Source of the DNA: Clostridia bacterium
GTDB lineage: Bacteria; Bacillota_A; Clostridia; Christensenellales; Aristaeellaceae
Direction: 5' to 3'
NCBI GenBank assembly: GCA_017509065.1
Contig: JAFWQM010000013.1
Coordinates: 1-40,869, forward strand
DNA length: 40,869 bases
Shown here one piece after another: positions 1 through 40,869 of this stretch. The translations under genes were made by a program, and so were the position numbers. The notes beneath the pieces were generated by a model that had not been told where the DNA came from, did no database searches, and saw nothing but the letters and a program-made list of their open reading frames with translations. Position 1 is the first letter of the stretch, and each line of letters opens with the position of its first letter.

Positions 1-141
1 CTACAGGCGACTATTTTATTCTGTCCGGGACGCTGTACAAGGCCACGGCGGACATTGCCCAGGGCGGAACCATCGTGACCAGCGGCGCGGGCCAGAACTG
101 CGAAGCCACCACCGTAGGCGGGGAGCTTGCGTCCATCGAAA
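1..141. repeat. Terminal direct repeat, copy 1 (circular-contig overlap)
   Basis: Bases 1-141 are identical to 40729-40869. Both copies lie in the same frame of the tail-fibre gene, so joining the ends restores one continuous gene. A length of exactly 141 matches a common assembler k-mer, so this is best read as an assembly overlap of a circular or circularly permuted genome and not as a biological terminal repeat. Confidence 0.9.
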
Positions 142-1436
142 GCGGCGGCGGCGGCGGATTGGACGGCATCCAGATCGTTGCCAACATGGCCGGTCTTGCT
201 GCTTCCACGGCGGACAAGGTGTTGGTGCTGCATGATGATTCTTCCTGGGGAACGGGCGGGCCGTGCTGGTTTGAGAAAAGCGCAACATGGAGCACCTACG
301 GCTACCAGCGCAATGACAACAGCTATGTGTTCCCCGTGCCGAATCAGGCTCCATTGCCGCAAGCCAACGCACCGCGCGAACAACTGGTGGACATCATGCA
401 GACGTGGATCGGCAATCCAAATATGCACCACGGAACCAGCTTCAACAATGACCTGTTTTCCGCCAACTGTGCCAGAGACGAAAGCAATCTGTTTGAAATG
501 GACTGCTCCGCCTATGTGAACGCGGTGCTGCTTGGCATTACCTACGCCAATTCCCGGTACGTGCTTGGGGAAAGCGCAGACAACAAAGAAATGCAGTACA
601 TGAGCGATCACATCGGCCCCAGCAAATCGGAATACATGCCAAAGGGCGGCCTGCAAACGTCCGAGCTTGCCATGTGGTTTGCCCAGCACGGGCGGCTGTT
701 CGATCTTCCGACGGATACGAAAACGGCACGGGACACCCTGCAATTCGGAGACATTCTTTTCGGCAGCAGCGGCACGAACCGGCCAAGCGCCTATTACAAC
801 ATTGAACACTGCATGTTTGTGCTGGGCACAAACAGTGATTATGTAGTTGTGACCGAATCCGTCAGCGTTACCGGGTCTTTTGAACAGCAGAATTTGAAAA
901 TTTCTTTCTACGATCTTTCTACGATCATCGGCCCGGACAAGTATTTCCGGGTGTTCGCCCGGCCCAAATACGCGCCCCGGATCCAGACCCCGGCCATTAC
1001 GCCCTATAAGCAGGGCACGTTCAAATACAACGCTTTCCTGCTTCCCATCTCTCAGATCAGGCGGCTGACGGACGCCAGCACCGGAACGGCGGTAAACTTT
1101 GGCGAACTCTACAATGATTCCCGGTCTATGGCGACGGTGGATTACCTGCCGGTGATTCCGCTTTCGACGGTGAAGTACATCGGAAACCAGAAAAACCCGC
1201 GCAACAATAACTACAATTGGCGCTGCCATGAGTATGACGAGACGATGGCCCTGGTGAAGTCTACCACCATCGCGTATACGTCCAACGGCGAATACATCCG
1301 AACCGAACACGTTCTTGACAGCGGGACAAAATACGTTCGTTTCTCCGCGAACTACTTATCAGCTACTAATGATACAATTCGTTTTGTAGATGCAAAAGAT
1401 TTCCTGTTCGAGATCACCCCGCCTGCGGCGACATAA
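1..1436 (+). CDS. Tail fibre / receptor-binding protein, C-terminal part (continues from 38550 across the circle)
   Basis: This is the 3' part of the gene that starts at 38550; the frame is open at base 1 and joins the frame open at 40869. The joined protein would be 1204 residues. This part holds a second copy of a hinge module (ATGDYFILSG), a Gly-rich linker, and then a domain resembling NlpC/P60-type cysteine peptidases: Cys895 in MDCSAYVN (codon 504-506) and His996 in NIEHCMFVLG (codon 807-809), with GDILFG between them. About 140 residues of unrecognised C-terminal domain follow. A peptidoglycan- or peptide-cleaving activity at the tip of the tail would help penetrate the wall of a Gram-positive host. 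The gene ends at TAA 1434-1436, 14 bases before the endolysin. The joining is seen in the sequence; the enzyme assignment rests on motif spacing and is moderate. Confidence 0.8.
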   Translation, partial: TGDYFILSGTLYKATADIAQGGTIVTSGAGQNCEATTVGGELASIESGGGGGLDGIQIVANMAGLAASTADKVLVLHDDSSWGTGGPCWFEKSATWSTYGYQRNDNSYVFPVPNQAPLPQANAPREQLVDIMQTWIGNPNMHHGTSFNNDLFSANCARDESNLFEMDCSAYVNAVLLGITYANSRYVLGESADNKEMQYMSDHIGPSKSEYMPKGGLQTSELAMWFAQHGRLFDLPTDTKTARDTLQFGDILFGSSGTNRPSAYYNIEHCMFVLGTNSDYVVVTESVSVTGSFEQQNLKISFYDLSTIIGPDKYFRVFARPKYAPRIQTPAITPYKQGTFKYNAFLLPISQIRRLTDASTGTAVNFGELYNDSRSMATVDYLPVIPLSTVKYIGNQKNPRNNNYNWRCHEYDETMALVKSTTIAYTSNGEYIRTEHVLDSGTKYVRFSANYLSATNDTIRFVDAKDFLFEITPPAAT

Positions 1437-1450
1437 GAAAGGAGCGCAAA

Positions 1451-2392
1451 ATGTACACAGCGGATGGAGTGGAAGCCCTGAAAAATCGCCTGAAAGCCGG
1501 GGGCAAGAGCAAGGCGGAAATCGTGGTAGCCCTGGCCTGGGCGTGCTTCGGCTGGCCCTACGTGTGGGGGGCCTGGGGGGCCATGTGTACGCCCGAGGAG
1601 CGCAAAACACGGGCCGGGTACAGGCCGGATAAAAAAGAGAACATCTATAGGACATGCCCCGTTTTGAGCGGAAAGCAAGCGAGCTGTGAGGGATGCCCAT
1701 GGCAGGGGACGAGGTGCTTTGACTGCCGAGGCTTTACGGACTGGCTGCTGAAACAGGTGGGTCTTGATTTGTACGGCGACACCTGCGGGGCGCAGTACGA
1801 AAAAGAAAGCAACTGGGCCGTTCGGGGAAATTATGCAGACATGCCCGCTGGGCTTGTGGGCTGTGTGTTTGAGCGTAAAAACGGCATATGGCAACACACT
1901 GGCATGCATGTGGGGATGGGCGTGACCGTCCATTGCAGCGGCACGGTTCAGAGCGGGGAACGGGACTGGACGGCCTACGGCATACCGGCCGGGCTGTACT
2001 CTGACGCCGAGCTGAAAGCGGCTGGAATCGACCCGAAAAACAATCTGCCCACCCTGCGCCGGGGGAGCAAGGGGGAATTGGTCAAAAGCCTGCAAGAATA
2101 TTTGAACGATGAAGCCGGGGCTGGGCTGGTCATTGACGGCGCTTTCGGGGCCAAGACCGAGGAGGCTGTGAAAGCGTTCCAGAAAACCAAAGGACTGACC
2201 GCTGACGGTGTGGTAGGCCCCAAGACCTGGGCGGCCATGGGCGGAGCGCCGGAGAACGATGATTTCCCGGACGAACCGGGGGAAGCGCCGGAGGAAGGAA
2301 CCGTGCGCGTGCCCGTTGCCATGCTGCTGGCGTGGGTGGACACTTTGGGGGACATGGCGCTTGATGTTCGGGGCTATGCTGGGGGTGATTGA
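1451..2392 (+). CDS. Endolysin: NlpC/P60-type cysteine peptidase with peptidoglycan-binding domain
   Basis: A 313-residue lysis enzyme expected to cut peptidoglycan stem peptides at the end of infection. The N-terminal domain has the catalytic pattern of NlpC/P60 peptidases: Cys92 in CFDCRGF and His153 in HTGMHVGMG, with GLVGCVF before the histidine. A Cys-rich insert (residues 68-92) separates the Trp-rich start from the catalytic Cys. Residues 200-262 form a PG_binding_1 domain (LRRGSKGELVKSLQ, then DGAFGAKTEEAVKAFQ). The C-terminus is an acidic linker and a short hydrophobic tail. There is no signal peptide, so release through the holin encoded at 2634 is expected. GGAG lies just upstream of the ATG. 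It is the first of four tightly packed lysis-region genes. Confidence 0.88.
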   Translation: MYTADGVEALKNRLKAGGKSKAEIVVALAWACFGWPYVWGAWGAMCTPEERKTRAGYRPDKKENIYRTCPVLSGKQASCEGCPWQGTRCFDCRGFTDWLLKQVGLDLYGDTCGAQYEKESNWAVRGNYADMPAGLVGCVFERKNGIWQHTGMHVGMGVTVHCSGTVQSGERDWTAYGIPAGLYSDAELKAAGIDPKNNLPTLRRGSKGELVKSLQEYLNDEAGAGLVIDGAFGAKTEEAVKAFQKTKGLTADGVVGPKTWAAMGGAPENDDFPDEPGEAPEEGTVRVPVAMLLAWVDTLGDMALDVRGYAGGD

Positions 2393-2394
2393 TT

Positions 2395-2586
2395 GTGGAG
2401 AAAAAGGCGTTAATGTTCATCGTTACGATTATTCTGTTGCTAATGCTGATCGTCGCCGTGCTGATCGTGGCCCTGCGGTATATGCGGGAAGAGCCATGGT
2501 GGAACCGGGAACCGACACCCATCGTGACCAAAGCGCCGGATGCGGCGCTGTTGGATAAGCTGGGGCAGAACAGGCCGCCCGGTTGA
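2395..2586 (+). CDS. Small single-span membrane protein in the lysis cassette
   Basis: About 63 residues. A short basic start (VEKKALM) is followed by one long hydrophobic segment rich in Ile, Leu and Val (about residues 6-26), then a polar tail with WWNREP. This is a type with one N-terminal membrane anchor and a small outward or inward tail. I chose GTG 2395 because GGGGGTGAT lies 7-9 bases upstream; a TTG at 2389 overlapping the endolysin stop is the alternative. Its place between endolysin and holin suggests a holin accessory or anchor role, but I do not recognise the family. Confidence 0.6.
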   Translation: MEKKALMFIVTIILLLMLIVAVLIVALRYMREEPWWNREPTPIVTKAPDAALLDKLGQNRPPG

Positions 2587-2633
2587 TAGGGGCATAAATG
2601 TCCTTCAAACCTATCGACCGAAAGGAGAAAACC

Positions 2634-3080
2634 ATGAAGAAAATCACCGAAGCGCTGGCGGCGGCCCTGGGCGCCGTGGTCAGCTTCTTTACCGGGCTGC
2701 CGCCCATCATTTGGGTGCTGGTGGCCGTAATGACCCTGGACTATATCACCGGCCTGATGTGCGGAGCCATGGGGAAAAGCCCCAAGACCGAAAACGGGGG
2801 ACTGTCAAGCAGAACCGCGTTTCAAGGGCTGCTGAAAAAAGTGCTGATCCTGATTATCGTGGGCCTGGCCGCGCTGGTGGATCGTGCAATCACAGTGAGC
2901 GCCGGAATCCAAGTGGCCGCCGTGACCGGGGCATGCTGCCTGTGGTTCGTGGCCAGCGAAGGGCTGAGCATCCTGGAAAACGCGGCGGCCATGGGCGTGC
3001 CCGTGCCCAAGGTGCTGCTGAAAGCCCTGGAAATCATGCGGGAGAAAGGCGACGGCGGCGACGAAAGCGGGGAAAAGTGA
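2634..3080 (+). CDS. Phage holin family protein
   Basis: 148 residues. The start MKKITEALAAALGAVVSFF and the segment PIIWVLVAVMTLDYITGLMCG, followed by KVLILIIVGLAALVDRAI and a further hydrophobic stretch ending near VASEGLSILENA, are the layout of the phi-LC3/Bacillus-type holin family (toxin-secretion/phage-lysis holins), with several membrane segments and a charged C-terminus. It would form membrane lesions that let the endolysin out. ATG 2634 is preferred over the upstream ATG 2598 because AAAGGAG stands 6 bases before it and the upstream residues are polar and not conserved in style. It lies directly downstream of the endolysin genes. Confidence 0.85.
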   Translation: MKKITEALAAALGAVVSFFTGLPPIIWVLVAVMTLDYITGLMCGAMGKSPKTENGGLSSRTAFQGLLKKVLILIIVGLAALVDRAITVSAGIQVAAVTGACCLWFVASEGLSILENAAAMGVPVPKVLLKALEIMREKGDGGDESGEK

Positions 3081-3081
3081 A

Positions 3082-3186
3082 ATGAACGAATGCAAGCAGA
3101 AAGAGGAGGAACCGGCATGCATCCCGTTTTTCGTGCATGAAAATACGATGATGGAGAAACTGCACGCGCAGTATAACGCTATGTGA
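3082..3186 (+). CDS. Small hypothetical protein at the end of the lysis operon
   Basis: A 34-residue reading frame (MNECKQKEEEPACIPFFVHE...) starting one base after the holin stop codon and ending at TGA 3184-3186. The phrase IPFFVHENTMM resembles short proteins that often follow holins in Firmicutes phages, but I cannot name a function. It is followed by a terminator, so it is the last gene of the lysis transcript. Its small size keeps confidence moderate. Confidence 0.55.
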   Translation: MNECKQKEEEPACIPFFVHENTMMEKLHAQYNAM

Positions 3187-3217
3187 CCTGACGGAAAAGG
3201 AAAAGAAAAAGGAAAAG

Positions 3218-3243
3218 GCCCGCTCTGACGATCGGGCTTTTTT
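3218..3243 (+). terminator. Rho-independent terminator after the lysis operon
   Basis: The stem GCCCG (3218-3222) / CGGGC (3233-3237) has a 10-base loop and is followed by six T residues (3238-3243). It sits between the lysis operon and the convergent integrase gene, so it would end late transcription. Confidence 0.85.
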
Positions 3244-3269
3244 GCAGACACTAAAGAATGAAAAATGAA

Positions 3270-4817
3270 TCATTGTTCCTCTGGTGTCGGCAAAAAGGAC
3301 AAAGAAAGGGAAACGGAATCGCGGGGGTTTTTATCGCGGGTGAGGGGGCCGGTTTTGGAATAGGTGACGCGGGAGAGGATGGAGCGCAGGAGGGCGTTTT
3401 GGTCGGCGGGGGTGGTGGCGTAGGGCCAGGCGTCCAGCACGCGGCGGATTTGGGGCAGGGCGCGGATGATCTGCGCGGCCTGGGATTCGGGCGGCTGGGC
3501 GGAAGCGGCGGTGAGGCGGGAAATTTCCGCTTCGCTGGCCGCGATTTTTTCATTCAGGGCGGTGCGGCGCTCTAAAAATTCTTCTATGGAGTAAATGCCT
3601 TTTTCCAGCAAATCCTTGGCGGCGGTGAGCTGGCGGCGGGCGGTGGCAAGGGCCTGGTTGGCGGCGGAAAGCTCCTGGGAGTGATCGACGGGCGCGGGGA
3701 CGGGCGGGGCGGCCTGGCCCTCGTACTGGATCACATAGCCGCGCAGGGTGTCCAGGATCACGGAGAGAACCACGTCCATATACGCGGAGGAGCAGGAGCA
3801 GACAGGGTTTTTGCAGCAGAGGAAAACGCCACGGGTATTATTGCGGCGGGTGATGGCATAGCCGCACAGGCCGCATTTGATCAGCCCGGCCAAAGGGTTG
3901 GAAATGTGCTTGTTGTCCACATGGGCGATACAGCGGCGGGATTCGGCCAGGGCGCGCACTTGATCGTATTCCTCGGGCGTGACGATGCCCTCATGCAGGC
4001 CCTTGGCCAGAATGTACCGGTCCGACAGGGGCCGGGCGGCCTGGAGCACGCCGTCCTTGTACAGAGGCTTGCTTTCGCGCTTCAGCCACTGGACATAGCC
4101 GGCATAAATTGGCAGCAAAAGCATCTTGCGAACGGAGTTAGCGTCCCAAGTGTGGCCGTTATAGGTGGTGCTGCCCATGGCGTTCAGGCGGTTGGCGATG
4201 GCAGCCGTGCCTAAGCCATGGTGGAGGTAGTAATCATAGGCCAGCCGGACGATGCGGGCTTCCTCCGGGATTTGCTGGAGGGTGTAGCCCTTGCTGCCGG
4301 TGCACTTCACCACCTGATAGCCGAAGGGGCGCTTGCCGCCCACGTAATGACCCTCCCGGACGGAGGCGGCGCGGCCCGCCTGCATGCGGCGCTTGATGGC
4401 CTTGTATTCACGGCGGGCCATGAATAGGGAAAATTCAAAGTATTCTTCGTCGATTTCGTTATTGGGATCGTAGGTTTTCGCGGGGGTGATGATCCTGGTG
4501 CCGCTGACGCGGAACGCCTGGGCCACAATGCCCTGGTCAATGGTGTCGCCGCGGGCCAGGCGCTCCACTTCGGTGCACAGCACGCCCTCCCACATGCCGC
4601 GCTGCACTTCTTCCAAAAGGCGCTGCATCATGGGCCGGGCGGCGATGGTGTCCCCGGACACGATCTCCCGATAGATGGCGGAGGGCGCCACGTCAATATT
4701 CAGGCGGGCGGCCAGGAGCGTGAGGGTGTGCAGATGGCGGGAGAGGGTTTCGCCCTCGCCGCGGGCTTCCGCTTCCAGATCGGCGCGGGACTTGCGCAGG
4801 TACATGCAGTAGGACAT
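3270..4817 (-). CDS. int: Large serine recombinase (phage integrase)
   Basis: A 515-residue site-specific recombinase that would integrate the phage circle into the host chromosome. The N-terminal resolvase domain carries the catalytic Ser10 within YLRKSR and Arg residues in EVERLARG (about 83-90). The recombinase domain spans about 160-300 (VGGKRPFGYQ, then IANRLNAMG and MLLLPIYAGYVQW). A zinc ribbon follows, with Cys315/Cys318 and Cys334/Cys340. A coiled-coil and C-terminal tail complete the usual large-serine-integrase layout and length. AGGAG lies 9 bases before the ATG on the minus strand. It is encoded opposite to its neighbours, between the lysis genes and hicAB. No excision factor is recognisable next to it. 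Confidence 0.93.
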   Translation of the reverse strand: MSYCMYLRKSRADLEAEARGEGETLSRHLHTLTLLAARLNIDVAPSAIYREIVSGDTIAARPMMQRLLEEVQRGMWEGVLCTEVERLARGDTIDQGIVAQAFRVSGTRIITPAKTYDPNNEIDEEYFEFSLFMARREYKAIKRRMQAGRAASVREGHYVGGKRPFGYQVVKCTGSKGYTLQQIPEEARIVRLAYDYYLHHGLGTAAIANRLNAMGSTTYNGHTWDANSVRKMLLLPIYAGYVQWLKRESKPLYKDGVLQAARPLSDRYILAKGLHEGIVTPEEYDQVRALAESRRCIAHVDNKHISNPLAGLIKCGLCGYAITRRNNTRGVFLCCKNPVCSCSSAYMDVVLSVILDTLRGYVIQYEGQAAPPVPAPVDHSQELSAANQALATARRQLTAAKDLLEKGIYSIEEFLERRTALNEKIAASEAEISRLTAASAQPPESQAAQIIRALPQIRRVLDAWPYATTPADQNALLRSILSRVTYSKTGPLTRDKNPRDSVSLSLSFLPTPEEQ

Positions 4818-4831
4818 GGAATCAGCTCCTA

Positions 4832-4915
4832 AATTATCTTGTGATAATCTTTAGAAAATCATAAGATTATTCCCAAGATTATTTTGAAAATAACTTGCTT
4901 ATAACTTGCAAGTTA
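4832..4915. promoter_or_regulatory. AT-rich inverted-repeat region before the integrase: candidate attP or integrase operator
   Basis: This short AT-rich gap holds ATAATCTT (4844-4851) facing AAGATTAT (4863-4870) across 11 bases, related copies AATTATCTT (4832-4840) and CAAGATTAT (4874-4882), and a second set TAACTTGC (4891-4898 and 4902-4909) facing GCAAGTTA (4908-4915). Large serine integrases normally have attP next to their gene, and attP sites are imperfect inverted repeats of about 50 bp. Control of int transcription is the other reading. Neither crossover point nor host site can be seen here. Confidence 0.4.
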
Positions 4916-4919
4916 CCGC

Positions 4920-4948
4920 TTGACATACGTAATGTTACGTAGTATAAT
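4920..4948 (+). promoter_or_regulatory. Consensus promoter with internal palindromic operator for hicAB
   Basis: TTGACA (4920-4925) and TATAAT (4943-4948) are both perfect, with a 17-base spacer. The spacer is filled by the inverted repeat TACGTAA (4926-4932) / TTACGTA (4935-4941). An operator in this place would let a DNA-binding antitoxin, here HicB, shut off its own operon. The hicA start is 22 bases downstream of the -10 box. Confidence 0.88.
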
Positions 4949-4970
4949 GAGGGGGCAAGGAGGGAAAAGC

Positions 4971-5156
4971 ATGAGGTGGGCGGAAAAAAAGCGTCAGCTT
5001 CGGGAGGCAGGATGCCGAAAAATAGACGAGGGCGGAAACCACGAAATTTGGTACAGCCCCATTACACAAAAGAAGTTTCCTGTGCCGAGGCATGACACAC
5101 AGGAGATAGGAAAAGGGATAGAAAAAGCGGTGAACAAGCAGGCGGGGCTGAAATAA
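4971..5156 (+). CDS. hicA: HicA family toxin (mRNA interferase)
   Basis: 61 residues, the usual HicA size. It has the double-stranded-RNA-binding-like fold signature: MRWAEKKRQLREAGC, the catalytic His24 in EGGNHEIWYSP, then KKFPVPRHDTQEIGKG and the C-terminal AVNKQAGLK. HicA toxins cut mRNA and arrest translation. ATG 4971 is chosen because AGGAGG lies 6 bases upstream and the protein begins as HicA proteins do; the upstream in-frame ATG 4920 overlaps the promoter. It is followed by hicB after 34 bases. In a phage the pair may stabilise the prophage or exclude other phages. Confidence 0.9.
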   Translation: MRWAEKKRQLREAGCRKIDEGGNHEIWYSPITQKKFPVPRHDTQEIGKGIEKAVNKQAGLK

Positions 5157-5190
5157 GGGAAGTCCGCGAGACAGAAGGAGGACACAGAAT

Positions 5191-5589
5191 ATGGCAAAGT
5201 ATTGTTTTCCGGCGATCATCGAGCCGGACGAACCCGGCTTTATGGTGACATTCCCCGATATAGAAAATTGCTTTACCAGCGGGGAAAACCTTGTGGACGC
5301 GCTGGAAATGGGGGAAGATGTGCTGAACCTGATGCTGACGCATATGGAAGATCAGAAGGAACCGATTCCCGCGCCCAGCGACCTGAACGCTATACACCCC
5401 ACGGAAAAAGGGGCGATCGTGACGCTGATCCTGGCGGACACCGTGACCTACCGCAAAAAGATTTCCAACATGGCGGTAAAGAAAACCCTTTCCATTCCCC
5501 AATGGCTGAACACCGCCGCCGAAGCGGCCAACGTGAACTTTTCCCAGACCTTGCAGGAGGCCCTGACCGCCAAGCTGGGCATGCAATGA
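5191..5589 (+). CDS. hicB: HicB family antitoxin
   Basis: 132 residues. The N-terminal half (YCFPAIIEPDEPGFMVTFPD, then GENLVDALEMGEDVLNLML) is the partial RNase H-like HicB fold that binds and blocks HicA. The C-terminal part (VKKTLSIPQWLNTAAEAANV, then FSQTLQEALTAKLGM) looks like a ribbon-helix-helix DNA-binding domain, which fits autoregulation at the palindrome in the upstream promoter. AAGGAGG precedes the ATG. It is cotranscribed with hicA and followed by a strong terminator. Confidence 0.92.
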   Translation: MAKYCFPAIIEPDEPGFMVTFPDIENCFTSGENLVDALEMGEDVLNLMLTHMEDQKEPIPAPSDLNAIHPTEKGAIVTLILADTVTYRKKISNMAVKKTLSIPQWLNTAAEAANVNFSQTLQEALTAKLGMQ

Positions 5590-5600
5590 CCGCCTTTCCG

Positions 5601-5626
5601 AAAAGCCCCGAGGGGGGCTTTTTTTC
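5601..5626. terminator. Terminator, probably bidirectional, between hicB and the lysogeny operon
   Basis: AGCCCC (5604-5609) / GGGGCT (5614-5619), loop GAGG, then seven T (5619-5625) on the plus strand and a run of A before it (5601-5604), so it can also act on the minus-strand operon that ends at 5650. Confidence 0.87.
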
Positions 5627-5649
5627 ATGTGATTTGCTGAATCGGCCGG

Positions 5650-6024
5650 TTAAGGTTTGCAGCGCTGGCAAGGGCGGTAGCCCATATCAACGACCTGGGC
5701 GCGGGTGCCGGTGTAGGTGCGTTTATTGGAATCCTTCATCTGCTTGACGCTGGAGCAGGAGGGCTTATGAAAAACTCTGGAGCTTTTATTGAGGATGTAG
5801 GTTTTCGTGGCGGGCTTGGCGGTGGGCTTCGGGGATGGCATGGCGGTTTTTTTCGCGGCAGGCTTTGCGGTTGCCTTGGGCTGGGCGGCGGGCTGATAAA
5901 CGGAGGCGGAATAGCTGGAGGCCGTTTGAGCGCCGGTGGTTTTGTCCGGCGATGGTTGGCCTATGAGGATGTAGAAAAGCAGGCCCAGGGCGATGAGGGT
6001 GACGACGATGGAATACTTTTTCAT
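5650..6024 (-). CDS. Membrane-anchored protein with Ada-like His/Cys metal-binding C-terminus
   Basis: 124 residues. Residues 5-21 form one hydrophobic signal-anchor (SIVVTLIALGLLFYILI). A Pro/Ala/Lys/Thr linker of about 50 residues, typical of cell-wall-spanning stalks, leads to a small C-terminal domain: H86-x3-C90, then C119-x2-C122 in GYRPCQRC. This pattern resembles the small zinc-binding domain of Ada-type proteins found at the ends of many Firmicutes secreted proteins. The domain would lie outside the membrane. AGGAGG lies upstream. It is the third gene of the repressor operon, so it should be made in lysogens, which suggests a lysogenic-conversion or superinfection-exclusion role. The function is inferred only from context. 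Confidence 0.72.
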   Translation of the reverse strand: MKKYSIVVTLIALGLLFYILIGQPSPDKTTGAQTASSYSASVYQPAAQPKATAKPAAKKTAMPSPKPTAKPATKTYILNKSSRVFHKPSCSSVKQMKDSNKRTYTGTRAQVVDMGYRPCQRCKP

Positions 6025-6053
6025 GCATGGCCTCCTGACCTTGCTTTGTAATG

Positions 6054-6950
6054 CTATTTCGGCTGCTTGTGCTGAATCAGATAGTCGTTATAAGTTTCGG
6101 GATCGACACACTTTGAGCATGGTTTAAGTTTTTGCTGTATCGCATCGCAAAGGGTGGTTTTGTTTGGAGAAGGAGAATTATCCAAAGAATAGCACCAATA
6201 AACAGAATGAAAAGTGGGGTGGGAAGGCAAGAAATAAACATAAGAAGGATCAAGAACAGGAAAATGAATCTGTGATTGCTGCTCAGGCGTCAATGTTTTG
6301 TAAGGTTTTCCTTTTAAATCCTTCCATGTATCACGCCGAGCGGAAGATATCGCTGCGTGATCAAGGCGAGATTCCTGATTTTCAAAATCGTGCAAGCGTT
6401 CAAACAAACTTGTTATATCAGAGGCGCTATACCCAAAAATAGTGGAATCCTGTTGATCTTTTAATAATTTTTCGATGATCATTTCTTTATCTGCAAGTTG
6501 TAGCTCCAAACTAAAGTTTTCTGCATCTAATTCTTTATTTTCCTGTGATAATTCATGATTCCTATCGATAAGAGCATCTGTTTTATTTGAATCCAATCGC
6601 TCTTTTGTCTTTTTCGCATGTTCATAATCAAACAGTTTTCGCCTCAATTGATCTATTATCTCATCCTTTTTTTCGAGATCCTTTTTCAACTTTTCAATTT
6701 CTTCTTTATACTTGTTTGATTCTGAATTTACGAAATTAGAATTATCTATTTTGTGCGAATTATTTTCTTTTTGCTGGTTATTCAGATTTTTAGCGGATTC
6801 CTCTTTGCGTGCTTCTTCCATTGCCTTCTTGCGTGCTTTTTCTTCTGGAAGGTATGTCAGATACACGATAAAACATAAAAAGAGAATCAGCGCAAAAATA
6901 CCGCCAAAAATATACAATGCTTCCATACCTCTATCGCCATACTTTTTCAT
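6054..6950 (-). CDS. AT-rich membrane protein with coiled coil and His/Cys metal-binding C-terminus
   Basis: 298 residues. A signal-anchor near residues 10-32 (YIFGGIFALILFLCFIVYLT) is followed by a long charged coiled coil (about 40-160, rich in Lys, Glu and Asn) and a C-terminal domain with H248-x4-C253 and C278-x2-C281 (KPCSKCV). The last domain matches the pattern of its neighbour at 5650, in a different scaffold. The gene is much richer in A and T than the rest of the genome, which suggests recent acquisition. Its ATG overlaps the repressor stop by 4 bases, so the two are translationally coupled. I do not recognise a named family; exclusion of other phages at the envelope is an inference from operon position. 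Confidence 0.7.
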   Translation of the reverse strand: MKKYGDRGMEALYIFGGIFALILFLCFIVYLTYLPEEKARKKAMEEARKEESAKNLNNQQKENNSHKIDNSNFVNSESNKYKEEIEKLKKDLEKKDEIIDQLRRKLFDYEHAKKTKERLDSNKTDALIDRNHELSQENKELDAENFSLELQLADKEMIIEKLLKDQQDSTIFGYSASDITSLFERLHDFENQESRLDHAAISSARRDTWKDLKGKPYKTLTPEQQSQIHFPVLDPSYVYFLPSHPTFHSVYWCYSLDNSPSPNKTTLCDAIQQKLKPCSKCVDPETYNDYLIQHKQPK

Positions 6951-7336
6951 TTCAGCGCATTTGAAGCGGGAAAGGTTTGATTTTTTTCAGAAGCATACAG
7001 AACAGAAATATCTGAAACATAAGCAAGAACCTTTTCCCGGCCTTCCAAAGACAAAGCGCGGTAAGAAACCAAAAGACGAAGTTCATCATTGGAAAGCACC
7101 TGATCAAGCCCGGTAGAGTCGCGGGGTTCATTTTTATTGTCATTCATTCCAAATAGTTGATTTACTGAGCAATCAAAAAGCTCACACATTTTCAGAATAG
7201 CCGATTGATCCGGTTCAGCTTTTCCGACTTCCCATTTTGAAACAGCTTGCGCAGATACACCCAGAATGCGGCCAAGATCGGATTGATACATTCCTGCACG
7301 TTCCCGATAGAACCGTATATTTTCAGAAAGCGCCAT
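6947..7336 (-). CDS. XRE-family repressor (CI-like, short form)
   Basis: 129 residues. The helix-turn-helix occupies about residues 5-60 (IRFYRERAGMYQSDLGRILG, then VSAQAVSKWEVGKAEPD). The remainder is a short helical tail with no Ser/Lys self-cleavage domain, so induction would not work by LexA-type autocleavage. It is divergent from the Cro-like gene at 7483, and the intervening region has two identical-type operators over two promoters, which is the standard lysogeny switch. RBS AAGGAG precedes the ATG. It leads an operon with the genes at 6054 and 5650. Confidence 0.88.
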   Translation of the reverse strand: MALSENIRFYRERAGMYQSDLGRILGVSAQAVSKWEVGKAEPDQSAILKMCELFDCSVNQLFGMNDNKNEPRDSTGLDQVLSNDELRLLVSYRALSLEGREKVLAYVSDISVLYASEKNQTFPASNALK

Positions 7337-7359
7337 TCACCACAACTCCTTTTTGATTT

Positions 7360-7388
7360 ATTATACAACTTTTAGTTGTTGCGAACAA
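7360..7388 (-). promoter_or_regulatory. Repressor (lysogeny) promoter
   Basis: On the minus strand TTGTTC (7388-7383) and TATAAT (7365-7360) are separated by 17 bases. The palindromic operator 7365-7379 covers the spacer and touches the -10 box, so the repressor or Cro would act here. The repressor start lies 23 bases downstream. Confidence 0.8.
7365..7379. promoter_or_regulatory. Operator 1 of the lysogeny switch
   Basis: ACAACT TTT AGTTGT is a 15-base near-perfect palindrome overlapping the repressor promoter. It matches operator 2 at 7431-7445 in 14 of 15 positions. Confidence 0.82.
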
Positions 7389-7423
7389 GCGAAAAAAAGT
7401 TGATTATATTTATAAAACCCCTC

Positions 7424-7453
7424 TTGACAGACAACTTTTGGTTGTGCTACAAT
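7424..7453 (+). promoter_or_regulatory. Early rightward promoter
   Basis: TTGACA (7424-7429) and TACAAT (7448-7453) with an 18-base spacer and an extended TG before the -10 (TGCTACAAT). Operator 2 fills the spacer, so repressor binding would block the early operon. The cro-like start lies 30 bases downstream. Confidence 0.88.
7431..7445. promoter_or_regulatory. Operator 2 of the lysogeny switch
   Basis: ACAACT TTT GGTTGT lies between the -35 and -10 boxes of the early promoter. Extra half sites AAGTTG (7397-7402) and AAGTTGT (7461-7467) lie around it and may support cooperative binding. Confidence 0.82.
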
Positions 7454-7482
7454 AAACCAGAAGTTGTAAGGGAGGCGGTAAT

Positions 7483-7737
7483 TTGCCAGAAAATATTATT
7501 TTTACATTACGGAGCAACAAAAAGTTGAGCCAGACAGAATTGGCAAAGCTGTGCGGGGTAACACAGCAACATATTCACTGGATCGAAACCGGACAGAAAT
7601 CGCCGAGCTTAAAGGTTGCAGCTAAAATCGCCTCCGTCCTGGGGGTGACCATCGACGAGCTGATCGGAAAGACCCCTCCGGCACTTCGCGCCACCTCCCC
7701 TGATAGGGGAGGCCAAGAAAACGAAAAGCCCGCGTGA
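7483..7737 (+). CDS. Cro-like XRE-family regulator
   Basis: 84 residues starting with TTG, supported by GGGAGG about 8 bases upstream. A compact helix-turn-helix fills residues 5-60 (RSNKKLSQTELAKLCGVTQQ, then HIHWIETGQKSPSLKVAAKI). The C-terminal 25 residues are Pro/Arg-rich and look unstructured. As first gene of the early operon, opposite the repressor, it is expected to repress the lysogeny promoter and commit to lytic growth. A GCCCGC/GCGGGC hairpin without a T-run overlaps its stop codon. Confidence 0.85.
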   Translation: MPENIIFTLRSNKKLSQTELAKLCGVTQQHIHWIETGQKSPSLKVAAKIASVLGVTIDELIGKTPPALRATSPDRGGQENEKPA

Positions 7738-7756
7738 AGCGGGCGGGGAGGAAAAG

Positions 7757-8047
7757 ATGGAAGTATCAGCAAAGGCGTGGCGCGGGTTCACGAGAGCCAG
7801 AATCATGCTGCGGCAATGCAGCATAGACGAAATGAGCGTGGCGCTGAACTTGCACGCGATTCCAGCCGAAACGCAGGAAGCCATCAAAAAAGAGCTGCCA
7901 GTTGGCGCATACACCAATTATTTAGCATGGGAAGCGCTGGAAACCATGGAAGGGCTGCATGAAATGATGATCGCCGTTCAGACGCTGCACAACCAAGGGG
8001 CGCTCACGGTGAAGCAGGACGAGACAGGCGTTCATGTGCCGATTTGA
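7757..8047 (+). CDS. Hypothetical early protein
   Basis: 96 residues, predicted helical (MEVSAKAWRGFTRARIMLRQ, later AIKKELPVGAYTNYLAWEAL). No known motif, membrane segment or Cys cluster is seen. GGGAGG lies 8 bases before the ATG. It is the second gene of the early operon, 19 bases after cro. Function unknown. Confidence 0.62.
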   Translation: MEVSAKAWRGFTRARIMLRQCSIDEMSVALNLHAIPAETQEAIKKELPVGAYTNYLAWEALETMEGLHEMMIAVQTLHNQGALTVKQDETGVHVPI

Positions 8048-8339
8048 GACAAGCATTACATTCAGGGCAAGAACAGCCCTGATCGCAAGGAAAATTTTCC
8101 AGATAGGATTTTTCCGGGCCGTCGGCATCAAAAAATGTGACGACGGGCAGGGAGAACCTATGGCCGGGGTACAAACGGCATTCGACGGGAAGGGCGGAAC
8201 GCTCATAAAAGCGGCCATCGCCAAGGGGATGACGCATAGAAACACTTCCTTTCCAGGCCATTGTAACAGGCCGGAAGGAGAAGAACAACGGGAACGGAAG
8301 TTTGCAAAACCACAGGCGCAAAGCCGGGAGGAAAAAGCG
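8048..8339 (+). other. Gap before the PAPS-reductase-like gene; no gene convincingly supported
   Basis: These 292 bases stay open in the frame of the next gene (upstream ATG candidates at 8034 and 8160) and are also open on the minus strand. The plus-frame residues do not look like the start of the PAPS-reductase family. Base composition is lower in G+C than the neighbours. It may be a degraded gene, an untranslated leader, or an N-terminal extension. Confidence 0.4.
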
Positions 8340-9410
8340 GTGGCAAAAATTTGGCAGGCAGGACAGAAAAAAGAGACGGAAGCGGAGAAGACCGCACGGG
8401 TGGCGCACAACACACAGATGCTTTCTCTGCCATATACGGCAAAGGTAGCCGTCGCCGAGAGCCGGATTAGGGACTGGCAGACCACATGCGAACAGTACGG
8501 GAAGAACTACGCCGTGAGCGTGGGCGGGCTGGACAGCATAACGCTTCTTGCCCTTTGCCGGGAAGTGCTGGGGCACTGCGACGGTATAAGCGTTTCCATC
8601 CTGGAGGATAAGAGCATACAGTCCGTACACAAAGAAATGGGCGTGATCCCCATTAAGCCGCTGAAATCAAAAGTTCAAGTGTTAAGAGAATACGGGTACC
8701 CAATTGTCAGCAAACAGGCCAGCGCGAAGATCAGCCGATTGCAAACATCGGGCGACACAAGCCCCATCATCAAGGCATACATGACCGGCGAAGAAGGGGC
8801 TTGGGGAAAACACAAAACAAATCTGCGATTTAAGCTCCCGGACAAATGGGTGAAGCTGTTCGGCGGGCTGTACGGTGAGTTCCGGCCAGACCTTAACTGT
8901 CAGGTGGCCCCGTTCAAGGTATCCGATCAGTGCTGTTATTGGCTGAAAGAAGAACCGGCCAGGCGGTATCAGGAGGAACACAACATTTGGCCGTTCCTGG
9001 GCCTGATGCAGAGCGAGGGCGGGCGGCGGCAGTATTCACTGCGGATGCACGGATGCAACTATGTGGGGAAAGACACGGCCCGAAGCTGCCCGTTCAACTT
9101 TTTCAGCCGACAAGACTTGCTGCAACTCGCGCTGGACTTACACGTGCATGTCCCGGAAATTTACGGGGAAATCGTGCGGGACGCGGACGGAACGCTGCGC
9201 ACAACAAAGGCCCAGAGAACGGGATGCAGCATGTGCGGCTACGGCATCCACCTGGACAAGAGGCCGCATCACTTCGACCTGCTATATCAGAGAAACCCGG
9301 ACGAGTGGCGCTTTTGGATGTATGACCAAGGCTGGGGTGAAGTGCTGGACTATATCGGGGTCGGCTGGCGGCCCGAGGATTTGCCAGGAGCGCAAAATGG
9401 GCAAGCATAG
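8340..9410 (+). CDS. PAPS-reductase-like ATP pyrophosphatase (phage type)
   Basis: 356 residues from GTG 8340. It belongs to the adenine-nucleotide alpha-hydrolase superfamily that includes PAPS reductase, ATP sulfurylase and DndC. The PP-loop reads SVGGLDS (residues 60-66) where PAPS reductases have SGGKDS, a variant that I believe is usual for a phage subgroup. Later features are PLKSKVQVLREYGYPIVSKQ, a Cys pair in KVSDQCC, LMQSEGGRR and C296-x2-C299 in RTGCSMCGYGIH, which could bind a metal or cluster. GTG 8340 is chosen because GGGAGG lies 8 bases upstream and AHNTQMLSLPYTAKV follows about 20 residues in. The substrate is unknown; sulfur or nucleotide chemistry on nucleic acid is a speculation. 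Confidence 0.82.
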   Translation: MAKIWQAGQKKETEAEKTARVAHNTQMLSLPYTAKVAVAESRIRDWQTTCEQYGKNYAVSVGGLDSITLLALCREVLGHCDGISVSILEDKSIQSVHKEMGVIPIKPLKSKVQVLREYGYPIVSKQASAKISRLQTSGDTSPIIKAYMTGEEGAWGKHKTNLRFKLPDKWVKLFGGLYGEFRPDLNCQVAPFKVSDQCCYWLKEEPARRYQEEHNIWPFLGLMQSEGGRRQYSLRMHGCNYVGKDTARSCPFNFFSRQDLLQLALDLHVHVPEIYGEIVRDADGTLRTTKAQRTGCSMCGYGIHLDKRPHHFDLLYQRNPDEWRFWMYDQGWGEVLDYIGVGWRPEDLPGAQNGQA

Positions 9411-9440
9411 ACACATAGGATAGGGCGGGGGGGTGAGCAT

Positions 9441-9803
9441 TTGGCGGAATTGATCTGGCAGGCGGCCAACCCGGAGGCCGGGGGGCACGTGGCGACCTAC
9501 AACAGCGGCGGGGCCAGGGTGGAAATCCTGGTGGAGAAGGAACAGGGCGGGCGGATGTTATCCGCCCCTGACAAGGGGCAGGCCCCCGAATGGGTGCGGG
9601 TGGCCTACGGACTGGCGGAAAAGCGCATCCGGGAATACCTGGAGGAAACGGGGCGGATGCCGGGGGAAAAGCTGCTGGAGGATTTTCAGCGGGAAATGGG
9701 AAAGCGGCTGGATGATTTCATACGGGAGCCGATGCGATTCCCCTTCCGGCCCATGGGGCTGGCAGAGTTTGAGAGAGAGTTCAGAGCGGAGAGTGCAAAT
9801 TAG
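9441..9803 (+). CDS. Hypothetical early protein carrying an in-frame palindromic element
   Basis: 120 residues from TTG 9441, with GGGGGGGTGA just upstream. The protein appears as two parts, TYNSGGARVEILVEKE and EWVRVAYGLAEKRIREYLEE, joined by the peptide GGRMLSAPDKGQA. That peptide is encoded by the palindromic repeat at 9545-9578, also present at 13135 and 15541. The repeat adds codons without breaking the frame. The rest is predicted helical, with no known family. Function unknown. Confidence 0.65.
   Translation: MAELIWQAANPEAGGHVATYNSGGARVEILVEKEQGGRMLSAPDKGQAPEWVRVAYGLAEKRIREYLEETGRMPGEKLLEDFQREMGKRLDDFIREPMRFPFRPMGLAEFEREFRAESAN
9545..9578 (+). repeat. Palindromic element copy A, inside a coding region
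   Basis: GGGCGGAT (9549-9556) / ATCCGCCC (9560-9567) with a 3-base loop, preceded by GGGC and followed by CCT..ACAAGGGG, which can form a second small hairpin. It shares this layout with 13135-13160 and 15541-15573. It is read in frame as GGRMLSAPDKG. Confidence 0.85.
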
Positions 9804-10070
9804 GGCGCGGGGCGCCCATCATGCGGGCACATGAAGGCCATGGAAGGACGCCGTGGGTCGGTGAGATTCCGACTGCCCGCACCAGCAGGTTAGGACGAAC
9901 CGCCGATGACTGCCAGTGGCAGGGATTTCATCGGCGGGGAGATCACCCGAAACGAGCAATCTGCCCATGAAGGGCAGTTGCGACGATTGAGGGTGCGGAA
10001 AGCCTGCGAGTCCTCCTATCATTGGCAGCCGGGAAAGACCGGCCCGCGCCCTTTGAGCGGGGGGCGCGGT
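9803..10070 (+). ncRNA. Candidate structured RNA upstream of the tRNA
   Basis: About 268 bases with no convincing reading frame but many perfect stems. They are GGGCGC 9803-9808/9812-9817; TGCGGGCA 9822-9829 with 9874-9881, enclosing GTCGG 9857-9861/9869-9873; GCAGGT 9885-9890 with GCCTGC 10002-10007, enclosing the next two arms; CCGCCGATGA 9900-9909/9928-9937 with inner CTGCC 9910-9914/9918-9922; CACCC 9944-9948/9991-9995 enclosing GCAA 9956-9959/9978-9981 and CTGCCC 9961-9966/9972-9977; GCCGG 10028-10032/10039-10043; and CCGCGCCC 10044-10051/10062-10069. The stretch GTCGGTGAGATTCCGAC and the following CTGCC..GGCAGGGA recall parts of cobalamin riboswitches, but the conserved boxes are incomplete and no B12 gene follows. 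It lies directly before a tRNA, where phages often carry ornate RNAs. Stems are seen by eye; expression is inferred. Confidence 0.6.
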
Positions 10071-10073
10071 TAT

Positions 10074-10149
10074 GGGAACGTGGCGCAATGGTAAGCGCAT
10101 CCGCCCCATAAGCGGCTGGGTCCCGGTTCAAATCCGGGCGTTCCCACCA
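10074..10149 (+). tRNA. tRNA with CAT anticodon (Met or lysidine-type Ile)
   Basis: Complete cloverleaf: acceptor GGGAACG (10074-10080) / CGTTCCC (10139-10145), discriminator A, encoded CCA (10147-10149). D-stem GCGC (10083-10086)/(10095-10098) with loop AATGGTAA. Anticodon loop CCCATAA (10105-10111), anticodon CAT. T-stem CCCGG/CCGGG with TTCAAAT. The first pair of the anticodon stem is a U-C mismatch. CAT may read AUG, or AUA if the first base is changed to lysidine; the sequence alone does not decide. It lies in the early operon just after the structured RNA. Confidence 0.92.
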
Positions 10150-10179
10150 AGGCATTAAATAAGCAGGAGTTGAGGAAAG

Positions 10180-10800
10180 TTGAAAATCGACAAAATCAAA
10201 AAGCTGATCCTGGATCAGAAGGGCGTGGCGATTCTGACCGGGGAGCGGGGCCAGCAGTGGATCGGCGGCAAGGACTGGATGGTGCGGGTGGACGAAGGCC
10301 TGCATCTGACGCCCAAAAGCGTGAAGGGGCTGTTTGACTTTTCCGTGGAGCAGATGGACAAGCTGCGCATTGAGGAAGCGGCCCTGGAAACCTATCCCCT
10401 GTGGCCGGTGCTGCGGCGGAACGTGAACAACATGCAGGTTGGCAGCCTGAACATCGACAATTACGGCGGCATTGAAATGCTGATTTTCAGCGGCAAGGTG
10501 TACCTGCTGGAGCAGAAGTATATCCGCTGCGCCGTGGCCCGGGAGGATTACCGGGAATACATGCTGGGCTGGGACGCGAAGGATCAGCCGCTGATCGTCA
10601 TCAACGACGGGATGATTTTTGCCGGGAGCGCCAGGCCCATGCCGGAAAGCACCTGCCAGCTGCTGCTGGAGCAGATGAAATTCATGTGCAGCCTGCGGCC
10701 CGGCGGCACCATGGATCCTTCGCAAGCGCAGGATGACAATTCGCAAGCGCAGGATGGCATGGACGGCGAACAGCTGGACATGGAACGGCTGGGGCAGTAA
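10180..10800 (+). CDS. Hypothetical early protein
   Basis: 206 residues from TTG 10180, with AGGAGTTGAGGAAAG upstream. A compact alpha/beta protein by appearance, with VAILTGERGQQWIGGKDWMV at the N-terminus, later DNYGGIEMLIFSGKVYLLEQ, then a variable acidic tail containing a short duplication (SQAQDDN-SQAQDG). No motif I can name. It starts 30 bases after the tRNA in the early operon. Similar genes seem common in Clostridia phages, but I do not know a function. Confidence 0.68.
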   Translation: MKIDKIKKLILDQKGVAILTGERGQQWIGGKDWMVRVDEGLHLTPKSVKGLFDFSVEQMDKLRIEEAALETYPLWPVLRRNVNNMQVGSLNIDNYGGIEMLIFSGKVYLLEQKYIRCAVAREDYREYMLGWDAKDQPLIVINDGMIFAGSARPMPESTCQLLLEQMKFMCSLRPGGTMDPSQAQDDNSQAQDGMDGEQLDMERLGQ

Positions 10801-10826
10801 GCCCGGCGGAAAGGGAGGAACGGACA

Positions 10827-11054
10827 GTGAAGCAAGTGATTCAAAGCGCGCGGTCCGTCTTTGCCGCGGTGAACGCGGAAAGGGAGCAGCAGGGCCTATA
10901 CTGGAAAGAGCTTTCCGCCAAGTGCGGGGTGGCCTGGGAGACCATGAAGGGCTGGAATTCCCGAAGCGGGGCGCGGGTGGACTGCATCGTGGACGCGCTG
11001 GACGCGCTGGGGCTGGAACTGGTGATCCGGAGGAAGGGAGAGACAGGAGAGTGA
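10827..11054 (+). CDS. Small helix-turn-helix-like protein
   Basis: 75 residues from GTG 10827, AGGGAGG 8 bases upstream. The order of helices (MKQVIQSARSVFAAVNAERE, then YWKELSAKCGVAWETMKGWN) resembles a small XRE-type DNA-binding domain, followed by CIVDALDALGLELVIRRK, typical of phage-type regulators. It overlaps the methyltransferase gene by 4 bases (GTGA), so they are translationally coupled. It may control the genes downstream or act on DNA with the methyltransferase; that is inference. Confidence 0.66.
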   Translation: MKQVIQSARSVFAAVNAEREQQGLYWKELSAKCGVAWETMKGWNSRSGARVDCIVDALDALGLELVIRRKGETGE

Positions 11055-11734
11055 AAGTGCTGGTGGCGTGCGAGGAAAGCCAGACGGTTTGCCTGGCTTT
11101 CCGGGAGCGCGGGCATGAAGCGTTCAGCGCGGATATTCAGCATTGTGCTTTGTATAATCACATCGAATGGCACATTGTAGAGGATGTGAGGAACATCATT
11201 TCCGGGAACTGCTCTTTTATAACCGTGGACGGTAAGCCGCATATCATTACAGGGCCATGGGATTTGATTATCGCACATCCACCATGCACATATCTTTCCA
11301 ATCCTGGAGCAAATCATCTGTTTCTCGGCACCGAGCGCATCCAGAGACAGAAAGAAACTTTCCGATTGATGAACGAAGAACGGGTACGGTTGGCGATTCA
11401 GGCGCGTGATTTTTTCTTTGCCATGCTCAACGCTCCGTGTGAGCATGTTGCAGTTGAAAATCCAATCCCGAGCACCATCTGGCAGCTTCCGTCTCCTTCA
11501 CAAGTCATTCAGCCATTTTTCTTCGGTGATCCATTCAAGAAAAAGACCTATCTCTGGCTACGAGGACTGCCCAAACTCGTCCACACAAACATGGTGGAGC
11601 CTACCGGGCTATGGGTAGACGGCGGCCATGCGAAGCAAACAAAGATGCAGAACTTCGGCTTCCGCGACGCCAAAAAACGCAGTAAAACGTTCCCCGGCAT
11701 CGCCCAAGCGATGGCTGAGCAATGGGGGGTGTAG
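11051..11734 (+). CDS. C5-cytosine-methyltransferase-like protein
   Basis: 227 residues from GTG 11051. The start VKVLVACEESQTVCLAFRER is the SAM-binding strand-loop region of a phage DNA-methyltransferase group. PPC (residues 77-79, in IIAHPPCTYLSN) is the catalytic-loop motif with Cys79, and ENP (136-138) matches motif VI. It is shorter than full C5 methyltransferases and has no clear target-recognition domain, so specificity may depend on a partner. Its base composition is less GC-rich than the flanking genes, a sign of transfer. AGGAGA stands before the start. Likely role: modification of phage DNA against host restriction. Confidence 0.8.
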   Translation: MKVLVACEESQTVCLAFRERGHEAFSADIQHCALYNHIEWHIVEDVRNIISGNCSFITVDGKPHIITGPWDLIIAHPPCTYLSNPGANHLFLGTERIQRQKETFRLMNEERVRLAIQARDFFFAMLNAPCEHVAVENPIPSTIWQLPSPSQVIQPFFFGDPFKKKTYLWLRGLPKLVHTNMVEPTGLWVDGGHAKQTKMQNFGFRDAKKRSKTFPGIAQAMAEQWGV

Positions 11735-11738
11735 ACAT

Positions 11739-11957
11739 ATGATTTCTGAATTGATTTGGTTTGCGGTGCTGTTCCTGCTGGTGTGCATCGCGCTGGTGTG
11801 GCTGGCGGAAAAGGGCACGCTGGAGGACTATTCGGAAAAGCGGAACGTGGACAAGCTGGCGGACAGGAGCCGGGGACGGAAAACGCCCACGGCGCGGCGG
11901 GCTTGCCGGTATGTAAGCGCAGGGCTGCGCCCCGGAAAGGCGGCGTGGCATGGATAA
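11739..11957 (+). CDS. Small membrane protein
   Basis: 72 residues from ATG 11739 (GGGGGT upstream). The N-terminus is one membrane segment (ISELIWFAVLFLLVCIALVW), then LAEKGTLEDYSEKRNVDKLA and a basic tail. No known family. It follows the methyltransferase after 4 bases and overlaps the next gene start. Upstream in-frame ATG 11628 lies inside the methyltransferase gene and is not used. Confidence 0.62.
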   Translation: MISELIWFAVLFLLVCIALVWLAEKGTLEDYSEKRNVDKLADRSRGRKTPTARRACRYVSAGLRPGKAAWHG

Positions 11958-12129
11958 GCTGGAAAAGGTGATGAAGGGGCTGGAAGCCTGATCAAACGGG
12001 ATCATGTGCGGGGAGGATTGCCCGTATGAGGAAACCCACAACAACCCGGATATGGGGAATTGCATTTCGGTAATGGCGCGGGACGCGCTGGAAGCGATCA
12101 AGGAGCTGGAAGACGAGGCAAAGCAATGA
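11950..12129 (+). pseudogene. Cys-rich early gene interrupted by an in-frame TGA
   Basis: The frame starts MDKLEKVMKGLEA, meets TGA at 11989-11991, and continues without further stops as SNGIMCGEDCPYEETHNN to ARDALEAIKELEDEAKQ, ending at TGA 12127-12129. The intact gene at 12980 is a paralogue: EKVMYSLERCSSS, then CRDCEYDKW, CVQHLTKDALEVIK. The stop falls exactly where the paralogue has its first motif Cys (TGT 13019-13021), so one base change (TGT or TGC to TGA) explains it. Translation of the 13-residue peptide only, readthrough, or loss of function are the options. A small hairpin TGATC/GATCA (11989-11993/12000-12004) begins at the stop. Confidence 0.68.
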
Positions 12130-12141
12130 TGGAGGCCATAA

Positions 12142-12987
12142 ATGGGAGACAAAACGAAAATCGACTGGTGTGACGCCAGTTGGAACCCGGTTACGGGCTG
12201 CCTGCATGGGTGCGAATACTGCTATGCGCGAGGCATTGCGAACAGATTTGGCCTGCCCTATGCGCCGAAGCTGGGCGATCCTGGCATGGAGGGAGCGGCG
12301 AAATGGGACAGCAGCGAGGGCATGGACACGATGCTGGAACTGGAAAAGCCGTATGTCAAGGACGGAAGGAAACAGCCTTACCCGATGGGATTCCTGCCCA
12401 CGTTCCATAAGTACCGGCTGGACGAACCGCAGCGCTGGACGAAACCGCGCACGATCTTTGTATGCAGCATGGCCGACCTGTTCGGCGAATGGGTGCCAGA
12501 CGAATGGATCAAAGAAGTTTTTGATGCTTGCCGGAGAGCGCCGCAGCACCGTTACCTTTTCTTGACCAAGAACCCGGCAAGATATGGAGAACTCGCGGCA
12601 GAAGGCAAGCTCCCGAAAGAGAAGAACCATTGGTACGGCATTACAGCCACAGATCACCAAATGGCTGAGGCGAATTTCAGGCACATCCCGAACGGATGGG
12701 ACGGCTACAACATTTTCCTATCGGCAGAGCCGCTTCACGGGGAGATCAACATTCCGGCGCTCAATAGCTGGCCCAAATGGGTGATATTCGGAGCCCAAAC
12801 CGGGAACTGCAAGGATAAGGTCGTTCCGAAAAAGGAGTGGATTGAAAATGCTGTAGCCCAATGCAGGCTTATGGGCGTGCCGGTATTTATGAAAGAGAGC
12901 TTGCGGCAGCTCATGGGCGCCGATTTCGTTCAGGAATACCCCTGGCAAGCATACCGAAATCGAAAGGAGGCGAAGAGGGATGCCTGA
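12142..12987 (+). CDS. Phage Gp37/Gp68 family protein (DUF5131), radical-SAM-like
   Basis: 281 residues. The N-terminus TKIDWCDASWNPVTGCLHGC and C20-x3-C24-x2-C27 (GCLHGCEYCYAR) are the mark of the Gp37/Gp68 family, related by its Cys motif to radical-SAM enzymes that bind a 4Fe-4S cluster. Further family stretches are RTIFVCSMADLFGEWVPDEW, HRYLFLTKNPARY, FLSAEPLHGEI, KWVIFGAQTGNCKDKV and GVPVFMKESL. The substrate of the family is, to my knowledge, not established. GGAGG precedes the ATG by 7 bases. It lies between the two paralogous Cys-rich genes. A nucleic-acid or nucleotide modification role alongside the methyltransferase and the PAPS-reductase-like protein is possible but unproven. Confidence 0.9.
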   Translation: MGDKTKIDWCDASWNPVTGCLHGCEYCYARGIANRFGLPYAPKLGDPGMEGAAKWDSSEGMDTMLELEKPYVKDGRKQPYPMGFLPTFHKYRLDEPQRWTKPRTIFVCSMADLFGEWVPDEWIKEVFDACRRAPQHRYLFLTKNPARYGELAAEGKLPKEKNHWYGITATDHQMAEANFRHIPNGWDGYNIFLSAEPLHGEINIPALNSWPKWVIFGAQTGNCKDKVVPKKEWIENAVAQCRLMGVPVFMKESLRQLMGADFVQEYPWQAYRNRKEAKRDA

Positions 12988-13423
12988 TCGAGAAAAAGTG
13001 ATGTATTCGCTGGAAAGGTGTTCAAGCAGCGTACCAGACGCATGCAGAGACTGCGAGTACGATAAATGGCCTGCAAGGATATGCGTTCAGCACCTTACAA
13101 AAGACGCGCTGGAAGTGATCAAGAGCGCAGCGAAGGGCGGGCGGATATTATCCGCTCCTACGGTGCCGGTGGCGCGAATGATGACCTTTAACGAAGCAAT
13201 GAATAACGCATCGAATTTTCGCGATAGGCCGGATTCGGTCAGACCTGTTTTTGTACAGTTCAGGGCCGAAGAATATCGGGATGAAAGCCTGACGCCGCCC
13301 TGGCGCGGAGGCGTGAACCAGCGGGCCCTGCTGAAAGATTCGACCCGTTATTACAGAGATTTTGTTTTCTGGACGGAACGCCCATTAGCGTCACAGATGG
13401 AGGACGTGGTATGGGCAGACTGA
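12980..13423 (+). CDS. Cys-rich early protein, intact paralogue, with in-frame palindromic element
   Basis: 147 residues; AAAGGAGG 9 bases before the ATG; 8-base overlap with the DUF5131 gene. The N-terminal 50 residues form a four-Cys unit (ERC, then CRDC and CVQH) likely to bind zinc, ending DALEVIKSA. The C-terminal part (MMTFNEAMNN...RDFVFWTERPLASQM) resembles a second conserved part of the same Clostridia phage protein group. They are joined by GGRILSAPTVPVA, which is encoded by the palindromic repeat at 13135. So the repeat sits in the linker and keeps the frame. Function unknown. Confidence 0.68.
   Translation: MPDREKVMYSLERCSSSVPDACRDCEYDKWPARICVQHLTKDALEVIKSAAKGGRILSAPTVPVARMMTFNEAMNNASNFRDRPDSVRPVFVQFRAEEYRDESLTPPWRGGVNQRALLKDSTRYYRDFVFWTERPLASQMEDVVWAD
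13135..13160 (+). repeat. Palindromic element copy B, inside a coding region
   Basis: GGGCGGAT (13139-13146) / ATCCGCTC (13150-13157), 3-base loop, preceded by GGGC and followed by CTA. One arm has a C-to-T change against copies A and C, and the distal ACAAGGGG is missing. It is read as GGRILSAP. Confidence 0.82.
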
Positions 13424-13578
13424 TCGTGGGCCTTGTGCTGGCCCTGTGCGCCCTGGCGGCGTTTGGCGCTGGCTTTGTGGCCGGTATGCTGCACATGCGG
13501 AAAAATTACCGGGAGGAGCTAAGGCACGCCCGGCGGCTGACGCGGGCGGCCATCAGGCACGAAGGATTTGAAGGCTGA
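13411..13578 (+). CDS. Small membrane protein
   Basis: 55 residues from ATG 13411, overlapping the previous stop. GGAGG lies 6 bases upstream. The N-terminal half is one membrane span (LIVGLVLALCALAAFGAGFV), then MLHMRKNYREEL and a basic tail. No family recognised. One of at least four single-span small proteins in this early operon. Confidence 0.58.
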   Translation: MGRLIVGLVLALCALAAFGAGFVAGMLHMRKNYREELRHARRLTRAAIRHEGFEG

Positions 13579-13604
13579 AAAAATCAATTTGGAGGTGAAC
13601 GGGC

Positions 13605-13844
13605 ATGCGGAACGCCATGGAGAACAAGCGAGCCAAATGCCCGTTTTTCATCGGCTGCGGGGACAATTTCATTGTTTGTGAAAGCGTGTTCCCACGGGAC
13701 ACAGGGGCGACGTGCCGCACCAATTACAAGCGCGGCAAAGAAATGAAGAAGCAAATGGAAATGTACTGCTGCGAAAACTGGGAGAGGTGCGAGCTGGCCC
13801 GGAGCATTGCTCATTGGAGATATGCGGATGATGACGACGGATAA
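13605..13844 (+). CDS. Small Cys-rich early protein
   Basis: 79 residues; GGAGGTG 7 bases before the ATG. Cys residues in KCPFFIGCGD, VCES, TCRT and YCCENWERCELA suggest a zinc-binding fold. Proteins of this size and shape (CPFF...IVCE...CW..C) are frequent in Clostridia phage early regions, near regulators. Function unknown; protein-nucleic acid contact is a guess. Confidence 0.66.
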   Translation: MRNAMENKRAKCPFFIGCGDNFIVCESVFPRDTGATCRTNYKRGKEMKKQMEMYCCENWERCELARSIAHWRYADDDDG

Positions 13845-14079
13845 GCCGCGGAAGAAATACTGGCTGCAGCTGCGGGACGAGGGCCGCCGGGCGCGGATGG
13901 TGGAATACGTGGGCACCGAAACGCGGGAAGACGGGGAAAAGGTGATCCTGCTGGAGGCATGGACGCGGCAGGGGCAAAGGCTGTACGCCCTGGAGAAAAG
14001 CACGTTTCTGATTGCGTGGCGGGCCTGGAACCGGCCGCCGCAGCTGGAATGGATCAGAAAGCCATGGAAAAACCAATGA
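13828..14079 (+). CDS. Hypothetical early protein
   Basis: 83 residues from ATG 13828, with GGAG 8 bases upstream, overlapping the previous gene by 17 bases. Sequence MMTTDKPRKKYWLQLRDEGR, then RARMVEYVGTETREDGEKV and TRQGQRLYALEKSTFLIAWR suggests a small beta-rich fold with a basic surface. No family recognised. Confidence 0.58.
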   Translation: MMTTDKPRKKYWLQLRDEGRRARMVEYVGTETREDGEKVILLEAWTRQGQRLYALEKSTFLIAWRAWNRPPQLEWIRKPWKNQ

Positions 14080-14302
14080 TGCCATTTGCCGCGATAGCAG
14101 CGCGGCATAGACGCGGGGGCTCCCAGCCGCAGGAGAAACCGTGTATAGTAGTAGTAGTAGAACCCCAAAGTTACGAATGCAACAGGCCATTGGAAAAGCC
14201 ATGCGGCACAGAGCCGACCGCCCACGCGAACCGACAAGCCTGTCGATGAAGGGCAGGCCCCCACCGGACGCGGCGGGCGGGGCGCGGAAAGGAGGATGGA
14301 AC
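14080..14302 (+). other. Gap in the early operon; no gene supported
   Basis: 223 bases without a convincing gene. It holds a GTA trinucleotide run (five units near 14145-14160). Two reading frames cross it but lack ribosome sites and have low-complexity products. Confidence 0.5.
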
Positions 14303-14413
14303 ATGCGGGTGATCGTTGATGCGTTTGATCTGATCGCATACGGGATGATCGCTATACTGCTGATCGGCGCTTTTGTGATTGGAATGAAGATGGACAGGAA
14401 GAAAAGAAAATAA
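14303..14413 (+). CDS. Very small membrane protein
   Basis: 36 residues from ATG 14303, with AAGGAGG 7 bases upstream. Sequence MRVIVDAFDLIAYGMIAILL then IGAFVIGMKMDRKKRK: one membrane span and a basic end. Last gene of the early operon, followed 30 bases on by a terminator. Function unknown. Confidence 0.55.
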   Translation: MRVIVDAFDLIAYGMIAILLIGAFVIGMKMDRKKRK

Positions 14414-14443
14414 ATGGAAGCGCTTAAAACAGCGAGATTGTGC

Positions 14444-14468
14444 AGACGGCGAAAGCCGTCTTTCGTCG
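14444..14468 (+). terminator. Terminator of the early operon
   Basis: AGACGGC (14444-14450) / GCCGTCT (14455-14461), tetraloop GAAA, then TTTCGTCGT. The stable stem and loop are clear; the T-run is short. Confidence 0.72.
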
Positions 14469-14717
14469 TCTATGGGGAGAATTGAGTTTCTACTATATAA
14501 ATGGGAAACAGGCAAAGAAAAATTGGGCGGGATGCCCTGACCGGGCTTGTATCGGGTATTCACAAATCACGGTTCTTGTTCAGAGTTGAGAGTTGAGATT
14601 GGGAACGCGGAGAGGGAACCGGAGCGGTAGCAGTACATGCTCTGGGGGGTCCGGGGGGCGCGGGCGCAGAGCGGCCCCCCGGCCAGGGGGACACGAACGA
14701 GACAGGAGGAGCAGACC
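14469..14717 (+). other. Non-coding region before the HUH replication gene, with a strong GC hairpin
   Basis: No gene is supported here. There is an AT-rich stretch with TATATAA (14494-14500) that could be a -10 box but lacks a good -35. Further on CCGGGGGGC (14651-14659) pairs perfectly with GCCCCCCGG (14674-14682) over a 14-base loop. Reps of the HUH class nick a hairpin origin that is usually close to their gene, so this is a candidate origin; an attenuator is the alternative. Confidence 0.5.
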
Positions 14718-15554
14718 ATGCGGACATACATACCGGAGGCGGAGGAGTACGCGCTCGATCAGCCCATGCACCGGAGCAGCAAGGGCGTTTTATTGCAGCG
14801 AACCAAAACCGTGGTAGCTGGGGATCACCTGGACGCGGACATATACCCGGTTCTCGATTGGCAGTACAGCCGGGAGGCGGGCAAGCGGGGAAAGACGACG
14901 GAGCAGATGCAACGTGCAAATTTTGCACGTGCCTTTCGGACGTTCACACAGATCGGGAACCTTAATTTCGGGGAGGGGGATATTTTCGGGACGTTCACGA
15001 GCGCCGAGGGATGCAGCCTGGAGGAGTTTGCAAAAATCAAGCGCCGGTTTTTCGATAGACTGAGGACGAAGTACAGAAAGGCGGGCGTGCCGCTGGAATA
15101 CATGGGGATCGTGGAGAGTACAAGGCAGGGGCAGCAGCACCATATACACATGATTCTGCGGGGCGGGGCCCTGACGCGGGACGAGGTAGAAAAGATATGG
15201 CGGGAAGGGGTGGCCAACACGCGGGCGGTGCAGGTAAAATTCGAGGACAAGGGCGTGGAGGGCCTGTGCCGGTATATGACGCAGCACAAAGAGGGCCAGG
15301 AGAAGCTGATGAAGCGCAAGTGGTTCGCGAGCAAGGGCCTGAAAAAGCCAAGGGCGACCTACAACGACCGGAAATTCAGCCGAAGGGCCAGCCAGAAGAT
15401 TGCGGACGCGGTGAGGGAGGACGCCAAGCGGGAATTTGAAAAGCGCTATCCGGGATGGCGGCTGGTGGATTATACGGTACACTATTCGGATTTTCTGCCG
15501 GGGGTGTACGTGCACGCCCATATGAGGAGAGACACGGCAAGGGCGGGCGGATAA
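14718..15554 (+). CDS. HUH-endonuclease replication protein (rolling-circle Rep-like)
   Basis: 278 residues; AGGAGG 8 bases before ATG 14718. The central region has the HUH-type metal site H142-I-H144 (QQHHIHMILRGG), preceded by VPLEYMGIVESTRQGQ and followed by VEKIWREGVANTRAV, then LCRYMTQH with a candidate nicking Tyr186, then KWFASKGLKKPRATYN. This order matches rolling-circle replication proteins of the G2P/microvirus/plasmid type. Such enzymes nick one DNA strand at an origin and stay bound to its 5' end. It is the only recognisable replication gene: no polymerase, primase or helicase is seen. The C-terminus ends in the third palindromic element (RAGG stop). Terminators separate it from the packaging genes. 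Confidence 0.85.
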   Translation: MRTYIPEAEEYALDQPMHRSSKGVLLQRTKTVVAGDHLDADIYPVLDWQYSREAGKRGKTTEQMQRANFARAFRTFTQIGNLNFGEGDIFGTFTSAEGCSLEEFAKIKRRFFDRLRTKYRKAGVPLEYMGIVESTRQGQQHHIHMILRGGALTRDEVEKIWREGVANTRAVQVKFEDKGVEGLCRYMTQHKEGQEKLMKRKWFASKGLKKPRATYNDRKFSRRASQKIADAVREDAKREFEKRYPGWRLVDYTVHYSDFLPGVYVHAHMRRDTARAGG

Positions 15555-15573
15555 TATCCGCCCCTACAAGGGG
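15541..15573 (+). repeat. Palindromic element copy C, overlapping the Rep stop codon
   Basis: GGGCGGAT (15545-15552) / ATCCGCCC (15556-15563), 3-base loop, preceded by GGGC and followed by CTACAAGGGG. The Rep stop codon TAA (15552-15554) is made by the element itself. Confidence 0.85.
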
Positions 15574-15616
15574 TGGTTTTGTTTGCGTGCCATGATGGGA
15601 CTGGGGCGGTGCCAAA

Positions 15617-15644
15617 CCCGCGCAGATGCGCGCGGGCGTTTATT
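15617..15644 (+). terminator. Terminator-like hairpin after Rep
   Basis: CCCGCGC (15617-15623) / GCGCGGG (15630-15636), 6-base loop, then CGTTTATT. Perfect stem with a weak T-tract. Confidence 0.6.
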
Positions 15645-15660
15645 GTAGGCAATTTTGGGG

Positions 15661-15690
15661 AGAGGCGCTCCGGGCGGGGGCTCTTTTTTT
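15661..15690 (+). terminator. Terminator before the packaging genes
   Basis: AGAG (15661-15664) pairs with CTCT (15681-15684), with GC-rich pairing inside, followed by seven T. The string GGCGGGGGCTCTTTTTTT also occurs at the terminator near 37948. Confidence 0.65.
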
Positions 15691-15733
15691 CTGGGCGGAT
15701 TTGTTACCATATTAGCCGAAAGGAGCGGGAGAC

Positions 15734-16273
15734 ATGAGCGAGGACAGGCGCATGGAGGCGGAGCAGCGGTATATAGCCGGAAACGAAACGCTGGCGGAGC
15801 TGGCGAAAAGCACGGGCCTGCCCCTGTCCACCCTGAAAAAATGGTGCAAGACCGGGGACTGGGTGGGAAAGCGGGCGAAGCTGAAAAAGCGGGCCCTGCG
15901 GAGAGCCGCCACCCAGGCGGCAGGCAAAAAAGCGCGGGAGCTTGCGCGGCTGCTGGAGGCATCGGACGCCATGGAACGGGCGCTGCTGGCAAGCGCAAGA
16001 ACCATCGCGGTCATGGCGGAGGAAAAGCCGGACGTGTTCGCCCTGACGGAATCGGAAACGGTGCTGAATTACAGCAAGAGCCTGGAAAAGCTGGCGAGCG
16101 CAAGAACCATGACCGGCGGGGCCATAAGCGCGGCAGAGGCGGAAAAGATCAAGCTGATGAAGAAAAAGCAGGCCATGGAGGAAAAGAAAGCCGCGCAGGC
16201 AGAGCAGGAAGCCGCAGGCGGTGTGCGCTTTGAGATCGGCCCGGACGAGGAGAGCGAGGCATACAGCCAGTGA
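15734..16273 (+). CDS. terS: Terminase small subunit
   Basis: 179 residues; AAAGGAGCGGGAG before the ATG. The N-terminus has a helix-turn-helix for pac/cos binding (EAEQRYIAGNETLAELAKST, then LPLSTLKKWCKTGDWVGKRA), followed by helices for oligomerisation (ALLASARTIAVMAEEKPDVF) and a charged coiled C-terminus. Position directly before the large terminase with a 4-base GTGA overlap confirms the call. It selects phage DNA for packaging. Confidence 0.88.
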   Translation: MSEDRRMEAEQRYIAGNETLAELAKSTGLPLSTLKKWCKTGDWVGKRAKLKKRALRRAATQAAGKKARELARLLEASDAMERALLASARTIAVMAEEKPDVFALTESETVLNYSKSLEKLASARTMTGGAISAAEAEKIKLMKKKQAMEEKKAAQAEQEAAGGVRFEIGPDEESEAYSQ

Positions 16274-17649
16274 AAATCATTACGATTCCGCACCCAAACC
16301 AGCGGCAAAGCCTGTTTATGAAAGCCAAAAACAAGTATGTGATTTTCGGCGGGGCGCGGGGCGGCGGGAAAAGCTGGGCTGTGAGGTTCAAGGCGGTGCT
16401 GATGTGTGCCAAATATGCGGGCATCCGCATCATGATTATGCGCCGGAGCTACCCTGAACTGCTGGAAAACCACATTAAGCCCCTGCGCTCGCTGCTGAAC
16501 GGGGTGGCGGCGTACAATGGCACGGAACATGAGTTCCGATGGCCCAACGGCAGCATTATCAAATTCATGTACTGCGAAAACGACAAAGACCTGATGCGCA
16601 TACAGGGGCACGAGTACGACGTGATCTGCATTGACGAGGCCACCCAGATGACGGAGGAGCAGGTGAAGGCCATCATGGCCTGCGTGCGCGGCACCAACGG
16701 CTTTCCCAAACGCATGTATATGACCTGCAACCCGGGCGGGCCGGGGCACCAGTACATTAAGCGCCTGAAAGAGGGCCGTTTCCTGGATTCGGAAAAGCCG
16801 GAGGATTACATATTCATTCAAAGCCTGGTGACGGACAACAAAGCCCTGATGAAAGAACAGCCGGACTACATCGAGCAATTGAAGGCGCTGCCGCCCAAAC
16901 GCAGGGACGCATGGCTGTACGGCAACTGGGACGTGTTTGAGGGACAGGTGTTCGAGGAGTTCCGGGACGACCCGGAGCATTACCTGGACAAGAAAAACAC
17001 CCACGTGATCGCGCCATTCGAGCCGCCCCCCGGCTGGAGGATATACCGGAGCTTTGACTGGGGATATGCCAAGCCCTTTTCCTGCGCCTGGTGGGCCGTC
17101 GATTATGACGGGGTGTTTTACCGGATTTTGGAGCTGTACGGCTGCCGGAAGGATCACGGGCAGGACATCCCCAACGAGGGCGTAAAGTGGGTGGATGATG
17201 AGATTTTCGGGGAAATCGCCCGGATGGAGCGGGAGCACCCCTGGCTGAAAGGCAAGAGAATCCGCGGGGTGGCAGACCCCAGCATTTGGGCCGGGGAAGA
17301 AACGGGAGCAAGCCGGTACAACACGGCGGAGAAATACGGGGTGTACTTCGATAAGGGAAACAACGACCGCATTCCCGGCTGGATGCAATGCCATTACCGG
17401 CTTTCCTTCGACCAAAACGGCTATCCCATGATGTATGTGTTCAATACCTGCCGGGCGTTTATCCGCACCATTCCGCTGCTGTGCTACGACGAGCACCGGA
17501 TTGAGGACGTGGACAGCAAATTGGAGGATCACGTGGCGGACGAATGGCGGTATTTCTGCATGATGAACCCCATCAAGCCCAAGGCGAAAGCGCCGGAGAA
17601 AGTGATTTTAAACGACCCGCTGAACCAATACGCGAGGAGGAAAATATGA
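16270..17649 (+). CDS. terL: Terminase large subunit
   Basis: 459 residues from GTG 16270. ATPase domain: Walker A GGARGGGKS (residues 27-35), Walker B VICIDE with Asp122 and Glu123, and a coupling region around MTCNPGG. The C-terminal RNase H-type nuclease starts at RSFDWGYAKPF with Asp263 and continues with GVADPSIW. This is the packaging motor that cuts and pumps DNA through the portal. It overlaps terS by 4 bases and the portal gene by 4 bases. Length is normal for the family. Confidence 0.95.
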   Translation: MKIITIPHPNQRQSLFMKAKNKYVIFGGARGGGKSWAVRFKAVLMCAKYAGIRIMIMRRSYPELLENHIKPLRSLLNGVAAYNGTEHEFRWPNGSIIKFMYCENDKDLMRIQGHEYDVICIDEATQMTEEQVKAIMACVRGTNGFPKRMYMTCNPGGPGHQYIKRLKEGRFLDSEKPEDYIFIQSLVTDNKALMKEQPDYIEQLKALPPKRRDAWLYGNWDVFEGQVFEEFRDDPEHYLDKKNTHVIAPFEPPPGWRIYRSFDWGYAKPFSCAWWAVDYDGVFYRILELYGCRKDHGQDIPNEGVKWVDDEIFGEIARMEREHPWLKGKRIRGVADPSIWAGEETGASRYNTAEKYGVYFDKGNNDRIPGWMQCHYRLSFDQNGYPMMYVFNTCRAFIRTIPLLCYDEHRIEDVDSKLEDHVADEWRYFCMMNPIKPKAKAPEKVILNDPLNQYARRKI

Positions 17650-19535
17650 GCGAACTGCTGACACAGAACGGAATGACGCGGGAAGCACCCACCATGGAGG
17701 CCCTTATGCCCCGGAGCATGACGCGGGAGCGGCTGCAAAAAGCCAATGAGACCCTGAAAAAGTACAAGGCGGGCAAGGCCAAGCTGGAAGCGCGGCTGAA
17801 AGCGGATGAAAACTGGTGGCAGGGGCACGCCTGGGACTTTTCCAAAGAGCAGGAAATGACCAACGACGGCATGCGGCCCACCAAATGGCTGGTAAATGTG
17901 ATCATGGGCAAGCATGCGGACATGATGGACGCATACCCGGAGCCGGTGATCCTGGCCCGGGAGGAAAGCGACGAAGCGCAGGCCAAGATTCTGACCAGCG
18001 TGCTGCCGGTGATCTTGGAGCAGAACCATTTCAAGGACGAATACCGCCTGCAGGCCTGGGAAAAGAACAAGCACGGAACGGCGGCCTACGCGGTGTACTG
18101 GGATGCCAGCAAGCTGAACGGCATGGGCGATATCGCCGTGGTGGGCGTGGATTTGATGAACCTGTTCTGGGAACCGGGGATCAGCGACATCCAGGAAAGC
18201 CGGAACGTGTTTTTCGTAAGCGCGGTGGACAAGGAAACGCTGAAAGAGCAATATCCCCAGCTGACAAACGCCAATCTGGAGCAGGATTTTTCCATGGGCG
18301 AATATGACACGGAAAGCAAAGCGCCCCGGACGGACAAGGCGCTGGTGGTGGATTGGTATTATCACACCAAGGCGGAGGGACAGAGCGTGCTGCAATACTG
18401 CAAGTATGTGGGCCTGCACGTGCTGTACGCCAGCGAGGACGACCCGAACGTGAAGGGCGGCTGGTATGAGGACGGGAAGTATCCCTTCGTGCTGGACAGG
18501 CTGTTTCCGCAGAAGGAGAGCCCGGCGGGCTGGGGCTATATCGACCTGGGCAAAGACGCGCAGGAGGACATTGACCAGATGGATCACGCCATTGTGATCA
18601 ACGCGCGGGCGGGGGCCATTCCGCGATATTTCCGAAAGACCGATTCCCCCATCAATCAGGAGCAATTTCTTAATTTTTCAACCCCTGTGGTGGAGGTGGA
18701 AGGCGGCCTGAACGAAGCGGACATGGTGCCCATCCAGCACAAACAGCTGGACGGAATTTATGTGACGTACCTGAACAACAAGATCGAGGAGCTGAAGCAG
18801 ACCTGCGGCAACCAGGACGTGACAAACGGCATATCCAGCGGTGTGACGGCGGCCAGCGGCATTGCGGCGCAGATGGAGGCGGCGGGGCGCACCAGCCGGG
18901 ACGGGAACGACGGCACATACAGCGCCTATACCAAACTGCTGGAAATGGTGATCGAGCGCATAAGGCAGTTTTACGACATGCCGCGCACCTTCCGCATTGT
19001 GGGCGAGCGGTCGGCCAACGAATACGTGTCCTTTGATAATTCCGGCCTGATCATGCAGCAGAACGCGCCCATTGCGGGGCAGGAAATGGGCTGGAGGAAG
19101 CCGGTATTCGATATCGAGGTAAGCGCGCAGAAGGCCAACGCCTACACCAAGATGGCGCAGAACGAGCTGGCATTGCAGCTGCTGAAAGCGGGGGTGTTCA
19201 ATCCCCAGATGATCGTTCAGAGCATGATGCTGCTGGACTGCATGGATTTTAAGGGCAAGGACGAAATCAAGCGCAAGCTGCAGGAGATGGGCGGCATGCA
19301 GCAGCAGCTGATCATGTGGCAGCAGATGGCGCTGAAGCTGGCCTCCAAATACGAGCCCCAAACCGCCGAGGAAATGGCGGCGGGCATTATGGGCCAGCCT
19401 GGCGCGGCCCAAGCGGAGGGCGCGCAGGCGGAAAGCAGAAAGCCGCCCGCCATGGGCGTGCCGGGCACGGACGATGCGGCGCACATGATCAAGGCCAGGG
19501 AATACGCGAGAGATGTTTCTCAGCCGAACACATAA
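17646..19535 (+). CDS. Portal protein
   Basis: 629 residues from ATG 17646, with AGGAGG 7 bases upstream and an ATGA overlap with terL. Its length and features fit a podovirus-type portal: ENWWQGHAWDF and TKWLVNVIMGKHADMMDAYP near the start, VDLMNLFWEPGISDIQESRN, LDRLFPQKESPAGWGYIDLG and a helical barrel/C-terminal part with GVTAASGIAAQMEAAGRTSR. The dodecameric portal is the DNA gate at the head vertex. The C-terminal 60 residues are Ala/Gln-rich. Confidence 0.88.
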   Translation: MSELLTQNGMTREAPTMEALMPRSMTRERLQKANETLKKYKAGKAKLEARLKADENWWQGHAWDFSKEQEMTNDGMRPTKWLVNVIMGKHADMMDAYPEPVILAREESDEAQAKILTSVLPVILEQNHFKDEYRLQAWEKNKHGTAAYAVYWDASKLNGMGDIAVVGVDLMNLFWEPGISDIQESRNVFFVSAVDKETLKEQYPQLTNANLEQDFSMGEYDTESKAPRTDKALVVDWYYHTKAEGQSVLQYCKYVGLHVLYASEDDPNVKGGWYEDGKYPFVLDRLFPQKESPAGWGYIDLGKDAQEDIDQMDHAIVINARAGAIPRYFRKTDSPINQEQFLNFSTPVVEVEGGLNEADMVPIQHKQLDGIYVTYLNNKIEELKQTCGNQDVTNGISSGVTAASGIAAQMEAAGRTSRDGNDGTYSAYTKLLEMVIERIRQFYDMPRTFRIVGERSANEYVSFDNSGLIMQQNAPIAGQEMGWRKPVFDIEVSAQKANAYTKMAQNELALQLLKAGVFNPQMIVQSMMLLDCMDFKGKDEIKRKLQEMGGMQQQLIMWQQMALKLASKYEPQTAEEMAAGIMGQPGAAQAEGAQAESRKPPAMGVPGTDDAAHMIKAREYARDVSQPNT

Positions 19536-19582
19536 GGGCGGGGGCTCTTATTTCAAGATTGCCTTTGATATAATCCAATTCA

Positions 19583-19632
19583 GGATCGCCCACTTGACGG
19601 GCAGACGGGATCGCCCACCGGACGGGCAGAGG
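19583..19632 (+). repeat. Two tandem 25-base units with hairpin potential before the scaffold gene
   Basis: Two copies of a 25-base unit (19583-19607 and 19608-19632) differ at about three positions. Each contains GCCC..GGGC that can fold back. TATAAT at 19569-19574 just upstream may be a -10 box, with no good -35. They lie in the 105-base gap between portal and scaffold and may act on expression of the head genes. Confidence 0.6.
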
Positions 19633-19640
19633 TGGAGACC

Positions 19641-20486
19641 ATGAGAAAACTCAATCTTCAGTTGTTTGCGGAAGGCGAAGGGCAGGCCATGCAAAGCGGC
19701 GGGGACGTCACCGGCGGCGAAGCGGGCGGCCAGGAGAGCCAGGCGCAGCAATTGACCCCATTCCAGCAAATGATCCAGGGCGAAGGAAAGGCAGAATTCG
19801 AGCATGCCGTGGGCCAGCGGGTGCAGGCGGCGATTCAGCAGCGATTCAAGAACAACGCGGACTACAAGCGCCAATTGAACAGCTACGCCCCCATCATGCA
19901 GGAACTATCCCGGCGGTACGGCGTGGACGCGGGCGACGCCCAGGGCATCTACGCCAAAATGACGGACGACCTTTCCCTGTACCAGAAGGAAGCCGACGAA
20001 ACCGGCAACAGCCCCGAAACCGTGCGGGACATGCACAGGCTGCGGGCGGAGGTGGAAAGGGCCAGGGCGGCGGAAGCCCAGAGCGCGGAGGACGCGGCCC
20101 TGAACCGGCACATTGAGCAGGTGGCGAAGCAGGCGGACGAGCTGAAAAAGGTGTTTCCCACCTTTGATCTCATGACCGAAATGGCAAACCCAGCTTTCGT
20201 GCGCATGACTTCCCCCGGCGTGGGGCTTTCCGTGAAGGACGCATACTACGCCATTCACGGGGAGGAAATCGCCCAGGAGGCCATGCGGTACACCGCCCAG
20301 CAGGCGGGCCAGCGATTGGCCGCCAGCGTGCAGGCGGGGGCCAGCAGGCCCATGGAGAACGGGCAAAGGCGGCAGGGGCCGGTGAACATGCAGGTGGACA
20401 TCGCCCACATGAGCAAAGCCGACCAGGAGAGGTACGCCCAGCGGATCAAGAATGGGGAAATCATCAATTTTGTGGACAAGTTCTAA
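19641..20486 (+). CDS. Scaffolding protein
   Basis: 281 residues. The start MRKLNLQLFAEGEGQAMQSG is characteristic of scaffold or scaffold-like proteins placed before a capsid gene in Firmicutes phages. The body is Gln/Ala/Glu-rich and coiled-coil-like (DMHRLRAEVERARAAEAQSA), and the C-terminus is short and basic with HMSKADQERYAQRIKNGEII, which usually binds the capsid protein. It would guide capsid assembly and leave afterwards. ATG 19641 is chosen because GGTGGAG precedes it and MRKLNLQLF is the usual start; GTG 19632 is possible. Confidence 0.86.
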   Translation: MRKLNLQLFAEGEGQAMQSGGDVTGGEAGGQESQAQQLTPFQQMIQGEGKAEFEHAVGQRVQAAIQQRFKNNADYKRQLNSYAPIMQELSRRYGVDAGDAQGIYAKMTDDLSLYQKEADETGNSPETVRDMHRLRAEVERARAAEAQSAEDAALNRHIEQVAKQADELKKVFPTFDLMTEMANPAFVRMTSPGVGLSVKDAYYAIHGEEIAQEAMRYTAQQAGQRLAASVQAGASRPMENGQRRQGPVNMQVDIAHMSKADQERYAQRIKNGEIINFVDKF

Positions 20487-20487
20487 A

Positions 20488-20511
20488 GCAGCGCCCTTTT
20501 CGCGGCGCTGC
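20488..20511 (+). promoter_or_regulatory. Perfect hairpin between scaffold and capsid genes
   Basis: GCAGCGCC (20488-20495) / GGCGCTGC (20504-20511) with an 8-base loop, starting 2 bases after the scaffold stop and ending 15 bases before the capsid start. There is no T-run, so it is more likely an RNA-stability or processing element that raises capsid yield than a terminator. Confidence 0.7.
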
Positions 20512-20526
20512 GGAAAGGAGTAAATC

Positions 20527-21828
20527 ATGTTCGATTTGATTTTTGACCGCAGGATGCTCATGGCGGACAGCGGCGGCCAGGGCGGCTATCCCGTCGCCAA
20601 TACCGGCAACTATACCAACGCTTACACGGGCGACGTGGTGGCCTTTGACAGCAATAACACCATGGCCCCCCAGATTAAGCAATGGTACAACACCCGCGCC
20701 CTGGAGAATGCCAGGAGCAACCACATATTCGCCCAGTTCGCCGATAACGAGCCCCTGCCCGAAAAGCACGGCATGACGGTGGAAAAGCGCAAGCCCAACA
20801 CCTTCGGCGACGTGGAGCGCCTGACGGAGGGCGTGATCCCCGAGGGAAAGAAGTTCGGCTATTCCGCCATCACCATGCAGGTGTATGAGTACGGCCAGTA
20901 TACCCCCATCGGGCGCAGGCTGATGCGGCACGCGGTGGACCCCGTGGCCCAGGACGCGGCGGAGGAAATGGGCGCCAGCGGCGGCAACACCCAGGACAAG
21001 ATCGCCCGGGATGTGTGCATGACCGGAAGCAACGTGATGTATTGCAGCAAGTGGAGCGGCAGCACCGAAAACGCCGTCACCAGCCGCAGCGCGCTGGACA
21101 AGACCGCCGTGCTGAACCCCACCATGGTGAACCGGGCGGCCACCTGGCTGAAAAAGCACAAGGCCCCCAAGATCAACGGCAAGTATGTGGCCATCATCCA
21201 CCCCTCTGTGAGCTATGACATCCGGCAGAGCGCGGATTGGATCGACGCCCACAAATACGCTACCCCCGAAAACATCTACAACGGGGAGATCGGCGAGTTG
21301 CACGGCGTGCGCTTCGTGGAGAGCGACAACGCCAAGGTGCTGTGGGGCAAAGACCTGGCCAGCAACAGCCGCACCCTGCTGGTGAACGGCGCCATTTCCC
21401 AGGCGGGCAAGACCATCACCTTTGACGGCGGCACCGTGGCGGAAGACGCCCTGATCGGGCGCAAAATTCTGGTAGGCACGGTACTCTGTGAAGTGACCGA
21501 CAACACCGCCAACACCATCACCGTAAAGGACAACGTGAACAACATCGCCGACAATACGGTGATTTATCCCGGCGAAGGCGGGGCGGGCGGCATTGCCGTG
21601 TACCCCTGCATTTTCCTGGGCGCGAAAGCCTTTGCCATGATCGACGTGGCGGGCGGCAGCATGGAAATCATCACCAAATCCGCCGAGCAGGCGGGCGGGC
21701 CGCTGAACCAGTTCGCCACCGTGGGCGTGTACTTCGAGACCGGCGGCGGCATCCAGTACGAGGAACGCGTGCTGCGCGTGGAGTGCGGCAGCCATTACAG
21801 CGACGTGGACGAAGACCCCGACGCCTAA
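20527..21828 (+). CDS. Major capsid protein, N4-gp56 family
   Basis: 433 residues; AAAGGAG 6 bases upstream. The family start SNNTMAPQIKQWYNTRALEN, then EKHGMTVEKRKPNTFGDVER, LTEGVIPEGKKFGYSAITMQ, VYEYGQYTPIGRRLMRHAVD and the later AIIHPSVSYDIRQS, GVRFVESDNAKV and the end FATVGVYFETGGGI fit the N4-gp56-type HK97-fold capsid proteins. It builds the icosahedral shell. A 13-bp hairpin follows the gene. Family membership favours a podovirus-like virion. Confidence 0.93.
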   Translation: MFDLIFDRRMLMADSGGQGGYPVANTGNYTNAYTGDVVAFDSNNTMAPQIKQWYNTRALENARSNHIFAQFADNEPLPEKHGMTVEKRKPNTFGDVERLTEGVIPEGKKFGYSAITMQVYEYGQYTPIGRRLMRHAVDPVAQDAAEEMGASGGNTQDKIARDVCMTGSNVMYCSKWSGSTENAVTSRSALDKTAVLNPTMVNRAATWLKKHKAPKINGKYVAIIHPSVSYDIRQSADWIDAHKYATPENIYNGEIGELHGVRFVESDNAKVLWGKDLASNSRTLLVNGAISQAGKTITFDGGTVAEDALIGRKILVGTVLCEVTDNTANTITVKDNVNNIADNTVIYPGEGGAGGIAVYPCIFLGAKAFAMIDVAGGSMEIITKSAEQAGGPLNQFATVGVYFETGGGIQYEERVLRVECGSHYSDVDEDPDA

Positions 21829-21840
21829 ACACACAAAGCC

Positions 21841-21870
21841 ATCCTCCACGGGGGAAACCCCGTGGGGGAT
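21841..21870 (+). promoter_or_regulatory. Thirteen-pair hairpin after the capsid gene
   Basis: ATCCTCCACGGGG (21841-21853) pairs along its whole length with CCCCGTGGGGGAT (21858-21870), with one G-U pair and the tetraloop GAAA. No T-run follows. It starts 13 bases after the capsid stop, so a partial terminator or a 3' mRNA-protecting element are the likely roles. Confidence 0.75.
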
Positions 21871-21899
21871 TTGGTGATTAAAGGATGGAGGAAAAAACC

Positions 21900-22151
21900 A
21901 TGGCAAAAGAAATGGAAGCCTATGATCCCTGGAAGGATATGCGGCCGGTGTACGTGCCCAAGCGCACCAGGACGGAGCAGGACACTTTGGAAGTAGGCGT
22001 GAACGACCGCACCTTCTTTATTCCCAAGGACCAAAGCGTGGACGTGCCCCTGCCGGTGTATGAAGTTGTGCAGGAGCGCCTGCGGATGGAAAAGGCCTTT
22101 GAACAGAACATGAAAAAGAATGAGAACCTGTCGCCCCGGACACAGGGCTAA
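21900..22151 (+). CDS. Hypothetical head protein
   Basis: 83 residues from ATG 21900 with GGAGG 8 bases upstream. Sequence includes DPWKDMRPVYVPKRTRTEQD, then VGVNDRTFFIPKDQSVDVPL and VYEVVQERLRMEKAFEQNMK. Position right after the capsid gene suggests a minor head or head-completion protein. Function not known. Confidence 0.68.
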   Translation: MAKEMEAYDPWKDMRPVYVPKRTRTEQDTLEVGVNDRTFFIPKDQSVDVPLPVYEVVQERLRMEKAFEQNMKKNENLSPRTQG

Positions 22152-22230
22152 CAGGATCAGCCCGCACAGGCGGGCCATGCGCGGCAAGGCAGGGGCAAAA
22201 AATCAAAAATAAGGGGGTGAAAACCTGCTT

Positions 22231-22365
22231 ATGGATGATTCCCGGGATGTGCCAATCCAAGCCCGGCGGGTTCGATTCCCGCCCCGCGCGCCATTTGATG
22301 AAATACCGGATTTTTATGCGGGCAAGAAGGGAGATCGGATGAACCTATGGCGGAATTCAGGGTAA
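22231..22365 (+). CDS. Possible small protein overlapping a tRNA-like sequence
   Basis: 44 residues from ATG 22231 (MDDSRDVPIQARRVRFPPRA, then FDEIPDFYAGKKGDRMNLWR), ending TAA 22363-22365 inside the start of the next gene. GGGGGTGA lies about 12 bases upstream, a little far. The middle codons are the tRNA-like 3' part at 22253-22293. It may be a real small head/neck protein that took in tRNA sequence, or a chance frame. Confidence 0.35.
   Translation: MDDSRDVPIQARRVRFPPRAPFDEIPDFYAGKKGDRMNLWRNSG
22253..22293 (+). other. tRNA-like 3' fragment
   Basis: T-stem GCGGG (22266-22270) / CCCGC (22278-22282) with the invariant loop TTCGATT, then seven acceptor bases CCCGCGC, one discriminator and CCA (22291-22293). 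A partner GCGCGGG for the acceptor and a D-arm are not found within normal distance upstream. So only the 3' part of a tRNA gene is present, between capsid and neck genes. Confidence 0.6.
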
Positions 22366-24074
22366 GCATCGCTGATTTCAGCATGACAAGCTCCTGGACA
22401 GGCAGCGGAGAGGCCAGCACCGCGGCGGTGGACAAGAGCCCAGACATATCGGCGATTCCGGCGGGTTCGACCGTCAGCGCGGCGAAATTGAGCTGCGGGC
22501 TGAACATCGGTCTGTGGGGCGGAACGGCCAAAATCAACGGAACGGATTTCGAGGGAAACAGCGTAAGCAATCTGGATGTAAAAAACTGCGTGAGCGCTTC
22601 GGCGTCCGGGTTTGAAATAACGATCCCGTTTAGATACAAGACCAAAAAAGAGGGCTATGTGGACGACGGCCAGCCACACAGCAGCACGCTGAACGTGAGC
22701 AGCGCGGCCGTGGTGATCGAATACACGCCGCCTTATACCGCATGTACGCCCCCCACCAGCGTGACGGCGGCGAAAACGGATGTGGCGCCGGGGGAAAAAG
22801 TGCGCGTATCCTGGTCGGGCGCGGCGGGCGGAACGAACAACGCCATCGCGTCCTATACGGTATACCGTTCAGCGGACGGAACGATATGGGACGAGCTGAA
22901 AAAAGGCGTAACCGCCGCATACCTGGATGTGACGGCCCCGGCTGAAAACGGGGCGGCGTATGAATACAAGGTAAAAACGGTGGGCCAGGTGGCAGGGTAC
23001 GACAGTGAACGATCCACCGCCTACGCAACCGTGACGTGCGTGTTTACCGCGCCCGGCGTATCCGGGGTGCAGATCGACGGTTCCGCCGAAACCGTTTACA
23101 AGCGGGCGGAGGAGGAAGCGGCCCTTCAATGGACGGGAACGGACGGGACGAACAATCCCATCGAATATTACAAAATCCAGAAAAACGGAGAGGATTTTGC
23201 GGAACTCACGGGGACGGCGTTCCCCATCGGGGCCAGCAAAACGCCCGGGCAGCACGACGTATATACCGTGATCCCCGTGGGCGAGTATTCCAGCGGAACG
23301 GGGGCGGACAGCCCAGCCCTGTACACCTACAGCGCGCCGAAAGCGCCGGACACGGTAAGCCTGGCAAAGGAAACGGCGGAACCAGGCGAAACAACGCGGC
23401 TTTCCTGGAGCGGGGCGGAGGATGGAGCGTTTTGCGCCATCACCGGATACAAGGTGTACAGTGCAAGAAATGTATCCGGGGCCTATGAGCTGATCGGCGA
23501 AACGGAAAACACATGGTTCGACGTGGCAGCCAGCGAAGCGCGGGGCTATACGCGCTATTTCAAGATCAAAGCCGCGGGCACAAGGATGGACAGCGGATTC
23601 AGCCCGGCGGCCGCGCTGAGGACGGAATGGCCCGCGCCGCCCAGGCCGGAGCCGGACATGCCGCCCCAGGCGGAGGACAGGCAGATCACCCTGGAACAGG
23701 CCCTGCACACGGTGGACGAGCTGACGCCGAACCAGATCGAGCGTGCACGGAAGATCGACTGGCTGAACCGGCTGGACGGGCGGATTTACCGGGAGATATA
23801 CTGCACTCACGAACGGCGGAACGCGGAGGAAGTGCCGGACGTATGCCCGCGATACACCCAGGCCACACACCCGGACACAGTGCTTTTGGCGCCGGAGCCA
23901 TACGGGGAAATCTACCGCTTTTATCTGGAAATGCAGATACACTTGGCCAACCAGGACTATGACCGGTATAACAACAGCGCGGCCCTGTACGCGGAGAAAT
24001 ACGGCGAGTTTGCCAGGATGTGGCACAGGACGCACAAGCCCCTGGGCAGCCGGGGGGCGATTTGGAGGTTTTGA
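22347..24074 (+). CDS. Head/neck protein with Ig/Fn3-like repeats and a connector-type C-terminus
   Basis: 575 residues; GGGAG lies 13-17 bases upstream of ATG 22347. Residues 1-130 are a beta-rich domain ending VVIEYTPPYTACTPP. Three Fn3-like units follow (VAPGEKVRVSWSGAAGGTNN with IASYTVYRSADG; ALQWTGTDGTNNPIEYYKIQ; PGETTRLSWSGAEDGAFCAI with TGYKVYSARN). The C-terminal 120 residues (ITLEQALHTVDELTPNQIER, later PYGEIYRFYLEMQIHLANQD, YNNSAALYAEKYGEFARMWH) resemble a head-tail connector domain of Clostridia phages. Thus it seems to be a connector with added Fn3 modules that could decorate the neck or bind carbohydrate. Order of domains is seen; names are by resemblance. Confidence 0.72.
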   Translation: MAEFRVSIADFSMTSSWTGSGEASTAAVDKSPDISAIPAGSTVSAAKLSCGLNIGLWGGTAKINGTDFEGNSVSNLDVKNCVSASASGFEITIPFRYKTKKEGYVDDGQPHSSTLNVSSAAVVIEYTPPYTACTPPTSVTAAKTDVAPGEKVRVSWSGAAGGTNNAIASYTVYRSADGTIWDELKKGVTAAYLDVTAPAENGAAYEYKVKTVGQVAGYDSERSTAYATVTCVFTAPGVSGVQIDGSAETVYKRAEEEAALQWTGTDGTNNPIEYYKIQKNGEDFAELTGTAFPIGASKTPGQHDVYTVIPVGEYSSGTGADSPALYTYSAPKAPDTVSLAKETAEPGETTRLSWSGAEDGAFCAITGYKVYSARNVSGAYELIGETENTWFDVAASEARGYTRYFKIKAAGTRMDSGFSPAAALRTEWPAPPRPEPDMPPQAEDRQITLEQALHTVDELTPNQIERARKIDWLNRLDGRIYREIYCTHERRNAEEVPDVCPRYTQATHPDTVLLAPEPYGEIYRFYLEMQIHLANQDYDRYNNSAALYAEKYGEFARMWHRTHKPLGSRGAIWRF

Positions 24075-24077
24075 CCC

Positions 24078-25850
24078 ATGGCGTATCCACTGCTGAACAG
24101 CATCCCAACAAGCCAGGTGTGGACGGAGCAGTTCACCGGCCTGGACAGGCGGCCCCGCACCTATGACGGGACGTTTAACGCCATGGGCAACATGACCGGG
24201 GAGCCCTGGCCCCTGATCGCCAGCCGGAAGAAGCGGGGCTTAGTGGCCGAGCTGGAAAGGCCCCTGGGGATGCTGGCCATGGAGAAGCTGGCCTGGATCG
24301 ACGGGAGCACGCTGTATTATGACGGCGCGGCTACGCCCGTCAACAGCCTATCCACGGACGCGGCCATGCTGCCCAAGCGCATGGCTGGCATGGGGGCCTA
24401 TATCCTGGTATGGCCAGACAAGATGTATTACAACACGGCAGACCCGACCGATTACGGCAGCATTGACCGGCTGTTTGCCAGCACGGGGGACGTGGAATTT
24501 ACGCTGTGCACCCTGGACGGGGTGGACTACCCGGCGGGGGATATAACCGTTTCCGACCTGCCGCCGGAAAACCCACAGGACGGGGATTTGTGGATCGACA
24601 CCAGCAGCAAGCCACACACCCTGAACCGGTACAGCGATTTGTACGGGGATTGGGTGGGCGAACCTTCGGTGTATGTGAAGATCGCGGCGGCGGGGATCGG
24701 CGCGGGACTTGCGCAGCAGGACGGCGTAAGGATCAGCGGCATTGCCTACAATGGCGCGGACGAAGCGCTGAAAGAGCAGCTGGAAGCGCTGAACACCACC
24801 ATGATCATCCAGGCGGTGGATAACGACTTTATCGTGGTGGCGGGGATCATCGATGGAAACTACACACAGACAGCGGGCACGGTGCGGGCCGACCGCAAGG
24901 CCCCGGACATGAACCTGATCGTGGAGAACAACAACCGCCTGTGGGGCTGCAAATACGGCGCTGTGGACGGAAAAACGGTGAACGAGATATACGCCAGCGC
25001 CCTGGGGGATTTCAAAAACTTTGAAAAATTCTTAGGCACGAGCCAGGACAGCTACGCCGCCAGCGTGGGCACGGCGGGGCCCTTCACCGGGGCGGCGGCC
25101 CACCGGGACACGCTGTATTTTTTCAAGGCGGGCTTCGTGCACAAGATGGAAGGCAGCGTGCCGGAATATTACCGGATCACCACCACGGCGTGCGAGGGCG
25201 TGGCCCCCGGCGCGGAAAACACCCTGACGGTGCACGGCGGCCTGATTTACTATTTGGGCATGACCGGCCCCAAGGTGTTTGAAACCCTGCCCCAGGACAT
25301 CGGGAAGCCCCTGGGGGAGGGCATGTTGTCCGGCGGGGCGGCGGGCCCCAACGGCGGGCATTGGATGCTGAGCGCGCGGGAAGCGGACGGGAGCTGGAGC
25401 CTGTACGATTTCGACGCGGAGCGCGGCAGATGGCACCGGCAGGACGGCGCACACGCTCTGGCCTTTGCAAGGCTGAACGGGGAAACCTACATGCTGACGG
25501 CGGACGGCCTGATTTGGGCGCTGAACGGCACGGCGGGAACGAAGGAACAGGAGGACGTGACCTGGTACGCGGAAACCGCGCCCATGGGCTACGAGTACCC
25601 GGAGCATAAAAGACTGAGCCGCTTTTTGCTTCGGATGGAGCTGGGGGAAAAAGCGGAGTGCGCCTTTTCCATTCAATACGACGGCGAGGGCCCGTGGGAA
25701 CCCAAGGGACATTTGGAGGGCGCGGGCAAAGTGAAGAGCTATCAGCTGCCCATTCTGCCAAGGCGGTGCGAAAGCGCGCGCCTGCGGCTGGAGGGACACG
25801 GAGATTTTAAACTGTACGGCATAGCCAGAGAGCTGGGGGTGGAGAAATGA
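24078..25850 (+). CDS. Tail stabilisation / nozzle-type protein
   Basis: 590 residues; GGAGG 11 bases before the ATG. Sequence begins NSIPTSQVWTEQFTGLDRRP and TFNAMGNMTGEPWPLIASRK, then repeated beta units such as LAWIDGSTLYYDG, GAYILVWPDKMYYN, IVENNNRLWGCKYG, HRDTLYFFKAGFVHKM, and GGLIYYLGMTGPKVFE, GETYMLTADGLIWALNG. These repeats look like a beta-propeller, as in the stabilisation proteins of short-tailed phages (P22 gp10-type role). It would close the portal and carry the fibres. The assignment is by repeat pattern and position. Confidence 0.7.
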   Translation: MAYPLLNSIPTSQVWTEQFTGLDRRPRTYDGTFNAMGNMTGEPWPLIASRKKRGLVAELERPLGMLAMEKLAWIDGSTLYYDGAATPVNSLSTDAAMLPKRMAGMGAYILVWPDKMYYNTADPTDYGSIDRLFASTGDVEFTLCTLDGVDYPAGDITVSDLPPENPQDGDLWIDTSSKPHTLNRYSDLYGDWVGEPSVYVKIAAAGIGAGLAQQDGVRISGIAYNGADEALKEQLEALNTTMIIQAVDNDFIVVAGIIDGNYTQTAGTVRADRKAPDMNLIVENNNRLWGCKYGAVDGKTVNEIYASALGDFKNFEKFLGTSQDSYAASVGTAGPFTGAAAHRDTLYFFKAGFVHKMEGSVPEYYRITTTACEGVAPGAENTLTVHGGLIYYLGMTGPKVFETLPQDIGKPLGEGMLSGGAAGPNGGHWMLSAREADGSWSLYDFDAERGRWHRQDGAHALAFARLNGETYMLTADGLIWALNGTAGTKEQEDVTWYAETAPMGYEYPEHKRLSRFLLRMELGEKAECAFSIQYDGEGPWEPKGHLEGAGKVKSYQLPILPRRCESARLRLEGHGDFKLYGIARELGVEK

Positions 25851-26782
25851 CGGAAGAAGAACTGCGCGCGGCGCAATTGAAGGAACAATACCAGCAGCAG
25901 GGAACAGGCGGCGCCAGCCTGGCCCAGGCCAGCCCCCAGGGGGAAAACGGGGCCAGCTTTGCTTATACGCCAAGCAGCGCGGTAAGCCAGGCCCAGAGCT
26001 ATTTGGCGGGGCTGAAAAAAGGGCAGGCCCAGGAATTCACCAGCCCCTACACGGAACAGATCGCGGCCCTGTACGACAAGATCATGAACCGGCAGAAGTT
26101 CAGCTATGATTCCACCAAGGACCCGCTTTTTCAGGCATACAAAAACCAGTACGTGCGCCAAGGCCAGCAGGCCGCGCAAAACGTGATCGGCCAGAGCGCG
26201 GCCTTAACAGGCGGCTACGGCAACACCTGGGCGGCAACGGCGGGAAGCCAGGCCTATCAAGATTATTTGACGCGGCTGAACGAGCTGCTGCCGGAAATGG
26301 AAGCCCGGGCCTATGAGCGCTATACCGGCGAAGGGGAACAACTGCAAAATCAGCTGAGCGTTGCCAGCGCCCTGGAAAATCAGGAATATGAACGCTTCCG
26401 CAATGCCCTGGCCGATTGGCAGGCCCAGCAAAAGAGCGGGGGCGGGGGAAAGAAAAAGGACGATAAAAAGGAAGATAAAAAAACCGGTATCTTTTCCACA
26501 ATTGCAAATAACGTCAAAGATTTTGTTGATAAATACAACAGACAACAGCAGGAAACAGCAGCCCAAAACGAAACGGCGCAAAACAATGCAGGTATTTGGG
26601 CGGGGTACAGGCCGGATGCGAGCGAGAGCCAGCAGGAAGAAATGGCCGCATTATACAACCAATTAAACAGCAATAATCAAAGCAGGACAGATAATCCAAT
26701 TGAACGAGCAAAAAATATAAACCTTGGGAGAAAGAAACAAACGCAGCAACAACAAACAAAGGATTTTTTGAAAGAATATTAA
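25847..26782 (+). CDS. Internal virion / ejection protein
   Basis: 311 residues, overlapping the previous gene by 4 bases (ATGA). Gln/Ala-rich and helical; YTPSSAVSQAQSYLAGLKKG and a Gly/Ala region with LTGGYGNTWAATAGSQAYQD, a long Lys/Asp stretch (GGGGKKKDDKKEDKKTG) and a polar C-terminus. The low-complexity, Ala/Gln-rich make-up and place before the giant protein fit small internal ejection proteins of podoviruses. No enzyme motif is seen. From about 26470 on the gene is richer in A and T. Confidence 0.68.
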   Translation: MTEEELRAAQLKEQYQQQGTGGASLAQASPQGENGASFAYTPSSAVSQAQSYLAGLKKGQAQEFTSPYTEQIAALYDKIMNRQKFSYDSTKDPLFQAYKNQYVRQGQQAAQNVIGQSAALTGGYGNTWAATAGSQAYQDYLTRLNELLPEMEARAYERYTGEGEQLQNQLSVASALENQEYERFRNALADWQAQQKSGGGGKKKDDKKEDKKTGIFSTIANNVKDFVDKYNRQQQETAAQNETAQNNAGIWAGYRPDASESQQEEMAALYNQLNSNNQSRTDNPIERAKNINLGRKKQTQQQQTKDFLKEY

Positions 26783-26813
26783 AAACAGACAACCTAAGCA
26801 GGAGGATAACAAA

Positions 26814-29800
26814 ATGAGCGAAAGATTTAAAGATAAGCTGAAAACGCTTTACAAGGACGCGCAAGCAAAGGGCCGGGGGGCCCTTTCTTTGAATGAAGGA
26901 ACAAAGGGCACGATATCACCAATGGAAAAAGCCATGCTTGCACAGTTGGAAAAGGATAAGGAGCAGCAGGCCGAAAAAAAAGAAACGCTGAATATGAATC
27001 CGTATAAAACCGTCGGCGTCAACCTGAAATTTCAGAGCATATACAGCAGACTGGAAAGCGCAAAGAAAAAATACGGCAGTAGTGCTGATATCTATGCGGA
27101 CGCCATGCGCCTGACGGACGCTTTTGGAAATACCGTAAGAGCAGCCTATAATCTTCACAAAGGATCCGACGCAAAAAACTATTTAGACATCGCCCAGCGC
27201 ACCTTGGACACCGAAATGGAAAAGACCCTGCTGGATTATAAATACCGGGGGAAGACGGCGGCGGCCATGGAAGAAGCGCTGGCAAATTTGGGCTACCAAT
27301 CCATGAAGCAGGTGGAAGCAAACAACCAGCAGAACGTGATCGCCCGGGCGGCGCAGATGGGCGCGGCGAATCTGCCAGAAGAACAGCGGCTTTTGATCGA
27401 CAACCTTTCCCGATTGGCAGAAATTGGGGAAAATGTATATGAAAACGGCGGCGCAATGAGCCTGAATTGGGACGATGCTGCTTTATGGCAGTATGCAATG
27501 AGACAGCCAGGCACGGAATGGATGGGCACGGGAAGCGCGACTTTGCAGCAATACCAAAATTGGGCAAATGAAGAAGCCCAGCGCATCAAAAACGGTTATG
27601 TTTTGGATTACGACACGGCGGACAAATACATGGAGGGCGTGCCGGGATATGTGTTTGCCCGTGAGCATCAGGGCGATTTGACCCCTTACATGACGGCGGC
27701 GGGCAATATTTCCGGGCTGATTGATAAGCTGACCGCCAAGGGCTGGGACGCACTGACCGCGCCGGAGCAGGAAGCGCTTTATCAGGCGCTGGAAAATGTG
27801 GACGTGGACGGCGCGAGCCTGGGCCGTTATCCTTTGCCGGAAATGACCAAGGAGCAGATCGCCGAAGCCATGGGCGGCCTCGACGAAGCGACGCGGGAGA
27901 GCCTGAACCAGCAGGGCGCGCAGTGGGCCGAAGCCCTGGACAACGTAAACGGCATTTTCAGCGCATACGCCCCCACGAAAGAGCAGCAGGCGCTTTTGGA
28001 TTTGTACCGGGCCACGCCGGAAGGGGCGCAAGCCTATGTTGAGGACGCAGCGGGGACGAGCGAGGAGCAAAAGGCGAAGGATAACAACTGGATGGTGGAG
28101 CGGCGGGAAAAATTTGCGAAAGTTCCAGAAATGCCAAATTATGCAAGCTATTCTGAACCAGACGAAGATTACCGGCCCAAGGATAAGTATATCGACAATG
28201 TTTATAGAGTAGTCAATGGGTATTGGATTCCTGAAACGGTGGATGAAGCGCGGGAGTATTTGATATACACTCTGATGGATGATGAAGAGAAAGGAATATT
28301 CAATGCGTTAGCATATACCGGAGAATTCAAGGAAGCAAAAGAATATCTGGAATATATCAAATATGACTTAAATGAACGGGCTAATCAAAATGTAGCAAAG
28401 TATGTTGAAAAAGATGTAAACAGCGGGACTTGGGGAGCAATAAAGCAGAGCCTGTTTTCCATACTTGCAAGCCTGACAAGGCCTGTTGGTGCGCTGGATA
28501 TATACGCTCAGGAGATGGCCCAGAAAATGGGATGGAAAACAAGCCCCATCGATTATAATAGGGGACAAACCAGCGGCATTTGGGCAGACACGGCACGGGA
28601 AACGGTACAGAAAAATGTGGATTGGGCCGTTAATATTTTGGGCCAGGACGTGGATTTGTTTGATTTCCTGTACGGCACGGCCATGAGCGGTGTTGACAGC
28701 GCGGCGGCGGGGGCAATCGGCGGCGGCGGATGGCTGGGCGGGGCCATTCTGGGCCTTGGCGCGGCGCAAAGCACCATGATGGATATTAAAGAACGGGGCG
28801 GCAATGACAGGCAGGTGATCCTTGGCGGCACGCTGGCAGGCATTTTTGAAACGCTGTTTGAAAAAGCCAGCATTGGGAAATTTTATGATGAGATGAAGCA
28901 CCTGGGCAGGCGAAGTGGAAAAGAAGCACTGAAAAATGTCCTTGCACAGGCGGGAATCAACTTTTCAGAAGAGTTTTTCACCGAGCTTGCGGATATGATC
29001 GCCGATGAAAAGATCATGGGCGAATTAAGCGAAAACCAAACCAAATATAACGAGTATATACGTCTTGGCATGAGCCCGGATGAAGCCAGGGCGCAAGTGG
29101 CAGGCGACACCGCTCAAAGGCTGCTGGAAGCCGGATTTGGTGGCGCGCTGATGGGCGGCGCTTTCGGGTTGGTTTCCAATGTGACCAGCGACGTGGCAAC
29201 CGGGAAAATGGACAAATCCACGGGCGCGGCGATCAAGCCGGACACGCAGGAGACGCTGAAAAAGATTGCGGGGACCCTAAATGGAAAGGCTAAAACGCTG
29301 GCGGACAAATACCAGCCCGGCAAGGCGACGGCGCAGCAGACGGGGGAACTGTTCCGGGAAACCATAAAGGGGCTTTCGGGAGTATACCGGGAAACGCTGG
29401 TGGAACGGGTGGCCCAGGACTTCAAAAAGGACGGCATTTCCAACGACGCGGCCTTTGCCATCGTGGAGATGATGGCGGGGCAGCAGCTGGACAGCGCGCA
29501 GGTGCAAGCCCTGGCACGGGACGGAAAGGCCATGGACGCGCTGTATAAGGCCATGGGCATGCAAAACCCCGCAGCAAAAACGGCAGCCGATGTAAAGGCA
29601 ACGGCGCGGACGCAAACGGCCAAGAACGCCGAAAACGTGCTGGACTTTGCGCCCATGCCAGGATTCGAGGAAGAAACGGAAGCGACCAGCGCCGTGGAGC
29701 AAGCGGCACAGAATGCGCTGCAAAAAACGGCGGCGCGGCAGGCGGAAGCGCAGACAGCGCAGCCTGCCAAACCGGCGGCGCAGGAAGCCAAGGCGGAGGC

Positions 29801-32800
29801 GAAAACGGCACCGGCGCAGCAGCCCCGGGCGGAGCAACAGGAAAGCGGGAAGATGCCCGAAACACTGGAAAAAGCCTTTTCTTCCATCATCAGCAAATAC
29901 CGCAACGGCAACATCCTGCGCACGGACGCGGAGGATGCGGCGGCGGAAGCCATCGACAAGCTGGCGAGGCAGACGGGCGTGAAGGCGTGGAGCTGGGACG
30001 AAAAAGCAAAAGGGGATTTCCAGCCCATGAACCGCACGGATGCGGCAGCGCGGATGCAGGAAAAATACGGCGCGGTTTTCCAGGAAATGCTGGAGGAAGC
30101 GGACCGGCAGAACCAGCGGGAGGAAGCGGAAGGCAGAATTCCCGCCGATTTAGAGGAAGCCTTTGCCGGGATCATCGAGGGCGTGCTGAACGGCGGCATG
30201 GACGAACGGGACGCCATGGACAGGGCGGCGGAAGCCATCGATGAAAAGGCAAAGAAAAAGGGCTGGAAGGTTTGGGACTGGGACAAAAATTCCCAGGCAG
30301 ATTTCCCCGCGCTCACGCGCACGCAGGAATCCGCCCAGATGCAGCAGGAATACAGCGCGGCTTTCCAAAGGATGCTGGAGGACGCGAAGAAAACGGGCAA
30401 GGTGGAGCTGGCGCCCCGGGAGAGCGTGACCGTGCCCAAGACCGAAGAAACCCAGGAAACGGCCACCGGCGAGGCTGACGCGGCCCCTGCTGCGGCAAAT
30501 GAAGAAGCGGCGGCAAAGATACAGCCCGAAGAAGAAACGCAGCAGGCGGCCCAGGAAGCCCAGGAAACGGAAGCGGAAACCGCGCAGGAAGAAAACGGCA
30601 TGGAAGCCATCGGCGAGGAAGCCGCCGCAGAGGAAAGCACCGCCACCGAAACGAAAGGCAATGATACGCTGATGGGCGGCGTGAAGGAAATCCTGAACGA
30701 TGCGGAGAGCGGCGCGGCGGAAGCGCGGATGGAGGACGGCAGCACCGTGCCCCTGGAGGAAGCGGGGCTGACCAAGGATCAGCAGCAGGTGGCGCAGGCG
30801 GCGGCGGACTTGCCCCAGGAAGCGCAGGCGGCCATGACGGGAGCGTATACGCCGGGCACAAACGCCCGGGACTACGCGCGGGGCTTCCGTTCCCTGTACA
30901 AGCAGGCGGCGGCGGGGGCAAGCCCGAACAGCATGACCAGCCTGTATGCCGATACCATGACGCAGATTCAGCGGGGCGCAGCCATCAAAGCGGGGCAAAA
31001 GGCCTATGAAAAGGAGCAGGCCCAGGCGGCAGCGGACACCCAAAAGACCCTGGAAAAATTAAAGAAAAAGGGAGCCGCTTTCCAATTCTTAGCCGACCGG
31101 AACCAGAAAGGCAGCGGCGTGTATTTCGCGCGCGTTCGCCAAGGCGTCAGCGATGCGGCGAAAGCCACCCTGATGGTGGCCGACAAACTGGCGAAACAAT
31201 ACGGCTTTCAGGTGCGGGTGTTCGATCACATGGACGCAAACGGCAGCTATGAAACGGGCAGCAACGTGATCAACGTGGCGCTTGACGCAGAAGGGAACAT
31301 GATCGGCCGCACTTTGAGCCATGAGCTGCTCCACTATGTAAAAGAATGGGGCAAGGAATCCGGCGAAAAGCTGCAAACCTACATTTTGAACGCCCTGAAA
31401 AAGGCCGATGGGTACGATTTCGACGCGAGAAAAGCGGACATCATGCGGCAGTACCGCACGGAAAACGGGCAGCAGCTAAGCGATGCCGAAGCGGAAGAAG
31501 AAATGGCCGCCGAGGGCATGCTGGATGTGATTGACACAGAAGAAAACCTGCGGGACCTGTTCAAAGAAACGCAGGACAAGGGCCTGATGGAAAAAATAAG
31601 GGACTGGCTGGCGGACGCGGCGCAGAAGATCAAACAGGCGCTGAACGATTTGGCCTGGAGCCACCCAGAAGTCCGCGCGCTGAAGGATGACGCGGATTAT
31701 TTCCAGCGCCTTTCCGATATGTTCCGGGCCGCGCTGAACCAGGCTTCGGAAAACTACCGCATGAGCCAGCGCAATCTTTATGATGCCGCCAAGGCGGACC
31801 CGGACGTGCAGGCCTACGTGGAAGCCATGGGGCAGGCTGTGACGCTGGAGGACGCGAAAGCGGAGGCGGACGCGCTGATCACCAGCATGTACATGAGGGC
31901 GGAAAAAAAGTGGATCGAGCAGCACCCGGAGGAATACGAGCAGGGCCTTGATAAATTCCGGGAGGCGCTGCGCCGGTTCACCAGCGGGCAGGATAAGAGC
32001 CTTTTCTTCGCCCTGAACGCCCAGGGCCTACACGTGCCCACCCAGGCGCTCTATCCCGTGCTGGCCTACGCCGGGCGGCAGATGGTGAGCGCGGAAACCC
32101 AGGCGGAGAAAGCCGGGGGCGGGGAGCGCAAGGAGCTGCGGGCCGGGGCCATGGACGCGGAATACATGCGGGCCGTGGAGAACGAGGACGAGGAAACGAA
32201 ACAGCGGATCGTGGACGAGGCGGCGGAAAACGCCATGCAAAATTCCAAAATCCGGGACGAAGATGGAAAACTGCTGCCCGTTTACCATGGAACGTCCGAA
32301 ACTTTCACCGAGTTTGATATGAGCAAAGGCCGCGCAAACATGGATATACAAGGCGCGTTCTTTTCTCCATGGGATGACGACGCGAGAGGCTATGGCGAGA
32401 ATGTGGGAAAATATTACCTGGATATTAAAAACCCAGCCTCTGAAAGCGTGGGCTATCAGGCGCTGCGCCGGTTCCAGGGCCAAAACGAGGCAGGGAAAAA
32501 GGCAAGGGAATACCTGATCAGCCAGGGCTATGACGGCGTAAATAACGAGGACATGGAATATATTGCTTTCTATCCCGAGCAAATCAAATCCGCCGACCCG
32601 GTGACCTACGACGACAAGGGCGAGGTGATCCCGCCCAGCGAGAGGTTCAACGAGGGGAAGGGGGATATACGGTATAGCGTAAGAGCGAATATCAATACAA
32701 GCGATAAACAAATGGAGGACAACAAAAAAATCGTTGCAAACATGAAATCAGTAAAAGATTTGCAAGGGAATGAATTTGTAAAAGGAGAGGATTTACTGGA

Positions 32801-35800
32801 TAATGTAAGTGAATATTATGGAATAAAACCTAATCAACCGGTGATATGGTATAATGATGATATTGGAGATGTAAATGTAACAAGACGCGGAATAAGAGAT
32901 TCAATTTGGCATGGTATTGGAGAAGATAAAGCAGCGGCTTTTGCGGCGATAAAAGATGTAATAGAAAAAGGGCGCTTAGTTCATTATGAAAAAGACTGGA
33001 AAGGAAGGGGATATGATACTTGCGTTATTGCAGCACCAATTACAATAAACAAAGAAAATGGAAAACCAATGGATTATATAATGGGAATACAGGTAAAAAG
33101 ATCGGGAGACACACAAAAATATTATATCCATGAGGTGCTTTTACAAAAAAATGATGGGTCTGAAAGCCGTTCTACCAGGACGGTCAATACTGATCGCAAC
33201 CCTGGCGGCGATAGACCCACCATGAATAGTATACTCGAATCCGTAATGAAATACAAGGGGGAAAATGAAGGTCAGAAAAATAATCCAATGACAAAAGAAT
33301 CGCGCCGCGCGTCCACGGACGACGCCGAAACCCAGGAAGCGCTGGACGAAGTGACGGAGGATCCCGAGCTGTACGCACAGGTGGCGGCGGACGCGGACAT
33401 CCGGGCGGCGTGGCAGTTACTCATGCGGCTGCACCGGCTGACCACCCAGGGCGGGGAAAACGCGCTGATCCAGAAGGGCGCTTTTGAAAAACGGCTTTCC
33501 GACATCATTCAGAAGATCGCGGACAAGACCGGCACCAAGTACGGGCCCGTGAAGCTGCGGAACGCCCTGCGGAAAATCTATCAGGCCATGGAGCAGAGCC
33601 AGTACAGCCCCGGAGAAATCCTGCAATACGCCAGGGACTTGATGAAGGACGTGCTGGACGCTTCGCCGGGGGTGCTGGTGGAGCAGGACGAAACCACAAA
33701 GGAAATCCTGGCCGGGCTGAAACGGCGGCGGTTCTACCTGACCGACGACCAGAAGAACGAGATCAAGAACACCTACGGAACCATTTCCACCTTTACCAAC
33801 AAGAACTTCGGAACGCTGCACGTGGTCAAACGGGACGCGAAAACCGCCAGCTTAGAGGACGTATGGCTGGAGGACCTGGCCCACAAACTGCCGGGCGTGT
33901 TCGCGGAGGACACCAGCCCCCTGGACATGCCGGGCATTCTGGACGCATGGCTGGAGACCACGAAGGAAAAGAAGTACGCGGGCGAGTTTGGGCACAACAT
34001 CGGGGCATACGCCACCGATTTGGCGCTGAATGCCATGCTGGACTTTTACGACGTGCCGGGGGCGCTGAAAACCAAAGCGGATATCCGGGAAGGATTCAAG
34101 GAGCGCATTAACCAGCAGCGGGCAGAAATCAACCGCCTGAAAGAAACGGCCCGGGGCGCGGTGGATCAGGCGCGGCTGCAATATGAGGAGCGTTACCGCC
34201 AGCGGGTGGAAAAGGCCCAGGAGCGCAGGTTGGAAACCGAAAAGAAAAAGAAGCTGCGGGGCCAGATCACCCGGGACGTGCGGGCCATCAACAGCCTGAA
34301 CGTGCGAAACAGCGACACCAGCCACGTGCCCCAGGCCATGCAGGCAGCGGCGCTGAAAGCGGTGGAGCCCTTCCTTTCCGGCAGCGGCGTATTCAGCGGA
34401 ACGGAAATGCTGCGGCTTGCCAGGGAATACAAGCTGCTGGAGGAACGCAAGGGCGAAATCGGCGGCTTTGACGAAGATATTTTGATCACGATCGAAAGCC
34501 TGCCCGAAAAACTGAACGGGCGGCGGCTGGCCCAATTGACCGAAGGGGAGCTGCAAGAGCTGGCCGACACCATGGGCAACCTGCGCAAGATCATTGCCGA
34601 CGAAAACGAAGCATTCCTGAACGGGCGAAAGACCACCGTGGATGCGCTAAGCGGACGCCTGAAAGCAGACATGCGGGCCAAGGGCCAGGCGAAGCAGGGC
34701 CCCATTGCCAAGGCGGCGCGGATGTTCCAGTACCTGGAGGAAACCCCGGCGTACTTCGCCGACCGGGTGGGCGGCGTGATCAAGGATATGATCGGCGACT
34801 TGTTCAAGGGGGAAACCGAATGGGCGGACGTGATCGACGCGGCTATCAAATACAAAAACGAAATGCTGGAAAAATACCACGTGGCGGACTGGATCAACGA
34901 TAAAAAGCACGCCCGCTTTACGACCCAGCACGGCGACCAGATCGAGCTGAACAAGCAGGAAGCGCTGACCCTGTACGCCCAGTGGAAGCGCGAAACCACC
35001 AACAAGCTGCAAAACGGCAACCATCTGCGGGTGGGCGGCTTCATGTACGGAAAGGGAACGAAATACGAGGGCGTGGACACCCTGCGGCCCCATCCCCTGA
35101 CCGACAGCGACATGCGGATGATCAAAAGCTATCTGACGGAGGAACAGATGGCATTTGCCGACGAAATGGTGAAGTACCTGTCGGAGGACATGTCAAAACT
35201 GGGAAACGAAGTGAGCATGCAGCTGTACGGGTACAATAAATTTTCGGAGCCTTATTATTTCCCCTACAGCACGGACAAGCGGTATTTGCCCAGCGATTTG
35301 ACACAGAATGGCGCGGAACCGGTAAAACAGACGAAAAACAAAGGATTCACCAAGGCCCTGATGCAGAACGCGGCCACGCCCCTGATCGAGGGCAATTTCA
35401 TGGACATGTGGGGAAACCACGTGAATGAAATGGCGCTTTACAAGGCCTTTGCAGTGGCACAGGACACCATGAGCCGGGTGATCAATCAGCGCGTACCGGG
35501 GGAAATCCGCACGGACAGCAAAACCGGCGAGGAATTCGTGGTGACGCCGGAAAGCAACAAGATCGAAATGGAACGGGCGCTGGGCGAGGAGGGCATGAAA
35601 TACCTGACCACCCTGTTCCGGGACATCAGCGGCGGCGTGCGGGCCGATGAACGGGGCAACATCATGGCAAAGGGCCTGAGCCTGTTCAAGAAGGGCGCGG
35701 TGCTGGGCAACCTTTCCGTGGTGCTTCAGCAGCCCACGGCATACGCCAGGGCCATGAACATGATGAGCCCAATCTATCTGAACCTGGTCTCCAAGGAAAC

Positions 35801-37928
35801 GGCGAACCTTGCCAGGAACGTGAACGAAATGTATCAATACTCCGGCGTGGCGAAAATCAAGAAAATGGGCCGGTTTGATACGGGCACAGGCAGGAGCGCC
35901 ATTCAGCTGCTGACCGAAGGAACGGAGGATATGAACGCGGCCCAGAAGGCGCTGGCCGGGATCGACAAATGGGCGGGCATCGGCGCGGAAAAAGCCGACG
36001 AATGGACATGGGGCCTGCTGTGGGGCGCGGTGAAGAAGGAAACGGAACACACCCACCCGGAATTGAAACCGGGCTCGGAAGCCTTCCTGCGGGCCGCGGG
36101 CGAGCGCTTCAACGATATTTGCCGCCATACGCAGGTATACGACAGCGTATTAAGCAAGAGCACATGGATGCGCAGCAGCAGCCTGATGGATAAATCGGTT
36201 ACCAGTTTCATGGCGGAGCCGACCCTTTCCCTGAATATGCTGCTGGGGGCCATGCAGAAATACAACCAGCCGGGCGGAAAGAGAAAGATCGCCTGGGCGG
36301 CGGGCACCTACGCGGTGAGCAGCCTGCTGGTGGCGCTGGCAAAATCCATTGCCACGGCAACCAGGCGGAAGAAGGACGAGGGCCGCACGTGGCTGGAAAA
36401 GTACGTGGCGGAGAGCGCAGGCAATTTCCTGGACGAAATCAGCCCCTTCGGCATTGCGGGCATGATCCCCTACGTGCGGGACATCATGAGCCTGTTTGAG
36501 GGGTACGATGTTCAGCGGAATGATATGGACGCCTGGCAGCAGCTGGCAAAGGGATTCAAAGCCCTGCAAAAGTATGTAAACGGGGAAACCGATTCGCTGG
36601 AGGACACGATTCAGAACGCCCTGGGCCCGGTGGCGAACCTGTTCGGCGTTCCGTTCAAAAATATGTACCGCGATTTGGAATCCATCATCATGCAGCAGTT
36701 CGGCGGGGCCGGCGCGGACGAGCCAACCACGGCGCGGGACCTGAAATACAGCGTGCTGGACAACCTGAAAATCGGCCCCTTCGACCTGTGGAATGGCGGA
36801 AACAAAGCATACTATGAACGCATGGAGCAGGCGTTGATCGCCGGGGACAACGACAAGTACGAGGAGCTGCGGGGGTATCTGGAGGAGACCAAAAAGGTGA
36901 AGCCCGACGCAATCAACAGCGGGGTAAAGAACCAAATCAAGACCAGCTGCACCGACGGCGCGATCAGCGAAGAAGAGGCCATGAAGCTGCTTGAAAACAA
37001 CTTCGGCATGGAACACGACAAAGCCTGGGAAGAAGTGGAAAAATGGAAGCAGCAAGCGGCCCACGAAGATGACGAGGAATACAGCTATTCCAAATATCGG
37101 GAAGTGCTGGACCTGGTAAAGGAAGGGGGAGACATAACAGCGGCATCCCGGAAACTGACGGAGAACACCAGGACCACCGAAAAGGACGTGCAAAGCAAAA
37201 TCCAAAGCCAAATCGGCGAATGGTACAGAAGCGGAGAGCTGACGAGGCAGCAGGCGGAAGAAAAGCTGAAAATGTACACAGACGTGAAAAGCAAAGACGA
37301 TTTGCATTGGATGCTTGACAAGTGGGACTATGAAAAAGATCATCCCGACGACAATTACAGCAAATACGTGGACGTATTCGATGCTGTAAAGAACGGTAAG
37401 CCCATCGACGCCGCCATGCAGGAAATGACGGATTACGGCTACGAAGAAAAGGACGTGCAAAGCCAAATCCGAAGCAAGATCAAGGAATGGTATCTTGGCG
37501 GAGAGCTGACGAGGCAGCAGGCGGAAAACAAGCTGCAAGAATATGGCAACGTAAAGGACAAGGACGAGCTGTACTGGACCATGGATCAATACGACTTTGA
37601 AAAGCAGAACGCAGGAAAAAAGGACGCCAAATATGAGCGGTACGCTGCTTTCAACGAAGCCGTAGAGACGGGCAAGGACCTTTCCGCCACCGTAAAAAAG
37701 TATACAGATCACGGAGTGGAAAAGAGCACCCTTGCGAGCCAGATCACCAGCCAGTTCAAGCCACAATACCTGGCCATGCTGCAAGCGGGAAAGAAAAGCG
37801 AGGCTTCGGCGCTGAAAAATCACCTGCTGCGGGCCTATGAAGTGCTGGGCTATGACCGGGCGAAAAAGAGCAAGGACATTGACGACTGGATCAAGCAGGA
37901 GCAGAAGAAGCAGAGCCAGAAGAAATAA
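26814..37928 (+). CDS. Giant internal virion polyvalent protein (metalloprotease, ADP-ribosyltransferase-like and nuclease-like domains)
   Basis: 3704 residues; AGGAGG 8 bases before the ATG. In order: helical N-terminus; Gly/Ala-rich hydrophobic segments near 620-680 and 760-790 (membrane-insertion type); a linker with Ala/Gln/Glu; two tandem 80-residue repeats (about 1016-1098 and 1111-1192); a zincin-type site HELLH (1503-1507); a VYHGT-type ADP-ribosyltransferase-like domain (from about 1820; PVYHGTSETF, then GAFFSPWDDDARGYGEN); an AT-rich LPD3/PBECR-like nuclease-type domain (about 1950-2140); long helical regions; a hydrophobic part near 3150-3220; four C-terminal units of about 90 residues (one from 36805, then YSKY 37081, YSKY 37351, YERY 37630). 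Such proteins are ejected with the DNA and act in the new host cell. Domain names are by motif; the frame is certain. Confidence 0.85.
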   Translation: MSERFKDKLKTLYKDAQAKGRGALSLNEGTKGTISPMEKAMLAQLEKDKEQQAEKKETLNMNPYKTVGVNLKFQSIYSRLESAKKKYGSSADIYADAMRLTDAFGNTVRAAYNLHKGSDAKNYLDIAQRTLDTEMEKTLLDYKYRGKTAAAMEEALANLGYQSMKQVEANNQQNVIARAAQMGAANLPEEQRLLIDNLSRLAEIGENVYENGGAMSLNWDDAALWQYAMRQPGTEWMGTGSATLQQYQNWANEEAQRIKNGYVLDYDTADKYMEGVPGYVFAREHQGDLTPYMTAAGNISGLIDKLTAKGWDALTAPEQEALYQALENVDVDGASLGRYPLPEMTKEQIAEAMGGLDEATRESLNQQGAQWAEALDNVNGIFSAYAPTKEQQALLDLYRATPEGAQAYVEDAAGTSEEQKAKDNNWMVERREKFAKVPEMPNYASYSEPDEDYRPKDKYIDNVYRVVNGYWIPETVDEAREYLIYTLMDDEEKGIFNALAYTGEFKEAKEYLEYIKYDLNERANQNVAKYVEKDVNSGTWGAIKQSLFSILASLTRPVGALDIYAQEMAQKMGWKTSPIDYNRGQTSGIWADTARETVQKNVDWAVNILGQDVDLFDFLYGTAMSGVDSAAAGAIGGGGWLGGAILGLGAAQSTMMDIKERGGNDRQVILGGTLAGIFETLFEKASIGKFYDEMKHLGRRSGKEALKNVLAQAGINFSEEFFTELADMIADEKIMGELSENQTKYNEYIRLGMSPDEARAQVAGDTAQRLLEAGFGGALMGGAFGLVSNVTSDVATGKMDKSTGAAIKPDTQETLKKIAGTLNGKAKTLADKYQPGKATAQQTGELFRETIKGLSGVYRETLVERVAQDFKKDGISNDAAFAIVEMMAGQQLDSAQVQALARDGKAMDALYKAMGMQNPAAKTAADVKATARTQTAKNAENVLDFAPMPGFEEETEATSAVEQAAQNALQKTAARQAEAQTAQPAKPAAQEAKAEAKTAPAQQPRAEQQESGKMPETLEKAFSSIISKYRNGNILRTDAEDAAAEAIDKLARQTGVKAWSWDEKAKGDFQPMNRTDAAARMQEKYGAVFQEMLEEADRQNQREEAEGRIPADLEEAFAGIIEGVLNGGMDERDAMDRAAEAIDEKAKKKGWKVWDWDKNSQADFPALTRTQESAQMQQEYSAAFQRMLEDAKKTGKVELAPRESVTVPKTEETQETATGEADAAPAAANEEAAAKIQPEEETQQAAQEAQETEAETAQEENGMEAIGEEAAAEESTATETKGNDTLMGGVKEILNDAESGAAEARMEDGSTVPLEEAGLTKDQQQVAQAAADLPQEAQAAMTGAYTPGTNARDYARGFRSLYKQAAAGASPNSMTSLYADTMTQIQRGAAIKAGQKAYEKEQAQAAADTQKTLEKLKKKGAAFQFLADRNQKGSGVYFARVRQGVSDAAKATLMVADKLAKQYGFQVRVFDHMDANGSYETGSNVINVALDAEGNMIGRTLSHELLHYVKEWGKESGEKLQTYILNALKKADGYDFDARKADIMRQYRTENGQQLSDAEAEEEMAAEGMLDVIDTEENLRDLFKETQDKGLMEKIRDWLADAAQKIKQALNDLAWSHPEVRALKDDADYFQRLSDMFRAALNQASENYRMSQRNLYDAAKADPDVQAYVEAMGQAVTLEDAKAEADALITSMYMRAEKKWIEQHPEEYEQGLDKFREALRRFTSGQDKSLFFALNAQGLHVPTQALYPVLAYAGRQMVSAETQAEKAGGGERKELRAGAMDAEYMRAVENEDEETKQRIVDEAAENAMQNSKIRDEDGKLLPVYHGTSETFTEFDMSKGRANMDIQGAFFSPWDDDARGYGENVGKYYLDIKNPASESVGYQALRRFQGQNEAGKKAREYLISQGYDGVNNEDMEYIAFYPEQIKSADPVTYDDKGEVIPPSERFNEGKGDIRYSVRANINTSDKQMEDNKKIVANMKSVKDLQGNEFVKGEDLLDNVSEYYGIKPNQPVIWYNDDIGDVNVTRRGIRDSIWHGIGEDKAAAFAAIKDVIEKGRLVHYEKDWKGRGYDTCVIAAPITINKENGKPMDYIMGIQVKRSGDTQKYYIHEVLLQKNDGSESRSTRTVNTDRNPGGDRPTMNSILESVMKYKGENEGQKNNPMTKESRRASTDDAETQEALDEVTEDPELYAQVAADADIRAAWQLLMRLHRLTTQGGENALIQKGAFEKRLSDIIQKIADKTGTKYGPVKLRNALRKIYQAMEQSQYSPGEILQYARDLMKDVLDASPGVLVEQDETTKEILAGLKRRRFYLTDDQKNEIKNTYGTISTFTNKNFGTLHVVKRDAKTASLEDVWLEDLAHKLPGVFAEDTSPLDMPGILDAWLETTKEKKYAGEFGHNIGAYATDLALNAMLDFYDVPGALKTKADIREGFKERINQQRAEINRLKETARGAVDQARLQYEERYRQRVEKAQERRLETEKKKKLRGQITRDVRAINSLNVRNSDTSHVPQAMQAAALKAVEPFLSGSGVFSGTEMLRLAREYKLLEERKGEIGGFDEDILITIESLPEKLNGRRLAQLTEGELQELADTMGNLRKIIADENEAFLNGRKTTVDALSGRLKADMRAKGQAKQGPIAKAARMFQYLEETPAYFADRVGGVIKDMIGDLFKGETEWADVIDAAIKYKNEMLEKYHVADWINDKKHARFTTQHGDQIELNKQEALTLYAQWKRETTNKLQNGNHLRVGGFMYGKGTKYEGVDTLRPHPLTDSDMRMIKSYLTEEQMAFADEMVKYLSEDMSKLGNEVSMQLYGYNKFSEPYYFPYSTDKRYLPSDLTQNGAEPVKQTKNKGFTKALMQNAATPLIEGNFMDMWGNHVNEMALYKAFAVAQDTMSRVINQRVPGEIRTDSKTGEEFVVTPESNKIEMERALGEEGMKYLTTLFRDISGGVRADERGNIMAKGLSLFKKGAVLGNLSVVLQQPTAYARAMNMMSPIYLNLVSKETANLARNVNEMYQYSGVAKIKKMGRFDTGTGRSAIQLLTEGTEDMNAAQKALAGIDKWAGIGAEKADEWTWGLLWGAVKKETEHTHPELKPGSEAFLRAAGERFNDICRHTQVYDSVLSKSTWMRSSSLMDKSVTSFMAEPTLSLNMLLGAMQKYNQPGGKRKIAWAAGTYAVSSLLVALAKSIATATRRKKDEGRTWLEKYVAESAGNFLDEISPFGIAGMIPYVRDIMSLFEGYDVQRNDMDAWQQLAKGFKALQKYVNGETDSLEDTIQNALGPVANLFGVPFKNMYRDLESIIMQQFGGAGADEPTTARDLKYSVLDNLKIGPFDLWNGGNKAYYERMEQALIAGDNDKYEELRGYLEETKKVKPDAINSGVKNQIKTSCTDGAISEEEAMKLLENNFGMEHDKAWEEVEKWKQQAAHEDDEEYSYSKYREVLDLVKEGGDITAASRKLTENTRTTEKDVQSKIQSQIGEWYRSGELTRQQAEEKLKMYTDVKSKDDLHWMLDKWDYEKDHPDDNYSKYVDVFDAVKNGKPIDAAMQEMTDYGYEEKDVQSQIRSKIKEWYLGGELTRQQAENKLQEYGNVKDKDELYWTMDQYDFEKQNAGKKDAKYERYAAFNEAVETGKDLSATVKKYTDHGVEKSTLASQITSQFKPQYLAMLQAGKKSEASALKNHLLRAYEVLGYDRAKKSKDIDDWIKQEQKKQSQKK

Positions 37929-37937
37929 CCAGGAAAG

Positions 37938-37964
37938 GGCTCCCATGGCGGGGGCTCTTTTTTT
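37938..37964 (+). terminator. Terminator after the giant gene
   Basis: GCTCCC (37939-37944) / GGGGGC (37950-37955) with one G-U pair, followed by seven T (37958-37964). It separates the internal protein gene from the tail-fibre module. Confidence 0.78.
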
Positions 37965-38006
37965 GCGCGGGATTTTGATAAGATGCAGAGGAAAGGGGGC
38001 GGACGG

Positions 38007-38549
38007 ATGGCCTACCTGGGCGATATACAGATGGCGGGAACGCCGCAGACGGTGGCGCAGCTTTGGGAGTACGTGCGGGCCCTGGAGAGGGAAATCCGGC
38101 GCGTGACGGAAGACCTGGGCAATGAAAACATCCGGGACGGGGCCATTGCGCAGAAAAAGCTGGAAGAACCGCTGGTGCGCGGCATGAAAAAAGCCGAGGA
38201 TACCACGGAGGGCCTGGCCAAGCTGGAAAAGCGCCTGACCGACGCCATCAAGCGCGACCGGGAGAAGATGGACGCGGCGGGCATGGGCACGAACGGCATG
38301 AACCTGGACGCGGCCACGGCCAACCCGCCCATATTCAGCGGCAAAATCAGCATAGACAAAGACGGCGTGAGCGTTAAGCAGGGCGGGGCCCTGAACGTAT
38401 TCGACCCCAACGCGGAGCAAATGGTGAATTTTGCGCCAGACGCGGCAAAGCTGCACCGGGGCGGATGGGTGGAAAAAGCGCAGATCGTAAGCGGCGCCCT
38501 GGTGCTGACCCTGAGCGACGGGACAGAGATCACTTATGGAGGGAATTAA
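38007..38549 (+). CDS. Tail-fibre module protein (adaptor-like)
   Basis: 180 residues from ATG 38007, with AAGGGGG upstream. An N-terminal helical part (TPQTVAQLWEYVRALEREIR, then coiled coil to about residue 95, DTTEGLAKLEKRLTDAIKRD) leads to a small beta-rich C-terminus (ISIDKDGVSVKQGGALNVFD). It ends one base before the fibre start, so it is transcribed with it and probably links the fibre to the tail or helps it fold. No family named. The 24-base upstream extension to ATG 37983 is not favoured. Confidence 0.62.
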   Translation: MAYLGDIQMAGTPQTVAQLWEYVRALEREIRRVTEDLGNENIRDGAIAQKKLEEPLVRGMKKAEDTTEGLAKLEKRLTDAIKRDREKMDAAGMGTNGMNLDAATANPPIFSGKISIDKDGVSVKQGGALNVFDPNAEQMVNFAPDAAKLHRGGWVEKAQIVSGALVLTLSDGTEITYGGN

Positions 38550-40869
38550 ATGATAACAATTCGATTTTCCGGGCGCATGCCGAGCCCCAATCAGACGCAA
38601 ATCGGCATGGAAACGGATCAGGGCTGCGAGACGATGCGCTTTCTTTTGCCCCAGGTGGCGGACGGGCAAAGCGCCCACCTGATGGCGATTCTGCCGGACG
38701 GGACGCCGGAAATGCTGCAAATCCGGGACGGGCTGGCGGTGATCCCCGGCAGCATGACGGAAATACCCGGCCGCATTCGATGCTGGGTGGAAATTTTGGG
38801 GCCGGGCGGAATTGCATGGAACAGTGAGCTTTTGTATTTGGAGGTGGGCGACCTGCCCCCGATCAGCGAAGAAACGGAGCGGCAATACCCCACGGCCATT
38901 CAGGACGCGCTGGCGGCGGCGGCTGGCGCGGAAGCGGACGCCACGGCGGCGGCGGGATCGGCGGAAAATGCGGCAGCCAGCGCGGCAGACGCTGCGGCCA
39001 GCGCGGAAAAGTGCCAGGAAGCGCAGGACATGATTGCCCCCACGGAAGAAAGCAGCACGGCCAGCGCGGCGCACGCTACAGGCGAATATTTTATTCTGTC
39101 CGGGACGCTGTACAAGGCCACGGCCAATATTGCCCAGGGCGGAACGATCACCCTGAACACCAACTGCGTGGCGGTAACTGTCGGGGCGGAAATAAGCGAT
39201 TTAAAGAGCGCCATCTCCACCGAATACGACCCGCCCTATGCCTACGGAGATTATCTGTTCTATGAGGGGAAACTGCGTCAGGCGGCACAGGCTATCCCTG
39301 CTGACGAAGCGTTCACTTACGGGCATTGGTCGCTCGTCAATGTGGACAGCGGCGCTCCGTTGACGTTCATCAACGAGTTCGGGCATTGTGTGCCGTATGA
39401 CCGTAACGGATACCTTGCTCAGACGCAAAAATTACAGGCTTGCAATAACATCGCCGCTCTGCATGTGAATGATGATCAATCGCTCACGGATGGGCAGAAG
39501 CGTCAGGGCAGGCTCAACATAAATGTGGCTGAAGCCGGGATTTCGCCGGACATGTACGGTGCTGTAGGTGACGGCACGACTGATGACACGGACGCTGTAA
39601 TGACCGCTTTTGTCCTTGCACAACAGGCTGGCGTTCCTGTGGTGTTCGGTTATGGGAAGACCTACTGCGTCAACAAGGAAATTGACCTCACCAAGCGCAT
39701 CAATATCTACGGCAACGGTTCGACAATCAAGGCGGTCAATGTAGACACGTCCGAGATGTCCGAGTTCAGCACGTCTGAATCATACGAAGAGGGCGATAAG
39801 GTATTACATGATGGACTCCCGTATATATTCGGTGATGCGCATCCTGCTGGTCCTTGGACTGGTGAGGACGTATACCGGCTCGGCAATTGGGCGCATGTCT
39901 TCTATATCGACATAGACCAAGCACAGTTCCCGTCTACTACGGGCAAAGCGCTTATCAATAACCTGACGATTGACTGTAACGCATTCTGCAACTACGGCAT
40001 CTTCGTCCAGACTGTGGGCGGTATGGAGTTCCAGAACATTGACATCTGCGGATTCAACCTGTGCGGTATTTACGCCATCGGCGGTTTTGAGTTGTTCTTC
40101 GATGATATCCGCATCGCCGGGACGAACAGCGCAAGCACTGTCGGTATCCAGATGTATACCCACGACAGCAACTTCGCGAACATCGTGACCAAAAATGTCG
40201 GTACGGCGATCCACAATGTCGGCGGCAACAACTACTACAACCATGTACACAGTTGGAATACCGAAGCGGCGATCATCCCGACCAGCGTGATGTTCGACAC
40301 CGAGAATGACCTGCATATTACGGACTGCTGTGCCGATACCGTGGCAACGGCGGTAAAGATGCGCGGCGCTTATCAGGTGACGGCGGTCAACTTCAACATC
40401 CTGCACGGCGGCAGTGGTTCGGGCGGCCTGATGCCCCCGTCCGTCATGGGCAGTGTAGTCGCTACGGTGTTCAATGTTCCGTCGATCGCGGCGACCAAGA
40501 ATATCCGCTCGTTCGGGATGAACTATCTCAGCACGAGCGAGGAATACAGGCTGTTCAGCATCAATCCTGGTGATGAGGAATACGATTTTGACTGGTACGC
40601 AAACAATGCTTTGACTATCCAGTCGATGAATTATAAGCCAGCTTATATCATATTGGTCAAAGATGTGAGTGACTTAAAGAGCGCTTTAGCATACACCGAA
40701 GACAGCACCACGGCGTCCATGGCGCACGCTACAGGCGACTATTTTATTCTGTCCGGGACGCTGTACAAGGCCACGGCGGACATTGCCCAGGGCGGAACCA
40801 TCGTGACCAGCGGCGCGGGCCAGAACTGCGAAGCCACCACCGTAGGCGGGGAGCTTGCGTCCATCGAAA
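38550..40869 (+). CDS. Tail fibre / receptor-binding protein, N-terminal part (continues at base 1)
   Basis: First 773 codons in the window, of a 1204-residue protein when joined with 1-1436 (the last 141 bases repeat the start). GGAGGG 7 bases before ATG 38550. Residues 1-110 are a BppU-like N-terminal domain (MITIRFSGRMPSPNQTQIGM, then TEIPGRIRCWVEILGPGGIA). An Ala-rich coiled coil follows (AAAGAEADATAAAGSAENAA). A hinge module starts near residue 164 (HATGEYFILSGTLYKATA). Residues about 335-690 begin MYGAVGDGTTDDTDAV, the usual start of pectate-lyase-type beta-helix domains of phage tailspikes, which bind or cut surface polysaccharide. Then the hinge module recurs. Codon choice changes inside the beta-helix part (more CGT, CTC, TCG), which suggests a swapped cassette. 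Confidence 0.85.
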   Translation, partial: MITIRFSGRMPSPNQTQIGMETDQGCETMRFLLPQVADGQSAHLMAILPDGTPEMLQIRDGLAVIPGSMTEIPGRIRCWVEILGPGGIAWNSELLYLEVGDLPPISEETERQYPTAIQDALAAAAGAEADATAAAGSAENAAASAADAAASAEKCQEAQDMIAPTEESSTASAAHATGEYFILSGTLYKATANIAQGGTITLNTNCVAVTVGAEISDLKSAISTEYDPPYAYGDYLFYEGKLRQAAQAIPADEAFTYGHWSLVNVDSGAPLTFINEFGHCVPYDRNGYLAQTQKLQACNNIAALHVNDDQSLTDGQKRQGRLNINVAEAGISPDMYGAVGDGTTDDTDAVMTAFVLAQQAGVPVVFGYGKTYCVNKEIDLTKRINIYGNGSTIKAVNVDTSEMSEFSTSESYEEGDKVLHDGLPYIFGDAHPAGPWTGEDVYRLGNWAHVFYIDIDQAQFPSTTGKALINNLTIDCNAFCNYGIFVQTVGGMEFQNIDICGFNLCGIYAIGGFELFFDDIRIAGTNSASTVGIQMYTHDSNFANIVTKNVGTAIHNVGGNNYYNHVHSWNTEAAIIPTSVMFDTENDLHITDCCADTVATAVKMRGAYQVTAVNFNILHGGSGSGGLMPPSVMGSVVATVFNVPSIAATKNIRSFGMNYLSTSEEYRLFSINPGDEEYDFDWYANNALTIQSMNYKPAYIILVKDVSDLKSALAYTEDSTTASMAHATGDYFILSGTLYKATADIAQGGTIVTSGAGQNCEATTVGGELASIE
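39041..39153 (+). repeat. Fibre hinge module copy 1
   Basis: About 113 bases that align with 40694-40806 at an exact in-frame distance of 1653 bases (551 codons). A stretch of 38 bases from 39087 is identical in both copies, with scattered changes on either side. The product reads HATGEYFILSG versus HATGDYFILSG. The two copies flank the beta-helix part of the fibre. Confidence 0.85.
40694..40806 (+). repeat. Fibre hinge module copy 2
   Basis: Second copy of the module at 39041-39153. Both are associated with the residues SDLKSA: after copy 1 (near 39200) and before copy 2 (near 40670), so the part between them has matching ends. Confidence 0.85.
40729..40869. repeat. Terminal direct repeat, copy 2 (circular-contig overlap)
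   Basis: Identical to bases 1-141. It should be counted once in the genome; removing it gives a circle of 40,728 bp with an intact fibre gene. Confidence 0.9.

Follow-up and report, generated by a model that had tools for sequence, protein, structure and literature searches.

What occupies the stretch between a 120-aa open frame ending at 9803 and a tRNA-Met gene starting at 10074 in the window, by which we mean the whole 40,869-nt stretch of clostridial DNA analyzed here? The preliminary description saw a structured element there rather than a gene, and this has been borne out. The stems that it listed are genuine, and the 3 long-range stems that it named lie where it placed them and are present in predicted folds, with TGCGGGCA at 9822 pairing with 9874, GCAGGT(T) at 9885 pairing with (A)GCCTGC near 10002, and CACCC at 9944 pairing with GGGTG at 9991. 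The folding energy of positions 9800-10073 (274 nt) is -135.2 kcal/mol, compared with -111.5 +/- 5.8 kcal/mol in 200 dinucleotide shuffles, none of which was as low (z -4.1). The reverse strand of the region is equally extreme (z -4.75, 0 of 200 shuffles as low), and folding energy by itself therefore cannot tell the strand.

Units of the folded region upstream of tRNA-Met

These stems had been grouped into one multi-branch fold. The stems themselves are present, but they belong to separate units, and the region reads better as a row of neighboring units (a tRNA-like fold, a structured core, GC hairpins, and tRNA-Met) than as one RNA. A single 268-nt RNA is ruled out since the relatives that were found have only the core, about 9892-10001, in common. 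The features of the locus are as follows:

9803-9817, plus strand: short GC hairpin GGGCGC/GCGCCC (predicted fold); by eye, the same bases have an alternative partner, CCCGCGCCC, near 10043-10051
9823-9884, plus strand: tRNA-like fold without a D arm (predicted fold, geometry scan)
9885-9891, plus strand: 5' side of a closing stem, 7 bp with 10001-10007 (predicted fold)
9892-10001, plus strand: core of a dispersed structured repeat (88% match to a chromosome; 124.9 bits to covariance model R1, the window core itself being 1 of the 32 training rows of R1)
9900-9937, plus strand: helix P2, 10 + 5 bp with a 3-nt loop and a 5-nt bulge (covariation)
9944-9995, plus strand: helix P3, which has an internal loop (GAAA/ATTGA) and an apical stem at 9956-9981 (covariation)
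9995-9999, plus strand: GCGGA, the conserved 3' end of the core (at other loci target copies begin within a few bases of it)
10001-10007, plus strand: 3' side of the closing stem (predicted fold)
10028-10043, plus strand: hairpin GCCGG-GAAAGA-CCGGC (predicted fold)
10044-10069, plus strand: GC hairpin 5' of the tRNA, without a T run (predicted fold)
10074-10149, plus strand: intact tRNA-Met (CAT) with encoded CCA (ARAGORN; Rfam RF00005, 65.5 bits)

The end of the core lies 72 nt from the start of tRNA-Met. Between 9400 and 10250 no terminator was called on the plus strand and no sigma-70-type promoter was found.

The unit at 9823-9884 has a 7-bp acceptor-like stem (9823-9829 with 9874-9880), an anticodon-like arm with a 7-nt loop (9839-9855), and a T-arm-like hairpin of 5 bp with a 7-nt loop (9857-9873), directly 3' of which stands the second strand of the acceptor, and it ends in ACCA (9881-9884). 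A geometry scan of both window strands, with a geometry defined after the fold had been seen, returned this unit as its sole match; the same geometry arose in 1 of 3,000 shuffles of 9803-10073, and with NCCA behind it in 0 of 3,000. Neither ARAGORN nor Rfam called a tRNA at 9823-9884, and the relaxed ARAGORN modes gave noise. tRNAs usually carry TTC in the T-loop and T33 in the anticodon loop. By eye, the T-loop of this unit lacks TTC and its anticodon-like loop lacks T33, which makes a remnant possible; the unit may thus be a tRNA-like fold or what is left of one.

A reshaped cobalamin riboswitch, or another phage riboswitch, had been considered for this region and doubted, and the doubt was right. 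The run near 9856-9873, which we take to resemble a cobalamin segment, is the T-arm of the tRNA-like fold, the cobalamin model (RF00174), run at loose thresholds, scores 9.9 bits where 31.5 are required and does so over a different stretch (9991-10061), and relatives of the core stand at many unrelated loci, so that despite the resemblance a riboswitch is extremely improbable. In the Rfam scan that had been proposed, only tRNA reaches its cut-off in the whole window. Weak matches to Twister-sister (22.2 bits against a cut-off of 34) and DUF3800-XI (also under its cut-off) were rejected. GOLLD and ROOL are structured RNAs found beside phage tRNAs, and one large phage RNA of this sort had been considered here. 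The window differs from them in having no match to either in Rfam 15 at the curated cut-off and in having a core that is dispersed in host chromosomes: instead of one large RNA, it holds a tRNA-like unit and one copy of a repeat of about 110 nt that is scattered through bacterial genomes.

A dispersed family of structured repeats

Relatives were reached through the phage terminase, from the best 80 of 193 viral loci and the best 80 of 159 genome loci. Window positions 9893-10000 match the chromosome of a Christensenellaceae metagenome-assembled genome (L098) at 88% over 109 nt, between long open frames, and a search with the piece matching L098 found matches in 12 of 12 Clostridia genomes (G002-G013), which were picked for a closely related terminase and are not a random sample. 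Covariance model R1 found at least 438 copies in these genomes, all 12 of which carry between 10 and 59 (45, 59, 44, 23, 27, 32, 42, 10, 28, 55, 32, and 41, from G002 to G013), the total being a lower bound because at most 150 candidates were scored per genome. The complete genome G104, a single contig of 3.26 Mb, holds 49 copies by model R2. Window positions 9892-10001 are thus shown to be one copy of a family of roughly 105-112 nt in which 2 covarying helices are conserved, as are the joining sequences, and which is present in tens of copies in some genomes of Christensenellaceae and other Clostridia.

The range of the family is patchy. Matches were found in at least 15 of 120 genomes of the family of G002 (including G002 and G005), in at least 7 of 200 of its order (including G002), and in at least 1 of 398 of its phylum (G002 itself), all lower bounds since 31, 19, and 9 candidates per genome, respectively, were scored in these searches. 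How far a count can fall short is illustrated by G026, with 0 matches by R1 and 15 by R2. Neither of the 2 copies scanned (window and L098) matched an Rfam family, and no description of the repeat was found among the matches listed in the open-access literature, a scope that takes in few of the subscription papers.

The structure of the core is backed by covariation, for which the preliminary description had proposed a test. Alignment A5 contains 32 copies including that of the window, after 3 of the 35 rows of its predecessor A4 (those of L200 and L205 and one of the L207 pair) were dropped for damage to the 3' end or apical loop. Its stem cells are 99.5% paired (of 1,016), and 16 of the 32 pairs show changes on both sides, against 5.1 in shuffles. 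Control structures slid along A5 were 33-56% paired, a comparison that favors the unslid version because the structure was derived from the same sequences. In the larger alignment A6 (95 copies, 90 distinct), whose rows were fitted to the model and so are biased toward it, 97.2% of cells are paired, 28 of 32 pairs have changes on both sides, and both-side changes outnumber single ones by 451 to 22, summed over pairs.

G-U pairs are rare, at 7 of 1,011 in A5 and 26 of 2,830 in A6 (0.7-0.9%), compared with 7 of 95 when acceptor and T stems from 8 tRNAs of G104 are counted. Together with the excess of both-side changes, this rarity hints at a role for the palindrome on both strands or as single-stranded DNA, or at its correction during replication, in which case such correction could yield part of the both-side changes. 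The closing stem (9885-9891/10001-10007) is weakly supported and not clearly a family-wide feature, the flanks of 93 copies pairing with a mean energy of -7.79 kcal/mol against -6.93 kcal/mol for mismatched flanks.

Genomic settings of the copies

Core copies occur in both orientations relative to their neighbors. The frames flanking 34 host copies are minus/minus in 9 cases, plus/plus in 6, plus/minus in 9, and minus/plus in 7, with no frame on one side in the other 3; placement between genes is assessed just roughly, since 18 of the 34 overlap a mechanically called open frame of at least 90 aa. Copies can also abut head to tail in tandem, the period being near 104. Within mutS2 (L332, G104:C1:1833000-1835500), one copy stands in frame; its core covers about residues 326-361, and residues 333-371 lack an equivalent in the solved MutS2 to which the frame aligns. 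This is evidence of insertion, as expected of a MITE- or RPE-like repeat, in a single case judged against a distant homolog rather than the empty site of a close relative.

At L204:1700-2700, 2 cores stand tail to tail, each preceded by a sigma-70-like promoter and followed by a 30-aa frame, and a convergent promoter-like pair lies between them (all by eye). The 30-aa peptides match no Pfam or NCBIfam model. By eye, the arrangement resembles the layout of a type I toxin-antitoxin system.

The link to tRNA genes differs between genomes, being strong in G104 and weak in G002. Of the 35 element clusters in G104, 8 are no more than 250 bp from a tRNA, in every case downstream of it, where uniform placement predicts 0.23; under the assumption that 10% of the genome is admissible, the clustering has a P of about 0.005 at 350 bp. 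In G002 just 2 of the 45 copies have a tRNA within 500 bp, and both precede it, by 138 and 148 nt; tRNA targeting is therefore not general.

In 5 of 81 copies, the sequence that begins directly 3' of the core duplicates one lying upstream, and in 4 of these 5 the duplicated stretch is the 3' part of a tRNA. The 5 loci are spread over 3 genomes (G039, G104, and G124), and their target copies range from 16 to 67 nt:

L277 (G039): 67 nt, identical; tRNA-Val tail and terminator-like hairpin; score 134
L276 (G124): 55 nt, one mismatch; no tRNA called; score 105
L288 (G104): 61 nt, with mismatches; tRNA-Met tail; score 72
L321 (G104): 22 nt, identical; tail of the adjacent tRNA; score 44
L320 (G104): 16 nt, one mismatch; tail of the adjacent tRNA; score 27

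Among 959 mismatched pairs serving as the null, the 99% point was 26 and the maximum 53, so the 2 short tRNA cases (L321 and L320) are weak on score alone. The 99% point is exceeded by 14 of the 81 copies, 7 of which start at the core end. Two of these 7, L286 and L287, were left out because the repeats there are neighboring element copies. tRNA copies also begin farther out at L298 (27 nt, starting 42 nt beyond the core end) and at L302 (15 nt, starting 73 nt beyond it). At the window copy flank duplication is not significant; the copy ranks outside the best 26 of the 81.

Besides the window, 2 viral contigs with phage genes carry copies. L306 has one R1 match along with tail-sheath and tape-measure matches, and L310 has three R1 matches, the weakest at 22 bits, along with endolysin and baseplate matches. 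Near 839-858 of L312 (minus strand), a P3-like half lies inside a phage reading frame (SDPNESSETS..., by eye), and L312 has no R1 match. Two of 4 pattern scans of viral contigs gave no match. One scan returned 17 stretches, of which 2 belong to the L001 and L002 contigs and 15 look like chance by eye and were set aside; a further scan returned 7 stretches, 2 of them with R1 matches. The neighboring 206-aa protein at window 10180 has 17 matches including itself; pattern search of viral and genome contigs gave no locus for it, nor did tblastn in phage records, and a relative was found via the terminase in 2 near-identical contigs.

A hairpin common to window 9961, window 14240, and L002:6730 was rejected as a motif of the family, R1 missing the last two. 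A 17-nt hairpin, CTGTCGATGAAGGGCAG, recurs at window 14240-14300 and L002:6730-6785, in both places with GCGCGGAAAGGAG after it. This hairpin is similar to the apical part of P3 and stands 5' of 2 small peptides of 36 and 33 aa, membrane-like by eye.

Origin of the repeat and its likeness to known elements

The presence of the repeat in dozens of copies, and its position behind tRNA genes at 8 places in one genome, suggest a small mobile element. We infer that the core is probably a MITE-like, nonautonomous structured repeat that is moved in trans and was picked up by the phage as a passenger. Its hairpins would then be the probable recognition part for the mobilizing enzyme, a duplicated piece of the target would come to lie beside the GCGGA end of the core on insertion, and in at least one genome tRNA genes would be favored as targets in their 3' part. 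The phage copy would have landed between the tRNA-like remnant and tRNA-Met, where it would travel as a passenger and may also serve as a transcript spacer. A bolder version, which we regard as doubtful, would make this a new class of mobile element, in which the hairpin core of about 105 nt is itself the mobile unit, multiplying in tandem with phages as carriers, and in which the GCGGA end inserts at the T-arm boundary of a tRNA that is left intact with its copied tail behind, a putative enzyme reading the folded strand.

The repeat could also be a functional multicopy small-RNA family whose transcribed copies bind a host protein, with the phage copy as a decoy or regulator expressed together with the tRNA. 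Strong covariation and conserved unpaired joining sequences would fit such a role, as would the sigma-70-like promoters ahead of both L204 copies and their 30-aa frames (hexamers by eye) and a TATATT-like box upstream of some other copies (by eye). The occurrence in both orientations, the tandem copies, and the in-frame copy in mutS2 suit mobility better, and no sigma-70-type promoter was found in 9400-10250 of the window, so that we consider a small-RNA family rather unlikely.

Two further readings name the machinery that would move the repeat. The rarity of G-U pairs would suit hairpins acting as single-stranded DNA, as at the end of an IS200/IS605-like element, and structured RNAs linked to TnpB are known, among them the RAGATH-18-derived RNAs (PMC11061315); the core might accordingly be such an element end, or it might serve an RNA-guided nuclease element of the TnpB/IscB type as guide or scaffold RNA. 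This is distinctly unlikely, given that the Y1 transposase model (PF01797), which IS200/IS605 or REP/RAYT elements lead one to look for, was found in just 1 of 6 carrier genomes searched and does not track the repeat, and that neither the window copy nor that of L098 scored above the cut-off of any Rfam family of this kind. A SINE-like retroelement, with the core as the 3' part that a reverse transcriptase recognizes, would account for the varying length of the target copies, which run from 16 to 67 nt and start at the 3' end of the core, and for the varying upstream spacer. It is very unlikely all the same, since reverse transcriptase (RVT_1) does not track the repeat: it was found in 5 of 13 carrier genomes searched, but neither in G104 with its 49 copies nor in G002 with its 45.

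A nonautonomous mobile repeat has several counterparts, to all of which the core repeat is likened by description and not by sequence. The bcr1 repeats of the Bacillus cereus group are of similar size and have a conserved secondary structure. The BOX, RUP, and SPRITE elements of pneumococcus have high copy numbers. These and bacterial MITEs resemble the core repeat in small size, structure, and bunching, being described in a review (PMC10969869) as small, with stable secondary structure, and bunched together. Rickettsia palindromic elements (RPEs), according to the same review, are about 150 bp long and occur in many copies, in frame in coding genes (PMC10969869). The core repeat is likewise short, occurs in many copies, and is found once in frame in a gene (mutS2), but it belongs to other bacteria, a location in genes is not known for most of the copies examined, and it has strongly conserved joining sequences and, in one genome, a link to tRNA 3' parts. 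As is characteristic of MITE- and RPE-like repeats, the core is a short conserved unit present in many copies, counted here in genomes chosen by terminase.

The family now has a covariation-backed structure and a model, it reaches tens of copies in single genomes of some Clostridia from rumen and gut, and phages are shown to carry it. The association of this small structured repeat with the 3' parts of tRNAs is a link that can be tested, and the repeat may account for isolated folded stretches next to tRNAs and for unusual in-frame insertions in proteins of these bacteria.

Some minor observations concern the phages. The tRNA at L002:6342-6417, also present at L001:2892-2967, is assigned by ARAGORN a four-base anticodon (ggca), and with it an enlarged anticodon loop, and L036:8624-9362 holds 3 phage tRNAs with diverged T-arm-like pieces in between (by eye). 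The window phage encodes an integrase with invertase-like similarity at 3270-4817, and at 14637-15554 a Rep-like protein (PF23343, REP_ORF2-G2P), in a tailed phage. Positions 26814-37928 of the window form one open frame of 3,704 aa.
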